Assembly: GCF_003860135.1 (NCBI RefSeq)
Contig: NZ_RQYN01000001.1
Span: 1-64,000, forward strand
Direction of reading: 5' to 3'
Length of the DNA stretch: 64,000 bases
Source: Tannerella forsythia
GTDB taxonomy: Bacteria > Bacteroidota > Bacteroidia > Bacteroidales > Tannerellaceae
Both the position numbers and the translations under genes were made by a program. The notes under the pieces were generated by a model. It did no database searches and was not told the origin of the DNA. It saw nothing but the letters and a program-made list of their open reading frames with translations. This document shows, in pieces, positions 1 to 64,000 of the stretch; position 1 is the first letter of the stretch, and each line of letters opens with the position of its first letter.

Positions 1-1
1 C

Positions 2-382
2 ACCACCGAAATGCCCGAACGTTGCTACGTCATCGGCGACCGGGGAATGATCGCGACCGTGTTGCGTAACCTGATTAATAATGCCGTCAAATTCTCACAC
101 CCCGACAGCGAAATACATATATCACTCGTCAGCAAGAGAACATCAGTCCTTATCAGTGTAAAAGATTCGGGTACAGGTATGACGGAAGCACAAGTCGAAA
201 CCATACGCGGCGGAGCGGTATCCGGCATCTCGTCGGCCGGCACGCAGGGCGAGAAAGGCAGCGGGCTTGGACTGATTATCTGTAAAGACTTTCTTCGCCG
301 CAACGGCAGCCGTCTCGTAATCGAAAGTCGAAAGGGCGAAGGAACCCGCATGAGTTTCGAACTGAATCAAGTAAATTTTTGA
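2..382 (+). CDS. sensor histidine kinase, C-terminal fragment (runs off left edge)
   Basis: Only the catalytic ATP-binding (HATPase_c) end of the gene is inside the window. The frame is open back to base 2, so the ATG at 11 is internal and not the start. The N box (NLINNAVKFS), G1 box (DSGTGM) and G2 box (GSGLGL) are all present, so the ATP-binding pocket looks intact. It would autophosphorylate a His in the missing dimerisation domain and pass the phosphate to a response regulator. The NarL-type regulator 36 bp downstream on the same strand is the obvious partner. The sensed signal cannot be judged because the input domain is outside the window. Confidence 0.9.
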   Translation, partial: TTEMPERCYVIGDRGMIATVLRNLINNAVKFSHPDSEIHISLVSKRTSVLISVKDSGTGMTEAQVETIRGGAVSGISSAGTQGEKGSGLGLIICKDFLRRNGSRLVIESRKGEGTRMSFELNQVNF

Positions 383-418
383 ACGTAAGATAATTTCTGT
401 TTATAACCGAAAAATAAT

Positions 419-1108
419 ATGGACGGATTACGCATTGCATTAGTAGATGACCACGAACTTTTTCGTCTGGGAATACGTACCACACTTGGTCAAAGCGAAG
501 ACATCAAACTGCATGTGCTATATGAGGCAGGATCGGGTACCCTGTTTTTTGATCTACTCGAAAAAGAAACGCCTCCGGACATTGTTCTGCTGGATATTAT
601 GCTGCCGGATATCTCCGGAGTCGAAATCGCGCGACGTTTAAAAAACGATTATCCATCCGTCAAAATCATTATTCTCTCGTCCGAAGTATCGGAAGAGTTA
701 ATCACCGAGCTGCTGGATATCGGTGTGAACGGGTATATGAGTAAGCTGGGAAGCCAAGACGATTTGTTGCGAGCTATCCGGATGGTCTATCAGGGTAATC
801 CGTATTACGGCCACAGCGTCTCGAAAATGATGTACGATATCTATCTACAACAGCGTTATATGCAGGAAAAGCCGAAGACTCGCTTTTTTCAGAAAAAAGA
901 GGCTCCCTCCGACCGACTTTCGGAAAAAGAAATTATGGTCCTGAGCTTATTGGGTGATGGGCTGTCAGTAAAAGAAATGGCCGATAAAATGAATGTCAGT
1001 CCACGTACAATCGATACGCACAAAAGCGCGATCCTCAATAAACTGGGCTTTAAACATACGATCGACCTGATAAAATATGCTATCCGTGAAGGGATCGTGA
1101 AACTGTGA
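419..1108 (+). CDS. NarL/FixJ-family response regulator with LuxR-type HTH
   Basis: A 229-residue two-domain DNA-binding response regulator. The receiver domain has the acidic pair D10/D11, the phosphoacceptor D59 in IVLLDIMLPD, and a conserved Lys in YMSKLG near residue 112. A linker leads to a C-terminal LuxR-type helix-turn-helix from about residue 167 (LSEKEIMVLSLLGDG, then SVKEMADKMNVSPRTIDTHK). It lies 36 bp after the sensor kinase fragment, so the two probably form a two-component pair. No target operon can be named; the lipoprotein/radical SAM operon that follows has its own promoter and is a neighbour only. Confidence 0.93.
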   Translation: MDGLRIALVDDHELFRLGIRTTLGQSEDIKLHVLYEAGSGTLFFDLLEKETPPDIVLLDIMLPDISGVEIARRLKNDYPSVKIIILSSEVSEELITELLDIGVNGYMSKLGSQDDLLRAIRMVYQGNPYYGHSVSKMMYDIYLQQRYMQEKPKTRFFQKKEAPSDRLSEKEIMVLSLLGDGLSVKEMADKMNVSPRTIDTHKSAILNKLGFKHTIDLIKYAIREGIVKL

Positions 1109-1161
1109 TTCTCGACGACCGGATATTTTACAAGAGCACAGATCTGCTAAAAAATGATTTT

Positions 1162-1193
1162 TTTGTTTCATGGCAGCGTTTGGCGTATTTTTG
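1162..1193 (+). promoter_or_regulatory. Bacteroidetes-type promoter of the lipoprotein/radical SAM operon
   Basis: A TTTG -33 box at 1162-1165 and TATTTTTG (TAnnTTTG) at 1186-1193 are separated by 20 bp. Transcription should start near 1200, about 24 nt before the first lipoprotein ATG. Confidence 0.7.
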
Positions 1194-1223
1194 CCGTCAT
1201 GATAGTATATAAAAAGCTACAAC

Positions 1224-1685
1224 ATGAAAAAGATCGGACGTAAATTTTTGAAAGGCACGAACTGGGCACTGGCCGGGTTACTGTCGTTTTTAGGGTTTTC
1301 AGGGTGTGACCAGATCGGGGCAGATGAATATGGGACTCCCCATGCCGAATACGAAGTGAAGGGTACGGTAACCGACGAAGTCGGCAAAGCGATATCGGAT
1401 ATTCAAGTCGATCTTGCCCAACGTGTACAGGAATATCGCTATATCAAGTTAGGCTCCCCCTCGATAACGAACAGGGCCGGGCATTATGCCGTCTCTGCCG
1501 ATACTTTTCCCGGTGAAGAACTAGCTTTGATTGTTACCGACACGGATGGAGAGAAAAACGGTAGTTATGCAACCGATACGATTGCGGTTCGGTTTGAAAA
1601 AAAAGATTACTACAAGAAAGGAAAGGGCTGGTTTGAGGGAGCTGCCAGAAAAACTGTCGATATCAAGTTAAAACCGAAGAAATAA
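1224..1685 (+). CDS. radical SAM-associated putative lipoprotein (copy 1)
   Basis: A 153-residue predicted lipoprotein. The N-terminus reads KGTNWALAGLLSFLGFSGC, a hydrophobic stretch ending in a Cys, and it is almost identical to that of the next gene. After a GTP(H/Y)A motif the rest resembles one Ig-like/CarboxypepD_reg beta-sandwich (VKGTVTDEVGKAISDIQV) and ends in a Lys-rich tail. I recall this arrangement as the Bacteroidetes rSAM/lipoprotein system, in which such lipoproteins sit beside a dedicated radical SAM/SPASM protein. The modification, if there is one, is unknown. A promoter lies at 1162-1193 and the next gene starts 14 bp downstream. Confidence 0.8.
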   Translation: MKKIGRKFLKGTNWALAGLLSFLGFSGCDQIGADEYGTPHAEYEVKGTVTDEVGKAISDIQVDLAQRVQEYRYIKLGSPSITNRAGHYAVSADTFPGEELALIVTDTDGEKNGSYATDTIAVRFEKKDYYKKGKGWFEGAARKTVDIKLKPKK

Positions 1686-1699
1686 AGGAGAATCAGAAG

Positions 1700-2215
1700 A
1701 TGAAAAAGTGGAATCGCAGGTTCGTGAAGGGTACGAACTGGGCCTTGGCGGGGTTACTGTCGTTGCTCGGTTTCTCATGCAGTAAAGAAAACGGAGGAGA
1801 AATGCCGCTTGAGTATGGCACACCTTACGCCACGTTTTCCGTTTCGGGAAACGTGACGGACGAGAGTGGTAAGGCGCTTCCCGGTATTCGCGTAGTCGTT
1901 CCCGACGTGGTGCATATTACGGCGGCGAAGGCTTCTTTTGTTCCGAGTCAGCCCAGTCATCGTGTACCTGTGCGAGATACGACATACACTTCGTCGAAAG
2001 GGACGTTTGAATACACGTATAACGGTTTCCCGACAGATACGGTACTTGTGAACATGCAGTTTGAAGATGTGTCTGCGCATCCGGTCTATGAAAAGCAAGA
2101 AGGAACAGCCGTATTCGTATCGTCAGAAGCAAAAAACGGAAAAGGTTGGGATCGCGGTCAGATAAAGAAAGAAGTTAGAGTCACGTTGAGAAAGAATAAC
2201 AATGATGGAAAGTAA
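1700..2215 (+). CDS. radical SAM-associated putative lipoprotein (copy 2)
   Basis: A 171-residue paralogue of the preceding gene. It shares the N-terminal TNWALAGLLSLLGFSC motif, the EYGTPYA segment and a VSGNVTDESGKALPGI sandwich start, so the pair probably arose by tandem duplication. The middle part differs: it is longer and Ser/Thr/Val rich. It ends in a Lys/Asn tail and overlaps the radical SAM gene by 14 bp, which suggests translational coupling. An AGGAG-like sequence (aaaggagaatcagaag) lies before the ATG. Export to the outer membrane is inferred from the lipobox-like Cys. Confidence 0.8.
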   Translation: MKKWNRRFVKGTNWALAGLLSLLGFSCSKENGGEMPLEYGTPYATFSVSGNVTDESGKALPGIRVVVPDVVHITAAKASFVPSQPSHRVPVRDTTYTSSKGTFEYTYNGFPTDTVLVNMQFEDVSAHPVYEKQEGTAVFVSSEAKNGKGWDRGQIKKEVRVTLRKNNNDGK

Positions 2216-3320
2216 GCCGGGGCTACGCAAGCGACTGGCGCTCGAAGCTTTTCGCAAGATGCATCGCAATCGTGTGAAGCTACACGAATTGCGGACACTC
2301 TTTTGGGAATGTACGTTGCGCTGCAATGTAGCATGTCGTCATTGCGGGAGCGACTGTCGCGTGTCGGCGGTACATCCCGATATGCCTGCGGCAGATTTTC
2401 TGCGGGTCATTGATGAAATCACCCCTTTTGTCGACAGACATAAAGTGCTGGTGATTTTTACCGGTGGAGAAGCGCTTGTACGTCCCGACATCGAAGCATG
2501 CGGACGCGCGCTTTACGACCGTGAATATCCGTGGGGCATCGTATCGAACGGAATGTTGTTCGTGCAGCGATTGAATGGGCTCCTTGCCGCGGGGATGCGT
2601 TCGGCAACGATCAGCTTTGATGGCTTCGAGGAGTCACACAACTGGCTTCGAGGCAATCCCCTCAGTTTTTGCCGAGCCGAACAATCGGTGAAGGCATTGG
2701 TGCAAACGGAAGGAGTGAATTGGGACATTGTCACCTGTGCGAATCGCAAGAACTTCGATGAGCTGCCGCGCTTTAAGAAATATCTGCGCGGTTTAGGCGT
2801 GAAGCAATGGCGAATCTTTACCGTCTTTCCTGTCGGACGCGCTGCTGATGTGCCGGAATTACAGTTGAGCAGCGTGCAGTTTGTACAACTGATGGATTTT
2901 ATCCGTGAATGCCGTCGTGAAGGTTTTCGTGTATCGTACGGCTGCGAAGGCTTTTTGGGAGGCTACGAAATGGAGGTGCGCGATCACTTTTATGAATGCA
3001 GTGCAGGTGTCTCGACCGCGTCGATACTGGCCGACGGCTCTATCTCCGGTTGTCCGAGCATCCGTGCAAACTTTCATCAGGGAAATATCTACCAAGACCG
3101 GTTTATCGACGTCTGGGAAAACGCGTTCGTTCCTTATCGCGATCGTGAATGGGCGCGACGCGGCGCATGTGCCGAATGCAACATGTTCCGGTATTGCGAG
3201 GGAAACGGCATGCATCTGCACGACGACAACGGCGATTTGCTCGTCTGCCATCATCGCCGGATCATCGAAGGGCTTACCGCTCAATCGCCTGAGAAAGTCC
3301 CGACGAGCACTTCGCGATAA
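2202..3320 (+). CDS. radical SAM/SPASM-type protein of the rSAM/lipoprotein system
   Basis: A 372-residue radical SAM enzyme. The 4Fe-4S motif CX3CX2C is C41-NVA-C45-RH-C48, followed by the GGE-type motif FTGGEAL. The C-terminal third carries a SPASM/twitch-like Cys set (YECSAGVST, ISGCPSI, GACAECNMFRYCEG, LVCHH) that would bind auxiliary clusters, as in peptide-modifying maturases. Either Met codon at 2202 or 2205 could be the start; both overlap the upstream lipoprotein. The likely substrates are the two lipoproteins of the same operon, but neither substrate nor chemistry is established. The 3' end overlaps the convergent ClC gene by 40 bp. Confidence 0.85.
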   Translation: MMESKPGLRKRLALEAFRKMHRNRVKLHELRTLFWECTLRCNVACRHCGSDCRVSAVHPDMPAADFLRVIDEITPFVDRHKVLVIFTGGEALVRPDIEACGRALYDREYPWGIVSNGMLFVQRLNGLLAAGMRSATISFDGFEESHNWLRGNPLSFCRAEQSVKALVQTEGVNWDIVTCANRKNFDELPRFKKYLRGLGVKQWRIFTVFPVGRAADVPELQLSSVQFVQLMDFIRECRREGFRVSYGCEGFLGGYEMEVRDHFYECSAGVSTASILADGSISGCPSIRANFHQGNIYQDRFIDVWENAFVPYRDREWARRGACAECNMFRYCEGNGMHLHDDNGDLLVCHHRRIIEGLTAQSPEKVPTSTSR

Positions 3321-5074
3321 GCATTGAAGATTTTCGACTTCGAGACGAAGCCGATATATTTCCCTTCTTCGTTAACGACCGGCAGGTTCCATGCTTTGGT
3401 ATCGTCGAAGATACGCATGATTTGTTCCATGGGCATTCCGTCAACGATTTTAGCCGGAGCCGAAACCATAAAGCGCGACACGTGGAAACGTTCGTACAGC
3501 TCGGGGCGGAACATGATATTGCGGATATTGTCTACCAAAACGAGTCCTAACAACACGCCGTCTTTATTCACAACCGGAAACATGCTCCGCGAACTTTCGG
3601 CGATCGCATTCTTCACAAGATGCCCGAGCGTCATTTCCGGGCGCACGGGGATGAAATCCGTTTCGATAACGCTGTTGACCGTCATCAGTGTCAGTACCGC
3701 CTTATCTTTATGATGCGTCAGCAGTTTTCCTTTCTGTGCCAAGCGCATGGAGTAAATACTGTGCGGTTCGAAGGCTCTGATCGTTGCATACGAACTGATG
3801 GATACGATCATCAGCGGAAGAAACAAGTCGTATCCGCCCGTCAGCTCGGCAATGAGGAACACGCCTGTCAGCGGAGCATGCATCACGCCGGACATGGCGC
3901 CGGCCATGCCCATCAGCGCAAAATTCTTTTCCGACAGTTCGATGGAAGGACCGAAATAGTTTATTATATGTGAGAAGAGAAAACCGGCAATACATCCGAT
4001 GTAAAGACTGGGCGCAAAGATACCGCCACATCCGCCTCCTCCGTTGGTGGCGGCCGATGCCAACACTTTCGTGAGCAGGATTAAACCCAGAAAGATGATG
4101 ATGCTCCAGTAACCGATATCAACCTGATGAAACGGACTGCGGTCGATCAGATTGGCAAACCGTCCGTCGAGAAGCGATTCGATCGTGTCGTATCCTTCGC
4201 CGTAGAGCGGAGGAAAGAGGAACAGCAGGATACTCAACATCGCTGCACCCAGAATGAATTTTTGCCATTGGTGCGAGAGCTTGCGATACCAGCCTTCGAT
4301 GCGAATCATGCTGCGGGTGAAATACAGGGAAATGCCTCCGCAGAAAATGCCCAGTAGCAGCACGTACGGGATGCGTCCGACGTGAAACGCCTCGGTTTGT
4401 GAGAACTGGAACATGGCCTCGGTGCCGGAAAAGATGTACGACATCGTGGCAGCCGTTACCGAAGCAATCAGCAGCGGCAACACGGAGGTCATGGTCAGGT
4501 CGAGCATCAGTACTTCGATGACGAAAACGAGTCCGGCGATGGGTGCCTTGAAAATACCGGCTACGGCGCCGGCCGCTCCGCATCCGACGAGCAGCATCAG
4601 GGTCTTTTGCTCCATGCGGAACAGTCGTCCCAGATTCGAACCGATAGCGGCGCCTGTCAACACGATGGGGGCTTCGGCGCCGACAGATCCACCGAACCCG
4701 ATGGTGACCGAGCTGGCTACTAACGAGCTCCACATGTTGTGCGGCTTGATCCGGCTCTTCCGTTGCGAGATCGCATACAGGATTTTCGTGACTCCGTGAC
4801 TAATATCGTCGCGCACGATGTAACGCACGAACAAACCGGCCAGCAAAATACCGATAATCGGATAAACAAGCAGCCAGTAGTTCGCTCCTTCCTGAAAGTG
4901 TCCCATCAGCAAGTGCTGGATGGAATGGATGAGGAACTTGAGGATGAGCGCAGCCATCGCGGCGGCGATTCCTACCAAAAAACTGATGAGAAGAATAAAA
5001 GTTCGCTCTTTGATATGCTTTTCGCGCCAGAGCAGAAATTTATAAAATCGTCCTTCGTTTGTCAATGTTGTCAA
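3281..5074 (-). CDS. ClC-family chloride channel/transporter with CBS domains
   Basis: About 597 residues with ten or more hydrophobic segments, then a pair of cytoplasmic CBS domains (MTVNSVIETDFIPVRPEM and MVSAPAKIVDGMPMEQIM). ClC signatures are GSVGAEAP, where a canonical protein has GREGP, and GGGGCGGIFAP. The frame extends to a TTG at 5101. I prefer the TTG at 5074 because an AAAGGAG lies 6 nt before it and it directly follows the upstream stop; Met starts lie much deeper. It probably moves Cl- or a related anion. It is last in a run with the glycosyl transferase and Sua5 and is convergent with the radical SAM gene. Confidence 0.88.
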   Translation of the reverse strand: MTTLTNEGRFYKFLLWREKHIKERTFILLISFLVGIAAAMAALILKFLIHSIQHLLMGHFQEGANYWLLVYPIIGILLAGLFVRYIVRDDISHGVTKILYAISQRKSRIKPHNMWSSLVASSVTIGFGGSVGAEAPIVLTGAAIGSNLGRLFRMEQKTLMLLVGCGAAGAVAGIFKAPIAGLVFVIEVLMLDLTMTSVLPLLIASVTAATMSYIFSGTEAMFQFSQTEAFHVGRIPYVLLLGIFCGGISLYFTRSMIRIEGWYRKLSHQWQKFILGAAMLSILLFLFPPLYGEGYDTIESLLDGRFANLIDRSPFHQVDIGYWSIIIFLGLILLTKVLASAATNGGGGCGGIFAPSLYIGCIAGFLFSHIINYFGPSIELSEKNFALMGMAGAMSGVMHAPLTGVFLIAELTGGYDLFLPLMIVSISSYATIRAFEPHSIYSMRLAQKGKLLTHHKDKAVLTLMTVNSVIETDFIPVRPEMTLGHLVKNAIAESSRSMFPVVNKDGVLLGLVLVDNIRNIMFRPELYERFHVSRFMVSAPAKIVDGMPMEQIMRIFDDTKAWNLPVVNEEGKYIGFVSKSKIFNAYREVLVGTFSGD

Positions 5075-5075
5075 T

Positions 5076-6476
5076 TTATACTCCTTTCCCCGTAAATACA
5101 ATCTTTACGGTATAGATTAAAATCGTAATATCAAGAGCCAGCGACATGTTTTCGTAATAAAGGATGTCGTAGGCGAGACGTTCGATCATTTTGTCGACCG
5201 TTTCGGCGTATCCGTATTTCACCATGCCCCATGAAGTGATGCCCGGACGGACATTGTGCAGGAGGTAATAATACGGTGCTTTGCGAACAATACGGTCGAT
5301 GTAGTAGCGTTGCTCGGGACGAGGTCCGACGAGCGACATATCGCCTCGGAGCACGTTCCAGAACTGAGGTAACTCGTCGAGACGGTACTTACGCAGGAAG
5401 CGGCCGAACGGCGTCACGCGCGTATCGTTTTGGGCCGTCAGCATCGGTCCCCGTTTTTCCGCATCGGCATACATCGTGCGGAATTTATATATCGTAAACG
5501 GCTTGCCCCTGTATCCGATACGTTCCTGCCGGAAAAGGACAGGACCTTTCGAGCCTTTCCGCACGCGCACGGCAATGTAGGCGTAGAGCGGTGAGAGCAA
5601 AACGAGCGCAAGCAGGGCCGCGACCTTGTCGGCCAACCATTTGATGTTTTTGCCAGCTTCGGAAAAATTGTTACTTGTGACGTCGATCAGCGGAATGCCG
5701 TGTATGGTCTTCACCTCCGCGCGGGTCAACGGATTATTTTTGTCTGCCCAGATTTTGATGGGGCATTTGTAATGGTAAAGCGAATAGAGGATGCGTATGG
5801 CCTCTTCGTGGCGTTCGGGATCGGGAACGAGGATCAGTTCGTGTACCGAGCTTGTGGTCATAAGTTCGGGCAAATTGTCCATGGTGCCGGCTATCTCCTG
5901 CGGGTCGATGACCATATCGGCGGGCGCATGATCTTGTACGAAACCGAGCACCCGGTAACCTAACCTTGTCAGATCATTACGCACCCGGAGCGCTTGTCGT
6001 CCCGTTCCGATTACCAATACGTTCGTTGCCCATTTCCGTAGCTTCACCATGTGAAGAGCGTGGCTCGTTATCAGATAACGACACGTATAAGTGAGGATGA
6101 ACTGCAACGCACCGAACGAGAAGAATATCTTGTAATAGATTTCAAAAGAACGAGGTAGGTCGTTGAGGATAACGGAAAAGAAAATCAGAACAACTCCGAC
6201 GGTAATGCTGACGAATGTCGTGAACCATTCGATGATACGCGACTTCCCGAAAGGACGGTTGTAGTACCCCGAAAGATAGTACAACGCAAGCCAGAAGAGC
6301 GGGATAAAGAGCTGCATCTTAATGACCTTATGAAAGGTCAGAAACTGGCCTAAAGAATGAAAACCTTCGTACTGTGCTACTTCGTAGTAGCGCAGTATAT
6401 TTATGACGCACCACACGATGGCCGCCGTCACGAAATCGGAAAGGAGGTATTTCAGTCTTTGCCTGTGCTTGTTCAT
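5076..6476 (-). CDS. exopolysaccharide polyprenyl glycosylphosphotransferase (WcaJ/WbaP type)
   Basis: A 466-residue membrane enzyme that would transfer a sugar-1-phosphate to undecaprenyl phosphate, the first step of capsule or O-glycan assembly. It has several N-terminal membrane segments, a Rossmann-like central domain (VLVIGTGRQALRVRNDL), a further membrane segment near residue 280 and the C-terminal bacterial sugar transferase domain. Motifs in that domain include FRQERIGYRGKPFTIYKFRT, RKYRLDELPQFWNVLRGDMS and LVGPRPE. The ATG shares bases with the stop of sua5, and the end abuts the ClC start. The sugar cannot be told from sequence alone. Confidence 0.9.
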   Translation of the reverse strand: MNKHRQRLKYLLSDFVTAAIVWCVINILRYYEVAQYEGFHSLGQFLTFHKVIKMQLFIPLFWLALYYLSGYYNRPFGKSRIIEWFTTFVSITVGVVLIFFSVILNDLPRSFEIYYKIFFSFGALQFILTYTCRYLITSHALHMVKLRKWATNVLVIGTGRQALRVRNDLTRLGYRVLGFVQDHAPADMVIDPQEIAGTMDNLPELMTTSSVHELILVPDPERHEEAIRILYSLYHYKCPIKIWADKNNPLTRAEVKTIHGIPLIDVTSNNFSEAGKNIKWLADKVAALLALVLLSPLYAYIAVRVRKGSKGPVLFRQERIGYRGKPFTIYKFRTMYADAEKRGPMLTAQNDTRVTPFGRFLRKYRLDELPQFWNVLRGDMSLVGPRPEQRYYIDRIVRKAPYYYLLHNVRPGITSWGMVKYGYAETVDKMIERLAYDILYYENMSLALDITILIYTVKIVFTGKGV

Positions 6477-7078
6477 TATTCCCGTATTACTTGAATCAGT
6501 CCGCCCCGTCCGACTTTGATGATGCCTGACGGCCGTGCCTGTATCTGCTCCGTCTGCCGATAGCGAACGATGTAATCTACTCCGTCACGGATCGATTGCG
6601 GGATGTCGCAGTACGATGCGGGCGAAGGTTCCCCGCTTTTATTGGCCGAAGTAGAAACGACAGGTCTGCGAAACCGTTCGCACAGGTTGTGTGAGAATCG
6701 CTCGCGTGTGATGCGTATGCCTACGCTTCCGTCTTCGCCCACCAAGTTAGGCGCTAAGTTTTTGGCATTGGAATAAATGATGGTCAGCGGCTTGTCGGAA
6801 AGTTCGATCAGGTCCCATGCCACATCGGGCACTTCGTCTACGTAGCCGTTCAGTTTGGCGGGATTGTCGACCAGTACCAGCATCGCCTTATGGTCGGCGC
6901 GTTGCTTCAGCTCATACACTTTACGCACGGCTTCCTCGTTCGTCGCGTCGCAACCGATGCCCCAGATCGTATCCGTCGGGTAGAGAATCAGTCCGCCTGC
7001 CTGTAACACCCGGCATGCTTTTTTTAAATCGTCTGTTATGTTTTCCGTTATTTTTTCCATGCTTTTTAGAAAAGACAA
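6476..7078 (-). CDS. L-threonylcarbamoyladenylate synthase (Sua5/YciO/YrdC family)
   Basis: A 200-residue single-domain YrdC-fold protein. It would make threonylcarbamoyl-AMP from Thr, bicarbonate and ATP for the t6A37 modification of ANN-decoding tRNAs. Family motifs are GGLILYPTDTIWGIGCDA, KAMLVLV, GSVGIRI and PVVSTSANKSGEPSP. It has the short TsaC/YrdC-like length, lacking the extra Sua5 domain. It begins the run sua5-glycosylphosphotransferase-ClC, where consecutive genes touch. A YciO-type paralogue with another role cannot be excluded. Confidence 0.9.
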   Translation of the reverse strand: MSFLKSMEKITENITDDLKKACRVLQAGGLILYPTDTIWGIGCDATNEEAVRKVYELKQRADHKAMLVLVDNPAKLNGYVDEVPDVAWDLIELSDKPLTIIYSNAKNLAPNLVGEDGSVGIRITRERFSHNLCERFRRPVVSTSANKSGEPSPASYCDIPQSIRDGVDYIVRYRQTEQIQARPSGIIKVGRGGLIQVIRE

Positions 7079-7228
7079 AAGTAGAAAAATATTAAATGAG
7101 CTCCAAAATTATACCGGAGAAACGACGGGAGACTTGGATGGCGGTTTCTGATGAAACGTGGATAAGCCGATAAGATGAAGAAGAGCGTCCGTTAAAAAGG
7201 AGGAAAATACAGCGTATTGGGAGCTTTA

Positions 7229-8509
7229 TTAATCCATATTCAAAAGTTTGAAAACCATTTCGTTGAATCGGTCTACTTTAAATTTGTAGCCAATGTATAA
7301 AATGCCTGTCGTATTGCTTTTTCTGAAAATAAATCGTCCGGTTTGGAGGATATCAAGCTCATTATGCGCATGCAGTCCGATGAAAAAGTTCTTATTGTAG
7401 TAACATGCCCCTAACCGTGCGTAGTTGCATCCGCCGAACGTGGTTTTCCGGGTTGCTCCTTCGTCATGAAGCATTTCGTAGCTATAATGTTTGGCCGATA
7501 GCCCGATCATATCCGAGACGAAAAGTACCCAATGTCGACCCGTCACGAAGTTGTAAGAATATCCGGCGGCGACTTCGTACTTGAATAATTTCAGATAGTC
7601 GATACCGACCATTTCCGCAGTCCGAGCTACTTCATGTCCGTCTTTTGGGTTCGTTTCGAAGTTCATATCGAGCCGGTAATCCGAGTAGGTAAGTGCGAAG
7701 GCGAAGGTGCCCGCACTCTTAATTTGCCGGTAGACGGGGTTGATCGTGTTTCCGTATGCCATTTTGCGGCCGTTGGTAAAGAAACTTACTTGTGCGGAGC
7801 GGGAACGGAAATAACTTCCGCCCAATCGTGTTTCGTCCGGCGCGGAGTCTTCATAGTTCGAGGTGTGTAACTCTTTCAACCAATAGGCTTCGAGGTTGAG
7901 GGCGAAGAAACGTGTGTACGTATTGAAACTGAATCGTTCATTGCTGCTTTTGCGCGTTCTGTTCAGGCCGATGCTGTATCCTCCGGAGAAGATGTTCCAC
8001 CCTAAATCGAATCCGATATATTCGAGCGGTTCGGAGCGAAACAATATTTCCCTGTTTCGGTTGCTCAGAGGAGAAATCCCGAATCTCGGTGCCTGAATCG
8101 TGTTGATGATACGAACTTTGAGCATATTACCTTCGTATTTCAGATAGGCTGAGTCCGGCTTGTTCTTTGCTTGTTGTCGGGCATATCTTGCGTACAGTTC
8201 GGAGGCGAAAGGGCTGAACGGTTTCGTTCCATCGGGTTCTTGTGCGTACAGGCTGTACGGAACGGTCAACAGTATGGCTGCAATCACGCAGACAGTAAGT
8301 CGGTAAAAGCCGATAAACGATTTAGCACAACCGTACTTCGCACCGCTTGCGTGAGTTACCCGGTGTAAAAAAGAGAACCGATGGTCAAACTCTCCCAAGA
8401 AGTTCTTATACCCGAAGGTTATCGGGTAGCTTGTCTCTTTCAATAGCCGAAGTTTATCAATCATCTCCGAAGATATTAAAAAGGCTGTGCCGAGAATCCA
8501 TTTCGACAC
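7229..8509 (-). CDS. DUF4421-family protein, probable outer-membrane/exported
   Basis: A 426-residue open frame. The first roughly 70 residues have no clear role, and a signal-peptide-like segment (LTVCVIAAILLTVPYSLYAQ) sits near residues 70-90. The true start may therefore be later, perhaps a GTG or other non-ATG codon around 8260-8310. The mature part is rich in aromatic beta-strands and ends in a beta-barrel-like stretch, matching my memory of the Bacteroidetes DUF4421 family of unknown function. It lies 25 bp downstream of nagB on the same strand. Confidence 0.7.
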   Translation of the reverse strand: MSKWILGTAFLISSEMIDKLRLLKETSYPITFGYKNFLGEFDHRFSFLHRVTHASGAKYGCAKSFIGFYRLTVCVIAAILLTVPYSLYAQEPDGTKPFSPFASELYARYARQQAKNKPDSAYLKYEGNMLKVRIINTIQAPRFGISPLSNRNREILFRSEPLEYIGFDLGWNIFSGGYSIGLNRTRKSSNERFSFNTYTRFFALNLEAYWLKELHTSNYEDSAPDETRLGGSYFRSRSAQVSFFTNGRKMAYGNTINPVYRQIKSAGTFAFALTYSDYRLDMNFETNPKDGHEVARTAEMVGIDYLKLFKYEVAAGYSYNFVTGRHWVLFVSDMIGLSAKHYSYEMLHDEGATRKTTFGGCNYARLGACYYNKNFFIGLHAHNELDILQTGRFIFRKSNTTGILYIGYKFKVDRFNEMVFKLLNMD

Positions 8510-8534
8510 AGCCCGATCTTTACTTACGGCCTGT

Positions 8535-9347
8535 TTATTTCAGCAACGATTTCGGATCGAGGTTGTTTTTCTCGATATCCTTGAAATAGTTGTACGTTCC
8601 GACTTTGATTTCGGCACATGCGGCCTCGTCGCATACGATGATACCCTTCGGATGCATCTGCAAGGCCGTGATCGTCCACATCTGATTCACACTGCCCTCG
8701 ATGGCTTGCTGCAAGGCGCGCGCTTTGTTATGACCGTTGGCGAGGATAACGACCTCTTTCGCGTCCATAACCGTTCCGACGCCGACGGTGAGCGCCGTTT
8801 TCGGCACCTTATTCACATCGTTGTCGAAGAAACGCGAATTGGCGATGATCGTATCGGTTGTCAACGATTTGATACGGGTGCGCGATGTCAGCGACGACCC
8901 CGGTTCGTTGAAAGCGACGTGCCCGTCCGGGCCGATGCCTCCGAGGAACAAGTCGATTCCTCCTGCTTTACGGATCCGTTCTTCGTAACCGGCACATTCG
9001 GCTTCGAGGTCTTTGGCGTTACCGTCGAGGATGTTTACGTTCTTTTCCTGAATGTCGACATGACTGAAGAAGTTCTTCTTCATAAACGTATGGTAGCTCT
9101 CCGGATGATCTTCGGGGATGCCTACATATTCGTCCATGTTGAACGTAATCACGTGTTGGAACGAGATTTTCCCACTCTTATACAGGTTGATCAACGCTTT
9201 ATACGTACCCAGCGGCGACGAGCCTGTCGGCAATCCGAGTACGAACGGTTTTTCGGCCGTCGGTTTGGCCTGAATCATTTTTGCGGCGATATAATTCGCT
9301 GCCCATTGAGATATTAACTCGTAAGTCGGTTCAATAATTACTCTCAT
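8535..9347 (-). CDS. nagB: glucosamine-6-phosphate deaminase
   Basis: A 270-residue NagB. It converts glucosamine-6-phosphate to fructose-6-phosphate and ammonia, the last step that brings amino sugars into glycolysis. Family motifs are [13 protein letters not shown] near residue 40, [30 protein letters not shown] and [15 protein letters not shown]. The length matches the family. It complements the MurNAc/GlcNAc salvage operon at 57-64 kb, whose MurQ produces GlcNAc-6-phosphate; no NagA deacetylase is seen in the window. Confidence 0.96.
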
Positions 9348-9375
9348 AAGAATATATATTGGATTAGTTTAGTTG

Positions 9376-10557
9376 TTACTTGTTTTTCTTTAACGCTTCC
9401 GCCATCGACCGGCCGAGGGAAATACATTCCTCTTCCGAACTGATGCTTTGTTTCTGTTCGACCGGAGTGCCGATGCACTCCCATTTCATGCTCTCTCCGA
9501 ATGCTCCCAATCGTTTGACGGCCGCACCGGCCCAGGTGAACGAACCGAAATAGCCATATACCCTGTTTTTGATTTCGCGCAGTTCGATTTTCTGAAGCAA
9601 CGCGTCAATTTCGGGGAACAACTGATTGCTGTAAGTCGGACAACCGATAATTACGCCCTTATAATTGAATAAGTCGCGCAGGATATAGGAAGAATGGCTC
9701 TTGCTCACGTTATGCATGGCGATGTTTTTGACACCTCCTTCGGCCAGTGCCGTCGCGATGGTCTCGGCCATCAGTTCGGTGTTTCCGTACATGCTTCCGT
9801 AAACGAGCGTCACTCCTTCGATGCCTTCGTAGCGGCTGAGACGGTCGTAAATTTCAATGACGCGACCGCGTTGTTCCGTCCAGACAGGGCCATGCGTCGA
9901 ACAGATCATTTGCACATCGATTCCCGAAAGTTTCTGCAACGCTTTTTGCACCGGGCCACCGTATTTTCCTACGATATTCGAATAGTATCGCATCATTTCG
10001 CTCCAATAACGGTCCGTATTCATCTCCGTATCGAGTACTCCTCCGTCGATAGTGCCGAACGTACCGAAAGCATCGGCCGAGAACAGTACTCGTTCCGTTT
10101 CTTCGTACGTAAACATCACTTCCGGCCAATGTACCATCGGAGCCATGTAGAATGTCAGCTTATGTGTGCCCAAATCGAGGCTCTCGCCGTCTTTTACTTC
10201 ATGCAGTCCTTCCGTGATGTTGTGATAGCCGGCCAGCATGCCGAACGTCTGCCGGTTTCCGACAATCTTCATGTCCGGATACTGCTGGCGCAGCAGGCGG
10301 ATACTTCCCGCATGGTCCGGCTCCATGTGACCGACAATGAGATAATCGAGCGTGCGCCCATTTAAGATTTTGGCGATTTTTTTGAAAAACATATCTGAGT
10401 AGCAGATATCGACGGTATCGACGAGCGCGGTTTTCTCGCCGTCGATCAGGTACGAATTGTACGAAACACCACCCGGAAGCGGCCAAATGTTCTCAAACAA
10501 TTGTTTCTGGCGGTCATTGACGCCTACGTAATAAATATTCTTCGCAATAGCTTTCAT
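9376..10557 (-). CDS. flavodiiron protein (FprA-type oxygen/NO reductase)
   Basis: A roughly 393-residue flavodiiron protein. It has an N-terminal metallo-beta-lactamase-like diiron domain with the ligand motif HxExDH in GHMEPDHAGS, and a C-terminal flavodoxin domain starting at YGSMYGNTELMAETIA. It reduces O2 to water or NO to N2O in anaerobes. The open frame reaches 10692, but the extra 45 residues overlap lgt and are unlike the family. The Met at 10557 (MKAIAKNIYYVG) is the right start. It follows lgt by 38 bp. Confidence 0.93.
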   Translation of the reverse strand: MKAIAKNIYYVGVNDRQKQLFENIWPLPGGVSYNSYLIDGEKTALVDTVDICYSDMFFKKIAKILNGRTLDYLIVGHMEPDHAGSIRLLRQQYPDMKIVGNRQTFGMLAGYHNITEGLHEVKDGESLDLGTHKLTFYMAPMVHWPEVMFTYEETERVLFSADAFGTFGTIDGGVLDTEMNTDRYWSEMMRYYSNIVGKYGGPVQKALQKLSGIDVQMICSTHGPVWTEQRGRVIEIYDRLSRYEGIEGVTLVYGSMYGNTELMAETIATALAEGGVKNIAMHNVSKSHSSYILRDLFNYKGVIIGCPTYSNQLFPEIDALLQKIELREIKNRVYGYFGSFTWAGAAVKRLGAFGESMKWECIGTPVEQKQSISSEEECISLGRSMAEALKKNK

Positions 10558-10595
10558 ATCGTGTATATTAGCCTCATATATAGAATTAAAATTGT

Positions 10596-11441
10596 TTATG
10601 TCCTGTTGGGTTTTACGATGTTGAGATTCGAATGTCTCCATGCTCGCACGATGAAATAAATGCCCATCACGATGAACGGGATACTCAGGCATTGTCCCAT
10701 GTTGATCGGCATGGCCGCCTCGAAGTCTTCCTGATTATTTTTCAGAAACTCGATAAAAAACCGTGCCGTAAAGATACAAATCATAAAGATACCGAAGATC
10801 AAACCTTCTTTTTTCCACGCATCTTTCTTGAAGTAAAGCCACATGCAGAGTACGAACGTAAGCAGATAGCAGGCGGCTTCGTAAATTTGCGTCGGGTGAG
10901 AGGGTGCCGAGAAGATCGGCTCCGCGCCTTGTCGCCATGCGTGCAGATTTTCAATGAACCGGAAACCCCACGGGAGATCGGTCGGCAGACCGTACACCTC
11001 GTGGTTCATCAAGTTGCCGATGCGTATCAGAGCGGCAACGAGTCCCGTCGGTACGACGAGTTTATCGAACGTCCAGAGCATGCTTTGTCGTGATACGTGT
11101 TTGGAATAGAAATAGATTGCGACAATAATCCCGAGTACTCCTCCGTGGCTGGCCAAACCGCCTTCCCAGACTTTCAGGATCTCGAAGGGATGGGACAGAT
11201 AGTAGCCCGGATCGTAAAAAAGACAGTGTCCGAGGCGCGCGCCGACGACTGTACCGCCGAGGGTATAATAAAGCAGCGGATCAATCCATTTCGGATTGAT
11301 GTTTTCGCGTTTCCACATCCGCTCCACGATTTTATAACCGATGCCGAACCCGATGATAAACATCAACGAGTACCAGCGTATTTCCTTCGATCCGATGGTG
11401 AAAATTGCCGGGTCTGCTGTCCAAGTGATTTCTGATAACAT
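10596..11441 (-). CDS. lgt: prolipoprotein diacylglyceryl transferase
   Basis: A 281-residue inner-membrane enzyme that transfers diacylglycerol from phosphatidylglycerol to the lipobox Cys of prolipoproteins. It has seven or so membrane segments, LASHGGVLG (the HGGxxG motif) and the Lgt signature RIGNLMNHEVYG, plus SHPTQIYEA near residue 205. It serves all the lipoproteins of the cell, including several in this window (1224, 1700, 30845, 38649, 43779). Confidence 0.96.
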   Translation of the reverse strand: MLSEITWTADPAIFTIGSKEIRWYSLMFIIGFGIGYKIVERMWKRENINPKWIDPLLYYTLGGTVVGARLGHCLFYDPGYYLSHPFEILKVWEGGLASHGGVLGIIVAIYFYSKHVSRQSMLWTFDKLVVPTGLVAALIRIGNLMNHEVYGLPTDLPWGFRFIENLHAWRQGAEPIFSAPSHPTQIYEAACYLLTFVLCMWLYFKKDAWKKEGLIFGIFMICIFTARFFIEFLKNNQEDFEAAMPINMGQCLSIPFIVMGIYFIVRAWRHSNLNIVKPNRT

Positions 11442-11526
11442 GTTCTTATAAGCTGATAATCGAAGCCGCAGGCCACCATTATCCGATAAATTGATTTGTT
11501 CGTATTTTTGTTGATTTAGATGCGCA

Positions 11527-12423
11527 TTAAACGAGTTTCTTGATCCATTCTTCGCGATCGCCGGGGAGCAAGTCGATCACCGGTATTTCGATCATCGTGT
11601 AAGCGCCGGGGGGCTGTTTCATCGATGCCCGGGCGGACGCTACGAGAATCTGAGCCGTCAAAGCGGGGTTGTTGATCTTCATATCGAACGCGATCTGCTG
11701 ATTTTGCGTTTTGCCCGAAGCGCCTTTGCGAACGAGATGAACGCCATGTCCCATGTCTTGTAAATCTTCGACCGAATCGACTTGCATCACGTGTGTCTCG
11801 TCGTGTGCGAAGTAGTCGTCTTTCTTGATGGCTTCGGCAACGGCAGCAAAGTCATGTCCCTCGTCCAACTCGATGTAAACCATCCGCCGATGAACGCCCG
11901 TGCCTAACGGAATCGTCATGCTCAACGCCGCTTTAACCCCTGCGATGGCTTTGACGGCGACGGTGTGTCCCATGCTCATGCCGGGCCCGAAGTTGGTGTA
12001 CGTAATGCCTTTCGGTATGATGGCTTGCAACAAGGCGCGAATGACGGAGTCGCTTCCCGGATCCCAGCCGGCCGATACGACCGATACGACACGATGCTTT
12101 TTAGCTTCTTCGTCCAAGGAGCGACGCAGTGCCGCGATCCCGGTATGGATATCGAAACTGTCGACGGTGTTCATGCCGAGTGCGATTGCCTCTTTGGCGT
12201 AAGTTTCAACTTGTCGGGTAGGAGTGGCCAGAATGGCGACATCGGTATCGTTCAGTTTTTTCAGAGCGTCTGTTACGAGATAACCGTTCAATTCTGCCGG
12301 AACGTTTTCCGGATTGCGGCGTACGATGCCCGCGACCTCAAAATCGGGAGCTGTTTCCAGCGCCTCCAGTACATATTTCCCAATATTGCCATATCCTACG
12401 ATGGCGGCTCTTATTTTTTTCAT
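11527..12423 (-). CDS. ddh: meso-diaminopimelate D-dehydrogenase
   Basis: A 298-residue NADPH-dependent enzyme that makes meso-diaminopimelate directly from tetrahydrodipicolinate, the short route to lysine and peptidoglycan. It has the N-terminal Rossmann motif VGYGNIGKYV and family stretches such as VDSFDIHTGI, SVVSAGWDPGSDSV and FGPGMSMGHTVAVKAI. The length matches characterised Ddh proteins. It stands alone, 85 bp upstream of lgt on the same strand and 460 bp from argD. Confidence 0.94.
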   Translation of the reverse strand: MKKIRAAIVGYGNIGKYVLEALETAPDFEVAGIVRRNPENVPAELNGYLVTDALKKLNDTDVAILATPTRQVETYAKEAIALGMNTVDSFDIHTGIAALRRSLDEEAKKHRVVSVVSAGWDPGSDSVIRALLQAIIPKGITYTNFGPGMSMGHTVAVKAIAGVKAALSMTIPLGTGVHRRMVYIELDEGHDFAAVAEAIKKDDYFAHDETHVMQVDSVEDLQDMGHGVHLVRKGASGKTQNQQIAFDMKINNPALTAQILVASARASMKQPPGAYTMIEIPVIDLLPGDREEWIKKLV

Positions 12424-12885
12424 TTCTACGTGAATCCGTACTTCTTCATCGAATGGTTTTTATTTCATGTGCCCTGATGGTCGCGCCGGATGATACTTCG
12501 GTGCAGTGATCAGGCCGGTCATTCATATCCCCATCTTTTTTATTTTTCTGTTGCCTATCTATCATTTCAATCGGAAAGCGCCCAAAGCGCTTTCTTTGCT
12601 CCCCAAACGGGGCGATTTGAGGGTTCAAAAGTATTCTTTTTTTGAACATTCTCCAAGCTTTTGAACGAAAAATATGTATTGGCTGAAAACCGACCGCTGA
12701 CCGCCGAATATACGAACGCGAATAACGCAAAAGGCGCAAATTAGCGCAAATGAAAACTTGCGAACTTAGCGAAACCCCTTGCGAACCTTGCGGTTTATCC
12801 GAATACCGGCGGCTAAACAACAAATACCTAAACAAATTAAACGTTCGAAAGACCGAATGCGCAAAAACGATCAACTCTTTCGCAA
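12424..12885. other. intergenic region with several hairpins and a low-complexity GCGAA/GCAAA stretch
   Basis: No credible gene. Seen here are gaaagcgcccaaagcgctttc (12574-12594), an 8-bp stem; cccc-aaac-gggg just after it; and gttcaaaa...ttttttgaac around 12622-12648. A degenerate stretch at 12715-12800 repeats aacgcaaaaggcgcaaa-like words. It is like the dispersed intergenic filler common in Bacteroidetes. One of the hairpins may terminate argD transcription. Confidence 0.5.
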
Positions 12886-14016
12886 TTATTCTGTGTTGAG
12901 CGCTTTTCGGAGTTTGTGCAGAAACTCGTCTGCTTCCGTAAACGAGAGCGAGAGGGGAGGAAGCAGGCGCAGGATATGCGTACCCGAGCTGCCGGTAAAT
13001 ACACGCTGTTCGTAGATGAGGCGTTTGCGTAGCGCTTGGATCGGGAAGTCGAATTCGAGGCCGAGCATCAGTCCTTTGCCGCGCACTTCTTTGATCTGCG
13101 GGAACCGGACGAGTTCGTCGAGCAGGTATTTTCCGACGGAGGCGGCATTTTCGACGAGATGCTCCTGTTCGATGACGTCGAGCACGGCCAAGGCTCCGGC
13201 GCACGCGAGATGATTGCCTCCGAAGGTGGTGCCTAACTGTCCGCGCACGGCCGTGAAACGTGGCGAGATGAGCAGAGCGCCCATCGGGAAGCCGTTGGCG
13301 ATTCCTTTGCCGACGGTAATCAAGTCGGGCTTGACACCGAGATGCTGATGCGCAAAAAAGAGGCCTGAACGTCCGTAGCCGCATTGTATCTCGTCGCAGA
13401 TAAGGAGGGTGCCGTATGCGTCGCACGCTTCGCGCAGTCCCTGCATGAATGCGCGCGTGGCCAGACGGATGCCTCCGACGCCCTGAATGCATTCGACGAT
13501 GCACGCGCACACATCGCCCTTGGCCAGTTCGGTATGCCACGCTTCGAGATCGTTCAGCGGCACGAAGGTGGCGTGTCCGTTCGCGTTGACGGGCGCTGTG
13601 ATTTTTGCGTTATCCGTTACTTCGACGGCCAGGGAGGTTCGTCCGTGAAACGAATTCGTGGCGCAGAGTACCCGTCGGCGTCCGTTGTGAAACGAAGCGA
13701 GCTTGAGAGCGTTTTCGTTCGCTTCGGCGCCGCTGTTGATCAGAAAGAGCGCGTAATCATCGTATCCCGATACGTGTCCCAGCTTTTCGGCAAACGATTG
13801 TTGGAGTCTGTTTACGACGGAATTCGAATAAAACCCTAACGTTTGCACTTGCCGGGCGATGGAAGCCGTATAAACCGGATGACTGTGCCCGATGCTGATC
13901 ACGGCATGGCCACCGTACAAATCCAAATACTCATTACCCTGATCGTCCCAGATACGACAGCCTTCACCTTTCGTGATGGCGATGTCGAAAAGAGGATATA
14001 CGTCGAAAAGATTCAT
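12886..14016 (-). CDS. argD: acetylornithine (or succinylornithine) aminotransferase
   Basis: A 376-residue class III PLP aminotransferase. Motifs include LDLYGGHAVISIGHSHP near the N-terminus, NSGAEANENALKLA, HGRTSLAVEVT, LLICDEIQCGYGRSG and the PLP lysine in ITVGKGIANGFPMGALL. It converts the acylated glutamate semialdehyde made by ArgC to acylornithine. Bacteroidetes often use succinyl rather than acetyl intermediates, so the acyl group here is open. It is the last gene of the arginine operon, 32 bp after argC. Confidence 0.93.
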   Translation of the reverse strand: MNLFDVYPLFDIAITKGEGCRIWDDQGNEYLDLYGGHAVISIGHSHPVYTASIARQVQTLGFYSNSVVNRLQQSFAEKLGHVSGYDDYALFLINSGAEANENALKLASFHNGRRRVLCATNSFHGRTSLAVEVTDNAKITAPVNANGHATFVPLNDLEAWHTELAKGDVCACIVECIQGVGGIRLATRAFMQGLREACDAYGTLLICDEIQCGYGRSGLFFAHQHLGVKPDLITVGKGIANGFPMGALLISPRFTAVRGQLGTTFGGNHLACAGALAVLDVIEQEHLVENAASVGKYLLDELVRFPQIKEVRGKGLMLGLEFDFPIQALRKRLIYEQRVFTGSSGTHILRLLPPLSLSFTEADEFLHKLRKALNTE

Positions 14017-14048
14017 GCTTTTGTCTTTGTTTTTAGGATGTTTGATCG

Positions 14049-15023
14049 TTAAAATGCCACGGGCTTCAACCGCAAGCCCGCTGTTTCGTCCAGACCGAAC
14101 ATCAGGTTCATGTTTTGAACGGCTTGTCCGGACGCGCCTTTAAGCAGGTTGTCGATAACCGCTGTGACGAGCCATTTATCCTCGAACGCATCGGCGTGAA
14201 CCAGTGCCTTGTTGGTATTAACCACTTGCTTCAGGTCGGGAACCTGCGGGAGGTAGTGCGTAAAGGCGGCATCGGCATAGAAATCGGCAAAGAGCTTGTC
14301 GGTTTCTTCCTGCGTGAACAGTTTTTCCGTTCTGACGACGGCGGTACTGAAAATGCCTCGTGTGAAATCGCCGCGATAGGGGATAAATTCGATATCGCCG
14401 GCAAAAGCGGGTTGCAGTTGCCGCAGCGACTGTTTGATTTCGGGCACATGGCGATGCCGGAAGGCCTGATAGATGCTGATGTTACCGTTTCGCCAGCTGA
14501 AGTGCGTCGTATCCGTAGGCTTGACGCCCGCACCCGTCGATCCGGTGATGGCATTCACCGCAACATAACCGGAAAGCAGGCCGTGGGCTGCCAAAGGAAG
14601 CAGCGCGAGCTGGATACACGTAGCGAAGCAGCCGGGATTGGCTACGTGTTGTGCGTCGCGGAGCGCGTCGCGGTTTATTTCCGGCAGGCCGTACACAAAA
14701 TCATGATTGGGCGAGGCCAAACGGAAATCCTGTGCCAAATCGATGATCTTGACGCGCTCGGGAATGTCGTGCGATTGCAGAAAACGCGTGCTTTCGCCGT
14801 GTCCGGAGCAGAGAAACAGCACGTCGACCGTATCGAGCGGCATTTGATCGGTAAAACGCAGGTCTGTTTCGCCATAGAGTCCGGCATGGACGTCGGTCAG
14901 GGCGTTGCCGGCGTTGCTCGACGAGTGCACGAAGGCAAGCGTCGCCTGCGGATGGTGTAGCAGCAGGCGTATCAGCTCGCCGGCGGTATAGCCTGCGCCA
15001 CCGATGATTCCCACATGTATCAT
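14049..15023 (-). CDS. argC: N-acyl-gamma-glutamyl-phosphate reductase
   Basis: A 324-residue NADPH-dependent reductase of the arginine pathway. The N-terminus has GIIGGAGYTAGELIRLL (nucleotide-binding) and the catalytic Cys is in HVANPGCFATCIQLALLP. Other motifs are GSTGAGVKPTDTTHFSWR and HRHVPEIKQSL. The same frame is open far upstream, but that part is antisense to argG codons. The Met at 15023, whose ATGA overlaps the argG stop by 4 bp, is the start. Confidence 0.95.
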   Translation of the reverse strand: MIHVGIIGGAGYTAGELIRLLLHHPQATLAFVHSSSNAGNALTDVHAGLYGETDLRFTDQMPLDTVDVLFLCSGHGESTRFLQSHDIPERVKIIDLAQDFRLASPNHDFVYGLPEINRDALRDAQHVANPGCFATCIQLALLPLAAHGLLSGYVAVNAITGSTGAGVKPTDTTHFSWRNGNISIYQAFRHRHVPEIKQSLRQLQPAFAGDIEFIPYRGDFTRGIFSTAVVRTEKLFTQEETDKLFADFYADAAFTHYLPQVPDLKQVVNTNKALVHADAFEDKWLVTAVIDNLLKGASGQAVQNMNLMFGLDETAGLRLKPVAF

Positions 15024-16267
15024 ATCAAGCTCCGTTCTTCCTGATGGTTCGTATAATAGACGCGCAACGGAGTGGAAAGGACTTTGATGAAGCCTTTTGC
15101 TTCGTCGGCCGTCCAGCCTTTCTGTGTCTCTCCGTATTCTCCGAACTTCGTCTTCACCAAATCGTCTTTCGACTCGACGCCGACGGTCGAGAAGGAGTAG
15201 GGACGCAGTTCGAGCGTAACGGTTCCATTCACGTTGCGCTGACTTTCGGTCAGCATCGCTTCGATATCGCGCATCACGGGTTCGAGATACTGGCTCTCGT
15301 GCAAAAACATCCCGTACCAGTTGGCTACTTGGTCTTTCCAGTATTGCTGCCACTTGGAGAGCGTATATTTTTCGAGGAAGCGGTGCGCGGCAATGATCAG
15401 CATCGGCGCGGCGGCTTCGAAGCCCACGCGTCCTTTGATTCCGATGATGGTATCGCCCACGTGCATGTCGCGCCCGATCGCGTAGGCGGCGCCGATTTTC
15501 TCGATGGCGAGAATGGCTTTGATTTTGTCGGTGTATTTTTTGCCGTTCACCGCGACAATTTCGCCTTGCTTGAATTCGATTTTCAGTTGTTCGCTTCCGG
15601 TTTTCTCCACTTGCTTGAGATAAGCCGTTTCGGGCAGTCCCTGAGCCGAGTCGAGGATTTCGCCTCCGCAGATCGAGGTGCCCCAAATGCCTACGTTATA
15701 TGAATATTTGAGTTTCTTGAAGTCGGCTTTGAAGCCGTTTTGGTTCAGATAATCGATTTCGAACTGGCGGGTCAGGTTCATGTCGCGCGTAAGCGTGATG
15801 ATTTCGACGTCGGGGCACATGACGAGGAACGTCATGTCGAAGCGCACCTGATCATTGCCCGCACCGGTCGATCCGTGAGCGATGGCATGCGCCCCAATCT
15901 CGTTGGCGTAGCGCGCGATGGCCATACCTTGAAAGATTCTTTCGGACGAGACGGACACGGGGTAGGTGCCGTTGCGGAGAACGTTGCCGAAGATCATGTA
16001 TTTTAAACTCTTTTCGTAATATTCTTTCGTGACGTCGAGTGTAACGTAGGCTTTGGCGCCGAGTTTGTAGGCATTGGCTTCGTTTTTGCGGAGTTGCTCT
16101 TTGGTAAAGCCTCCCGTGTCGGCACATGCGGCATAGACTTCGTAGCCTTTCTCACGCGCCAGGTACATAACGGTAAACGACGTGTCGAGTCCGCCGCTGA
16201 AGGCGACGACGACTTTCTTCTTTGCGCTCTTTGCCGTCGAGGCGGCGTTTTTACTTTCTTTTTTCAT
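15020..16267 (-). CDS. argG: argininosuccinate synthase
   Basis: A 415-residue ATP pyrophosphatase-type enzyme that condenses citrulline and aspartate. The PP-loop AFSGGLDTS lies near residue 25, and later motifs are HGSTGAGNDQVRFD and NVGIWGTSICGG. The first roughly 18 residues are Lys/Ala/Ser rich and precede the catalytic core. It overlaps argC by 4 bp and follows the GNAT gene by 22 bp. Confidence 0.95.
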   Translation of the reverse strand: MKKESKNAASTAKSAKKKVVVAFSGGLDTSFTVMYLAREKGYEVYAACADTGGFTKEQLRKNEANAYKLGAKAYVTLDVTKEYYEKSLKYMIFGNVLRNGTYPVSVSSERIFQGMAIARYANEIGAHAIAHGSTGAGNDQVRFDMTFLVMCPDVEIITLTRDMNLTRQFEIDYLNQNGFKADFKKLKYSYNVGIWGTSICGGEILDSAQGLPETAYLKQVEKTGSEQLKIEFKQGEIVAVNGKKYTDKIKAILAIEKIGAAYAIGRDMHVGDTIIGIKGRVGFEAAAPMLIIAAHRFLEKYTLSKWQQYWKDQVANWYGMFLHESQYLEPVMRDIEAMLTESQRNVNGTVTLELRPYSFSTVGVESKDDLVKTKFGEYGETQKGWTADEAKGFIKVLSTPLRVYYTNHQEERSLI

Positions 16268-16289
16268 CTGTTTTGAATGATTGCGTTGT

Positions 16290-16940
16290 TTATGATTTTG
16301 TTTCTTTAGGCTTGGAACGTGAGGCGCCGCGCCGTTTCGCCCATGTCTTGTTCAGTTTTTCGAGCATGAGGCATCGCGGATCTTCGGGATCGAAGAGCAT
16401 GGCGGTGCAGATGCAGTATTGACGCTGCGTGCGCGTAAGCACATCGTGGTTGACGCAGCCGTTACAGCCGCGCCAGAACGCTTCATCGTCGGTGAGGTCG
16501 CTGAACGTGACAGGCACGTAGCCTAATTCGGTATTCATCTTCATGACGGCGCTGCCCGACGTCAGACTGAAGAGCTTCGCCTTCGGCCATCGCAGCCGCG
16601 CCAGCTGAAACGCCGCCTGTTTAATGCGTTTCGCCAGTCCGTGGTTCCGGAACTTGTCTGCCACGATAAGTCCCGATGTGGCTACGTATTGTTTGTTTCC
16701 CCACGACTCGATGTAGCTGAATCCCGCGAATTCATCGCCCGCGAGCGCGATGATTACCTTACCTTCGCGCATTTTTTGAGCGACGTACTCGTGCGTACGC
16801 CTTGCGATGCCCGATCCGCGTTTGCGAGCGGCGATTTCGATCGTATCGAGGATGGTGCCGACGTATTTCTCGTGACTTTCGTCCGCTACCATTACGTCAA
16901 AATCCACTTCGTCCGTTTGTTTTTTTGTTGTTTTCGTCAT
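16290..16940 (-). CDS. GNAT-family N-acyltransferase inside the arginine operon
   Basis: A 216-residue GNAT protein with the acyl-CoA-binding region GLIVADKFRNHGLAKRIKQAAF. After it comes a Cys-containing tail (WRGCNGCVNHDVLTRTQRQYCICTAM) that could bind a metal. It lies between argR and argG with gaps of about 20 bp, so it is part of the operon. No other enzyme for the first step (N-acylation of glutamate) is in the operon, so a role as N-acetyl- or N-succinylglutamate synthase is likely. This rests on context; substrate and acyl donor are not shown. Confidence 0.8.
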   Translation of the reverse strand: MTKTTKKQTDEVDFDVMVADESHEKYVGTILDTIEIAARKRGSGIARRTHEYVAQKMREGKVIIALAGDEFAGFSYIESWGNKQYVATSGLIVADKFRNHGLAKRIKQAAFQLARLRWPKAKLFSLTSGSAVMKMNTELGYVPVTFSDLTDDEAFWRGCNGCVNHDVLTRTQRQYCICTAMLFDPEDPRCLMLEKLNKTWAKRRGASRSKPKETKS

Positions 16941-16960
16941 TTTTTTTCTGCTTCATGGGC

Positions 16961-17386
16961 CTACCGGCCGGTTAAAAACGGTTCTAACGCTTTTGCTATC
17001 TGTGTATTCGAATATCCATCGCGCGGAATGACGAGGATGGTGTCATCGCCGGCAATCGTGGCAAGAATTTCGTGCGGCGCAATGCGGTCGATGTCCGACG
17101 CGATGGCCATAGCATAGCCCGGCGGCGTTTTGAGCACGGCCAGATGTCCCGAAAATTCAACGGCCGTTTTGCCGGACGGCGTCGCATCGGGTAAAACGTA
17201 GATATACCGGTTATCGCCGTCGTGCCTTTTCACGATTTTCAGTTCGCGAATATCGCGCGAGAGGGTGGCCTGCGTCACTTCGAATCCTTTGTTGCTCAAT
17301 GCTCTCTGTAACTCGTCCTGATTTCGTATCATCTCCGAACGGATGATGCTCGTAATCGTGTTCAAGCGTTTTTGTTTAATGTTCAT
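16961..17386 (-). CDS. argR: arginine repressor
   Basis: A 141-residue ArgR. It has an N-terminal winged helix (LNTITSIIRSEMIRNQDELQ, then ATLSRDIRELKIVK) and a C-terminal arginine-binding, hexamer-forming domain with the GDDTILVI motif. It is the first gene of argR-GNAT-argG-argC-argD. Two ARG-box palindromes flank its promoter just upstream, so it most likely represses its own operon when arginine is plentiful. Confidence 0.95.
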   Translation of the reverse strand: MNIKQKRLNTITSIIRSEMIRNQDELQRALSNKGFEVTQATLSRDIRELKIVKRHDGDNRYIYVLPDATPSGKTAVEFSGHLAVLKTPPGYAMAIASDIDRIAPHEILATIAGDDTILVIPRDGYSNTQIAKALEPFLTGR

Positions 17387-17388
17387 GA

Positions 17389-17444
17389 TGAATAAATATT
17401 CAAAATTCGATGCAAATATACGTATATTCTCGAATAAATATTCT
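17389..17444 (-). promoter_or_regulatory. arg operon promoter with two ARG boxes
   Basis: A minus-strand TATATTTG (-7 box; plus-strand 17413-17420) gives a start near 17406. A perfect ARG box, TGAATAAATATTCA, lies at 17389-17402 beside the argR ATG. A second, one base off at each end (CGAATAAATATTCT), lies at 17431-17444 over the -33 region. Their centres are 42 bp apart, four helical turns. Between them is the palindrome AATATACGTATATT (17416-17429). Confidence 0.82.
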
Positions 17445-17584
17445 GAAATCGTATTTTTTTTGAATTTTTATTCTACTTGGAGTATTCGATTCTTTCCTAA
17501 AAGCGATGGAAAGGGTATGTATTTGCTCTTTTTGAGCATGAATATAGTCCGAACAGACAGGCAACGCGTCTTATTGGATATTGA

Positions 17585-18258
17585 AGTCGTCTGATTCGAT
17601 GCTCGATGTGTCATTTTGGGTCGTGTCGGCATCATGATAAGGAATGAATGGAACTAAATCGACAGTGAGGAGGTCATACTTTGTTGTTTGCCTGTCAGAA
17701 TGAACAGGCGAGTCACAAAAAATGAAAAGAAAAGCAAAATAATTGACAGGAAAGACGTCATAATCGATTATGAAGTCTCCATATTTCGTTGTGAAGGTCT
17801 CATATTCGATTGTGAACTGACAATATTTCATGCTTCACGCATCATATTTGATTGTTCACGCATCATATTTGATTGTTCACGCATCATATTTGATTGTTCA
17901 CGCGTCATATTCGATTGTTCACACGTCATATTTGATTGTTCACACGTCATATTTGATTGTTCATGCGTCATATTCGATTGTTCACGTGTCATATTCGACT
18001 GTGAACTGACAATATTTATATCGCAACTGACAATATTTCATAGTTCACGTGCCATATTCGATTGGTAAGGTGTCATATTTCGTTGTAAAGGCGTCATAAT
18101 TGAATGCGAACGGGCCATAATTGATTGTAAAGACATCTTAATTGATAGTGGAGGCTTCATTATTCGTTGTGAAGGTGTCGTCATTGAATGGAAAGGCGTG
18201 AAAATGGATGATGAAGGTGTAATAAATATAAGGTGTCATATATCGAAAGGGAACGTAG
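17585..18258. repeat. 21-bp tandem repeat array (decayed heptad-repeat gene on the minus strand?)
   Basis: The region is built of about 25-30 units of 21 bp. Seven near-identical core units (atcatatttgattgttcacgc type) lie at 17841-17987, with progressively diverged units on both sides. Read on the minus strand, the outer units encode a seven-residue period (FTIEYET, FTTKYGD, FIIDYDV, FTINYGP). In the core units the first codon is TGA instead of TTC, so the frame is broken there. A minus-strand piece (17571-17831) and a plus-strand heptad frame (SRIIFDC; 17688-18068) are still open. No function is known to me. Confidence 0.85.
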
Positions 18259-18331
18259 GCTGTTCAAATCATTCGTCGCGGAGCATTGTTGGCTTCCGCC
18301 TCGGACAAAGAGGGAAAAGAGGCGGATCTTA

Positions 18332-18362
18332 TTTTTAAATCCGGATGAAACTGCTATTTTTG
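18332..18362 (+). promoter_or_regulatory. promoter of the protease-like/TPR gene
   Basis: TATTTTTG at 18355-18362 with TTTT 19 bp upstream at 18332-18335. The predicted start near 18369 lies after the ATG at 18364, so it favours the second ATG at 18388 as the true start. Confidence 0.6.
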
Positions 18363-18387
18363 CATGGATTTTAGAAATGAACAACGT

Positions 18388-20109
18388 ATGAAACGATTAT
18401 TACTATGGATTTGGGTCGCTTCGCAGAGTGTGTCTTTGATGGCGCAGAAGCAAATACCGAAATGGGCGGAGAAAGCTAAAAAGGCCGTTTTCACGATAGA
18501 GGCGGTAGACAAGAGCGGAAACGTAACGAAAGGTACGGGATTCTTTATCAGTGAAACGGGAGAGGCGGTATCGGACTATTCGCTGTTTATCGGAGCGGAA
18601 AAAGCGACCGTGACCGATGCGGAAGGGAAGCGCTTGCGCGTGACGCATATTCTCGGCGCCGACGAAATGTATGATGTTGTTCGTTTTATGGTATCCGTGC
18701 CCAAAAAAACGGCTTGGCTGACGGTTACAAATGAGTTGCCTCCCGTCGGAGCGGCAGCTTATCTGCTTCCGGCCGGATTGTCGAAAGGGGCTTCGCTTCC
18801 GAACGCGACCGTTTCGGAAGTGTCGAAAGTAAAAGACCGTTACGGATATTACAAAGTCGAGATGCCGCTGAGCCGGGAGCAAGTGAGCGCGCCTTTGTTG
18901 ACCGAGAACGGCGAGGTTTTCGCGATGGCGCAGGCCGATGCGTCGGGGAAAGGGAAAACATACGGTATCTCGGTGCCTTATATTCAAGATATCCGTATCG
19001 GACAAATGGACATCCTGAACAAAGCCTATTCGTCGATCGGTATACGGAAAGCGTGGAGCGACAGAGTGGAAGACGCGCAGGTGGCTTTGATACTCTACTC
19101 GTCGCAACAGGACGCGCCGACGTATTTAGAGACACTCAACGAGTTTATTGCCAAATTTCCGAACGAACCGGACGGTTATCTGAGCCGCGCATCGCATTAT
19201 GTCTATCAGCGAAAGCAGTTGACCGACGTGGGAACCGAAGCGGAGCTGCTCGAACGTGCCCGCGCGGATATGGAAATGTCGCTGAAGTATTTCGGAGACA
19301 ATCGGGCCGAAGGCTATTACAATCAGGCGAAGCTGATTTACGGCGTGGCGGCCGGCGATACGACGCTCAAGTCGGCCGAATGGAGCATGGAGCGAGCAGC
19401 CGAACTGATCGGCAAAGCGCTTGCCGCAACGGATATGCCGCTATACCGACAATTGGAGGGCGATATCGCTTTCTTTCAGGAAGATTACCGTAAGGCGGCG
19501 GCATCGTACGCGTTGGTGAATCAAAGTCCGATGGCTTCGGCCACCTCATTCTATATGGCGGCAAAAGCAGAAGAGCAGATCGAAGGGGCAAACCTCGGCA
19601 AGGTGATCGCATTGATGGACAGCGCCTGCGCACGCGCCATGACGACGAACCCAACCGATGCGGGAGCTTACCTTCTCGAAACCGTCGACCTGAAAATGCG
19701 GATGGGACAGTATGAAGCGGCAGCGAAAGACTATGATCGGTATTACGAACTGGCGGGAGGCAATGTAAACGCTTCGTTTTATTATTATCGCGAGCAGGCT
19801 AAGTTCCGCGCGGGCGATATGGACGGAGCGCTGGCCGATATTCAGTCGGCGTTGGCCAAGGAACCGGAGAACGCGCTGTATTATGCCGAAGAAGCGTCGA
19901 TTTATCTGCGCAAGCAGGAGCTGGAAAAGGCTCAGGCAAGCCTTGAGAAATCCATCAGCCTGCAACCCGACTTTGCGGCGGGGCATCGTTTGTTAGGACT
20001 TTGCCTTGTTCGTCAGCATAAGAAGGAGGAAGGTTGTCGGGCTTTTCAGAAAGCGAAGGAGCTGGGCGATCCCGTCATCGACAAGTTGATGAAAGAGCAT
20101 TGTTTTTAA
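18388..20109 (+). CDS. exported trypsin-like (probably inactive) plus TPR-repeat protein
   Basis: A 573-residue protein from the Met at 18388; the 18364 ATG would add eight residues before the signal peptide (RLLLWIWVASQSVSLMAQ). Residues about 30-220 resemble a trypsin-like/DegP-type domain (TGTGFFISETGEAVSDYSLF), but His and Ser of the triad seem lost: VSDYSLF stands where a His is expected and VSAPLLTENGEVF where GNSGGP is expected. The rest is a solenoid of TPR units ending in LEKSISLQPDFAAGHRLLGL. It is probably a periplasmic scaffold or binding protein. The gene stands alone. Confidence 0.75.
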   Translation: MKRLLLWIWVASQSVSLMAQKQIPKWAEKAKKAVFTIEAVDKSGNVTKGTGFFISETGEAVSDYSLFIGAEKATVTDAEGKRLRVTHILGADEMYDVVRFMVSVPKKTAWLTVTNELPPVGAAAYLLPAGLSKGASLPNATVSEVSKVKDRYGYYKVEMPLSREQVSAPLLTENGEVFAMAQADASGKGKTYGISVPYIQDIRIGQMDILNKAYSSIGIRKAWSDRVEDAQVALILYSSQQDAPTYLETLNEFIAKFPNEPDGYLSRASHYVYQRKQLTDVGTEAELLERARADMEMSLKYFGDNRAEGYYNQAKLIYGVAAGDTTLKSAEWSMERAAELIGKALAATDMPLYRQLEGDIAFFQEDYRKAAASYALVNQSPMASATSFYMAAKAEEQIEGANLGKVIALMDSACARAMTTNPTDAGAYLLETVDLKMRMGQYEAAAKDYDRYYELAGGNVNASFYYYREQAKFRAGDMDGALADIQSALAKEPENALYYAEEASIYLRKQELEKAQASLEKSISLQPDFAAGHRLLGLCLVRQHKKEEGCRAFQKAKELGDPVIDKLMKEHCF

Positions 20110-20784
20110 TGGTAATTGTCTGTTAGCGTTCAGCCATCGTCTGCCGCGTAGGGGCGAACCCATAGATTAATTGTTAATTGTCAATTGTTAATTGTTATGC
20201 CGGGTACACGTTGTAGATACGCAATGAATTGCGTCTCTACGGGGCGTACCTATACATTTCTTTTCTGTCACTTTTGGCTTGACCCAAAAGTAACCAAAAG
20301 GTCAAGGCTTCGTGCGCTTCGCACGCCTTCGCTACGCTCGCAGGTCGGAAAATCAGGTAACTCGCTTCGCTTCGGACAGCCTGATTTTCTTTTGTCCTGC
20401 TCGCTGCTCCGTCGGCTCACCGCCCGAGGCCGAATGACGAACGCCCATATTAATGTTAATTGTCAATTGTTATGCCGGGTACACGCCGGATCATGTACCC
20501 GGTAAATAACCATTAACCATTGACCATTGACAATTAAATAATTGTTATGCGTGGTACATGTTGTATTCGCGTTCGGACATTTGTCATTCAGAGCGAAGCG
20601 ATGAATCTCTTTCCTCTTTCGGGGTGGGATTCCTCACTCTGTTCGGAATGACAGATTAATGGTCAATGGTTATGCGTGGTATATGCTAAGCCCTGAAAGG
20701 GCGTGTTAATTCAGCCCAATGCGAAGCGTTGGGAAAGAGGTAACCCCCCATTGGGAGGGCTGAAAGCCTGAATTCATTCAGTGA
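20110..20784. repeat. mosaic of dispersed intergenic repeats
   Basis: No credible gene. The module ttgttatgc(cg/gt)ggtacacg, usually preceded by aattgtcaatt-like words, occurs four times (about 20187-20210, 20465-20482, 20540-20560, 20665-20687). Between the copies lie different elements: the palindrome gtagatacgcaat/attgcgtctctac (20213-20240), a GC-rich block starting ttttggcttgacccaaaag (about 20270-20450), a block gtcattcagagcgaagcg...cggaatgaca (20581-20652), and a gccctgaaagggc...gggagggctgaaagcc element (20688-20776) with a relative at 30481-30575. Confidence 0.75.
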
Positions 20785-22089
20785 TCAGTGATCAGCAGTC
20801 TGATTAAACTTGCCGTGTCCTGAGTTCTTTGCCGGTTCGTGTTTATACCGGAAGAAGATGGCGAAAAGAATCGTGACTACGAGTGCATAACCCGCGAAGA
20901 TGTACCATGCCGTCTGCCAGCCGGCCAATTGCGCGGCCGGGTCGGCGATTTGCGAATAAACCGTGCGATTAACGACTGTTTGCGCGGCTAACATCCCAAT
21001 CGATGCTCCCAAACCGTTTGTCATCATCATAAAAACGCCTTGCGCGCTGCTGCGAATCTCCGGATTCGTTTCCCGATCGACAAACAACGAGCCGGAAATG
21101 TTGAAGAAGTCGAACGCGATGCCGTACACGATCATCGAAAGGATAAACATCCACACGCCATCGCCGGGGTTTCCGGCTCCAAACAGTCCGAAGCGAAGCA
21201 CCCACGCAAGCATGGCCATCAACATCACCCGTTTGATGCCGAAACGGTTCAGGCAGAAAGGTATCAGCAGAATAAAGCATGTTTCGGACATTTGCGAGAT
21301 CGAGATCAGGATATTGGCGTGCTGTACTCCGAAGGTCTCTTTATAGAGGGGGATTTCGGCGAAGGTCGCAATGAAAGGATTGGCGTAGCCGTTCGTGATC
21401 TGCAACGATACACCGAGCAACATGGAGAAAATAAAGAAGACGGCCATCTTCTTTTCTTTGAAGAGGCTGAACGCACGCAGACCGAGCGCGTCGACGATCG
21501 AGTTCGTGTTGGCTTTACGGTTGACCGCGCACCGCGGAAGCGTGAACGAATAGGCCGCGAGCAGAAGTCCCAGTACACCGGAAACGGCGAACTGCTTCGG
21601 TCCTGCCTGATATCCGGTCAGATCAATCAAAATCATGGTGCAGATGAATCCGATCGTGCCGAATACGCGAATCGAGGGGAACACTTTCACCGCATCCAGC
21701 TTGGCTTTGTCGAGCGCCGAGTAAGCGACCGAGTTGGCCAAGGCCACGGTCGGCATATAAAAGGCGATGCTGAGTGTGTAAAGCGTAAAAAGCAGCAGGA
21801 AGGAGACGTCGGCCCCGGCGGAAAGGCCATACATCGAAACGGCGAGCATAAACGACCCGGCCAGAAAATGACAAAGCCCGTACACGCGTTGCGCTTCCAT
21901 CCATCGGTCGGCCACAATCCCCATGAGGGCCGGCATGCACAGCGAGACAAATCCCTGTACCGAATAAAACCAGCCGATGTGGCTACCCATACCGACCTGA
22001 CTCAGGTAGCGACCCATCGAAGTGAGGTACGCTCCCCATACGGCGAACTCCAAGAAGTTCATGACAATGAGCCGAATCTTTAAATTCAT
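20785..22089 (-). CDS. MFS nucleoside:H+ symporter (NupG/XapB-like)
   Basis: A 434-residue, 12-segment MFS transporter. The start MNLKIRLIVMNFLEFAVWGA and the conserved Trp-Gly and FYSVQG elements match the nucleoside:H+ symporter family that includes NupG and XapB. The tail FRYKHEPAK is cytoplasmic. A minus-strand TAACTTTG (22136-22143) is a probable -7 box about 47 bp before the ATG. No nucleoside catabolic gene is adjacent, so the substrate is inferred from the family only. Confidence 0.85.
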   Translation of the reverse strand: MNLKIRLIVMNFLEFAVWGAYLTSMGRYLSQVGMGSHIGWFYSVQGFVSLCMPALMGIVADRWMEAQRVYGLCHFLAGSFMLAVSMYGLSAGADVSFLLLFTLYTLSIAFYMPTVALANSVAYSALDKAKLDAVKVFPSIRVFGTIGFICTMILIDLTGYQAGPKQFAVSGVLGLLLAAYSFTLPRCAVNRKANTNSIVDALGLRAFSLFKEKKMAVFFIFSMLLGVSLQITNGYANPFIATFAEIPLYKETFGVQHANILISISQMSETCFILLIPFCLNRFGIKRVMLMAMLAWVLRFGLFGAGNPGDGVWMFILSMIVYGIAFDFFNISGSLFVDRETNPEIRSSAQGVFMMMTNGLGASIGMLAAQTVVNRTVYSQIADPAAQLAGWQTAWYIFAGYALVVTILFAIFFRYKHEPAKNSGHGKFNQTADH

Positions 22090-22135
22090 ATCGAATGATG
22101 TTTTTTTATTTAACTTTGTTTGTTTTTCAGTCGGG

Positions 22136-22143
22136 CAAAGTTA
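22136..22143 (-). promoter_or_regulatory. probable -7 box of the nucleoside transporter
   Basis: TAACTTTG on the minus strand fits TAnnTTTG. No good TTTG is seen at the -33 position. Together with aactttg at 22113-22119 it forms an inverted repeat. Confidence 0.45.
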
Positions 22144-22175
22144 AAAAACTTTTTCAGGAACACAATAACCGGTTT

Positions 22176-22206
22176 TTTGAGGAATTATTTTTTTGCCTTA
22201 CCTTTG
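22176..22206 (+). promoter_or_regulatory. promoter of the DarA/DarB-type biosynthetic cluster
   Basis: TTTG at 22176-22179, 19 bp, then TACCTTTG at 22199-22206. This predicts transcription from about 22213 and a roughly 80-nt leader. In that leader ggaggt (22234-22239) can pair with acctcc (22267-22272) around an inner gcag/ctgc stem (22252-22263). Confidence 0.72.
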
Positions 22207-22293
22207 CGAACGCATATAAAAACAAAGCATTCAGGAGGTTTATTTGACAGAGCAGTAGACTGCGTGACCTCCAAACATTAACAAACTGATTGT

Positions 22294-23574
22294 ATGAAGT
22301 TAAAATTGATATACCCTAAGTGGAAGAAACTCAAAGGACAGACAACATTTAACCTCCCTCCTCACGGGCCGGTCGTCTTTGCCGCAACGCTTCCCGAATA
22401 TGTCGATATATCATTTACGGACGAGAACGTCGAAGCACTCGACTTTGATGAGGAATGCGATCTGGTAGCCATTTCGATGATGCTCAGTACGCAGGTGAAG
22501 CGCGGCTGGGCTATTGCCGACGAGTATCGGCGGCGGGGTAAACAGGTGATCTTCGGAGGCATCTCGACCATGTTGCATGCCGAAGAAACGATCGAACATG
22601 CCGATGCGGTATTCCTCGGCGAGTCGGAAGGACGGATGGAAGAAGTGCTGAACGACTGGCGCAACGGCCGGTTGAAGAAAGTCTACAACTACATGACGCA
22701 GCAACCGCCCATCGGCGATGTCGGTCCCGCGCGGCGCGACCTCTATAAACGCGAATTGTATAATCACAAGGGCGTACAGATGGTCGATCTCTTTCATGCT
22801 TCGCGCGGGTGTCGATTCAGCTGTTATCCGTGTGCTGTGTCGTACCTCGGCGGACGTATTTTCCGTCCGCGACCGATCGACAAGGTGATCGAAGACCTCG
22901 CATCAATCGAGAATAACCGCCTCTTTATCGTCGACAACTCGTTGGCTCAAAATAAAGAGTGGGAGATGGAGCTCTTCCGCGAAATGATTCCGTTCAAGAA
23001 GAAATGGATCAGTCATACGATCGAAGACGATCCGAAGGTGCTCGATCTGGCGGCGCAAGCCGGTGCCTGGTATGTGTATCAGGCTGTCTACGACACGTCC
23101 GACTATATCAAAGAGCGTGTGAAACGTTATCACGATCATGGCATCGGGGTAGAAGGGACGATCCTGCTCGGCATCGATAACCAGTCGGAGGACGATATCA
23201 AACGGCTCATCGATTTTCTGCTCGAGATCGACCTCGATCTGGCCGAATTTACCGTCATGACGCCTTTCCCGCATACGAAAGGATATGACGATTATCTGCG
23301 TCAGGGACGCATTTTCGATTTCGATTGGGATCATTACAACGCGGGTCAGGTCGTTTTTCATCCGAAGCAGATGTCGGCCGAGCGATTGCAGGAATTGTAT
23401 GAATATGCGTGGGATACGTTCTATCAGGACGAAAGTCAGGAGCAGAAAATGTTCCGTCTGTTTACGCAAGTCGTGATGCGCGAGATGGAAGACGGTACGT
23501 TCCGTCCGAGAAACCGTGAGCTGGCCAACAAATCGTTCGGCAAAGACGTGGTAAGGAACATCAAGGTGAGTTGA
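22294..23574 (+). CDS. B12-binding-domain radical SAM protein
   Basis: A 426-residue class B-like radical SAM protein. The N-terminal 150 residues form a B12-binding-like Rossmann domain (CDLVAISMMLSTQVKRGWAI, KQVIFGGIS). The radical SAM core has C173-X3-C177-X2-C180 in RGCRFSCYPCAVS. The C-terminus has no extra Cys cluster. Proteins of this type do methylations or ring rearrangements, but the reaction here is unknown. It is first in a seven-gene plus-strand cluster with DarA- and DarB-like proteins, BtrH and an ABC exporter. The next gene starts 12 bp downstream. Confidence 0.85.
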   Translation: MKLKLIYPKWKKLKGQTTFNLPPHGPVVFAATLPEYVDISFTDENVEALDFDEECDLVAISMMLSTQVKRGWAIADEYRRRGKQVIFGGISTMLHAEETIEHADAVFLGESEGRMEEVLNDWRNGRLKKVYNYMTQQPPIGDVGPARRDLYKRELYNHKGVQMVDLFHASRGCRFSCYPCAVSYLGGRIFRPRPIDKVIEDLASIENNRLFIVDNSLAQNKEWEMELFREMIPFKKKWISHTIEDDPKVLDLAAQAGAWYVYQAVYDTSDYIKERVKRYHDHGIGVEGTILLGIDNQSEDDIKRLIDFLLEIDLDLAEFTVMTPFPHTKGYDDYLRQGRIFDFDWDHYNAGQVVFHPKQMSAERLQELYEYAWDTFYQDESQEQKMFRLFTQVVMREMEDGTFRPRNRELANKSFGKDVVRNIKVS

Positions 23575-23586
23575 ACGGCCGTACAG

Positions 23587-24507
23587 ATGAAACAAGCGTT
23601 TAAGATCGCTGTTTTTTATTATACGCAGACCGGACAGGCATTGGCTATCGCTCAAAAAATATGCGAGCCACTGGCGCAGGCCGGTTGCAGCGTCGTCTAC
23701 AAGGAGATCGTGCCCGAAAGGCCGTATCCTTTCCCCTGGTCTGCGAATGACTTTTTTCAGGTCTTTCCCGAATCCCGTCTGGGCATTGCCTGTCCGTTAA
23801 AACCTTTCGATCTGAATGATGTACATGATGCCGATCTGGTGATGATCGCGGGGCAAAGCTGGTATCTTTCGCTCTCTGTCCCTTTGCATGCTTTCTTTCA
23901 GTCGGATGACATCAAAGCGTTCCTGAAAGGACGTCGTGTCGTGTTTGTCAATGGTTGCCGGAATATGTGGATGATGACGCAACAGAAAGTGCGTGAATAC
24001 ATCCGCGAGGCAGGCGGCGATTACGTCGGTTGGGTCGTATTGCAGGACCGGTCGTCTAACTTGATCGGCGTACTGAGCACGGTTCGGTGGCTGATTCGCG
24101 GTCGAAAAGAAGCCACGCGATGGTTGCCGTCTGCCGGGGTATCGCAGGCAGAGATCGACGGATCGACACGCTTCGGCGATGTACTTCTAACCACTCTGCG
24201 CGACGGAGCATTCGACCGTCTGCAGGAACGGTTGATGGAAAAAGAGGCGATCACGTTTATTCCTCACCTTTACTTTATCGAGCGCAATGGCTATCGTATC
24301 TGGGGGAAATGGGCACATTTCGTACGGAAGAGAGGAGGCTATCTAAGCCCCGCGCGTAAGCTGCGGCTGGATCTGTTCCGCGTCTATCTGTTCTTTGTTC
24401 TCTATGTCGTTTCTCCTTTCGGCCTTTTATTTCATTATATTACTTACCCGTTTCGCAAGAAGGCGTTCGTAGAAGCGAAGCGGAAGATGTGTTACGAACG
24501 CGCATAA
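23587..24507 (+). CDS. DarA-like dialkylresorcinol condensing-enzyme homologue (flavodoxin-like fold)
   Basis: A 306-residue protein with a flavodoxin/NADPH-quinone-reductase-like N-terminus (AVFYYTQTGQALAIAQKI) and VMIAGQSWYLSLSVPLHAFF. The hydrophobic C-terminus (VYLFFVLYVVSPFGLLFHYI) suggests membrane association. I recognise it as similar to proteins annotated as dialkylresorcinol condensing enzyme DarA in Bacteroidetes. The neighbouring DarB-type ketosynthase supports this. The actual product is not known, and no DarC-type aromatase is seen here. Confidence 0.75.
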   Translation: MKQAFKIAVFYYTQTGQALAIAQKICEPLAQAGCSVVYKEIVPERPYPFPWSANDFFQVFPESRLGIACPLKPFDLNDVHDADLVMIAGQSWYLSLSVPLHAFFQSDDIKAFLKGRRVVFVNGCRNMWMMTQQKVREYIREAGGDYVGWVVLQDRSSNLIGVLSTVRWLIRGRKEATRWLPSAGVSQAEIDGSTRFGDVLLTTLRDGAFDRLQERLMEKEAITFIPHLYFIERNGYRIWGKWAHFVRKRGGYLSPARKLRLDLFRVYLFFVLYVVSPFGLLFHYITYPFRKKAFVEAKRKMCYERA

Positions 24508-24510
24508 TCA

Positions 24511-25662
24511 ATGAAGAAACGAATGAATCCCGTTTATATTACCCGTCTGTCCGCATTCTTCCCGAACCGTCCGGTTGGGAATGACGAGATGGAAGATTAC
24601 ATCGGCCTTGTCAATGCGAAATCGTCTATTGCCAAGCGGCTTATTCTGGAGAAGAACGGTATCAAACAGCGTTATTACGCGCTCGACAAGTCGGGGCGGG
24701 TGACGCATACGAATGTCGAAATGGCAGCACTTGCGGTGCGCGGATTGTTCGACGAACAGGTGACGCCGGCCGATATCGACTTGCTGGCTTGCGGCACGGC
24801 TTCGCCCGAACAGCTGATACCGTCGCATGGCGTGATGGTGCACGGTGCATTGGGAGGCGCCGCGGAGACGGAGGTCGTCTCGTTCGCCGGGTCGTGCTGT
24901 ACGGGGATGCACGCGTTGAAATACGCGTATCTGTCGATGCTTGCGGGCGAATCGGAGCATGCGGTATGCGTGGCTTCGGAACGATTGTCGGCATGGATGA
25001 AGGCGTCTTATTTCGAGAAAGAGGCCGAGCTGATCGGCCGTTTACACGAAAGACCCATTCTTGCCTTCGAAAAGGAGTTTTTACGATGGATGCTTTCGGA
25101 CGGCAGCGTGGCGGCTCTGCTCAGTCATACGCCGGCAGGAGAGAAGTTGTCGTTTCGTATCGAATGGATCGAAACGATGTCGTATGCCGACCGGGTGGAG
25201 ACGTGCATGTATGCAGGAGGAGAAAAAGATGAGGCGGGAAGGCTGATGGGATGGGCACAGTTTCCCGAAGAAGAGTGGTTGGCTCGTTCCCTCTTCTCGT
25301 TGAAGCAGGACACTCGCCTGCTGGAGCAGCATATCGTCGCTCTTGGCGGGCGGTTTTTGCAGCGTATTGTGAAGAAGCGGCAGTTCGACCCCGAACGTGC
25401 GGACTGGTTCCTGCCGCATCTCTCGTCGATGTATTTCAAGGAGAAGATCGAATCCGAACTCCGTCGGGTCGGCTATCATATTCCTGAGGAGAAATGGTAT
25501 GTCAATCTGCCGGAAGTCGGTAATATCGCGTCCGCTTCGGCATTGGCCATGCTTGACGGGTTAGAGCGTTCGGGACGTTTGAAGAAAGGAGACACGATCC
25601 TTCTCATGGTGCCCGAGAGTGCGCGGTTCTCGTATGCGTATGCGTTACTGACTGTTGTTTAA
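24511..25662 (+). CDS. StlD/DarB-like beta-ketoacyl-ACP synthase III
   Basis: A 383-residue thiolase-fold ketosynthase. The active Cys is probably C130 in SFAGSCCTGMHALKYA. A His in WFLPHLSSMYFKEKI and an Asn in EVGNIASASALAML stand at the catalytic positions of FabH-like enzymes. StlD/DarB enzymes condense two beta-keto acyl chains into cyclohexanediones or dialkylresorcinols. The ATG lies 3 nt after the DarA-like stop, so the two are tightly coupled. Distinct from the FabH-like protein at 35579. Confidence 0.82.
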   Translation: MKKRMNPVYITRLSAFFPNRPVGNDEMEDYIGLVNAKSSIAKRLILEKNGIKQRYYALDKSGRVTHTNVEMAALAVRGLFDEQVTPADIDLLACGTASPEQLIPSHGVMVHGALGGAAETEVVSFAGSCCTGMHALKYAYLSMLAGESEHAVCVASERLSAWMKASYFEKEAELIGRLHERPILAFEKEFLRWMLSDGSVAALLSHTPAGEKLSFRIEWIETMSYADRVETCMYAGGEKDEAGRLMGWAQFPEEEWLARSLFSLKQDTRLLEQHIVALGGRFLQRIVKKRQFDPERADWFLPHLSSMYFKEKIESELRRVGYHIPEEKWYVNLPEVGNIASASALAMLDGLERSGRLKKGDTILLMVPESARFSYAYALLTVV

Positions 25663-25682
25663 ACCGGAAAACGGATGGTGTG

Positions 25683-26081
25683 ATGAAGACAAAAGATGTA
25701 CCTCAGGATTTGAAGTATTTTAAAGACAAAGTGATCCGCGATGTGATGTACGCTGTCGATGAAGACGGGCGTTACACGGGCGTGGTCAGTGACGGCTGGT
25801 CGGTCAAGAACGATGTACTGGCCACCGTTTGGGAAGATATACTGGAAGACTGCGAGCCGATCCGTCAGCAGGTGTTGAGGAAAGAAGCCAGTCCGTTGGC
25901 TTATCATATGAAAAAGAACTTGCAGGATGTCGCGATGCTGGCCTCGTATGCGGGTATTCCGAAGCGTAAGGTCAAGAAGCATCTCGAGTACGAAGCCTTT
26001 GCCGGGCTGGATGATCAGACTCTCGCTCAATATGCCGACGCTCTGCGTATAACGGTCGATGAGTTAAAACGAGTAGAATAA
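25683..26081 (+). CDS. small conserved protein of the DarA/DarB cluster, HTH-like C-terminus
   Basis: About 132 residues (Met at 25680 or 25683). The N-terminal half is charged with no recognisable fold. The C-terminal half (VAMLASYAGIPKRKVKKHLE, then AGLDDQTLAQYADALRITVD) looks like an XRE-type helix-turn-helix, so it may be a cluster regulator or an adaptor. Its stop shares an A with the ATG of the BtrH-like gene (TAATG), suggesting coupled translation. I cannot name a family. Confidence 0.6.
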   Translation: MKTKDVPQDLKYFKDKVIRDVMYAVDEDGRYTGVVSDGWSVKNDVLATVWEDILEDCEPIRQQVLRKEASPLAYHMKKNLQDVAMLASYAGIPKRKVKKHLEYEAFAGLDDQTLAQYADALRITVDELKRVE

Positions 26082-27100
26082 TGGAAATCCCTTTTGAACA
26101 TCGCAGCGCGGCGCATTGCGAGAACGGTGTCACCGGTAATCTGCTGCGCTTCTATGGTTACGACTATTCCGAGCCGCTCCTCTTCGGCCTGTCGGCATCG
26201 CTCTACTTCGTCCATCTGCCGTTTGTGCATCTCGCGGGCTTTCCGGTCACGTCGTTTCGTCCGTTGCCGGGTACCATCTTCGCACGTGCGACCCGTTTGC
26301 TGGGCTTCAAAGTGGGCCGGACGATTTTTCTGCGTCCGAAACGTGCGGAAAAGAAACTGAACCATCTGCTTGCCCAAGGCATCCCGACAGGCGCGGTGGT
26401 AGGTATGTATTTCCTGCCTTATGTACCGAACGAATACCGGTTTCACTTTAATGCACACAATATTTGCGTGATCGGAAAAGAGGGAGACGATTATCTCGTC
26501 AGTGACCCGGTAGCCCTTGAAAAGGTGAAACTGTCGGCACGCGATATGATGCGCGCACGCTTTTCGAAAGGCACGTATCCGCCGATGGGGAAGCTCTATT
26601 GGATACGGTCGTTACCTAAAAAGCAGCCCGACTTGCCCAAACTCATCCGCAAGGCCATCCTCAAAAACTGTTACCGCATGCTCTATCAGCCGGGGCCTGT
26701 CCCTTGGGTCGGCATCAACGCGTTCGAGCACCTCGGCAACAAGATCCCGAAGTTCCCACAGAAATACGGCGCGCGTCGGGCGGCCTTGCATCTGGCACAG
26801 CTTGTGCGGATGATGGAGGAGATCGGCACGGGCGGTGCCGGATTTCGCTTTCTCTATGCGGCGTTCCTGCAGGAGGCCGCCACGATTACGGGCATCGCTG
26901 CGCTCAACGACTTCTCCGAACGCCTTACGGCTATCGGCGACGAGTGGCGCACGTTTGCGGCGGAGGCCGCACGCATCTGCAAGAACCGTTCGGCGGCTAA
27001 CGTCGATTATCAGACCATCGGCAACCGCCTGAAAGCCATCGGCGAAAGCGAGAAGCAATTCTTCGTCGAACTGGAAAAACTCATCAAGAAGCATCAATGA
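26081..27100 (+). CDS. BtrH-like N-terminal domain protein (putative acyltransferase, papain-like triad)
   Basis: A 339-residue protein. The N-terminal half matches the BtrH fold named after the butirosin acyltransferase, which moves an acyl chain from an ACP onto an amine. A candidate Cys-His-Asp triad is C13 (AAHCENG), H126 (FNAHNICVIG) and D142 (LVSDPVA). The C-terminal half is helical (DUF4872-like). In this cluster it could attach or release the lipid made by the DarB-like ketosynthase; that is inference. It overlaps the ABC ATPase start by 4 bp. Confidence 0.72.
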   Translation: MEIPFEHRSAAHCENGVTGNLLRFYGYDYSEPLLFGLSASLYFVHLPFVHLAGFPVTSFRPLPGTIFARATRLLGFKVGRTIFLRPKRAEKKLNHLLAQGIPTGAVVGMYFLPYVPNEYRFHFNAHNICVIGKEGDDYLVSDPVALEKVKLSARDMMRARFSKGTYPPMGKLYWIRSLPKKQPDLPKLIRKAILKNCYRMLYQPGPVPWVGINAFEHLGNKIPKFPQKYGARRAALHLAQLVRMMEEIGTGGAGFRFLYAAFLQEAATITGIAALNDFSERLTAIGDEWRTFAAEAARICKNRSAANVDYQTIGNRLKAIGESEKQFFVELEKLIKKHQ

Positions 27101-27837
27101 CCCCTCCGATGATCGATATTCGTAAGTTGCGCAAGACGTATCGCGGAGCGGCTCATCCGTCGGTTGACGGGTTGACGCTGCAAGTATCCGAAGGAGCTTT
27201 CTTCGGGCTGCTCGGCCCCAACGGCGCAGGCAAGACGACAACGCTCTCCGTGCTTTGCGGCTTGTGCCCGTACGACACCGGCGAAGCCAAAGTGGGCGGG
27301 TTGGATGTGCGTCGTGAGATGGGGCGGATCAGGCGGATGATCGGTGTCGTCCCACAGGAGATCGCGCTTTATCCCGAACTGACGGCACGTGAGAATCTGC
27401 ATTTCTTCGGCGGGATACAAGGCATACCTTCGACGACGTTGCGCAAACGCATCGACGACTATATCGAACTGTTCGACCTCGCGCCGCATCTCTCTAAAAA
27501 GACGTCGCACCTCTCGGGCGGTATGAAACGCAAAGTTAACTTGATGGTGGCGATGCTTCACCGTCCCCGAATCCTTTTTCTCGACGAACCGACCGTCGGT
27601 GTCGATGTGTTGTCGAAGCAAGAGATCGTTACGCATCTGCAGGCGCTTCATCGGGAGGGGATGACCCTCGTTTACACTTCGCACGATATGGCGGAGGCGG
27701 AAAAGCTCTGCACGCATGTGGCGTTGATGAATCGCGGTCGGGTTGTATGTGAAGGGGCTCCCGCCGAACTGCTGAATCGGACGGGAACGGCGACGCTCGA
27801 AGAACTGTTTATGGCCCGAGCGGGTAGTGAGGTATGA
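27097..27837 (+). CDS. ABC transporter ATP-binding protein
   Basis: A 246-residue ATPase. Walker A is GPNGAGKTT, the signature is LSGGMKRK, Walker B is ILFLDEPTVGVD, and the switch His is in YTSHDMAEAEKL. It is of the drug/lipid exporter (CcmA/NatA-like) type. ATG starts at 27097 or 27109 are both possible; the first gives a 4-bp overlap with the BtrH gene. It pairs with the permease that follows, also overlapping by 4 bp. Confidence 0.95.
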   Translation: MTPPMIDIRKLRKTYRGAAHPSVDGLTLQVSEGAFFGLLGPNGAGKTTTLSVLCGLCPYDTGEAKVGGLDVRREMGRIRRMIGVVPQEIALYPELTARENLHFFGGIQGIPSTTLRKRIDDYIELFDLAPHLSKKTSHLSGGMKRKVNLMVAMLHRPRILFLDEPTVGVDVLSKQEIVTHLQALHREGMTLVYTSHDMAEAEKLCTHVALMNRGRVVCEGAPAELLNRTGTATLEELFMARAGSEV

Positions 27838-29111
27838 AGCTCCGGGCGTTGATATATAAAGATCTCTTGTTGCTTGTGCGCGATGTGTGGGGCATCGTGT
27901 TGCTGTTCTTCATGCCGTGGGCGCTCGTGCTGCTGATGACGTACCTGCAGGACGGTACCTTCCGCTCGATCAACGAAAACCGCATCTCGCTTTACTTGCT
28001 CGATGCCGACCACGACTCGTTGGGCCGGCGCGTGAGCCGTCAACTCGCGGCAAGCCGTATTTTCAACGTCTCGACCGAAGCGGCCGGCCGGTTTCTCACG
28101 GCCGACGAGGTGGAAGAGGCCATCGCGCGTGGCGATTACCTGATCGGTATCATCATCCCCGAAGGCACGACGGAGCATCTGCGTGAGCAGGTGCGTCACG
28201 GTGTCGAGCGCGCATTCGACGGAGTGCCTTCGGCCGTTGCCGATACGGCGCGGGCTCCCTTAACGATCAGGGTGTTGGTCGACCCGACGGCCAAGCCGTC
28301 GTTCCGTTCTTCGGTGATGTCTGCCGTACGTGAGGAGATGCTGACGATTCAGAACCGACTGCTTCTTCAGGAAATTTCGGCGCAGGCCGGCCGTTTGCTC
28401 CCCATACCTGTCGACCTGAATATCGAAACGGGCGAATGGCTCACCGTCGACGAAGCATACGCCCGAAGCGAAGAGGGGCGAATTGTCCCGAACGCTACGC
28501 AGCATAACGTGCCGGCCTGGAGCATGTTCGCCATCTTCTTTATCGTCGTTTCGCTGGCGGGCAACATGATCCGCGAGCGTGAAACGGGCTGTCTCAACCG
28601 GTTGATGACGATGCCTTGCTCGTACGCGGCGTATCTGTTCAGTAAAATGTTCGTTTACCTGTGTGTGTGTCTGTTGCAGCTTGGTTTGATGATGGTGACC
28701 GGCATGTATCTGACGCCTCTGCTCGGACTGCCCGCGCTCAAACTCGGACACCATCTCGGCGCGTTGCTGCTGATGTCGGTGTCGGCGTCGCTATCGGCCA
28801 TCGGCTACGGGCTGGCTATCGGGAGCATCGCGCGTACGAATCAGCAGGCAAGCATCTTCGGCGCCGTATCCGTCGTGATGCTGGCCGCTCTCGGAGGGGT
28901 ATGGATTCCCACCTTCGTGATGCCTTACTTCATGCGTCTTGCCAGCCGTATCTCCCCGCTGAACTGGGGGTTGAACGGTTTTAACGAACTCTTTGTTCGC
29001 GATGTGGGCATGGCGGGTATTCTTCCGTATGCGTCGGCGTCGCTATTGTTTTTTGCCGTGACGCTTGGCGTCGCGGTCTACGGCAGAACATCGCAACACC
29101 GAAAAAATTAA
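27834..29111 (+). CDS. ABC-2 type permease
   Basis: A 425-residue permease. One membrane segment near the N-terminus (VWGIVLLFFMPWALVLLM) is followed by a roughly 200-residue extracytoplasmic domain and five C-terminal segments containing IRERETGCLNRLMTMP. This is the ABC-2 exporter layout. With the upstream ATPase it probably exports the product of the cluster. It ends the operon; a separate promoter follows before the DAACS symporter. Confidence 0.92.
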   Translation: MKLRALIYKDLLLLVRDVWGIVLLFFMPWALVLLMTYLQDGTFRSINENRISLYLLDADHDSLGRRVSRQLAASRIFNVSTEAAGRFLTADEVEEAIARGDYLIGIIIPEGTTEHLREQVRHGVERAFDGVPSAVADTARAPLTIRVLVDPTAKPSFRSSVMSAVREEMLTIQNRLLLQEISAQAGRLLPIPVDLNIETGEWLTVDEAYARSEEGRIVPNATQHNVPAWSMFAIFFIVVSLAGNMIRERETGCLNRLMTMPCSYAAYLFSKMFVYLCVCLLQLGLMMVTGMYLTPLLGLPALKLGHHLGALLLMSVSASLSAIGYGLAIGSIARTNQQASIFGAVSVVMLAALGGVWIPTFVMPYFMRLASRISPLNWGLNGFNELFVRDVGMAGILPYASASLLFFAVTLGVAVYGRTSQHRKN

Positions 29112-29144
29112 CCGGCCGGCGACGTCTCATTCGCTTTTTTTTAC

Positions 29145-29152
29145 TACGTTTG
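29145..29152 (+). promoter_or_regulatory. probable -7 box of the DAACS symporter
   Basis: TACGTTTG fits TAnnTTTG and lies 27 bp before the ATG at 29180. No good -33 TTTG is seen. Confidence 0.45.
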
Positions 29153-29179
29153 CCACACGTATAACGACCGAATTGAATC

Positions 29180-30376
29180 ATGAAAAAGAAACTTCGCATA
29201 TCCTTGTTAGGTTGGGTGGCTATTGCAATTGTGAGCGGTATCGTGTTGGGACAGGTGATGCCCGCCGGTATGGTTCGTCTCTTTGTCACGTTTAACGGCC
29301 TCTTCGGCAACTTCCTGTCGTTTTCTATTCCGCTGATTATTCTCGGACTCGTAGCACCGGCTATCGGCGAGATCGGGAAAGGAGCGGGGCGGTTGCTCCT
29401 CGTCACCGCGCTTATCGCTTACGGGTCGACGATTTTTTCCGGCTTCTTCACCTATTTCAGTGCCTCGGCTGTTTTCCCGACGATGCTGACTCCCGATACG
29501 CAACTGACGGCGATGGAGAATCCCGAAACCCTGATGCTCGCTCCTTATTTCACCGTCGCCATGCCTCCGCTCATGGACATTATGACGGCACTGCTTCTTT
29601 CGTTTGTCATCGGGTTGGGGTTGACCGTGATGCTGGGTGATGCGCTGCATCGCGCTTTCGTCAATTTCCGCGACATCATCACACGACTTATCGAATCGGT
29701 CATCGTTCCGCTGCTGCCGCTCCATATCTTCGGGATCTTTCTGAATATTACGGTGAGCGGACAGGTGGCCGGTATCATGGCCATGTTTCTGAAAGTGATT
29801 CTTGTCATCTTTGTGCTTCACGTTCTGTTGCTTCTGACGCAGTTTACGATAGCCGGCGCCATCGGCCGTCGCAATCCGCTGCGGCTGCTGATGAATATGT
29901 TGCCCGCGTATGCCACGGCGCTCGGTACCCAGTCGTCGGCCGCCACGATTCCCGTCACGCTGAGGCAGGTGATCAAAAACGGCGTGCGCGAAAACGTGGC
30001 GGTGTTCACCGTGCCGCTCTGTGCGACGATCCACCTGTCGGGCAGTACGATGAAGATCGTCGCCTGCGCCATGGCCATCCTGATGGTGTCCGGCGAGCCG
30101 GTCACGCTCGCCCGGTTCGGCGGGTTTATTCTGATGCTCGGTATCACGATGGTGGCGGCTCCCGGCGTGCCCGGCGGAGCGATCATGGCCGCCCTCGGTC
30201 CGCTTCACAGCATGCTCGGCTTTAACGAAACGTTGCAGGCGCTGATGATCGCGCTGTATATCGCCATGGACAGCTTCGGTACGGCGTGTAACGTAACGGG
30301 CGACGGCGCCATCGCCGTGGTCGTAGACCGTATCGCCCCCGCTGCCGAAGGCTCGGAAGTGAACGAGAATCGTTGA
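29180..30376 (+). CDS. dicarboxylate/amino acid:cation symporter (DAACS/SLC1 family)
   Basis: A 398-residue secondary transporter. The hallmarks of the glutamate-transporter fold are present: a Ser-rich re-entrant loop (GTQSSAATIPVTLRQV), HP2 (APGVPGGAIMAALG), and the TM8 substrate and Na+ site (DSFGTACNVTGDGAIAVVVD). TM7 reads HLSGSTMKIVACA in place of the usual NMDGT, so the cation site may differ. Substrates could be serine/threonine, glutamate or dicarboxylates. Confidence 0.92.
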   Translation: MKKKLRISLLGWVAIAIVSGIVLGQVMPAGMVRLFVTFNGLFGNFLSFSIPLIILGLVAPAIGEIGKGAGRLLLVTALIAYGSTIFSGFFTYFSASAVFPTMLTPDTQLTAMENPETLMLAPYFTVAMPPLMDIMTALLLSFVIGLGLTVMLGDALHRAFVNFRDIITRLIESVIVPLLPLHIFGIFLNITVSGQVAGIMAMFLKVILVIFVLHVLLLLTQFTIAGAIGRRNPLRLLMNMLPAYATALGTQSSAATIPVTLRQVIKNGVRENVAVFTVPLCATIHLSGSTMKIVACAMAILMVSGEPVTLARFGGFILMLGITMVAAPGVPGGAIMAALGPLHSMLGFNETLQALMIALYIAMDSFGTACNVTGDGAIAVVVDRIAPAAEGSEVNENR

Positions 30377-30844
30377 GATGTTGATTTGTTTAGTTGTCGC
30401 GGCTGAATTGGTTGTCATCGCGAGCGAACACAGAGGTTTGCCCTTACACGACATACCGAATGCTGATTGCTGACTAACCATGAAAGGACGGATGAATTCA
30501 GCCCGATGTGGAGCGAAGCGGAGCGTTGAGGAAAAAGGACGTATTCTTATTGGAAGGGCTGAAAGGCTGAATGAAGGATTGTTTGGACGTTAGTTTGTCC
30601 AAATGTTTGTCGGTTGAATGCTGGAAACGGGAAGTTGATCGCTAAATAAGACGCTTATCTTCGGTTATCACAGAATATAAACTTCTGCTCTTGAGATACA
30701 CTTTTTTCTGATTCTATATGTATCTTTGCGCCACGACGCTTGCAGAACTCTTACCGGATAGAAAAAACTGCGAACCATTGTGGATCGTGATTGTTATATA
30801 ATATAATGTATATAGATTCGATTGGAAATTAAAATAAGATTTTT
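30377..30844. other. intergenic region holding a dispersed repeat and a promoter
   Basis: No credible gene. A repeat at 30481-30575 (gaattcagcccgatg...ttggaagggctgaaagg) is a diverged relative of 20688-20776. The promoter of the TlpA-like lipoprotein lies further on. Confidence 0.7.
30721..30728 (+). promoter_or_regulatory. -7 box of the TlpA-like lipoprotein gene
   Basis: TATCTTTG fits TAnnTTTG. The T-rich stretch around 30700-30707 lies about where a -33 box would be. The start would be near 30735, leaving a roughly 110-nt leader. Confidence 0.5.
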
Positions 30845-31960
30845 ATGAAAAAGATTTTTGTACTTGCGGTCTCGATAGCCGCATTAACGGGTTGTAACCA
30901 GGGCGGACAAAAGGCCGGTTACGTGATTGAGGGACGGATTGCCGAAGCACGCACAGACGTGGAGGGGCGATACGTTTATCTGACTTCTCTCGGGAAAGAA
31001 GGAGAGGTAATTGACAGTGCGTTGATTGCGAAGAATACGTTTAAGTTCGAGGGTACCGCCACGCAGGGAAAGCTCTGTAAGCTTTCTTTTGAAGAAGGTA
31101 CAGGCGCACGACCGGGCGAATCAGCTACTTTCTCGACCTTGTTCGTATTGGAAGACGGGAAGATGCAAGCCGTGCTCGATACGTTCTCGTATGTGACGGG
31201 AACGCCGGAGAACGACGCATTTAAGACCGTGCGCGAGTCGATTGCGAACACACGTAAAGGATATGCCGACTTGGTAAAAGCCATCAGAGCAGGCGATCAG
31301 GAAGCTGAAAAGAAGGCCTATCAGATCGATACGGATGTGTTGAATGCCGTAAAAACGTATATCGACGCGAACCCGACGAAGTTGTCGGCGGCCAAACTGC
31401 TCCATGAATTCCGTTACTATATCGATGAAAAGGAGCAGGAAGCCATCTTTGCCAAAGCCGATTCGACGTTTATGAGTCTCCCGGGTATCAGCCCGATGGT
31501 CGCTCACCTCGAAGTGCTGAAAAGTGTAGCTCAGGGAAAGACGTTCGTCGACTTCGAGATGCCTGATCCGAAAGGAAAAGTGCGCAAGCTGTCCGATTAC
31601 GTCGGACAAGGCAAGAAAGTCGTGCTGATCGATTTCTGGGCATCGTGGTGCGGTCCGTGCATGCATGAGATGCCGAACCTGACGGCAACGTACAAGACGT
31701 ATCGCAAGAAAGGTTTCGAGATTGTCGGGATTTCGCTCGACAAGGAGGAAGAAGCCTGGCTGAAAACGATCAAAGAGAAGAAGATGGACTGGATTCATCT
31801 CTCCGACCTGAAAGGCTGGAAGTCCGGCGGTGCGGCACTTTACGGCGTGAACAGCATCCCATGCACCATCCTTGTCGACAAGGACGGCACGATTCTGGCA
31901 CGCAACCTTATGGGCGACGAACTGAATAAGAAGCTCGACGAATTGTTTGCCAAGAAATAA
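30845..31960 (+). CDS. TlpA-like thioredoxin-fold lipoprotein (DUF4369 plus AhpC/TSA domain)
   Basis: A 371-residue lipoprotein with the lipobox SIAALTGC at residue 18. The N-terminal part (YVIEGRIAEA, YVYLTSLGKEGEVIDSALI) matches the DUF4369 domain usually found before Bacteroidetes thioredoxins. The C-terminal domain has the redox motif CGPC in FWASWCGPCMHEMPN and the cis-Pro region NSIPCTILVDKDG. It is likely a periplasm-facing thiol-disulfide oxidoreductase. It is a single gene. Confidence 0.9.
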   Translation: MKKIFVLAVSIAALTGCNQGGQKAGYVIEGRIAEARTDVEGRYVYLTSLGKEGEVIDSALIAKNTFKFEGTATQGKLCKLSFEEGTGARPGESATFSTLFVLEDGKMQAVLDTFSYVTGTPENDAFKTVRESIANTRKGYADLVKAIRAGDQEAEKKAYQIDTDVLNAVKTYIDANPTKLSAAKLLHEFRYYIDEKEQEAIFAKADSTFMSLPGISPMVAHLEVLKSVAQGKTFVDFEMPDPKGKVRKLSDYVGQGKKVVLIDFWASWCGPCMHEMPNLTATYKTYRKKGFEIVGISLDKEEEAWLKTIKEKKMDWIHLSDLKGWKSGGAALYGVNSIPCTILVDKDGTILARNLMGDELNKKLDELFAKK

Positions 31961-32027
31961 AATCGGAAGGGAGGGAGGAATAGTTCCTCCTTTCCTGCTG
32001 TCGGATGGATGTCCGTACTTCGTGCGT

Positions 32028-32699
32028 TTATTCCGTCAGCGCTTTCCAAAGCGGTTCGTCCGGTACGGGCGCGACGATATCGACCGGTTGTTTCGATACC
32101 GGATGAACGAACGATACGCGACGGGCGTGCAGGCTGATGCCCCCGTCGGGATTGGAGCGACCGGCGCCGTATTTGAGATCACCCCGAATGGGGCAGCCGA
32201 TGGCCGCAAGCTGGCAGCGGATCTGATGATGCCGGCCGGTTTTCAGGTCGATTTCGAGAAGGTAATAATGTTCGGATTGCGCGAGGAGCCGATAATGCAA
32301 TACGGCTTTTCGCGCATCCGGCTTTTGGGACGGAGCACAAACGTAGCTTTTGTTCTGCTTCTCGTTGCGGACGAGCCAGTGGGTCAGCTCCTGTTCTATC
32401 GCGGGCGGACGATTACGCACGATGGCCCAATACGTTTTCTTTATCTCTCCGGTGCGAAATAACTCGTTCATCCGGGCAAGGGCTTTGCTCGTTTTGGCGA
32501 AGACGACGACGCCCGTCACCGGACGGTCGAGGCGATGCGTGACACCCACAAACACATTGCCGGGCTTGGCGTACTTCTCCTTCAGCCACGTCTTCAGCAA
32601 ATCGGCCAGCGAGGCATCGCCCGTTTTGTCGCCCTGCACCAGCTCGTGCCCGTTCTTGTTCACCGCAATCAGGTGATTATCTTCGTAAATGACTTCCAT
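32028..32699 (-). CDS. RluA-family pseudouridine synthase
   Basis: A 223-residue RNA pseudouridine synthase with the catalytic Asp D58 in THRLDRPVTG and the family motif KTGRHHQIRCQLAAIG. It lacks an S4 domain, so it is the short RluA/TruC-like form. Target RNA unknown. It is 12 bp downstream of the HU-HIG gene on the same strand. Confidence 0.92.
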   Translation of the reverse strand: MEVIYEDNHLIAVNKNGHELVQGDKTGDASLADLLKTWLKEKYAKPGNVFVGVTHRLDRPVTGVVVFAKTSKALARMNELFRTGEIKKTYWAIVRNRPPAIEQELTHWLVRNEKQNKSYVCAPSQKPDARKAVLHYRLLAQSEHYYLLEIDLKTGRHHQIRCQLAAIGCPIRGDLKYGAGRSNPDGGISLHARRVSFVHPVSKQPVDIVAPVPDEPLWKALTE

Positions 32700-32711
32700 A
32701 CGTTTCGTTTC

Positions 32712-33302
32712 TTAGGGTCTCATATAAGCCGTCGAGACGCGTTGACCGATCCGAATCAGTCGTCCCGCGTCTACCAGTTCCCGCAGTTCTTTCAGTGCGG
32801 TACGTTTACTGCAATGGCGCAGATGCTGATAAATACGACGTGTCAAGATTTTCTCGTTCGCGAAAAACTCCGACAGCAGCCGGTCTCGTTCCGCGTCATC
32901 GATCGGAGGTTGTTCGTCCTGTGTCGGGAAACGCTCTAACCGGATTCCGGCCAGTTCGCGCCAGAACGCTTTCGATGTGCGCAGCGTGATGTCTCTCACT
33001 TTGACCGATTGGGCGCGTAGTTCGCTCTTTTCCATCACCGGACGAGCTTTCAGCACCAGACTTACCGTGCCGATGTTGCCCAATTCGACGATATGGCCGC
33101 GGTCGAGCAAACGGAGCAGTTTGTGCTCCAACTCACTGAAAACGGCCGCAACCTCGCCCGTACTCAAAGTTGTACCGTTTGCTATCTCATCACATAGCTC
33201 GTTGGCTGTGATCTTTCCTCTCGTCACCGCTCGCGCATGAAGCGGCTTGCGCTCTCCTTTTCCTGTCGGATCGGGTGTCTCGTATAAGTTGTAATAAGCC
33301 AT
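32712..33302 (-). CDS. HU-HIG family DNA-binding protein with C-terminal winged-helix-like segment
   Basis: A 196-residue protein. Residues 1-125 match the Bacteroidetes histone-like HU-HIG domain (ITANELCDEIANGTTLSTGE, HIVELGNIGTVSL, VKVRDITLRTSKAFW). Residues about 145-196 (KILTRRIYQHLRHCSKRTAL, ELVDAGRLIRIGQRVSTAYM) look like a small winged helix, giving two DNA-binding modules. Four 22-bp repeats lie 90 bp upstream of its start and may be its binding sites or operator. Confidence 0.85.
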   Translation of the reverse strand: MAYYNLYETPDPTGKGERKPLHARAVTRGKITANELCDEIANGTTLSTGEVAAVFSELEHKLLRLLDRGHIVELGNIGTVSLVLKARPVMEKSELRAQSVKVRDITLRTSKAFWRELAGIRLERFPTQDEQPPIDDAERDRLLSEFFANEKILTRRIYQHLRHCSKRTALKELRELVDAGRLIRIGQRVSTAYMRP

Positions 33303-33390
33303 TTCCTTTCTCTTTATGATGTTGTATCGTACGTTTTAATCTTGCCGTAACCGGAGCTAAGCTTTTTTCTGCGGTTCTTTTATTTAAACA

Positions 33391-33478
33391 ACAATTGTGG
33401 TCTTATTGTTCCACAGTTGTGATCCAATTGTCTCACAGCTGTGGTCCAATTGGACCACCATTGTGTTCCAAGTTAAGG
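33391..33478. repeat. four tandem 22-bp degenerate repeats upstream of the HU-HIG gene
   Basis: Units start at 33391, 33413, 33435 and 33457, of the form aca(g/a)(c/t)tgtggtccaattg-ncc. The third contains the palindromes cacagctgtg and ccaattgg. The 22-bp phase is about two helical turns. The rest of the 33303-33620 gap shows nothing else I can name. Confidence 0.75.
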
Positions 33479-33620
33479 AATGTGTCCGCATCCCTTAAAG
33501 AATATGATTCCTTTCTTTAGTCGGTGTGACGAAGAAGCTAAACGTAAGTGATGCGTCACCGGAGATGTCGCGGCCTCTCGTTTCTGCACCGTAGAAGAGG
33601 GGCTTTGTTCCGCCGTACGG

Positions 33621-34733
33621 TTAGAGCGCGGGCAGCCAATGTTCCCAAATCATATTCAGTTCGGCCTGCATGTCGGCGATGTGTGCCGTCGTGACGATAA
33701 CAGCGTCTTTTTCGGGCAGGATAACAATGAACTGTCCGTTGGCGCCGTCGGCACGGAAGGCGTTATGTCGGCATCGCCACATCTGATAGCCGTAGCCTTG
33801 CAGCCAGTCGCTGTCTTCGGACTTCGTTTTGAGCGTCTCGCGGCGTGCTCCGGCAGCGAGCGAAGCGATGTGCGAAGTGCTGGCTTCGTCGATCCATGCG
33901 GCGGGAAGCAGCCGGCGTCCTTTCCATTCTCCTTTTTGCAGGAGGAGTTGTCCGAGCTTGGCCATATCTTCGGTACGGACATACAGTCCCCATCCGCCGC
34001 AGTTGATGCCCTGCGGACTTTCATCCCATCTCACCGTCCCGATGCCGAGCGGGTCGAAGAGACGCGGGCGGAGGTAATCGACCGTTTTCTGGTTCGTCAC
34101 TTTCTGTACGATGGCGGCAAGCATATACGTGGCCAGACTGTTGTAAACGAATACTTGTCCCGGCTCATGGGCGAGCGGAGCGGCCAGAAACTCGGCAACC
34201 CAATCTTTGTCGTGATGCTGACGGATGTTGGCCGTCGGGTCGGTGTCGTGCCCGGACGACATGGTGAGCAGGTGACGTATTTCCATCTTCTTCAACTTTT
34301 CGTCTACGTTTGCCGGTAGTTTATCGGCGAAGAAATCGACGACTTTGTCGGTCGTCCGGATCCGTCCTTCAGCCACGGCAAAGCCTACGGCCATCGAAGT
34401 AAACGTTTTGCTGACGGAGTTGAGGATATGCAGCTGGTCCGGAGCATGATCGCCCAGCCATCGCTCGGCAATCACTTCGCCGTGCTGCACGACCATGACA
34501 CTGTGCAAGTCGTGGCCGGCCGAACGGACGGCTTCCAGATAGCGCGCGATGACGGTGTCCATCTTCCGTGCGGCGTCTTTGTTACGCGGCAACGGGTCTT
34601 TGTGTTCGAACTTACCGGAGGTAGCCATGCCGCTGCTTTCTGCGGACGCGGAGTACCGCGCATTCATCGGTACGCAGAAAGACAGCAAGGCAAGGCATAA
34701 CCACCACGTAAGAAAATCGTTTGTCCGTTTCAT
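33621..34733 (-). CDS. exported serine hydrolase (beta-lactamase class C/penicillin-binding family)
   Basis: A 370-residue protein with a signal peptide (FLTWWLCLALLSFCVPMNA). The catalytic SxxK is SVSK in HILNSVSKTFTSMAVGF, and the YxN-like second motif is YNS in VFVYNSLATYML. A HTG-like C-terminal motif is not obvious; RADGANGQFIVILPEKDAV is in its place. It may be an esterase or peptidase rather than a beta-lactamase. It lies 46 bp after fabG on the same strand. Confidence 0.88.
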   Translation of the reverse strand: MKRTNDFLTWWLCLALLSFCVPMNARYSASAESSGMATSGKFEHKDPLPRNKDAARKMDTVIARYLEAVRSAGHDLHSVMVVQHGEVIAERWLGDHAPDQLHILNSVSKTFTSMAVGFAVAEGRIRTTDKVVDFFADKLPANVDEKLKKMEIRHLLTMSSGHDTDPTANIRQHHDKDWVAEFLAAPLAHEPGQVFVYNSLATYMLAAIVQKVTNQKTVDYLRPRLFDPLGIGTVRWDESPQGINCGGWGLYVRTEDMAKLGQLLLQKGEWKGRRLLPAAWIDEASTSHIASLAAGARRETLKTKSEDSDWLQGYGYQMWRCRHNAFRADGANGQFIVILPEKDAVIVTTAHIADMQAELNMIWEHWLPAL

Positions 34734-34779
34734 GATACGGATTTTGTTCGGAGGGGAAGGCTTGTGCGCTTCGCCCTCG

Positions 34780-35526
34780 TTACATGTTCATACCGCCATC
34801 GATCTGGAGCACCTGTCCGGAAACGTACGACGACATATCCGAAGCGAGGAATACTGCCGTGTTAGCCACATCTTCGGGTGTACCTCCACGACGCAAGGGG
34901 ATTCCTTTGATCCATTCTTCGCGGATGTTTGCGGGCAGTGCTGCCGTCATGGCCGTTTCGATAAAGCCCGGAGCAATGGCGTTGGCACGGATGCCTTTCG
35001 GTCCCATCTCCTGTGCGATGGACTTGGCCATGGCGATCATGCCGGCCTTCGAAGCGGCATAGTTCGCCTGACTGGCGTTGCCGTGTACCCCTACGACCGA
35101 GGCCATGTTGATGATGTTTCCGCTACGCCGGCTCATCATCACGGGCAGGCAGGCGTGAACGAAGTTGAACGCCGATTTCAAGTTGACGGCGATGACGGCG
35201 TCCCACTGTGCTTCGCTCATGCGCAGCATCAGGCCGTCTTTCGTGATTCCTGCGTTGTTGACGAGGATGTCCACACCGCCGAAGTCCTTCACAATTTCTT
35301 CAACCACCTGATGCGTTTCGTCGAAGTTCGCCGCGTTCGATGCGTATCCTTTCACTTTCACGCCGAAGGCTGCGATTTCTTTTTCCGTTGCCTGCGCGTT
35401 CTCGTCGATTACCAGATCGGTAAATGCTATGTTTGCTCCTTCCGAAGCGAATTTCAGGGCAATCGCTTTTCCGATGCCTCGTGCAGCGCCTGTCACCAGG
35501 GCTGTCTTTCCTTCCAGTAGTTTCAT
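34780..35526 (-). CDS. fabG: 3-oxoacyl-[acyl-carrier-protein] reductase
   Basis: A 248-residue SDR with the nucleotide motif TGAARGIGKAIALKF, NNAGITKDGLMLRM, the catalytic Ser in INMASVVGV and YxxxK in NYAASKAG, and a C-terminus (YVSGQVLQIDGGMNM) typical of FabG. It reduces 3-oxoacyl-ACP with NADPH in fatty acid elongation. It follows the FabH-like gene by 52 bp. Confidence 0.94.
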   Translation of the reverse strand: MKLLEGKTALVTGAARGIGKAIALKFASEGANIAFTDLVIDENAQATEKEIAAFGVKVKGYASNAANFDETHQVVEEIVKDFGGVDILVNNAGITKDGLMLRMSEAQWDAVIAVNLKSAFNFVHACLPVMMSRRSGNIINMASVVGVHGNASQANYAASKAGMIAMAKSIAQEMGPKGIRANAIAPGFIETAMTAALPANIREEWIKGIPLRRGGTPEDVANTAVFLASDMSSYVSGQVLQIDGGMNM

Positions 35527-35578
35527 TTTATTGAATTTTTAAAGGTTTGTAATTCGTAAATTCTGTATCGTGTCTCAA

Positions 35579-36523
35579 TTATATACGGATGAGGCAGGCT
35601 CCCGCCGAATATCCGCCGCCGAAAACGGTGATGCACACCAGATCGTTTTTCTTGAACCGGTCGATATGCTGGGCGAAGACGAGCGCGCAACTGGCCGAGC
35701 CGGTGTTACCCAGTTCCTCGATGTTACTCAGTATTTTTTCGTTGGGCATGCGGATGTTGCTCGCGATGTTCTTTAATATCCGCAAGTTGGCCTGATGGCC
35801 GATGAAGTAGCTGAGATCGTCGAGTGTATAGCCTCTCTTTTCCAACAAGCGCTTGGCGTTTTTGGGCATGTACGTGCACGCTTGTATGAAGACGTCTTTG
35901 CCTTCGGGCATGCGGATGCCTCCGTCGCGCGGACGCAGCTGGATGCCTTCAGGGCCTTTGCCGAGTGTACCGAGCGCCTCGGTGTAAATCTCCAGCACTT
36001 CGTAATCCTTCTCGCTCACACGCTCGTCCGAAATAAAAAAAGCCACGGCCGTGTCGCCCCAAAGATGGCCGGCCTTCGGATCGTCTTCGTTGCTGTAAGC
36101 CGAGTTTTTATCCCCTCCGATAATCAGCGCTTTTCGCGCCTTCCCGCAGGCGAAATACCCTTCGACGATTTCGAGCGCGTTCACAAACGACGAACAGGCC
36201 GACGAGATGGTGAATGCCTTGGCATCCTCAATTCCATAGGCGTGCTGTACGACATGAGCGGCTGTACCGACGGTGTCGTACGGTGAATACGTGGCGGCCA
36301 CGATCAGGTCTACGTCTTTGATGTCGTACGGGAGCGAAGGCAAGGCGTTTCGTACGGCTTCGAGTCCCATCGTATTGATGTTCTCGTCGGCTCGCGCCCT
36401 CGCCCGTGTTTTTATGCCGGTGCGCTGCACGATCCAGTCGTCCGTCAACCCTGCTTTCTCCGTATAATACGAATTCGGGATTCGTTGTTCGGGGATATAA
36501 AATCCTGTAGCGTTAATATACAT
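35579..36523 (-). CDS. FabH-like beta-ketoacyl-ACP synthase III
   Basis: A 314-residue ketosynthase with an active Cys in FTISSACSSFVNALEIV, His in YFIGHQANLRIL and Asn in LGNTGSASCALV, a complete Cys-His-Asn triad. FabH makes acetoacetyl-ACP to start fatty acid synthesis; a relative using other acyl groups is possible. The ATG overlaps the TetR stop by one base (TAATG), so the regulator and synthase are co-translated. Confidence 0.9.
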   Translation of the reverse strand: MYINATGFYIPEQRIPNSYYTEKAGLTDDWIVQRTGIKTRARARADENINTMGLEAVRNALPSLPYDIKDVDLIVAATYSPYDTVGTAAHVVQHAYGIEDAKAFTISSACSSFVNALEIVEGYFACGKARKALIIGGDKNSAYSNEDDPKAGHLWGDTAVAFFISDERVSEKDYEVLEIYTEALGTLGKGPEGIQLRPRDGGIRMPEGKDVFIQACTYMPKNAKRLLEKRGYTLDDLSYFIGHQANLRILKNIASNIRMPNEKILSNIEELGNTGSASCALVFAQHIDRFKKNDLVCITVFGGGYSAGACLIRI

Positions 36524-37128
36524 TAGTTCTTGATTTTAATACCGTTGAAGATGAGATTCATCATGTTCTGCCGCTCAATGATCCGGTCTCTTTCCGAGTC
36601 GCTGATATGTCCGCGAATGTAGGGAACCTCCAGCCCTTTCAGTGCATGATGAATAATCAGCGCCGTCACCCGGATGTCGGGAACATGGAAGATGCCTTCT
36701 TGGACGCCTTCCTCCAGAATATTGCAGATGATTTCCGTTTCGCGCTGATCGAACTTTTTGCGGGCTTTCTCGACCCGCCAGATATCGCGGAAGAACGTAG
36801 CCCGCAACGTACCGTTACGGAATACGATCGTTTTAACCGCATCTAAACGTATATATATAAAGGAAATCAGTTTCTCGTCGGCCGGCAGTTGTTTCGCGGC
36901 GACTTCGAGCAGCATCTCGAGCAGCTTGTTAAGCTCCGCTTCCACGACGGCCGAAAAGATATCGTCTTTGTTCTTGAAATACGTATACAGGGTGCGTCTG
37001 CCCTTTTGCGAAGCTTGTGCAATGTCGTTCATCGTCGTATTGTGATACCCCATGCGGGCAAAGAGTTGACGGGCGACATCAACTAACGTATCACGCGTTT
37101 TGGAAACGGCTATGGACATAAACTGCAC
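36523..37128 (-). CDS. TetR/AcrR-family transcriptional regulator
   Basis: A 201-residue regulator with an N-terminal HTH (LVDVARQLFARMGYHNTTMN, QKGRRTLYTYFKNKDD) and a helical ligand domain. ATGs at 37128 and 37119 are both possible. It is first in a minus-strand unit with fabH-like, fabG and the serine hydrolase, suggesting control of this small fatty-acid module by an acyl ligand (inference). Confidence 0.9.
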   Translation of the reverse strand: MQFMSIAVSKTRDTLVDVARQLFARMGYHNTTMNDIAQASQKGRRTLYTYFKNKDDIFSAVVEAELNKLLEMLLEVAAKQLPADEKLISFIYIRLDAVKTIVFRNGTLRATFFRDIWRVEKARKKFDQRETEIICNILEEGVQEGIFHVPDIRVTALIIHHALKGLEVPYIRGHISDSERDRIIERQNMMNLIFNGIKIKN

Positions 37129-37205
37129 ACTTTCGTTAAATTTGTGCGCAAAAATAGATAAAAAACTTGCGATTTACCAATGCGCAGGAAAAAAAAACGG
37201 AATAT

Positions 37206-37236
37206 TTTGTTTTTTCAAAAGAGTGTCGTATCTTTG
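37206..37236 (+). promoter_or_regulatory. tRNA promoter
   Basis: TTTG at 37206-37209, 19 bp, then TATCTTTG at 37229-37236: a textbook Bacteroidetes promoter. The start near 37243 is 26 nt before the mature tRNA. Confidence 0.75.
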
Positions 37237-37268
37237 CAGCCTCAAACAACAAATTTGAGACGATATAT

Positions 37269-37340
37269 CGCGGAGTGGAGCAGTGGCAGCTCGTTGGGCT
37301 CATAACCCAAAGGTCGTAAGTTCGAATCTTGCCTCCGCAA
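37269..37340 (+). tRNA. initiator tRNA-fMet (CAT)
   Basis: A 72-nt cloverleaf without encoded CCA. The acceptor stem cgcggag/ctccgca has an unpaired C1-A72, the hallmark of initiator tRNA. The anticodon stem ttggg/cccaa has three G:C pairs next to the ctcataa loop (anticodon CAT), and the T arm contains gttcgaat. Both initiator features argue against elongator Met. Confidence 0.93.
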
Positions 37341-37346
37341 CTTTTC

Positions 37347-37384
37347 AAAAGGCGGATTTCCGAATATCGGAATCCGCCTTTTTT
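37347..37384 (+). terminator. intrinsic terminator after tRNA-fMet
   Basis: aaaaggcggatttccga pairs with tcggaatccgccttttt across an ata loop with one bulged base, followed by a T run. Confidence 0.85.
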
Positions 37385-37458
37385 AGTAGATTGACCGGCC
37401 TGTTTTTTCGAAGAAATTCTCTCTAATCCATCATTAAGATGTGAAGGAGAGTAGGGGG

Positions 37459-38649
37459 CTACTTCTTTAGTTTCGCATAGAAAATATAGTTGTTATCGTT
37501 CTCACGAATATCGTTGCGAAGCTCCTGCAAACGTTTACGCTCTTTCTCACTTAACGATGTATTGTTTTTAAGCTGCGCCTCCAACTGGTCGATTAAATCG
37601 CCCGGATCCACATTCCACACATAATATCCGTTATAAAACGTAGGCCATTCCAGCGGCATATCGCCTAAATAATCGTTGTGTATTTTGTAGAATGCGCCTT
37701 TCAGCGTGTGCTTATCGACGATAAATTTCGCAGGATACTCGGTCGTTGATGTTGTTTCGGTCACTTTCTTCTCAATCGTGATATCTCCGATAAAATGGTT
37801 GGGAAGTTCCTGATACGAGTGAATCTTCCAAGAGCTTCCTTTGAAGTCGAGCGTAAACTTCGGGTCAAGGCGATTCGCGGCTGTGTTGTAATGATACACA
37901 CTGTCCGGACGTTGCTCGAAGAATGTAAACAACGAACAATCGTAAGCTCCTGCATTTCGGTTTGAGAATACTTCGTTGCTGAAATCGGGTTGTATGGTCA
38001 AATGACCGGCAGGAATACTATCGATCATTTGGCCGGCAAAATCCTGCGTCCACGCCACGGCAGGAGCGCCGGTGAAGGGCAACATGAAAACCGAGATTTT
38101 AGACGCGCCGGCATCGACAAAGATTTTGCCTTTCGGCACACGGTATCTCAGCGGAATAGGATCGAGCGGTTCTCCTTGCAAGTTAAAACGTAATACCTTG
38201 TCGCTTTGCCACGGCAGAAGAAATATTTGCCCGCTTTGTTCGTCCAGCCATTCGTCATACACATTCTGATATTCGTTCGGCCCTTGTCCGAATGCTCCGA
38301 TCGCGGTGATAAACTTACCGCTTTTGTCGAATAGTTTGAACGGATTGTTACGGTTGTTACGCACCAAAATATAACGTTCGCTCACTAATGTTGCTCCACC
38401 GCCTACCAACGCTTCGTCACGGTTATCGAGCTTGACCAGTTGTAGCTCTTCGGCGAAGAGACTCAGCGGCAGATCGACCGTGTCTTTGAGCTTCGTCAGA
38501 TCGCACGAAATCACATCGGAGTCGCCGACTTTCACTTTTTCGGCGACCACATCCATGTCATTCAGTCCGGTTGCTTTTTCGTTTTTGCATCCCGGTAACA
38601 TCATTCCGCCACATAGCAGAAAAGTCATAAGAAAATGTTTCTTCTTCAT
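37459..38649 (-). CDS. six-bladed beta-propeller lipoprotein
   Basis: About 396 residues from the Met at 38649, which gives a lipoprotein signal (HFLMTFLLCGGMMLPGC); the open frame reaches 38718 but the extra 23 residues precede the signal. The mature part has repeated beta-propeller strands (KLFDKSGKFITAIGAFGQGP, NVYDEWLDEQSGQIFLLPW). This family is common and mostly uncharacterised in Bacteroidetes, often next to TPR/HTH regulators like the one upstream here. Surface location is inferred. Confidence 0.82.
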   Translation of the reverse strand: MKKKHFLMTFLLCGGMMLPGCKNEKATGLNDMDVVAEKVKVGDSDVISCDLTKLKDTVDLPLSLFAEELQLVKLDNRDEALVGGGATLVSERYILVRNNRNNPFKLFDKSGKFITAIGAFGQGPNEYQNVYDEWLDEQSGQIFLLPWQSDKVLRFNLQGEPLDPIPLRYRVPKGKIFVDAGASKISVFMLPFTGAPAVAWTQDFAGQMIDSIPAGHLTIQPDFSNEVFSNRNAGAYDCSLFTFFEQRPDSVYHYNTAANRLDPKFTLDFKGSSWKIHSYQELPNHFIGDITIEKKVTETTSTTEYPAKFIVDKHTLKGAFYKIHNDYLGDMPLEWPTFYNGYYVWNVDPGDLIDQLEAQLKNNTSLSEKERKRLQELRNDIRENDNNYIFYAKLKK

Positions 38650-38700
38650 ACCTTCATTTTTTAGTGTTATAACATTTGGAAATACCTTTGATCGGTACGA

Positions 38701-38708
38701 CAAAAATA
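38701..38708 (-). promoter_or_regulatory. -7 box of the beta-propeller gene
   Basis: TATTTTTG on the minus strand fits TAnnTTTG, about 50 bp before the ATG at 38649. The gene can therefore be transcribed apart from the TPR/HTH regulator upstream. Confidence 0.55.
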
Positions 38709-38838
38709 GCTTCAACAAGCGGTCTTGCGAAATTTTCAGGCGGACAATATATGATGTTTGTTTGGCTCTATTTTATTGAATAGTTGTTGTTTGCAAAATG
38801 AAGTGGCTGAAACAAGGCGGACAATCATACGGTGATTG

Positions 38839-40515
38839 TTACTGATCTTGCAGGAATGTGTCAAGATCGGTGTGTTTTTCCGTGATTTTAAACTTGTCGG
38901 TTTTCAGGCGATATTTTCGCTTCGTGATGGCTGATTTTGTTACGCAATAAATGTCGGATAAGTCTTGCAGGTTGACTCTCATTTTCACGAAACAGCAGAA
39001 ATAAAGATCGTCGTCGGTTAACGACGGGTATTGCGTTTTAAGCTGCTCGATAAAGCCCGGATAGACTTCGTTGACACTTCGCGTAAGCTCGGCCCAATCG
39101 GTTTCTTTCATCCTGATTTTGTTACCGGTATCGGGTAATCTTTCATATAGTTCGCCTGCGTTTTCTTCATCGATATGTAACGACGGTATGCGGTGGAAGA
39201 AGTGGATGCGTCGGAACAGCGATTCTCGCAGCAATGCTTCTTTTTCTCGTAGCGCACTGATTTCCTGTTGCTGTTTAAGCAACACGTTTTGATGTGCTAA
39301 CTCTCTGGCTTTGGTTTGCAGGCGAAGCGCTTGCCGATTCTTCTTCTGTCGCCAGAAAACAAAAAACAAGGTGACGGAAACCGCAAATACAACCAAAAGA
39401 ATGGCTAACAATAAAATATCTTTTTCTTTCTGTTCGATTTTCAGCCGGTTGTTCTCATTCTTGAGCCGTTCGCTTTCGTAGCGGCGCTCAAGGGCTGCCA
39501 TACGGATGTTCGATTCGATATGTTGCTTGGTCTCCTGTTTTTTCCAAAAGGTGCCGAACGCTTTTTCATGCAGTCCCTGCTTTTCATACCAGTTGGACAA
39601 AAAGCCATAGGCGATATCGGCCACGATAGGATCGTTTCCCTGAATCGCTTGTTCAAAATAGTATCGGGCTGAGTCAGGCTGGTTTTGCTTGTCAAACAGC
39701 ATGGCCTGTGCCAGGTTGCGTGTCGGAATGTCTTCACGATTCACCCGCAAGGCATGTTCCTGTTTCTTGTATCGTAGGGCTTCTTCGAAATCGTCCCGGT
39801 CTGCATAGAGATCGCTTAGCCTGCTGAGAGCGACGCTTTGCTGAGCGGGAGCATGGTTTTTCTCGGCTATTGCCAATGCTTGCCGACACATATCAATAGC
39901 ATCTTCTATCGCGTGATCGTATTTATAGGCCTGTGCCAGATCCAGCAATGTGTAAACTTTTCCTTCGGTATTGGTTTCTCCGTCAAGAAGGTTGAGTACC
40001 GTCCGGTAATTTTTTACAGCTGCTTTCGTACGACCAAGATATAAGTTCGCATAGCCGGACATGCCTTGCGTGCGGATACGTTTGTGGTGACCACTCACTT
40101 CGGGAGAAATGACGTTCTCGGCAGCGGCAAAATAATGTACCGCCGAGTCATACTTTGAGGTCGAGAAGAAAAACATCGCTTTGGTGTACAGGGCATCGAA
40201 TAACGCGGTAGAATCGTTTGTTTCTCGATAATAGGCGATCGCGAAACTGACGAGCGAGTCGGAAGGAGGCCGGTTGCCCGTCATCAGCATGGTACGGGTC
40301 AGCAACAGTCCGTACTTTGCATAGTCGGGTCTCTTGAAGTTTTCACTGTTGTTGACGGCTTGCAGCTTTGTCAGGGCATCTGCGGGCAACGAATCCGATA
40401 ACATTCCCGCCTCATGCAGCAGTTGTTGGTCACGATATGCGTCTCCGCATGAAAAAAGGAGGAGCTGCATGATGACGGGAATGTATCGTATGACAAATGA
40501 ATGTCTTAAACTCAT
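38839..40515 (-). CDS. TPR-transmembrane-HTH regulator
   Basis: About 558 residues from the Met at 40515 (MSLRHSFVIRYIPVIMQLLL, then a lipobox-like FSC). The N-terminal 330 residues are TPR units. One membrane helix (ILLLAILLVVFAVSVTLFFV) follows, then a coiled coil. The C-terminal domain (LTDDDLYFCCFVKMRVNLQD, IYCVTKSAITKRKYRL) is LuxR-like helix-turn-helix. This is the single-polypeptide membrane regulator layout of Bacteroidetes: sensing outside, DNA binding inside. It lies between bglX and the beta-propeller gene on the same strand. Confidence 0.82.
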   Translation of the reverse strand: MSLRHSFVIRYIPVIMQLLLFSCGDAYRDQQLLHEAGMLSDSLPADALTKLQAVNNSENFKRPDYAKYGLLLTRTMLMTGNRPPSDSLVSFAIAYYRETNDSTALFDALYTKAMFFFSTSKYDSAVHYFAAAENVISPEVSGHHKRIRTQGMSGYANLYLGRTKAAVKNYRTVLNLLDGETNTEGKVYTLLDLAQAYKYDHAIEDAIDMCRQALAIAEKNHAPAQQSVALSRLSDLYADRDDFEEALRYKKQEHALRVNREDIPTRNLAQAMLFDKQNQPDSARYYFEQAIQGNDPIVADIAYGFLSNWYEKQGLHEKAFGTFWKKQETKQHIESNIRMAALERRYESERLKNENNRLKIEQKEKDILLLAILLVVFAVSVTLFFVFWRQKKNRQALRLQTKARELAHQNVLLKQQQEISALREKEALLRESLFRRIHFFHRIPSLHIDEENAGELYERLPDTGNKIRMKETDWAELTRSVNEVYPGFIEQLKTQYPSLTDDDLYFCCFVKMRVNLQDLSDIYCVTKSAITKRKYRLKTDKFKITEKHTDLDTFLQDQ

Positions 40516-40563
40516 GGAATCCGTTACAAAGATCACTAAAAAGTACGCGATGTTCCTGTTTTA

Positions 40564-42837
40564 TTATTCAAGACTAAACCGAACCGTTTGGACGTCGGCG
40601 CTGTTGCGGCCGATCATCAGTTCGAATTCGCCCGGTTCGCACACATAGTCGAGGTCGGCATTATAGAAACGGAGATCGTCCGTTGTGACATCGAACGATA
40701 CAGTCTGCGTTTCACCGCGTTTCAGACTGATTCGCCGGAATCCTTTCAGCTCTTTGACCGGACGGGATACACTGCCTACCACATCGCGAATATAGAGTTG
40801 TACCACCTCGTCCGCGTCGTATGCGCCCGTATTCGTTACTTCGACCGTAGCCGTGATCTTCCCCCCTTCGTAGAGCGTATGACGATCGAGCCGCACTTCG
40901 CCGTATGAAAAAGTCGTGTACGAAAGTCCGTAGCCGAACGGGAAAAGCGGATCGTTGTCTACATCGAGGAAGTTGCTCCGGAACTTGGAAAACCATCGGC
41001 GTTCGGGGCGTCCGGTGTTCAGGTGATTGTAGTAGAGGGGGAGCTGCCCGGTGCTTTTAGGCATGGAGATGACTAACCGTCCGCCCGGCACCCGCTCGCC
41101 GAACAGTACGTCGCAGATGGCATCGCCTGCTTCGCTTCCTCCGAACCAGACGTTGAGAATGGCCGGAAAATGTTCGTTCTCCCACGTCATCACCGTGCTG
41201 CGACCCGAAAAATATACAAGGACAATAGGCTTTCCGGTCTTTTTTAAGGCGGCCAGCAGGTCGCGCTGGGCATCAGGCAAGGTGAGGTCGCTGCGGCTGC
41301 TGCATTCCCCACTCATTCCCGACGATTCGCCTACGGCGGCTACGATCACATCGGCTCCGGCTACAGTTTCGAGCGCTTCGCGCAGGATTTCTTCCGCCGG
41401 GCGTTCGTCTCTTTCCGGACCTCCGAAGGCTTTCGCGTTTTTCTCCAGTCCGGCATCGTGCATCAGATTCGAGCCTTTGGCATACACGACTTCCGCCTTC
41501 GTGCCTACGGCATCTTTCATCGCTTCGTAGAGCGACTTGTATCCTTCGGGACGGGCGGCAACGCTCCACGTTCCGGGCATGTCGAAGCGACTGTCGGCCA
41601 TCGGGCCTACCACCGCGATACGTCCGCTGCGTCGAAGCGGTAATATTCCGCCGTCGTTCTTAAGCAGCACGAACGTTTGCGCCGCTATGCGACGGGCTTC
41701 GGAACGATGCGCGGAGGTGAAGATTTCCTTTTCGGCCCGGCGAGCGTCCAGATAACGGTAAGGATCGTCGAACAATCCCAGTTTGTATTTGGCTTCCAAT
41801 ATCCGCCGACAAGCACGATCGATCGCTTCTATCGTCACTTTTCCTTCACGGAGCGATGCTTCGAGCGTACCGACAAACCCGTCGGAGACCATATCCATGT
41901 CTGTGCCGGCATGGAGCGCGAGAGCCGAGACTTGTTTCAGATCGCCCATGCCGTGCTCCGTCATCTCCGCAATCGCGGTATAGTCCGTGACGACAAAGCC
42001 TCCGAAATCCCACATGTCGCGCAGCACGTCGGTCAGCAGCCACTTATTGCCTGTTGCGGGAATACCGTCGACGACGTTGAACGAGGTCATTACCGAGCCG
42101 GCTCCGGCGTCGATGGCTGCCTTATACGGCGGAAAGTAGTCGTTGAACATAGTGCGCCGGCTCATGTCGACCGTATTATAATCGCGTCCGGCTTCCGAAG
42201 CTCCGTAAAGAGCGAAGTGCTTTACGCATGCCATGAGCGTATTCGCGGCAGATAAATCATGGCCCTGATACCCTTCGACCATTGCCCGGGCGATCTGCGC
42301 GCCCAGATACGGGTCTTCGCCGGCCCCTTCGGCCATCCGTCCCCAACGACCGTCCCGACAGAGGTCGACCATCGGGCTGAACGTCCAGCAAATGCCGTCG
42401 GCCGAAGCTTCCACGGCCGCGATACGTGCCGACTGTTTCACGGCGTCCATGTCCCAGCTGCATGCTAACGCAAGAGGGATCGGGAAAACGGTCTCATATC
42501 CGTGAATCACATCCATCCCAAAGAGAAGCGGAATTTTCAAACGGCTTTTTTCTACGGCAATCTCCTGCAAGGCGCGGATGTTCGCGACGCCTTTCAGGTT
42601 GAACAGTCCGCCGACCTGTCCACGCTCAATCTTCGCCGCAATATCGCTGCTCTTGGCTTCGCCCGTAACGATATTTCCCGAAACAGGCAAATTCAACTGA
42701 CCGATCTTCTCTTGTAGCGTCATTCGGTTCATCAGCTCATCGATAAACCGGTCCATCTTCGAGGTTTCCCGGCCTGCAACCGTCGTTGACACGAACCAGC
42801 ACCCCGCTAACATGATACTCACAATATACTTCTTCAT
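40564..42837 (-). CDS. bglX: family 3 glycoside hydrolase, periplasmic beta-glucosidase (BglX-like)
   Basis: A 757-residue GH3 enzyme. It has a signal peptide, an N-terminal TIM barrel with the nucleophile D285 in GGFVVTDYTAI, a middle alpha/beta domain (FVLLKNDGGILPL, VGPMADSRFD) and a C-terminal fibronectin-III-like domain (DEVVQLYIRDVVGSVSRPVK). It cleaves beta-linked glucose or xylose from oligosaccharides. The exact substrate cannot be read from the sequence. The TPR/HTH gene begins 48 bp downstream. Confidence 0.93.
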   Translation of the reverse strand: MKKYIVSIMLAGCWFVSTTVAGRETSKMDRFIDELMNRMTLQEKIGQLNLPVSGNIVTGEAKSSDIAAKIERGQVGGLFNLKGVANIRALQEIAVEKSRLKIPLLFGMDVIHGYETVFPIPLALACSWDMDAVKQSARIAAVEASADGICWTFSPMVDLCRDGRWGRMAEGAGEDPYLGAQIARAMVEGYQGHDLSAANTLMACVKHFALYGASEAGRDYNTVDMSRRTMFNDYFPPYKAAIDAGAGSVMTSFNVVDGIPATGNKWLLTDVLRDMWDFGGFVVTDYTAIAEMTEHGMGDLKQVSALALHAGTDMDMVSDGFVGTLEASLREGKVTIEAIDRACRRILEAKYKLGLFDDPYRYLDARRAEKEIFTSAHRSEARRIAAQTFVLLKNDGGILPLRRSGRIAVVGPMADSRFDMPGTWSVAARPEGYKSLYEAMKDAVGTKAEVVYAKGSNLMHDAGLEKNAKAFGGPERDERPAEEILREALETVAGADVIVAAVGESSGMSGECSSRSDLTLPDAQRDLLAALKKTGKPIVLVYFSGRSTVMTWENEHFPAILNVWFGGSEAGDAICDVLFGERVPGGRLVISMPKSTGQLPLYYNHLNTGRPERRWFSKFRSNFLDVDNDPLFPFGYGLSYTTFSYGEVRLDRHTLYEGGKITATVEVTNTGAYDADEVVQLYIRDVVGSVSRPVKELKGFRRISLKRGETQTVSFDVTTDDLRFYNADLDYVCEPGEFELMIGRNSADVQTVRFSLE

Positions 42838-43012
42838 AGGTTCTGTTTATTAAATGGATTAACGTAAATTCGACGTAAAATTAGTAAAACATTTCTTGTT
42901 TGGATGATTTCTCGTGTAAATAGCGTTTTTCGTTTAGCAAGAAAATGGTTTACAACCGAAAGAATTCGGTTTTCTCGTTCAGAGACGTGATGGCAATATC
43001 GTTACAGGATAA

Positions 43013-43068
43013 CACAAAAGAGACGACCACCGGAAACCGTTCGATCGGTTGGGGGAGGCCGCCTCTTT
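43013..43068 (-). terminator. intrinsic terminator after the OmpA-like gene
   Basis: On the minus strand aaagaggcggcc pairs with ggtcgtctcttt (two G-U pairs) around an inner stem, followed by TTTTGTGTT. It lies 25 bp past the OmpA stop. Confidence 0.65.
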
Positions 43069-43092
43069 CTGTTTTGTGATCCTTTGAAAGGA

Positions 43093-43779
43093 TTATTCTC
43101 CGGCTTCTCGCTTGGCTTCCTTTACCATCTTTTCGTTCGCACTGATCATGATTTCAACGCGTCGATTCTGTGCACGTCCTCCAACGGTCGTATTATCGGC
43201 CACCGGCTGATGAATGCCTTTGCCTTCGTACATCATTCGTTTCGTGCTGACTCCCTGCTCTACCAAATAGTCGTACACGCTTTTGGCGCGCCGCTCCGAA
43301 AGCGTCTGATTGTAGTCCACCTTTCCCGTGTTGTCCGTATGACCTACGATGCGGAGGTTCGTATCGAGGTTTCTCTCCAGATTCGTAGCTAAGTTACGCA
43401 GTGCCGACTTCGAAGCTTCGCTGACGGTGCTTGAGTTCGTAGCAAACAAGATGCCCGAGTCGAACGTCACCTTCAATGCCGGTGCCTGTCCTTCTTCTTC
43501 CACCACTTCCACCTTTGTTTCTTCCGGAAGTACTTCCTCCAACTCTTTCTTCTGCTTGTCCATCTTCTTGCCGATGATGGCGCCTGCCGCGCCGCCTACC
43601 GCCGCGCCGATCACGGCGCCCAAGGCCGTATTTCCGGCAATCTTTCCGACTCCCGCGCCTACCGCCGCACCACCGCCTACACCGATGGCTGTTCCTTTCG
43701 TCGTGTTGCTTGCCCCACAGCCGGAGAGCAATATCGCTGCACTAAGCAGCATCATAATCCATAGATTCACTCTTTTCAT
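43093..43779 (-). CDS. OmpA-family lipoprotein with glycine-zipper domain
   Basis: A 228-residue protein with lipobox AILLSGC at residue 21. A glycine-zipper segment (residues about 30-70, GVGGGAAVGAGVGKIAG and GAAVGGAAGAIIGKK) would insert in the membrane. The OmpA C-terminal peptidoglycan-binding domain has VGHTDNTGKVDYNQTLSERR and GGRAQNRRVEI. It probably tethers the outer membrane to the wall. It has its own terminator. Confidence 0.93.
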   Translation of the reverse strand: MKRVNLWIMMLLSAAILLSGCGASNTTKGTAIGVGGGAAVGAGVGKIAGNTALGAVIGAAVGGAAGAIIGKKMDKQKKELEEVLPEETKVEVVEEEGQAPALKVTFDSGILFATNSSTVSEASKSALRNLATNLERNLDTNLRIVGHTDNTGKVDYNQTLSERRAKSVYDYLVEQGVSTKRMMYEGKGIHQPVADNTTVGGRAQNRRVEIMISANEKMVKEAKREAGE

Positions 43780-43962
43780 ATTCTTTGCAAATAAATTAAT
43801 GTTTGTAATGTTCGTTTCTTTTTGCCTTTGTGTCTATATAACAATTGAAATACGCCGCAAGTTACGAAAAAGTTCATTTATCCGCAAAATAATTTCAAGA
43901 GGTGCCGTTTGGGTAAATTCGACCAACAAAGACTTTCTTTCTACTGACAAATTTACAGAAAA

Positions 43963-44350
43963 TTATCCGCTTTTCACGTCCGGGCTCTTTGTTTCACCTG
44001 CGGAATCTGATGCACTCTTGCCGACGATGTTTTTTTGTTTCCGGATTATTCGATGCTTTTGTGATAAGTCTTCAAAATATTCCCGATTTGTCCTGATATC
44101 CAGCCAACCCTTTCTTCCGTCACGGACGATGTGGTAAAACGATCGGGGATGTTGCTTGATTTCATCATACTGTGCTGTGGTGTGACGTGGAAAGATGCCG
44201 ATCTTGCCTTCGTTGTGAAAATAGAACAGTCCGTCTTTGCCGAAAGTAATGGAATCATTGACAAGCGGCAGAACGATTTTCCAAACGATGCTTTTTGAGG
44301 GATATTGTTGCAACGTTATTGAAAAATAGGGGTTATTGGTATATTCCTCT
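43963..44350 (-). pseudogene. 3' remnant of a WG-repeat-like gene cut by the IS element
   Basis: About 128 residues of open frame that continue from inside the insertion sequence. The part outside the IS begins EEYTNNPYFSITLQ and contains WG-repeat-like segments (KIGIFPRHTTAQYDEIK, RDGRKGWLDIRTNREYFEDL). No start codon of its own is outside the IS; the ATG at 44409 belongs to IS sequence. The other flank at 45456-45530 has no long frame, so the 5' part of the gene is gone. It is probably not functional. Confidence 0.7.
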
Positions 44351-45455
44351 GACTTTGTTGCAACGGTAGTAAAGACAGTATTTTTCTTTTCTGTGGTTGC
44401 ACTGTACATTAAGATATTTTGTAAGCTTCGGGCACACCTATCCCGATGAATTTGTTCAATACCATACAGTTGAGTTTTATTTCGGTCGTCTGATCCTCAA
44501 GTGTTCGGGCATTTAATTCTCCTCCGAAAATCGTCTTATACCGGAACATCGCCACTTCGTTGAGACTTTGTCGGTGGTAGCCGTTTTCCTTTTTCCAACG
44601 CTTCGTGCCGTGTTGGTTTATGACTTCCACGGCTCCATTACCCTGAATCAGATAATCGGGCAAAGGTTTCTTTCTGGTACCCTTTTGTATGACTGCATTT
44701 TTCGGAGGCGGAATGATCTGAAGAATATCGCTTCCCAAAAATTCTCTGAATCCGAACTTATCGTATGCCCCATCTGGGATAAATCGATCAATATGAGAGG
44801 TCTTACCTTTGAGCAGTTTAGCCCCTACGGAGGCATCATCCTCATCGTAGCCGGTTAATTCCCCCCAGAGGATTTCCTGTGTGTCCAAATCCATTCAGAG
44901 CTGAAGCTTTTGCCACGTGCGACGTTTCGAATAGCCCTGTTTACGCACTTTCCATTCGCCTTCCCCATACACTTTCAAGCCCGTAGAATCTATCCCCACC
45001 GATAAATTCTCACCCCTTGCCAACCTGTTCCCGATGTCTACAGGAAGGCTCTTCTGACGACGGCAAAGCGTTGTGTAATCCGGAACCGGCAAATGACTTT
45101 TACCCATCAGCATAAATAAACTTTCAAGAAAACCCGTACTCCGGCGTAGTTTCAGCCCATAATTGATTTTCAACAACAGGCAACACTTCAATGATACTGT
45201 CGCAATAAGTTCGTTCGCCCACTCTCTTACCCTTTTGGGAGGCTTCTTCCCACTCATCGAATACCGAATCATGTAGCCATAATGTGATACGACCACGACG
45301 GCATAAACTTCCATTGTATTCTTTCCAATTCCTTATTTTATAGCTATCTTTGTGCGAGGTTGTTGGTAAGGTACTCATACGTATCTACATTTTTAGTTTG
45401 CAAATACAAAAATAGACCAATAACCCTTACTTTTAAATACCGTTGCAACAAAGTC
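44351..45455 (-). mobile_element. decayed IS5-like insertion sequence
   Basis: A 1105-bp element bounded by perfect 18-bp inverted repeats, gactttgttgcaacggta at 44351-44368 and its complement at 45438-45455. It carries one broken transposase on the minus strand. I see no target duplication at the ends. A shared word gggttattggt occurs just outside the left end (about 44327-44340) and, inverted, just inside the right end, so the edges may have been rearranged. It borders the CRISPR locus. Confidence 0.88.
44409..45378 (-). pseudogene. IS5-family DDE transposase, frameshifted and with an internal stop
   Basis: Three pieces make up one transposase. The N-terminal part starts at 45378 (MSTLPTTSHKDSYKIRNWKE); a frameshift near 45190 moves it into the frame CCLLLKINYGLKLR. 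A TGA at 44895-44897 stops that frame, directly followed in the same frame by ATG GAT TTG. DDE features remain: GIDSTGLKVYG (first Asp), RFIPDGAYDKFGF (second Asp) and HRQSLNEVAMFRYK. Frame repair at two places would be needed, so it is inactive unless both were suppressed. Confidence 0.87.
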
Positions 45456-45529
45456 GTTTTCAACTCTGGATTCGCATTATTTACATAATGCTACTTATTT
45501 GCCGGTTAATGATGTAGGGACTTTAGAAG

Positions 45530-45559
45530 AAAAAAAGGACGAGGCAAATGCCCCATCCT
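45530..45559 (-). terminator. tracrRNA intrinsic terminator
   Basis: aggatggggca pairs with tgcctcgtcct (two G-U pairs), followed by seven Ts on the minus strand. Confidence 0.88.
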
Positions 45560-45608
45560 AAATGTTTTCACAACGGAATAATCCTTATTGTGATTTGCTT
45601 CAAATTAG
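45530..45608 (-). ncRNA. predicted tracrRNA
   Basis: On the minus strand actaatttgaagcaaatcaca (45589-45609, one base missing relative to the repeat) is complementary to the 5' part of the crRNA-sense repeat, giving about 13+9 bp with one bulge. Then follow a small nexus-like hairpin ggattattcc (45575-45584) and a strong terminator hairpin with an 11-bp stem and a T7 tract (45530-45559). The TATCTTTG -7 box at 45614-45621 puts the 5' end near 45607, for an RNA of about 78 nt. Confidence 0.85.
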
Positions 45609-45613
45609 TGAGA

Positions 45614-45621
45614 CAAAGATA
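45614..45621 (-). promoter_or_regulatory. tracrRNA -7 box
   Basis: TATCTTTG on the minus strand, identical to the box found in every CRISPR repeat. No clear -33 TTTG is seen; the upstream stretch is very A/T rich. Confidence 0.65.
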
Positions 45622-45643
45622 CGAAATAATTTTTATTATAATG

Positions 45644-45673
45644 TTTGTTTATGAGAGAAAATTAATATATTTG
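45644..45673 (+). promoter_or_regulatory. cas9 operon promoter
   Basis: TTTG at 45644-45647, 18 bp, then TATATTTG at 45666-45673. Transcription would start near 45680, 20 nt before the cas9 ATG. It is divergent from, and close to, the tracrRNA promoter. Confidence 0.75.
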
Positions 45674-45699
45674 GGGTGTTTTAACAAAATAAGTTAAAT

Positions 45700-48600
45700 A
45701 TGAAAAGGATATTAGGATTAGATTTAGGGACTAATAGTATCGGTTGGGCATTGGTAGACGAGGCGGAAAATAAAGACGAAAGGTCGTCAATTGTTAAGCT
45801 TGGTGTGAGAGTAAATCCTTTAACAGTAGATGAATTGACTAATTTCGAGAAAGGAAAAAGCATTACGACGAATGCGGATAGAACATTCAAGAGAGGCATG
45901 CGGCGTAATCTACAACGCTACAAACTTCGTCGTGAAACTTTAATGGAAGTGTTGAAAGAACACAAATTGATAACAGAGGATACTATACTTTCGGAAAATG
46001 GTAACCGAACAACATTTGAGACATACCGATTAAGGGCAAAGGCGGCAACAGAGAAAATCTCGTTGGAGGAGTTTGCGCGAGTATTGCTGATGATTAACAA
46101 AAAACGTGGTTATAAAAGTAGTCGCAAAGCAAAGGGAACGGAAGAAGGTACGTTGATTGACGGTATGGATATAGCTCGTGAACTTTATAATAACAACCTT
46201 ACGCCTGGTGGGTTATGCTTGCAACTTCTTGATGCAGGTAAGAAATTCTTGCCCGATTTTTATCGCTCTGATTTGCAGAATGAACTTGATAGAATTTGGG
46301 AAAAACAAAAAGAATATTATCCGGAGATTCTTACTGATGTATTAAGAGAAGAGTTGAGAGGGAAAAAGCGTGATGCTGTTTGGGCTATTTGTTACAAATA
46401 TTTCGTATGGAAAGAATCCTATACAGAATGGAACAACGAGGAAGGCAAAACCGAACAACTGGAAAGAGAACATAAGCTGGAAGGTATTTATAGTAAACGG
46501 AAAAGGGATGAAGCGAAAAGAGAGAATCTGCAATGGCGGGTAAATGGTTTGAAGGAAAAATTGTCGTTGGAACAATTGGTTGTTGTTTTGCAAGAAATGA
46601 ATACCCAAATCAATAATTCAAGCGGTTATCTTGGCGCAATCAGTGATAGGAGTAAGGAGTTGTACTTTAATAAACAGACTGTTGGGCAGTATCAAATGGA
46701 AATGCTGGATAAGAATCCCAATGTGAGTTTGCGAAATATGGTGTTCTATCGCCAGGATTATTTGGATGAGTTTAATACGCTTTGGGAAAAACAAACTGTA
46801 TATCATAAAGAACTGACAGAGGAGCTGAAAAAAGAAATCCGTGATATTATCATTTTTTATCAGCGTAGATTGAAGAGTCAGAAAGGATTAATCGGTTTTT
46901 GCGAGTTTGAAAGCCGGCAGATAGAGGTAGAGATAGATGGCAAGAAAAAGATTAAAACTATAGGCAGTAGGGTGATCCCCCGTTCTTCTCCCTTGTTTCA
47001 GGAGTTTAAAATATGGCAGATATTAAACAATATCGAAATAACAGTTGTCGGGAAGAAGAGCAAACGGAGAAAACTGAAAGGCAATTCTCCTGCTCTTTTT
47101 GACAAGCTTGACGACACCGAACAATTGGAACTGAGAGGCAGGCGTAATTTGTATCAAGAAGAAAAAGAATTGCTTGCCCAAGAACTCTTTGTTCGTGATA
47201 AGATGACGAAGTCGGATGTTTTGAAATTATTATTTGATAATCCACAAGAATTGGATTTAAATTTTAAAACGATTGATGGCAACAAGACTGGGTATGCGTT
47301 GTTTCAGGCGTACAGCAAAATGATTGAGATGTCCGGGCATGAACCAATTGACTTCAAACAATCGGCTGAGAAGATTATTGAGCATGTAAAAACGGTTTTT
47401 GCTTTTCTTAATTGGAATACGGACATTCTATGTTTTAACTCGAAGGAGGAATTAGACAGTCAATCTTATTACAAACTCTGGCATTTATTGTATTCTTTTG
47501 AGGGGGACAATACGACAACAGGAAACGGTCGGTTGGTTCAAAAGATGACAGAACTGTATGGCTTTGAGAAAGCATACGCCACTATATTGGCAAATGTTAC
47601 TTTTCAAGATGATTATGGCAGTCTGAGCGCAAAGGCTATTCATAAGATTCTGCCTCATTTAAAAGAAGGTAATCAGTATGATGTGGCTTGTGCGTATGCC
47701 GGATACAGGCATTCAAAATCGTCCTTAACCAAGGAAGAAATAGTAAACAAGGAGTTGAAAGACAGGCTTATGCTTCTTCCCAAGAATAGCTTGCGCAATC
47801 CTGTGGTGGAAAAGATTCTGAACCAGATGGTAAACGTAATCAATACCATTATAGACACTTATGGTAAACCGGATGAGATACGTGTAGAACTTGCCCGTGA
47901 GTTGAAGAAGAATGCCAAAGAGCGTGAAGAGCTGACTAAAGCCATTTCACAAACTACCAAAGCGCATGAGGAATATAAGGCACTTTTACAGAAAGAGTTT
48001 GGTTTGACAAATGTAAGCCGTACTGATATTCTGCGTTATAAGCTTTACAAAGAGTTAGAATCGTGTGGGTATAAAACTCTTTATTCCAATACGTATATTC
48101 CGAGAGAAAAACTGTTTAGTAAAGAATTTGATATTGAACATATCATTCCACAAGCACGGCTTTTCGATGATAGCTTTTCAAATAAAACACTTGAAGCTCG
48201 TAGTGTAAATATTGAAAAAGGGAATAAAACAGCGTATGATTTTGTCAAAGAAAAATATGGTGAAAGCGGATCCGACAATAGTTTAGAACATTATTTAAAT
48301 AATATCGAAGATTTGTTTAAGTGGGGGAAAATATCAAGGAGCAAATACAACAAGCTGAAAATGAATGAGCAGGATATTCCTGACGGTTTTATTGAACGTG
48401 ACCTGCGTAATACGCAATATATTGCGAAAAAGGCTCTGTCTATGTTGAATGAAATTTCTCGTCGTGTGGTTGCTACAAGTGGTTCGGTAACTGACAAGTT
48501 GCGTGAGGATTGGCAGTTGGTTGATTTGATGAAAGAATTGAACTGGGAAAAATATAAGGCATTAGGATTGGTTGAATATTTTGAAGATAGAGACGGAAAG

Positions 48601-50022
48601 CAAATAGGTAGAATCAAGGATTGGACGAAACGGAATGATCATCGTCATCATGCGATGGATGCGTTGACAGTAGCATTTACAAAGGATGTATTCATCCAGT
48701 ATTTTAATAACAAAAATGCTAGTCTGAATCCTAACACAAATGAGTATGCAATAAAGAACAAATATTTTCAAAATGGTAGGGCGATTCCGCCTATGCCCTT
48801 GGGTGAGTTTCGTGCGGAAGCTAAAAAGCACTTGGAAAATACTTTGATTTCGATTAAAGCGAAGAATAAGGTCATTACGGATAATGTTAACAAGACGAAG
48901 AAAAGGGGGGGGGTACACAAAAAAGTACAACAGACACCACGTGGGCAGTTGCATCAGGAAACAATCTATGGCAGTGGCAAACAATATTTGGCAAGGGAAG
49001 AAAAGGTGAATGTTTTGTTTGATATCGGGAAAATTATGACTGTGAGCAAACCTGCTTATAGAGATGCATTGTTGAAACGTTTACATGAAAATGGTAATGA
49101 TCCGAAGAAAGCGTTTACTGGAAAGAATTCACCGGATAAACAGCCCATTTGGTTGGATAAGGAACAAACCAAGAAAGTGCCTGAAAGAGTGAAAACTGTA
49201 ACACTTGAAGCGATTTATACTATACGTAAAGATATTATACCTAAGGGCTCCTCTTCTTATTTGAAAGTTGATGAGGTGATAGATGGAGGTGTACGGAAAA
49301 TACTAACTGACAGATTAAATGAATATGGCAATGATGCAAAAAAAGCATTCTCCAACCTTGATGAGAATCCTATTTGGCTGAATAAAGAGAAAGGTATATC
49401 CATTAAGCGAGTTACGATTTCAGGAATCAGTAATGCGCAGTCATTGCATGTGAAAAAGGATAAGGATGGCAAACCTATATTGGATGAGAATGGTAGAAAT
49501 ATTCCTGTTGATTTTGTTAAGACAGGGAATAATCACCATGTGGCAGTTTATCGTAAGCCAGTTATAAAAAGAGGGCAATGGGCGGTTGATGAGGCTGGCA
49601 ATCCCAAGTATGAATTGGAGGAGGTTGTGGTTAGCTTCTTTGAAGCAGTCACAAGGGCCAATCTTGGTCAACCGATTATTGACAATGATTATAAAACGAG
49701 TGAAGGTTGGCAATTCCTTTTCAGTATGAAACAAAACGAGTATTTTGTTTTTCCAAATGAAAAGACTGGATTTAATCCGAAAGAAATTGATTTGATGGAT
49801 GCAGAGAATTATGGGTTGGTAAGTCCTAATTTGTTTAGGGTGCAGAAATTCTCTCATAAGAATTATGTTTTTAGACACCATTTAGAAACTACGATTAAGG
49901 ATACAAGTTCTATTCTGAGAGGTATTACATGGATAGATTTTCGTAGTTCAAAAGGCTTGGACGCTATTGTTAAAGTTCGTGTTAATCACATCGGCCAAAT
50001 AGTGTCGGTAGGAGAATACTAA
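45700..50022 (+). CDS. cas9: CRISPR-associated endonuclease Cas9, type II-C (large Bacteroides form)
   Basis: A 1440-residue Cas9. RuvC-I is at the N-terminus (RILGLDLGTNSIGWALVDE, D8), followed by an Arg-rich bridge helix (FKRGMRRNLQRYKLRRE). RuvC-II has E730 in IRVELARE, HNH has D811-I-E-H814, and RuvC-III has H984 and D987 in HRHHAMD. All catalytic residues are present. It is larger than most II-C proteins but similar to Bacteroides forms. The C-terminal region contains an internal duplication (about residues 1121-1168 and 1199-1245) and a G9 tract at 48905-48913. Base composition is far more AT-rich than the flanks. Confidence 0.97.
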   Translation: MKRILGLDLGTNSIGWALVDEAENKDERSSIVKLGVRVNPLTVDELTNFEKGKSITTNADRTFKRGMRRNLQRYKLRRETLMEVLKEHKLITEDTILSENGNRTTFETYRLRAKAATEKISLEEFARVLLMINKKRGYKSSRKAKGTEEGTLIDGMDIARELYNNNLTPGGLCLQLLDAGKKFLPDFYRSDLQNELDRIWEKQKEYYPEILTDVLREELRGKKRDAVWAICYKYFVWKESYTEWNNEEGKTEQLEREHKLEGIYSKRKRDEAKRENLQWRVNGLKEKLSLEQLVVVLQEMNTQINNSSGYLGAISDRSKELYFNKQTVGQYQMEMLDKNPNVSLRNMVFYRQDYLDEFNTLWEKQTVYHKELTEELKKEIRDIIIFYQRRLKSQKGLIGFCEFESRQIEVEIDGKKKIKTIGSRVIPRSSPLFQEFKIWQILNNIEITVVGKKSKRRKLKGNSPALFDKLDDTEQLELRGRRNLYQEEKELLAQELFVRDKMTKSDVLKLLFDNPQELDLNFKTIDGNKTGYALFQAYSKMIEMSGHEPIDFKQSAEKIIEHVKTVFAFLNWNTDILCFNSKEELDSQSYYKLWHLLYSFEGDNTTTGNGRLVQKMTELYGFEKAYATILANVTFQDDYGSLSAKAIHKILPHLKEGNQYDVACAYAGYRHSKSSLTKEEIVNKELKDRLMLLPKNSLRNPVVEKILNQMVNVINTIIDTYGKPDEIRVELARELKKNAKEREELTKAISQTTKAHEEYKALLQKEFGLTNVSRTDILRYKLYKELESCGYKTLYSNTYIPREKLFSKEFDIEHIIPQARLFDDSFSNKTLEARSVNIEKGNKTAYDFVKEKYGESGSDNSLEHYLNNIEDLFKWGKISRSKYNKLKMNEQDIPDGFIERDLRNTQYIAKKALSMLNEISRRVVATSGSVTDKLREDWQLVDLMKELNWEKYKALGLVEYFEDRDGKQIGRIKDWTKRNDHRHHAMDALTVAFTKDVFIQYFNNKNASLNPNTNEYAIKNKYFQNGRAIPPMPLGEFRAEAKKHLENTLISIKAKNKVITDNVNKTKKRGGVHKKVQQTPRGQLHQETIYGSGKQYLAREEKVNVLFDIGKIMTVSKPAYRDALLKRLHENGNDPKKAFTGKNSPDKQPIWLDKEQTKKVPERVKTVTLEAIYTIRKDIIPKGSSSYLKVDEVIDGGVRKILTDRLNEYGNDAKKAFSNLDENPIWLNKEKGISIKRVTISGISNAQSLHVKKDKDGKPILDENGRNIPVDFVKTGNNHHVAVYRKPVIKRGQWAVDEAGNPKYELEEVVVSFFEAVTRANLGQPIIDNDYKTSEGWQFLFSMKQNEYFVFPNEKTGFNPKEIDLMDAENYGLVSPNLFRVQKFSHKNYVFRHHLETTIKDTSSILRGITWIDFRSSKGLDAIVKVRVNHIGQIVSVGEY

Positions 50023-50037
50023 TGTGATAAAAGACTT

Positions 50038-50656
50038 ATGAACAACAATAGTACACCAATTTCCTCTGATTTCTTTCTTTACAAAGACAGTAATGGAGAA
50101 GTGAAAGTCGAAATCTATATCTTTAAGGAAAGGGTATGGCTGCCGCAGGACCAGATTGCACAATTGTTCGGTGTGCACAGAAGCGTAGTGACTAAACATT
50201 TAAAGAATGTATATAAAAGAGGAGAGTTGTTGAAAGAAAAAAACTTGTGCAATTTTTGCATAAGTTCAATGAATGATTGAAGAATCCACAAACGCTGTTT
50301 TGTAAGGATTATTTCAAAGAATAATTAGTTCGCATTCGTGACATTCGTAGCAGCGAACGACGCCTCTATCAGAAAATAACAGATATTTATTCACAACGCA
50401 GTGCCGACTATGAAGCGGGTAGCGATGTAACCCAAGAAGTTTTTTTGCAAATAAATTGTATTGGGCAATTTCTGGGAAAACGGTAGCTGAAATTATTGTT
50501 TTTCGTGTGGATGATGGTAAGCCTAATATGGGATTGACTACTTGGAGAGTGCATCTCAACGAAGAGGCCGTGCTACAACATAGTGGGGTGAGCCATGAGA
50601 TGGCCAAAGCATTAGTGGAACAGGAATATGACAAATTTTATGTTGAACAATCTTAG
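50038..50656 (+). pseudogene. broken RhuM-family gene inside the cas operon
   Basis: An 80-residue N-terminal piece (VEIYIFKERVWLPQDQIAQL, FGVHRSVVTKHLKN) ends at TGA 50278-50280. After a deletion the family's later part continues with a nonsense TAA at 50323-50325 (KDYFKE*LVRIRDIRSSERR). A frameshift then occurs at a run of seven Ts (50440-50446), followed by LYWAISGKTVAEIIV and KPNMGLTTWRVHLN. At least three lesions are visible. RhuM proteins are of uncertain function and often lie near restriction or defence genes. It sits between cas9 (15 bp) and cas1. Confidence 0.82.
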
Positions 50657-50699
50657 TGTTATGAATTAAATTTTAACAAAACTTAAAAAGAGATGGGCC

Positions 50700-51632
50700 A
50701 TGATTAAGAAAACACTTTATTTTGGGAATCCGGTTTATCTATCGTTACGAAATGCACAGCTGGTCATCAAGCTGCCCGGTGTGGAAAAAGCAACGGCTTT
50801 GCCGGAAACGTTGAAAAAGCAGGCGGAAGTAACGAAGCCTATAGAGGACATTGGAATCGTTGTGTTGGATAACAAGCAGATAACCATTACTTCTAGTGTG
50901 CTGGAGGCTTTGCTTGAGAATAATTGTTCCGTAATCACTTGTGATAGAGGTGGTATGCCAGTCGGATTAATGCTTCCTCTTTATGGAAATACAACGCAGA
51001 ATGAACGTTTTCGTAAACAATTGGATACGTCGCTTCCTTTGAAGAAACAACTCTGGCAGCAAACTATTCAAGCGAAAATCAACAATCAAGCATCTGTACT
51101 TAAAGATTGTATGAACGAGGAAATAAAGTGTATGCGTGTTTGGGCTACCAATGTGCGTAGTGGCGACCCAGACAATTTGGAAGCGCGTGCTGCTGCATAT
51201 TATTGGAAATCTTTATTCGCTGATGTTGATGGTTTCACTCGGGAGCGTGAAGGAATTCCTCCCAACAATCTATTGAACTATGGATATGCCATTCTTCGTG
51301 CGGTGATGGCGCGTGGACTGGTGATAAGCGGACTGCTTCCTACGTTGGGAATCCATCATCACAATCGCTATAATGCTTATTGTTTAGCGGATGATATAAT
51401 GGAACCTTATCGTCCTTATGTGGATGAATTAGTGTTTAGTTTGGCACAAGAATATGGAAAAAATGCGGAGTTGACGAAAGAGGTAAAAGCCCGATTGCTT
51501 ACTGTTCCGACATTGGAAGTGATAATTGGAGGCAAGCGTAGTCCGTTGATGGTTGCGGTGGGCCGAACTACTGCTTCACTTTATAAATGTTTTAGTGGAG
51601 AGCTTCGGAGAATTGCCTATCCTGAACGATAG
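50700..51632 (+). CDS. cas1: CRISPR integrase Cas1, type II
   Basis: A 310-residue Cas1 with an N-terminal beta domain and helical catalytic domain. A metal-binding Glu is E161 in DPDNLEARAAAYYW, the His is in LGIHHHNRYNAYCLADD, and an acidic residue follows in IMEPYRPYVDE. With Cas2 it inserts new spacers at the leader end of the array. It starts 43 bp after the RhuM remnant and is followed 3 bp later by cas2. Confidence 0.95.
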   Translation: MIKKTLYFGNPVYLSLRNAQLVIKLPGVEKATALPETLKKQAEVTKPIEDIGIVVLDNKQITITSSVLEALLENNCSVITCDRGGMPVGLMLPLYGNTTQNERFRKQLDTSLPLKKQLWQQTIQAKINNQASVLKDCMNEEIKCMRVWATNVRSGDPDNLEARAAAYYWKSLFADVDGFTREREGIPPNNLLNYGYAILRAVMARGLVISGLLPTLGIHHHNRYNAYCLADDIMEPYRPYVDELVFSLAQEYGKNAELTKEVKARLLTVPTLEVIIGGKRSPLMVAVGRTTASLYKCFSGELRRIAYPER

Positions 51633-51968
<336 letters not shown>

Positions 51969-51972
51969 AAAA

Positions 51973-52000
51973 CAAAATCTCGCATTAATGCGAGATTTTG
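51973..52000. terminator. perfect 28-bp palindrome, probable bidirectional terminator
   Basis: caaaatctcgcatt is immediately followed by its exact complement. The hairpin has A/T runs at both sides, so it could stop cas2 transcription from the left and array transcription coming from the right. Confidence 0.7.
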
Positions 52001-52077
52001 TACTAGGAACGCCCGTCTTTTTCTTTTTTCTGAAATACTTTTTAATTCATTGAAAAACATTTCGTTATTTAAAATGT
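52001..52077. promoter_or_regulatory. CRISPR leader (cas2-proximal end of the array)
   Basis: 77 bp of AT-rich sequence between the palindrome and the first repeat. It is at the end where repeats are identical, and the diverged repeats are at the far end, so new spacers are likely added here. Confidence 0.6.
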
Positions 52078-55000
52078 GCTGTTTCCAATGGTTCAAAGAT
52101 ACTAATTTGAAAGCAAATCACAACCCGACGCTTTTACTCCTTCTTCTCTAAGGCTGTTTCCAATGGTTCAAAGATACTAATTTGAAAGCAAATCACAACT
52201 GCTTCCTGCGACACCTGATAGGCGTCGTTGCTGTTTCCAATGGTTCAAAGATACTAATTTGAAAGCAAATCACAACTGTTGACATATTCTTTCGTCGATA
52301 CACCTGCTGTTTCCAATGGTTCAAAGATACTAATTTGAAAGCAAATCACAACATCAGTCGAGCTTATCAAGAGCATTAGCTGCTGTTTCCAATGGTTCAA
52401 AGATACTAATTTGAAAGCAAATCACAACAAAAGAACATTGACTTTGCAGCGTATGTAGCTGTTTCCAATGGTTCAAAGATACTAATTTGAAAGCAAATCA
52501 CAACCGTCGAACGCTTGTACACGAAATCCGCCGGCTGTTTCCAATGGTTCAAAGATACTAATTTGAAAGCAAATCACAACCGGCACTTTGTGCATAATTT
52601 CGCGCCACGTGCTGTTTCCAATGGTTCAAAGATACTAATTTGAAAGCAAATCACAACACCCTGTTCGTTTTTACTTCAATCTTAAACGCTGTTTCCAATG
52701 GTTCAAAGATACTAATTTGAAAGCAAATCACAACATGCCTCTGGCAAGTGTAATAAACTCTTCGGCTGTTTCCAATGGTTCAAAGATACTAATTTGAAAG
52801 CAAATCACAACATCATCGATATACACGTGCGCATACACCTGCTGTTTCCAATGGTTCAAAGATACTAATTTGAAAGCAAATCACAACTTGATTTCTCTAC
52901 AGGTTTCTTCTGTAATGCTGTTTCCAATGGTTCAAAGATACTAATTTGAAAGCAAATCACAACCGGTCGGCTTTGCGGCCTGCCTGCGACGTGGCTGTTT
53001 CCAATGGTTCAAAGATACTAATTTGAAAGCAAATCACAACCTCAGTCCGCATATTCATGTATAATAGATGCTGTTTCCAATGGTTCAAAGATACTAATTT
53101 GAAAGCAAATCACAACTATTGCTCTCATTACAATCCGCAAAACGAAGCTGTTTCCAATGGTTCAAAGATACTAATTTGAAAGCAAATCACAACACGTGAC
53201 CATGTGGCCCTCCAGCCGGGGGAGCTGTTTCCAATGGTTCAAAGATACTAATTTGAAAGCAAATCACAACGAAAAGGGGTGTATCCAAAACATGAGAAAG
53301 CTGTTTCCAATGGTTCAAAGATACTAATTTGAAAGCAAATCACAACTCAGGTTTATTTTATCCGCACTGATCGTCGCTGTTTCCAATGGTTCAAAGATAC
53401 TAATTTGAAAGCAAATCACAACTATTTCATATTTCCGGTCTAAATGGGGGCTGTTTCCAATGGTTCAAAGATACTAATTTGAAAGCAAATCACAACATCC
53501 TTCACAGCCGCCTTGATAAACATGCTGCTGTTTCCAATGGTTCAAAGATACTAATTTGAAAGCAAATCACAACTTCTTCGCCGTCGGCGCACGGCAGTCG
53601 CCGGCTGTTTCCAATGGTTCAAAGATACTAATTTGAAAGCAAATCACAACTTCGCCGTACCAGAAGACCGATACCCACGTGCTGTTTCCAATGGTTCAAA
53701 GATACTAATTTGAAAGCAAATCACAACACCGACGGAGTTTCCTATTATTTCCACGAGCTGTTTCCAATGGTTCAAAGATACTAATTTGAAAGCAAATCAC
53801 AACTGTAGCCCCCGAAGAAATCGGTCGCATAGCGCTGTTTCCAATGGTTCAAAGATACTAATTTGAAAGCAAATCACAACTGGATAGTTTTACTATATTT
53901 GTAGCATAAGCTGTTTCCAATGGTTCAAAGATACTAATTTGAAAGCAAATCACAACCACGCTTTTGTCGCGAGCTTGTCTCCGATGCTGTTTCCAATGGT
54001 TCAAAGATACTAATTTGAAAGCAAATCACAACTGACCTCAACTCCATCGCTCGTCGAATGAAGCTGTTTCCAATGGTTCAAAGATACTAATTTGAAAGCA
54101 AATCACAACTGCACGCCTGCGGCATAAGCAGACATTTTTGCTGTTTCCAATGGTTCAAAGATACTAATTTGAAAGCAAATCACAACTTCAGCATCTCGGC
54201 TTCCTTTTCCGTCGTGCTGTTTCCAATGGTTCAAAGATACTAATTTGAAAGCAAATCACAACGGAATGCAGGATGTACTCATCTCGTTCTCAGCTGTTTC
54301 CAATGGTTTAAAGATACTAATTTGAAAGCAAATCACAACAACTCCGGGAAAGACAATTCGGAATGGTATGCTGTTTCCAATGGTTCAAAGATACTAATTT
54401 GAAAGCAAATCACAACCCCTTTTCGATTGCTTCTATACCCAGCCCGGCTGTTTCCAATGGTTCAAAGATACTAATTTGAAAGCAAATCACAACTAGACAC
54501 CTTAGCCGGATAGGGAGTCCGGAGCTGTTTCCAATGGTTCAAAGATACTAATTTGAAAGCAAATCACAACTTAGCTTCCAAAGATAACTGTGCTTTATCG
54601 CTGTTTCCAATGGTTCAAAGATACTAATTTGAAAGCAAATCACAACCGCAAACGTCATGCTCGCGATCGGCTTTTCGCTGTTTCCAATGGTTCAAAGATA
54701 CTAATTTGAAAGCAAATCACAACCTCTGCGCTTGTAGGATCGCAGGCTCTCGCGCTGTTTCCAATGGTTCAAAGATACTAATTTGAAAGCAAATCACAAC
54801 GCCTTCCGGTATCCGGATCGACGGCGATCGGCTGTTTCCAATGGTTCAAAGATACTAATTTGAAAGCAAATCACAACCTTGCTAAATTCAACTGTTTTCC
54901 ACCCTTAGCTGTTTCCAATGGTTTAAAGATACTAATTTGAAAGCAAATCACAACAGCAGTGCTTTATCAAGCCGTTTATACAAGCTGTTTCCAATGGTTC

Positions 55001-55173
55001 AAAGATACTAATTTGAAAGCAAATCACAACGAAACTCGCACACGCTTTCGATAACGTGCGGCTGTTTCCAATGGTTCAAAGATACTAATTTGAAAGCAAA
55101 TCACAACTAACATATGCTACATAGTCGATTGATTTTGCTGTTTCCAATGGCTCAAAGATACTAATTTGAAAGC
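52078..55173 (-). CRISPR. type II-C CRISPR array, 41 repeats of 47 bp, 40 spacers
   Basis: Plus-strand repeats begin gctgtttccaatggttcaaag and end gcaaatcacaac. The starts run from 52078 to 55137 with a 74-77 bp period, so spacers are mostly 27-30 nt. Repeats 30 (54293) and 38 (54908) have ggttt instead of ggttc; the last (55137-55173) has ggctc and is cut to 37 bp. The tracrRNA anti-repeat shows that crRNAs are read from the minus strand. In that sense each repeat contains GTTG, 19 bp, TATCTTTG, a Bacteroidetes-like promoter. Spacer targets were not searched. Confidence 0.98.
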
Positions 55174-55201
55174 GTTACCCTTACATCGTTTTGTCCGGGC
55201 G

Positions 55202-55233
55202 TTTGCGGGATACCGTTAAATACCGTATCTTTG
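55202..55233 (+). promoter_or_regulatory. promoter of the 55262 gene
   Basis: TTTG at 55202-55205, 20 bp, then TATCTTTG at 55226-55233. The start near 55240 is 22 nt before the ATG. Confidence 0.72.
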
Positions 55234-55261
55234 GAATCCGATTGATTTTGATTTCAGTGTC

Positions 55262-55924
55262 ATGACGGAACGAAGAAGAACGAAATACGATACGACATTT
55301 TTTGAGCGGTATGCCCGCCAATCGCTGATCGACTTGGTGGACGACCGCTTCGAGGCATTAAAGAATTACGACCGCCCGGATTTGCAGGACGAAGTACGTA
55401 GCATCGGCATCGAGGTGACACGAGCCATCCGCGAAGACCGTGACGTGGCGCACGCGCTGATCAACGAAATAGCCGGACGTCCGGTGATGAAGGTCTCGGA
55501 AGAAGACTGGATGGACATGACGAAATACGGGTACGGATACGGCATCGACGATACGATTATCGGGCGAATGGAATACGAATATTGGGCGGCGGCTCTGCCT
55601 TTGCAGCGCATCATCAGGAGTAAGGTGCGTAAGGTAGCCGACGGATTCTACGGTCATTTCCGAAAGTTCGGACTGTATATCTTTTCGAAAGAAAATCTGA
55701 CAGACGATACGGTTTTCTCGACCATGGAATACACGAGGCAACTGCAAGAAGGAAATGCGCTGAAATACGATGTGATGTATATCTCGCAAATCCACGAACT
55801 TTTCGTTTGCGATTTGACCCAAGCCTCGTTCGACGAAATTCCCATCAGCCGTGCTCAATGCCGCAGATTTTACAATGAGGCGCTTCGTCCGGAGGGTGAC
55901 ATAACGAAACATGAAAACCATTAA
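55262..55924 (+). CDS. uncharacterised 220-residue cytoplasmic protein
   Basis: I do not recognise a family. The protein is charged, mostly helical by eye, with no signal peptide or membrane segment, and has a Tyr/Gly patch (MTKYGYGYGIDD). GC content and codon use match the chromosome, not the AT-rich cas genes, so it is probably not part of the CRISPR system although it starts 88 bp after the array. It has a strong own promoter and is followed 12 bp later by the HAD-hotdog fusion, so the two are likely co-transcribed. Confidence 0.75.
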   Translation: MTERRRTKYDTTFFERYARQSLIDLVDDRFEALKNYDRPDLQDEVRSIGIEVTRAIREDRDVAHALINEIAGRPVMKVSEEDWMDMTKYGYGYGIDDTIIGRMEYEYWAAALPLQRIIRSKVRKVADGFYGHFRKFGLYIFSKENLTDDTVFSTMEYTRQLQEGNALKYDVMYISQIHELFVCDLTQASFDEIPISRAQCRRFYNEALRPEGDITKHENH

Positions 55925-55936
55925 CGATTAAGAGAT

Positions 55937-57169
55937 ATGAAGTACAAACTGGTAGTGCTCGATGTAGACGGTACATTGCTTACGAACGAAAAAACAGTCA
56001 CGCCGCGGACTCGCGCGACCTTAATCAAGGTACAGCAGATGGGTGTCAAACTTGTGCTGGCTTCGGGAAGACCGACGTATGGCGTGGTCGGACTGGCGAA
56101 GGAATTAGAGCTGGATAAAAACGGCGGATATATCCTCTCGTATAACGGCGGACAGATCATCAATGCGCAAACGAACGAACTGCTTTTCGAGAAACGCATC
56201 GATCCCGAATTTATGCCTTACCTCGAACGAAAGGCGCGAAAAAACGGTTTTGCCATCTTTACGTATCGCCAAAATACGATCCTGACGAATGACGCTTCGA
56301 ACCCGCGCGTCGTTCAGGAAGCGCGGCTCAACGGGATGGAGCTACGGGAAACCGATCGATTTGCGGAAGAGATTGATTTCCATCCCTGCAAAGTCATGCT
56401 CGCCAGCGACGACGAAAAAGCGCTCGTTGGCCTCGAAGAACATTGGAAGAAACGGCTGGCCGGTACGTTAGACGTGTTCCGTTCCGAGACGTATTTTCTC
56501 GAAGTCGTGCCGCAGTTTATCGATAAGGCGAATACGCTCAGCGTACTGCTCGAAAAACTCAATATCCCGTCAGCCCATATCGTGGCGTTAGGCGACGGAG
56601 TGTGCGACGTAACGATGATCCAGCTGGCCGGACTCGGTATCGCCATGGGAAATGCGCAGGACTCGGTTAAGGCTTGTGCCGACGTCATCACCTTCTCGAA
56701 CGAAGAAGACGGCGCCGCCGTCGCGCTCGAAAAAGCGATCCTTGCCGATATACGCCCGACGGACATCCCGCTCGACCAGCTGAATGCGGCCGGCAAACAC
56801 GCGCTGATGGGAAATCTCGGCATCCAATACACGTATGCTTCGGAAGGCCGTATCGAAGCGACCATGCCCGTTGACGAACGTACCCGTCAGCCATTCGGTA
56901 TCCTGCATGGCGGGGCTACACTGGCCTTGGCCGAAACGGTGGCCGGCCTTGGCTCGATGGTGCTTTGCGCACCCGACGAGATGATGGTCGGTATGCAGGT
57001 AAGCGGTCATCACCTCTCGTCGGCGCACGAAGGCGATACGGTGCGCGCCGTGGCGACGATTATCCACAAAGGACGCTCGTCGCACGTATGGAATGTCGAT
57101 ATATTTACTTCGACGGATAAGCTCGTTTCGTCCGTTCGCGTCGTGAACAGTGTTATGAAGAAGCGGTAG
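55937..57169 (+). CDS. fusion of a Cof-type HAD phosphatase and a hotdog-fold thioesterase
   Basis: A 410-residue two-domain protein. Residues 1-270 are a HAD-IIB/Cof hydrolase with the nucleophile motif LDVDGTLL and the third motif LGDGVCDVTMIQLAGLGIAM, where the usual Asn of GDGxND is Cys. Residues about 285-410 are a PaaI/DHNA-CoA thioesterase-like hotdog domain (FGILHGGATLALAETVAGLG, VSGHHLSSAHEGDTV). One reading is a menaquinone-pathway DHNA-CoA hydrolase joined to a phosphatase; substrates are unproven. The end overlaps convergent murQ by 17 bp. Confidence 0.88.
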   Translation: MKYKLVVLDVDGTLLTNEKTVTPRTRATLIKVQQMGVKLVLASGRPTYGVVGLAKELELDKNGGYILSYNGGQIINAQTNELLFEKRIDPEFMPYLERKARKNGFAIFTYRQNTILTNDASNPRVVQEARLNGMELRETDRFAEEIDFHPCKVMLASDDEKALVGLEEHWKKRLAGTLDVFRSETYFLEVVPQFIDKANTLSVLLEKLNIPSAHIVALGDGVCDVTMIQLAGLGIAMGNAQDSVKACADVITFSNEEDGAAVALEKAILADIRPTDIPLDQLNAAGKHALMGNLGIQYTYASEGRIEATMPVDERTRQPFGILHGGATLALAETVAGLGSMVLCAPDEMMVGMQVSGHHLSSAHEGDTVRAVATIIHKGRSSHVWNVDIFTSTDKLVSSVRVVNSVMKKR

Positions 57170-57986
57170 GCCCCGGCTTGCGGTAAGCTTCGACGGCTTT
57201 TTTCACCGATCCGTGCAGCAGCAGCAGCGCGTTGGCCTGATCGTAGGGCAGCCCCAGCTCCTCGACCAGCATGCGTGTGCCGCGATCGACGAGTTTCTGA
57301 TTGCTCAATTGCATGTTCACCATCTTATTGCCTTTCACGCGTCCGAGTTTGATCATAACGGTCGTCGTAATCATGTTCAGGATCATTTTCTGTCCTGTGC
57401 CCGATTTCATGCGTGAGCTGCCGGTGACGTATTCGGGGCCTACCACCATCTCGATCGCGATGTCGGCCTCGGCAGCCATCGGCGAACCGGGGTTACTGGT
57501 GATGCAGCCTGTCAGGATGCCGTGGCGACGTGCCTCGCGCATCGCTCCGATCACGTAAGGGGTGGTGCCCGATGCGGCGATGCCGATCACCGAATCTTTC
57601 GGCGTGATATGATGCGCCTGCAATTCTTCCCATCCCCGCGCCATGTCGTCTTCGGCATTCTCCACCGGGTTGCGCAACGCTGTTTCTCCACCGGCAATCA
57701 GTCCGATGACCAGTGTGTTAGGCATTCCGAATGTGGGCGGTATTTCCGAGGCGTCGAGCACTCCCAACCGGCCGCTTGTGCCGGCACCCATGTAAAAGAT
57801 ACGTCCGCCCTGTTGCATACGGGGCACGATCTCCGAAACCAGCTTTTCTACCTGAGGAATGGCCTTTTGTACGGCCAATGCCACTTTTTGGTCCTCCTGA
57901 TTGATATCGTCCAGAATCTCCCGGACGGTTTTCTGTTCTAAATCGCTGTACAGCGAATCTTGTTCTGTTATTTTAATAAATGTCAT
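57153..57986 (-). CDS. murQ: N-acetylmuramic acid 6-phosphate etherase
   Basis: A 277-residue SIS-domain lyase that splits the lactyl ether of MurNAc-6-phosphate to GlcNAc-6-phosphate and D-lactate. Motifs are GRIFYMGAGTSGRLGVLDASE, cut here to GAGTSGRLGVLDASE, then EIPPTFG, GIAASGTTPYVIGA and GSSRMKSGTGQKMILN. It overlaps the kinase gene by 4 bp and is last in the peptidoglycan-salvage operon. Its product would be handled by NagA and NagB; nagB is at 8535. Confidence 0.95.
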   Translation of the reverse strand: MTFIKITEQDSLYSDLEQKTVREILDDINQEDQKVALAVQKAIPQVEKLVSEIVPRMQQGGRIFYMGAGTSGRLGVLDASEIPPTFGMPNTLVIGLIAGGETALRNPVENAEDDMARGWEELQAHHITPKDSVIGIAASGTTPYVIGAMREARRHGILTGCITSNPGSPMAAEADIAIEMVVGPEYVTGSSRMKSGTGQKMILNMITTTVMIKLGRVKGNKMVNMQLSNQKLVDRGTRMLVEELGLPYDQANALLLLHGSVKKAVEAYRKPGPTASS

Positions 57987-58834
57987 ACGGTTTCTGCTAC
58001 TGTCGAATAATAAGCGCGTAATCCTTCCATCGGATCGCGCACGATGGTACCGGTACGGATGCCCGTCGCCGCGGCCGCCTCCTCCAGAATATCTTTGTAA
58101 TAATACGCTACCGAGCCGATAAAATGAGCCTTGTAACGTGTATAATCAAACTGCATTACGTTGCGGGTCAGGAACGATTTGAAAGCGTTCAACACCAGCG
58201 AACGGATAGCCGGATGTTCGATGTTTTCGGCCAAGAACGGCGATATGCCGGCCAGAAAACGGTTCGGGAACGGTTGCCGGTATACCCGTTCGATGATATC
58301 GGCGGGTGTCAGTTCATACTGCCGGAGGAACTTTTGTTTCAGCTCTTGGCCCATCTGGTTTTTCAGTAAATCACCGATCAGCAATTTACCCAATACCGCG
58401 CCACTGCCTTCGTCGCCTAAGATAAAACCGAGCGGCGAGACGTTGGCCGCGATCTTCTCTCCATCGTAAAAGCAAGAGTTCGAACCCGTCCCCATGATAC
58501 ATACGATGCCCGGCGATCGTCCGCAAGAGGCTTTGGCCGCCGCCAGCATGTCGGTATCGACTTCGATCAAACCGCTTACGTCAAGACAGCCTTCCAACAC
58601 GTTGCGCACAATAGGAACTTTCTCCGGAATGCATCCGGCTCCGAAGAAGTGTACTTCACAAAAACGATTCGAATTCAGCTGCGGAAGCAAGGTCCGCTCA
58701 ATTTCATGTCCCATCTCTTCCGGTGTCTGAAAGAAAGGGTTCATTCCTTTTGTAAATATTTCTCCAACGACCTGACCGTGTTCCAGCACACTCCAATGCG
58801 TCTTGGTCGATCCGCTATCTGCAATCAGTATCAT
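57983..58834 (-). CDS. murK: BadF/BadG-type amino-sugar kinase, probable MurNAc/GlcNAc kinase
   Basis: A 283-residue ASKHA-fold kinase with the phosphate-1 motif IADSGSTKTHWSVL, ICIMGTGSNS-like IVCIMGTGSNSCFYDG, and PLGFILGDEGSGAVLGK. It would phosphorylate free MurNAc (and perhaps GlcNAc) at O6, feeding MurQ. MurK was described in this role in Clostridium and Tannerella. It overlaps neighbours by 4 bp on both sides, so it is tightly coupled. Confidence 0.85.
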   Translation of the reverse strand: MILIADSGSTKTHWSVLEHGQVVGEIFTKGMNPFFQTPEEMGHEIERTLLPQLNSNRFCEVHFFGAGCIPEKVPIVRNVLEGCLDVSGLIEVDTDMLAAAKASCGRSPGIVCIMGTGSNSCFYDGEKIAANVSPLGFILGDEGSGAVLGKLLIGDLLKNQMGQELKQKFLRQYELTPADIIERVYRQPFPNRFLAGISPFLAENIEHPAIRSLVLNAFKSFLTRNVMQFDYTRYKAHFIGSVAYYYKDILEEAAAATGIRTGTIVRDPMEGLRAYYSTVAETV

Positions 58835-60000
58835 ATTTTGATGTATATTTTTTTCTTATATAAGATAAATCCTATTAACCAGTTGAATGCTACGAAGAGT
58901 GCGGCAAACAGGAACGAGCCGCCGTAATCTCCGGCCCAAGGGCGCAGACATACGCCGTACAGAAAGCCTTTCAGCGTAATGGGATCGCCTTGGTATGTGA
59001 GGTAGATGCTGCTTAACAAAATGGAAAGAACAGCACCCGCGACATACATGAAGAGCGGATTGACACCGAAGGCCTCGAAGAAACGGCACCATTTCGTATG
59101 TCCTTTCACATCGATTATCCAAATGAGCAAAGCGAGTAATCCCGCTGCCATCCCACAGGTCATGAGCACGAACGTAGGCGACCAGATTTTTTTGTTGATC
59201 GGGCAGCCGTAGCTCAGCAACCATCCGGTAAAAGCCATGGCGGTTCCGATCAGGAAAAGACGCAGCATTTTATCGCGTACTTCCGTCACCCCGAGCATGG
59301 CTCGACCGCAGCAAAAGCCGATCAGTACGTGTGCGATGGCAGGGATGGTACTTAACAATCCTTCCGGTTCGATGCCGTTGTCTTTATACATGTGGTTCAC
59401 CCCGAGTACGGCACGGTCTACGATCGAAAGAATATTCGTTTCGTTGTATGCGAAACCGTTGCCAACCAACAGCAACACGGTATATCCGCCGAGCAAAGCG
59501 GCGATCAGATACGGAATACGGTGATGACGTACCGTCAGCGCGATCAGCGCCGTGGCTCCGTACGAGAGTGCCAGGCGTTGCATCACACCGAGTATGCGCA
59601 GATGACCGAAGTTCGATACCGACTGCCAGAGCCTCGCTCCGAACGACAGGCCTTCGTCGGCCAGACCATGCCACGTGCGACACGTCAGCCCGAACCATGC
59701 AATCCCGAGCCCGATGGCAAAAATGACGGCCGTTCGCCGGATGATCTTTCGCATGGCGGAATAGCTGAATGTAAAGTCGTATTTCTTGAGCGAAATATAA
59801 GTCGATATGCCCATGATGAACATAAAAAACGGAAATACGAGGTCGGTCGGTGTCAGGCCGTGCCATGCCGCGTGTCCCAACGGAGCATATACGAACGACC
59901 ATGAGCCGGGATTATTGACCATGATCATGCCGGCAATCGTGATACCGCGCAGGATATCGAGTGCCAGCAGACGTTTGTTTGTGGGGGTTGTGAGAGTCAT
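58831..60000 (-). CDS. DUF5009/YeiB-like multi-membrane protein, candidate MurNAc transporter (MurT-like)
   Basis: About 389 residues from the Met at 60000; the frame is open to 60180, but that part overlaps namZ and has no family features. It has ten or so membrane segments and begins LLALDILRGITIAGMIMVNN with GSWSFVYAPLGHAAWHGLT, matching heparan-alpha-glucosaminide N-acetyltransferase-like (DUF5009) proteins. In Tannerella forsythia a protein from the equivalent place was reported as a MurNAc transporter, MurT; that is from memory. An acetyltransferase role is the alternative. Confidence 0.75.
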   Translation of the reverse strand: MTLTTPTNKRLLALDILRGITIAGMIMVNNPGSWSFVYAPLGHAAWHGLTPTDLVFPFFMFIMGISTYISLKKYDFTFSYSAMRKIIRRTAVIFAIGLGIAWFGLTCRTWHGLADEGLSFGARLWQSVSNFGHLRILGVMQRLALSYGATALIALTVRHHRIPYLIAALLGGYTVLLLVGNGFAYNETNILSIVDRAVLGVNHMYKDNGIEPEGLLSTIPAIAHVLIGFCCGRAMLGVTEVRDKMLRLFLIGTAMAFTGWLLSYGCPINKKIWSPTFVLMTCGMAAGLLALLIWIIDVKGHTKWCRFFEAFGVNPLFMYVAGAVLSILLSSIYLTYQGDPITLKGFLYGVCLRPWAGDYGGSFLFAALFVAFNWLIGFILYKKKIYIKI

Positions 60001-60010
60001 TGCACTAACG

Positions 60011-61249
60011 TTATTTGTACAGGTAAAACTTCTTCGATTGTTTCTTAAACTGTTCCACGTCTTTATACCAGTATGGGCGTACGTCTTCCCAACGGTTACG
60101 CCGGATGAACCCTTCCCGTATGTGGTTGCTCCCGCATACTTTATCGAACATTTGGAAACGAGTGGAATCGGCGTGCGCAAACACGGCGCGGTCGGGGTGG
60201 AGCGCCGCTACTTCCTGCATAAAGAGGAACTGTATGTCGCTCAGGGGTGCCCGCCGGTAGTCGGTGATATGCACCTGCACGCCTTGTATAAATTCGCCTT
60301 TGTTCGTCGCATAGAACGGCTTGAGGTGGATCGGTCGGAAGGTGACGCCCGGCACGCGTAGCGCGTTCATCCGGCGGGTCAGTTCTGCCGCCTTTATCCA
60401 AGGTGCGGCAAACATCTGGAACGGAATGGTATATCCCACACCGATAGAAGCATAACCCAGTTCGCCGAATATCCCGCTAACGGGATAAAAGAACGCCGAA
60501 TGTGCATGAGGAATATGGGGCGACGGCGGGATCCATTGCAAACCGGTTTGCGTATAATCCATCTTACGCTTCCATCCTTTCATCTTTACTACGTGCAGCT
60601 TACATGCCTTACCGGGTTTCTTGTCGGCATTCAGCATCAGTGCCAGTTCACCGCAAGTCAGGCCGTAGATATACGGTATCTTGTATTGGCTGACGAAGGA
60701 GAAGAACCCGTCTTCCACGATACAACCTTCCACTTTTAATCCGCCGAGAGGATTCGGACGGTCGAGCACGACAAATTCGATATTGTTTTCGGCCGCTGCT
60801 TCCATGGCCAATCCCATCGTGCTGATGTAAGTGAACGAGCGACAGCCGATATCCTGAATGTCATACACCAGCACATCGACGTCCTTCAGCATTTCGGGTG
60901 TCGGCTTCCGTGTCGCACCGTAGAGCGAATACACAGGCAAACCCGTTGCCGGATCCGTACCGCTGTCGATCTTATCGCCGGCATGCACATCGCCCCGTAC
61001 GCCGTGTTCAGGACCATAGAGCGCCGTGAGGTTCACGTTAGGCGCTTCGTGTAAAATATCGATCGTCGATCGAAGGTGATTATCTACTCCCGTCGGGTTT
61101 GTAATCAATCCTACGCGTTTACCTTCAAGGCATTGGAAGCGTTGTTCTTTCAGTACTTCCAAACCGGTCTTAATCGTAATCTTTTGTGCCTGCGTCGTCA
61201 GCACCGACAACGTGCACAAACACCATACAATGATATGAATACGTTTCAT
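60011..61249 (-). CDS. namZ: exo-beta-N-acetylmuramidase NamZ (DUF1343)
   Basis: A 412-residue exported protein with a signal peptide (IHIIVWCLCTLSVLTTQAQ). DUF1343 features include GKRVGLITNPTGVD, LTALYGPEHGVRGDVHAGDK, VDVLVYDIQDIGCRSFTYI and FVVLDRPNPLGG. NamZ releases MurNAc from the non-reducing end of peptidoglycan glycans; its family was long of unknown function. Here it supplies MurNAc to the transporter, kinase and etherase encoded just downstream. Confidence 0.88.
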   Translation of the reverse strand: MKRIHIIVWCLCTLSVLTTQAQKITIKTGLEVLKEQRFQCLEGKRVGLITNPTGVDNHLRSTIDILHEAPNVNLTALYGPEHGVRGDVHAGDKIDSGTDPATGLPVYSLYGATRKPTPEMLKDVDVLVYDIQDIGCRSFTYISTMGLAMEAAAENNIEFVVLDRPNPLGGLKVEGCIVEDGFFSFVSQYKIPYIYGLTCGELALMLNADKKPGKACKLHVVKMKGWKRKMDYTQTGLQWIPPSPHIPHAHSAFFYPVSGIFGELGYASIGVGYTIPFQMFAAPWIKAAELTRRMNALRVPGVTFRPIHLKPFYATNKGEFIQGVQVHITDYRRAPLSDIQFLFMQEVAALHPDRAVFAHADSTRFQMFDKVCGSNHIREGFIRRNRWEDVRPYWYKDVEQFKKQSKKFYLYK

Positions 61250-61256
61250 CCGTCGA

Positions 61257-62558
61257 TTATGATTTGATTTTCTTCCCGAAATCGGGCGCTATTTTATTTC
61301 TAACTAAGAGGGAGGCGATAATACCCGGCAGGGTACAGAAACACACCCAAATGAAAAAGTTCGTGTATCCGATGTTTTCCTGAATCCATCCGGCTACCAT
61401 CCCGGGCAACATCATCCCCATCGCCATGAAACCGGTACCGATGGCATAATGCGCCGTTTTATGTTCTCCCTCGGCAATGTAAATAAGGTATAAGGTGTAA
61501 GCCGTAAATCCGAAACCGTATCCGAACTGTTCGATGGCGACCGACATAATCACGAGCCATGTATCGGGCGTGGCGGCCGAGAGGTAGACGTAGAGCAGGT
61601 CGGGGAGATTGATCGCCAGTGCCATAGGTAATATCCAGCGTTTGAAACCGTGCCGGGAAACGACGATACCGCCCAATATACCGCCCAGCAGTAAAGCGAT
61701 CACACCAATGGTTCCGTAAATCATCCCCACGGTCGCAGTCGATAGTTCCAATCCGCCGGCCTCGGGATTATCGAGCAGGAACGGAGACGCTATTTTAACA
61801 AGTTGCGATTCTCCCAGTCGATACGTCAGCAGGAAGAAGAACATCAACCCCAGATTTTCCTTTTTGAAGAACGACGTGAATGTACGGAAGAAGTCTTCCA
61901 ATAACTTACCCGCAGTTACTCCTGTTCTTTTAGCGTCGCTGTCGGGCCTGGGCAAAATGAATTGATGGTATACCGTCAGCCCGATAAAGATGGCCGTCAG
62001 AAGATAGAAAGTAATGCTCCATGCCATGGGTATGCGAAGAGGTGTGTCGGCCAACAGCGGGCCGGTTTCCAACCATCCGGCAAACATGACGAGAATACCT
62101 TGCCCGAAAATATTGGCCAACCGGTAAAACGTGTTACGGATACCGACAAAAAAAGACTGCTCGCCCGAAGTAAGCCCGAGCATATAAAAGCCGTCCGCCG
62201 CAATATCGTGCGTTGCTGAGCTGAACGCCAGCAGCCAGAAGAAAGCGAGCGTCAGTTGCAGGTAATAATCGGTCGGGATAAAGAAGGCGATGCCTGCAAA
62301 CCCTGCCCCGATAAGGAGCTGCATGCTGACGATCCACCAGCGTTTCGTCTTCAGCAGATCGACGAACGGGCTCCAGAACGGCTTGATTACCCAGGGCAGA
62401 TACAGCCAGCTGGTGTAGAGCGCAATCTCGGTATTTGAAAGTCCTAAACGTTTATACATGATGACGGCTACCGTCATGACGGCTACATAAGGCAGTCCTT
62501 CCGCAAAGTAAAGCGTCGGCACCCATCCCCACGCGTTCGTTCTTTTCTCTGTTTTCAT
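61257..62558 (-). CDS. ampG: AmpG-like MFS muropeptide permease
   Basis: A 433-residue, 12-segment MFS protein. It has the AmpG-like start WVPTLYFAEGLPYVAVMTVA, YLPWVIKPFWSPFVDLLKTK and the aromatic motif TYRLGESQLVKIASPFLLD. AmpG imports GlcNAc-anhydroMurNAc muropeptides across the inner membrane. The gaps to lytB-like and namZ are 16 and 7 bp, so it is operonic. Confidence 0.9.
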   Translation of the reverse strand: MKTEKRTNAWGWVPTLYFAEGLPYVAVMTVAVIMYKRLGLSNTEIALYTSWLYLPWVIKPFWSPFVDLLKTKRWWIVSMQLLIGAGFAGIAFFIPTDYYLQLTLAFFWLLAFSSATHDIAADGFYMLGLTSGEQSFFVGIRNTFYRLANIFGQGILVMFAGWLETGPLLADTPLRIPMAWSITFYLLTAIFIGLTVYHQFILPRPDSDAKRTGVTAGKLLEDFFRTFTSFFKKENLGLMFFFLLTYRLGESQLVKIASPFLLDNPEAGGLELSTATVGMIYGTIGVIALLLGGILGGIVVSRHGFKRWILPMALAINLPDLLYVYLSAATPDTWLVIMSVAIEQFGYGFGFTAYTLYLIYIAEGEHKTAHYAIGTGFMAMGMMLPGMVAGWIQENIGYTNFFIWVCFCTLPGIIASLLVRNKIAPDFGKKIKS

Positions 62559-62574
62559 TTGTTGTTTGTTTTAG

Positions 62575-63891
62575 TTAATCGTATGCTTTTTCGATGGATG
62601 CGTCGATATAATAATGTAACAGAATCTTATCGTAAGGGTATTGCTGCTCGCCCATGACAGCTGCGCCGATCTGGCATAGCCCTACGCCATGCCCCCATCC
62701 CGCGCCGGTCAGGGTAAAACGCCCGGGGATTCCGTCCGAGATGTCGACTTTGTCTATCACGAAAGCAGAACTATACAGGTGCGACGTCGATAACGTGCGT
62801 CGTATCTCCAGCTCTTTTCCGATGGTCAACGTGCGCTTGCTACCCACAATTTTCAACTTGATCAGCCGTCCGGATGTACCGCGTTCGACAGGCACCAGAT
62901 CGATAATCCGGCCGAAGTCGATACCTGACCGTTCACGGATCAGTGCAGCCAGTTCGTCTTGTCCGTACGTCACCGTCCAACGATAAAACTGCGTTGTCTC
63001 CTGATCATAGTGATTAAGAACCTGCGAGAGAATCTTCGCGTCGGCGGTATTGCAGAAAGCTTCCGGCGATGTACGTATCCATCGGTCGGCTTCGGCTTCT
63101 ACGGTCAGATCAGGTAATTCCGTCACGGTTTTACTGTCGCGCTGTTTCGCCAGATAAGGATGCTCAACCTCTTCCCAGCAGCTCCCGAATTCTTCGAAGA
63201 CGCCTCCGCAACATTTCGAGAAACGGGCATCGCAAATTTTCCCGCCGTACATCAGCAGCTCGCCACGGGTAGCGGCTACAGCTTCCCGTACGGTCTCTGT
63301 CGAAGCGCGGGTGATTCCCTGATAGCGTTGGCAGTGGTCGTCGGCACAGACATCGAAATGAAGATGATCTTCCCGGTCGTACCATTTGATTAACTCCTCA
63401 TCCGTCTGTGTGCATGTCGTGTACGTATCTTGCTTGTCGGCAAGCGCTTTGTTTTTCTCCATTTGCGCCAGCAGCCAGCTTCGTGAAATGACGGCGTGCG
63501 CTTTCAACAGTTCAAGCGAGGCCGTAGCACTCATCTCGGACGAAATCACGCTGATCAGATAATCTTCGACTCCAATCACATTGATGCCGGTCAGTTTGCC
63601 GTTTTCGACAATCACATGGAACGCTCCCTGAAAACGTTGATGTTCTTTACGTTCCCAATGAAAATTAATCCCGATCGTTACATCCCGAATCTCGAAACTT
63701 CCCGATAACGCGTCTACCGGCTCGAATTGCAGCTCGTCGTACAGACGACCTTGCCAGATGATTTGACCGTTTTTATACGTCACCGTCTGCGTGCCGCTTA
63801 CTTCGCACCCATCGATGCGATACGGAGCAAGTAAGACGAATTCAATTTCCGGCTCGAAAAGGATGCCGACTTTTACTTTCGGTTCTGTCAT
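62575..63891 (-). CDS. SpoIID/LytB-domain protein (putative peptidoglycan lytic factor)
   Basis: A 438-residue protein. The SpoIID/LytB domain shows [39 protein letters not shown] and, near the C-terminus, [20 protein letters not shown] Cys-rich centre ([16 protein letters not shown]) may bind metal or form disulfides. No signal peptide is seen, which is odd for a wall enzyme. SpoIID cleaves denuded glycan in sporulating bacteria; here it is part of the salvage operon of a non-sporulating phylum. Confidence 0.85.
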
Positions 63892-63900
63892 AGCTTTTTC

Positions 63901-64000
63901 TTATACGTTTTCTTTAATCTGTTGCTGTAACCGACGGAAATCTTCCGGTCGGATGCTGACTTCTTCCATCACCTGACGGATGGTTTGCAAGGTAATCTTA
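63901..64000 (-). CDS. C-terminal fragment of an unidentified gene (runs off right edge)
   Basis: The last 32 codons of a minus-strand frame (IRQVMEEVSIRPEDFRRLQQ, then IKENV and stop TAA at 63901-63903). It ends 9 bp before the SpoIID/LytB gene, so it is probably the preceding operon member. Too little is visible to name it. Confidence 0.6.
   Translation of the reverse strand, partial: KITLQTIRQVMEEVSIRPEDFRRLQQQIKENV

Follow-up and report, generated by a model that had tools for sequence, protein, structure and literature searches.

The CRISPR locus of Tannerella forsythia studied here raises a simple question: does transcription of its array begin at a promoter outside the array or inside the repeats themselves? 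We analyzed a window of 64,000 nucleotides (contig NZ_RQYN01000001.1, positions 1 to 64,000), for which a sequence-only reading had claimed that every CRISPR repeat contains a complete Bacteroidetes promoter. The sigma motif in question consists of TTTG at -33 and TAnnTTTG at -7 (PMC9723704, PMC7366714). According to the text available of the latter paper, such a motif is found at 81% of primary start sites in Bacteroides thetaiotaomicron, whose strain VPI-5482 has no annotated CRISPR.

The array and its surroundings

PADLOC matches among four scanned proteins identified cas9, cas1 and cas2 as the only cas genes, the composition of type II-C (Table 1). A tracrRNA with an anti-repeat is predicted upstream of cas9. 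In the window, the anti-repeat extends only to the first T of the box in the repeat, so that one base is common to both. Before the -7 box of the tracrRNA promoter itself, no TTG was found at a gap of 18 to 21 nt. The sole further family match among the four proteins was an 80-amino-acid frame in the interval between cas9 and cas1 (50038-50280), which matched the PDC-S05 and PDC-S23 models of PADLOC and is presumably RhuM-like. Judged by eye, positions 50038-50680 hold this frame followed by an apparent decayed remainder of its gene, and positions 43963-45314, upstream of the tracrRNA, hold transposase-like and apparently broken open frames.

The array had earlier been placed at 52078-55173; its start stands, and its end moves to 55183. 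The crRNA sense is the minus strand, on which Rfam family RF01362 also places the repeat. The spacers measure 30 nt (22 spacers), 29 nt (16), 28 nt (one) and 27 nt (one). Read in the crRNA sense, the described arrangement of GTTG at positions 1 to 4, a 19-bp gap and TATCTTTG at positions 24 to 31 recurs exactly in 38 of the 41 repeats. The claim that every repeat is a complete promoter was thus too broad: the box alone is present in 39 repeats, two carry TATCTTTA instead, and the 5'-most repeat lacks GTTG and has no TTG at a gap of 18 to 21 nt. Altogether, 40 of the 41 repeats lie within one base of TTG-N19-TAnnTTTG. The same spacing had also been ascribed to the tRNA promoter and several gene promoters of the window; it is found before tRNA-Met, whereas cas9 has N18 and the divergent open frame N20. 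TTG-N19-TAnnTTTG matched the window 41 times, 38 of them inside the array, against 0.71 expected in shuffles. Since these 38 matches are copies of one sequence, the real test lies across relatives.

Table 1. Coordinates of the array, cas genes, RNAs and promoter elements in the window
Feature	Position	Strand	Remarks
tRNA-Met promoter	37206-37236		N19 spacing, as in the repeats
Predicted tracrRNA with terminator hairpin	45530..45609	-	Upstream of cas9
tracrRNA anti-repeat	45588..45609	-	Matches repeat positions 2-24
tracrRNA -7 box	45614..45621	-	TATCTTTG; predicted start at the first anti-repeat base
cas9 promoter	45644..45673	+	TTTG-N18-TATATTTG
cas9	45700..50022	+	1440 aa
cas1, type II	50700..51632	+
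cas2, type II	51636..51968	+
Perfect hairpin	51972..52001	.	13 bp; interval between cas2 and array
CRISPR array	52078..55183	-	41 repeats of 47 nt, 40 spacers
cas2-proximal repeat (example)	52078..52124	-	GTTG 52121-52124 as -33; TATCTTTG 52094-52101 as -7
Predicted start in the cas2-proximal repeat	52089	-	Repeat position 36, with the box at -12 to -5 (following the available text of PMC9723704)
Variant repeat	54293..54339	-	G31A; box TATCTTTA
Variant repeat	54908..54954	-	G31A; box TATCTTTA
5'-most repeat	55137..55183	-	9 mismatches, 8 within positions 1-10; TATCTTTG box 55153-55160 intact
Promoter of the divergent open frame 55262-55924	55202..55233	+	TTTG-N20-TATCTTTG

The TAnnTTTG box among relatives

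Relatives were drawn from 394 genomes of the phylum, 396 of the class and 295 of the order, and 140 regions around cas1 were taken; cas1 places near contig edges were left out by eye. Together with the window these made a first set of 141 regions. No array was detected in 22 of them, and 3 of the remaining 119 could not be oriented (L090, L092 and L127), leaving 116. The cas1 match behind L090 scored below the cut-off of the family. L127, in a Bacteroidota assembly with 3% contamination, has a repeat of proteobacterial appearance, with TACAAT close to the end, and is probably a foreign contig. A second, named set comprised 80 loci from Bacteroides, Phocaeicola, Parabacteroides, Prevotella, Alistipes and kin; 17 had no array, and the other 63 contributed 61 distinct repeats, one array locus being titled Eubacteriales. 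The two sets share four repeats and at least one genome, which leaves the counts of distinct repeats unaffected. The crRNA sense was opposite to cas1 in 59 of the 63 named loci; in L226, L239, L242 and L248 it lay on the cas1 strand.

By length, the repeats of these relatives form two classes, one of 44-49 nt and one of 36 nt. The first set contained 76 distinct long repeats, of which 36 had a perfect TAnnTTTG after position 17, compared with 2.65 ± 1.63 (3.5%) in dinucleotide shuffles of the same repeats (maximum 10 in 1000 shuffles). The perfect box occurred in 0 of the 76 on the reverse strand and in 3 when they were read backwards, and TAnnTTTG was their most frequent 2+4 motif. In the named set, 53 of 61 distinct repeats had a perfect box, 6 had one mismatch and 2 had two. 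Both sets combined gave 133 distinct long repeats, 85 perfect, 39 with one mismatch (including L116, with TATCTTCG) and 9 with two. In 79 of the 85, the TTG at repeat positions 2 to 4 stands 18 to 21 nt before the box, most often 19. The prediction that other Bacteroidetes II-C repeats carry the same box and spacing was therefore borne out for the long class. The match at -33 is not independent, however: the crRNA handle fixes GTTG, which is also present in boxless repeats. The bases ahead of TTTG in perfect boxes vary (TATC, TACC, TAAC, TATT, TACT and others). By kinship, a perfect box was found in 18 of 21 long-repeat loci of the window's order, counting the window itself, 16 of 45 of other orders of the class and 3 of 11 of other classes. 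Plasmid arrays carry it as well, with TATCTTTG in Phocaeicola massiliensis and TACCTTTC in Persicobacter.

Repeats from outside this group served as controls. None of 15 distinct non-type-II Bacteroidota repeats had a perfect box on either strand, although at 29-36 nt they offer fewer possible box places. No perfect box was found in five type II repeats of other phyla (Azospirillum, Pigmentibacter, Ilyobacter, Tistrella and Limnohabitans), a small outgroup taken from six plasmid loci, one without a detected array. The Azospirillum and Ilyobacter repeats end in TACAAT, which resembles a sigma-70 -10 element.

As a yardstick for promoter structure, we used the tracrRNA promoters. Of 179 loci, 151 contained a conserved tracrRNA core, and a perfect box lay upstream of it in 96. 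Among 93 unique tracrRNA promoters, 61 have TTG at a gap of 18 to 21 nt from the box; it occurred 62 times at these gaps, against 7.6 ± 2.7 in shuffles (maximum 19 in 500 shuffles), with a peak at 19 and 20. The sigma-ABfr arrangement, TAnnTTTG with TTG or TTTG about 18 to 21 nt upstream, is likewise found in the repeats of the window and its relatives. Moreover, the boxes of repeat and tracrRNA agree in 96 of 127 loci (69 with both perfect, 27 with neither; 15 and 16 mixed; p = 8e-7, a value from which kinship was not removed and to which it may add). Five nucleotides after the box, A following a pyrimidine is preferred in repeats and tracrRNA promoters (0.60 and 0.62). This is a weak indication, as positions +8 to +11 of the repeats are equally biased and the preference for A is not unique.

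The 36-nt class gave a different result. Among its 39 loci, 4 had a perfect box, 10 had one mismatch and 25 had fewer than five of the six specified bases, 4 of the 25 belonging to the window's own order. Perfect boxes were seen in 0 of 4 loci of the same order, 0 of 17 of other orders of the class and 4 of 18 of other classes. The expectation that Bacteroidetes II-C repeats in general share the arrangement thus failed for 25 of the 39 36-nt loci and held for the 44-49-nt class. Since most 36-nt repeats lack the box, we regard it as a feature of the 44-49-nt class, above all in Bacteroidales, and not of all Bacteroidetes II-C repeats. Where 36-nt repeats accompany a tracrRNA core (24 loci), the tracrRNA box matched at least five of six bases in 23 and was perfect in 11. 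Repeats of 36 nt ending in GATATT or TAGATT, with no TAnnTTTG, were noted in L048, L054, L057, L064, L070-L072, L074, L076, L079, L081-L084, L086, L087, L095 and L105. A half-box completed at the repeat-spacer junction (TTTG at 8-11, N19, TAnnTT at 31-36) was considered for the 36-nt repeats and rejected: spacer starts show no excess of the missing TG, which begins 6.7% of 652 spacers in 36-nt arrays and 6.3% of 2798 in long arrays. An external promoter replacing the absent box found no support either, an upstream box with TTG being present in 2 of 22 short-repeat and 1 of 6 long-repeat boxless arrays.

Constraint on the box and its interpretation

Many Bacteroidales repeats are alike over their whole length, and TATCTTTG might be shared by ancestry alone, not yet having diverged among close relatives. 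We compared disjoint sister pairs of repeats, a design that controls for time, taking the box position from one partner only and applying cut-offs of 8, 12 and 16 differences. Column conservation in a MAFFT alignment had been dropped, as almost no gaps were set and shifted boxes fell out of register. In 47 pairs with at most 12 differences, 10 of 282 specified bases had changed (3.5%), compared with 115 of 441 in the tail (26%; Fisher p = 2.5e-17), 48 of 303 in the stretch before the box (16%), 35 of 799 in the handle and 10 of 94 at the two free positions of the box. The corresponding counts for specified bases and tail were 4/216 and 74/356 at cut-off 8 and 25/342 and 165/535 at cut-off 16. 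Depending on the cut-off, changes at the six specified bases are 4 to 11 times rarer than in the adjoining tail; against the free bases, p was 0.11, 0.014 and 0.0031 at cut-offs 8, 12 and 16. The box evolves about as slowly as the tracrRNA-pairing handle, although it takes almost no part in the pairing. These rates, together with perfect boxes at start positions 23 to 27, leave ancestry alone with next to no probability as an explanation. Degenerate terminal repeats, in which the handle is lost, keep the box in 37 of 39 cases. We rejected them as proof of promoter selection: the sequence after the box is kept nearly as well (7/234 in the box, 32/607 after it, p = 0.20), and edge decay also explains the pattern, because the array detector accepts mismatches up to 42% only.

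A second alternative is that Cas1-Cas2 uses the box as a recognition site or ruler when it integrates spacers, the likeness to a sigma motif being coincidental. Such an element would be included in every duplicated repeat, as the box is, and among the first set's 36 long repeats with an exact match it starts at position 23 or 24 in 27 and ends 16 or 17 nt before the repeat end in 29. Its register drifts nonetheless, with starts at 23 to 27 in 34 repeats and at 31-32 in two, and 7 to 17 nt to the end. Variation is greater at the two positions that the sigma motif leaves free than at the six it specifies, many boxless 36-nt repeats adjoin a cas1 of the same family, and tracrRNA promoters, which are not integration sites, share both box and spacing; we consider an integration element highly unlikely. 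The alternative of one long precursor from a promoter outside the array, with the box an inherited relic of little activity, draws on the transcription usual in type II-A arrays (PMC12080349) and assumed for B. fragilis (PMC5704556), in the text available of both. In its favor, the few variant repeats within long arrays gave no clear sign that the box is spared (27 repeats; changes in 3/162 box, 6/343 far-handle and 14/271 tail bases; box versus tail p = 0.12), and the 250 nt preceding the array include a perfect box in 20 of 88 long-repeat cases. However, only 4 of the 88 combine that box with TTG at the right gap. In the window, the upstream flank is the start of the divergent open frame, and its minus strand, from the terminal repeat to about 56175 (some 1 kb), contained no other site of at least 5 bits. 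Nor does a relic account for the difference in rate between box and tail, and we judge this explanation very improbable.

The comparison lends good support to the predicted promoter of Bacteroidetes type within the repeat, through the frequency of the perfect box in long repeats, the tracrRNA-like spacing, the slow specified bases and the two control groups. Very probably, then, the Bacteroidetes primary sigma factor, sigma-ABfr, uses each 47-nt repeat as a promoter, with a start near position 36. The TTG of the crRNA handle (positions 2 to 4) would act as the -33 element, and TATCTTTG, located where the tracrRNA-pairing segment ends, as the -7 element. RNA polymerase would initiate near position 36 and produce a primary RNA made up of some 12 nt of repeat, a single spacer and the following repeat, the first 24 nt of which would pair with tracrRNA. 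Transcription would follow the minus strand in the direction of the cas2 end, at which new spacers are expected to be added, and would probably stop at the hairpin between cas2 and the array, a likely terminator. A perfect stem of at least 8 was found on the cas2 side of the array in 104 of 174 loci and on the opposite flank in 16 of 125. Because a repeat promoter would read toward the entry end, a newly inserted spacer and its duplicated repeat would be expressed at once. For T. forsythia, we infer sigma binding, the start site, RNA ends, termination and the direction of spacer entry from these sequence features.

A broader proposal is possible, and we put it forward tentatively, with slightly more doubt than confidence. 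In Bacteroidales and many relatives, the II-C repeat may have been rewritten for the host sigma factor, with the handle as -33 and the -7 element at the end of the pairing segment instead of the proteobacterial -10 place. Repeats and tracrRNA promoters would follow the host promoter code together, and array expression would be tied to the phylum, limiting transfer between phyla; solitary viral copies could be decoys or borrowed promoters. Solitary copies of Bacteroidota II-C repeats were observed on viral contigs (L307 2230-2260, L309 2307-2335, L310 2614-2642, L312 1029-1059 and L315 39-70), three of them 83-106 kb long, with no array in the stretches examined around the copies. In L307, an apparent terminator hairpin directly follows the repeat, judged by eye. 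These copies came from searches that required the box; a search with the handle only gave at least 75 single-match loci, mostly chance-like, and 7 among the matches listed had a perfect box. We regard the viral copies as candidate repeat-mimicking anti-CRISPR RNAs or borrowed promoters. For the former, the comparison is PMC10651486, in the available text of which the term II-C does not appear.

A promoter in the repeat would allow each stored spacer to be switched on wherever it is placed in the array. The 5' ends of crRNAs can then be predicted for Bacteroides, Phocaeicola, Parabacteroides, Prevotella and Alistipes arrays, and shortening or swapping such repeats would delete the promoter unnoticed. 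Whether CRISPR arrays are bound to their hosts through the promoter code in their repeats also becomes testable.

Comparison with known systems

In the Neisseria and Campylobacter form of the type II-C array, a sigma-70 -10 hexamer stands at the 3' end of a 36-nt repeat and transcription starts in the spacer. The window repeat instead has TAnnTTTG at positions 24-31 of 47 nt, a predicted start inside the repeat and no sigma-70 arrangement, and this different box position fits the separate invention proposed in the sequence-only reading, although that proposal went too far and the layout may also have come from remodelling of an older repeat promoter. What the locus would have in common with Campylobacter jejuni and Neisseria meningitidis is a promoter per repeat, transcription toward the newest spacer, and the use of tracrRNA and Cas9. 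In the reports as available, II-C systems generally have one promoter per repeat and take up spacers via the last repeat, with C. jejuni as the model (PMC12080349); in arrays elsewhere, transcription starts at repeat promoters and heads for the newest spacer (PMC12080349, PMC8092290), and repeat promoters are described in N. meningitidis (PMC5006608).

A repeat-borne promoter had already been proposed in Bacteroidetes for two Flavobacterium species, although in the available text of both reports the -7 box in the repeat is unnamed. In F. columnare, a TTG 33 bp upstream of each spacer was proposed as promoter, and eight reads run toward the leader (PMC8092290). The same TTG was applied to F. 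psychrophilum CN46, where both array parts are transcribed and TAnnTTTG was used for cas9 only (PMC10309648). These proposals rely on TTG alone, 33 or 35 bp before the spacer; the window repeats add TAnnTTTG and so supply the missing -7 element for a promoter previously guessed from TTG alone. What is known is therefore the II-C repeat promoter elsewhere and the Flavobacterium TTG, and what appears to be new is the -7 box in the repeat. We did not find TAnnTTTG named inside CRISPR repeats in the literature searched directly, in the text available and with subscription papers and preprints outside the scope. Two printed 47-nt repeats of Prevotella intermedia CRISPR-I hold CAAAGATA, which is TATCTTTG on the other strand, unremarked in the available text of that paper; unlike our reading, it expected a leader promoter and had no strong promoter prediction for anti-repeats (PMC5608340). 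For R. anatipestifer II-C repeats, the available text reports no potential promoters, leaders having been screened with the fruitfly.org predictor (PMC5006608). The published claim of a promoterless Bacteroidetes II-C repeat deserves a second look. Finally, the window repeats share both elements and their spacing with ordinary sigma-ABfr promoters of Bacteroides, and differ from them in sitting within a repeated element of immune memory, where the -33 element doubles as the crRNA handle.
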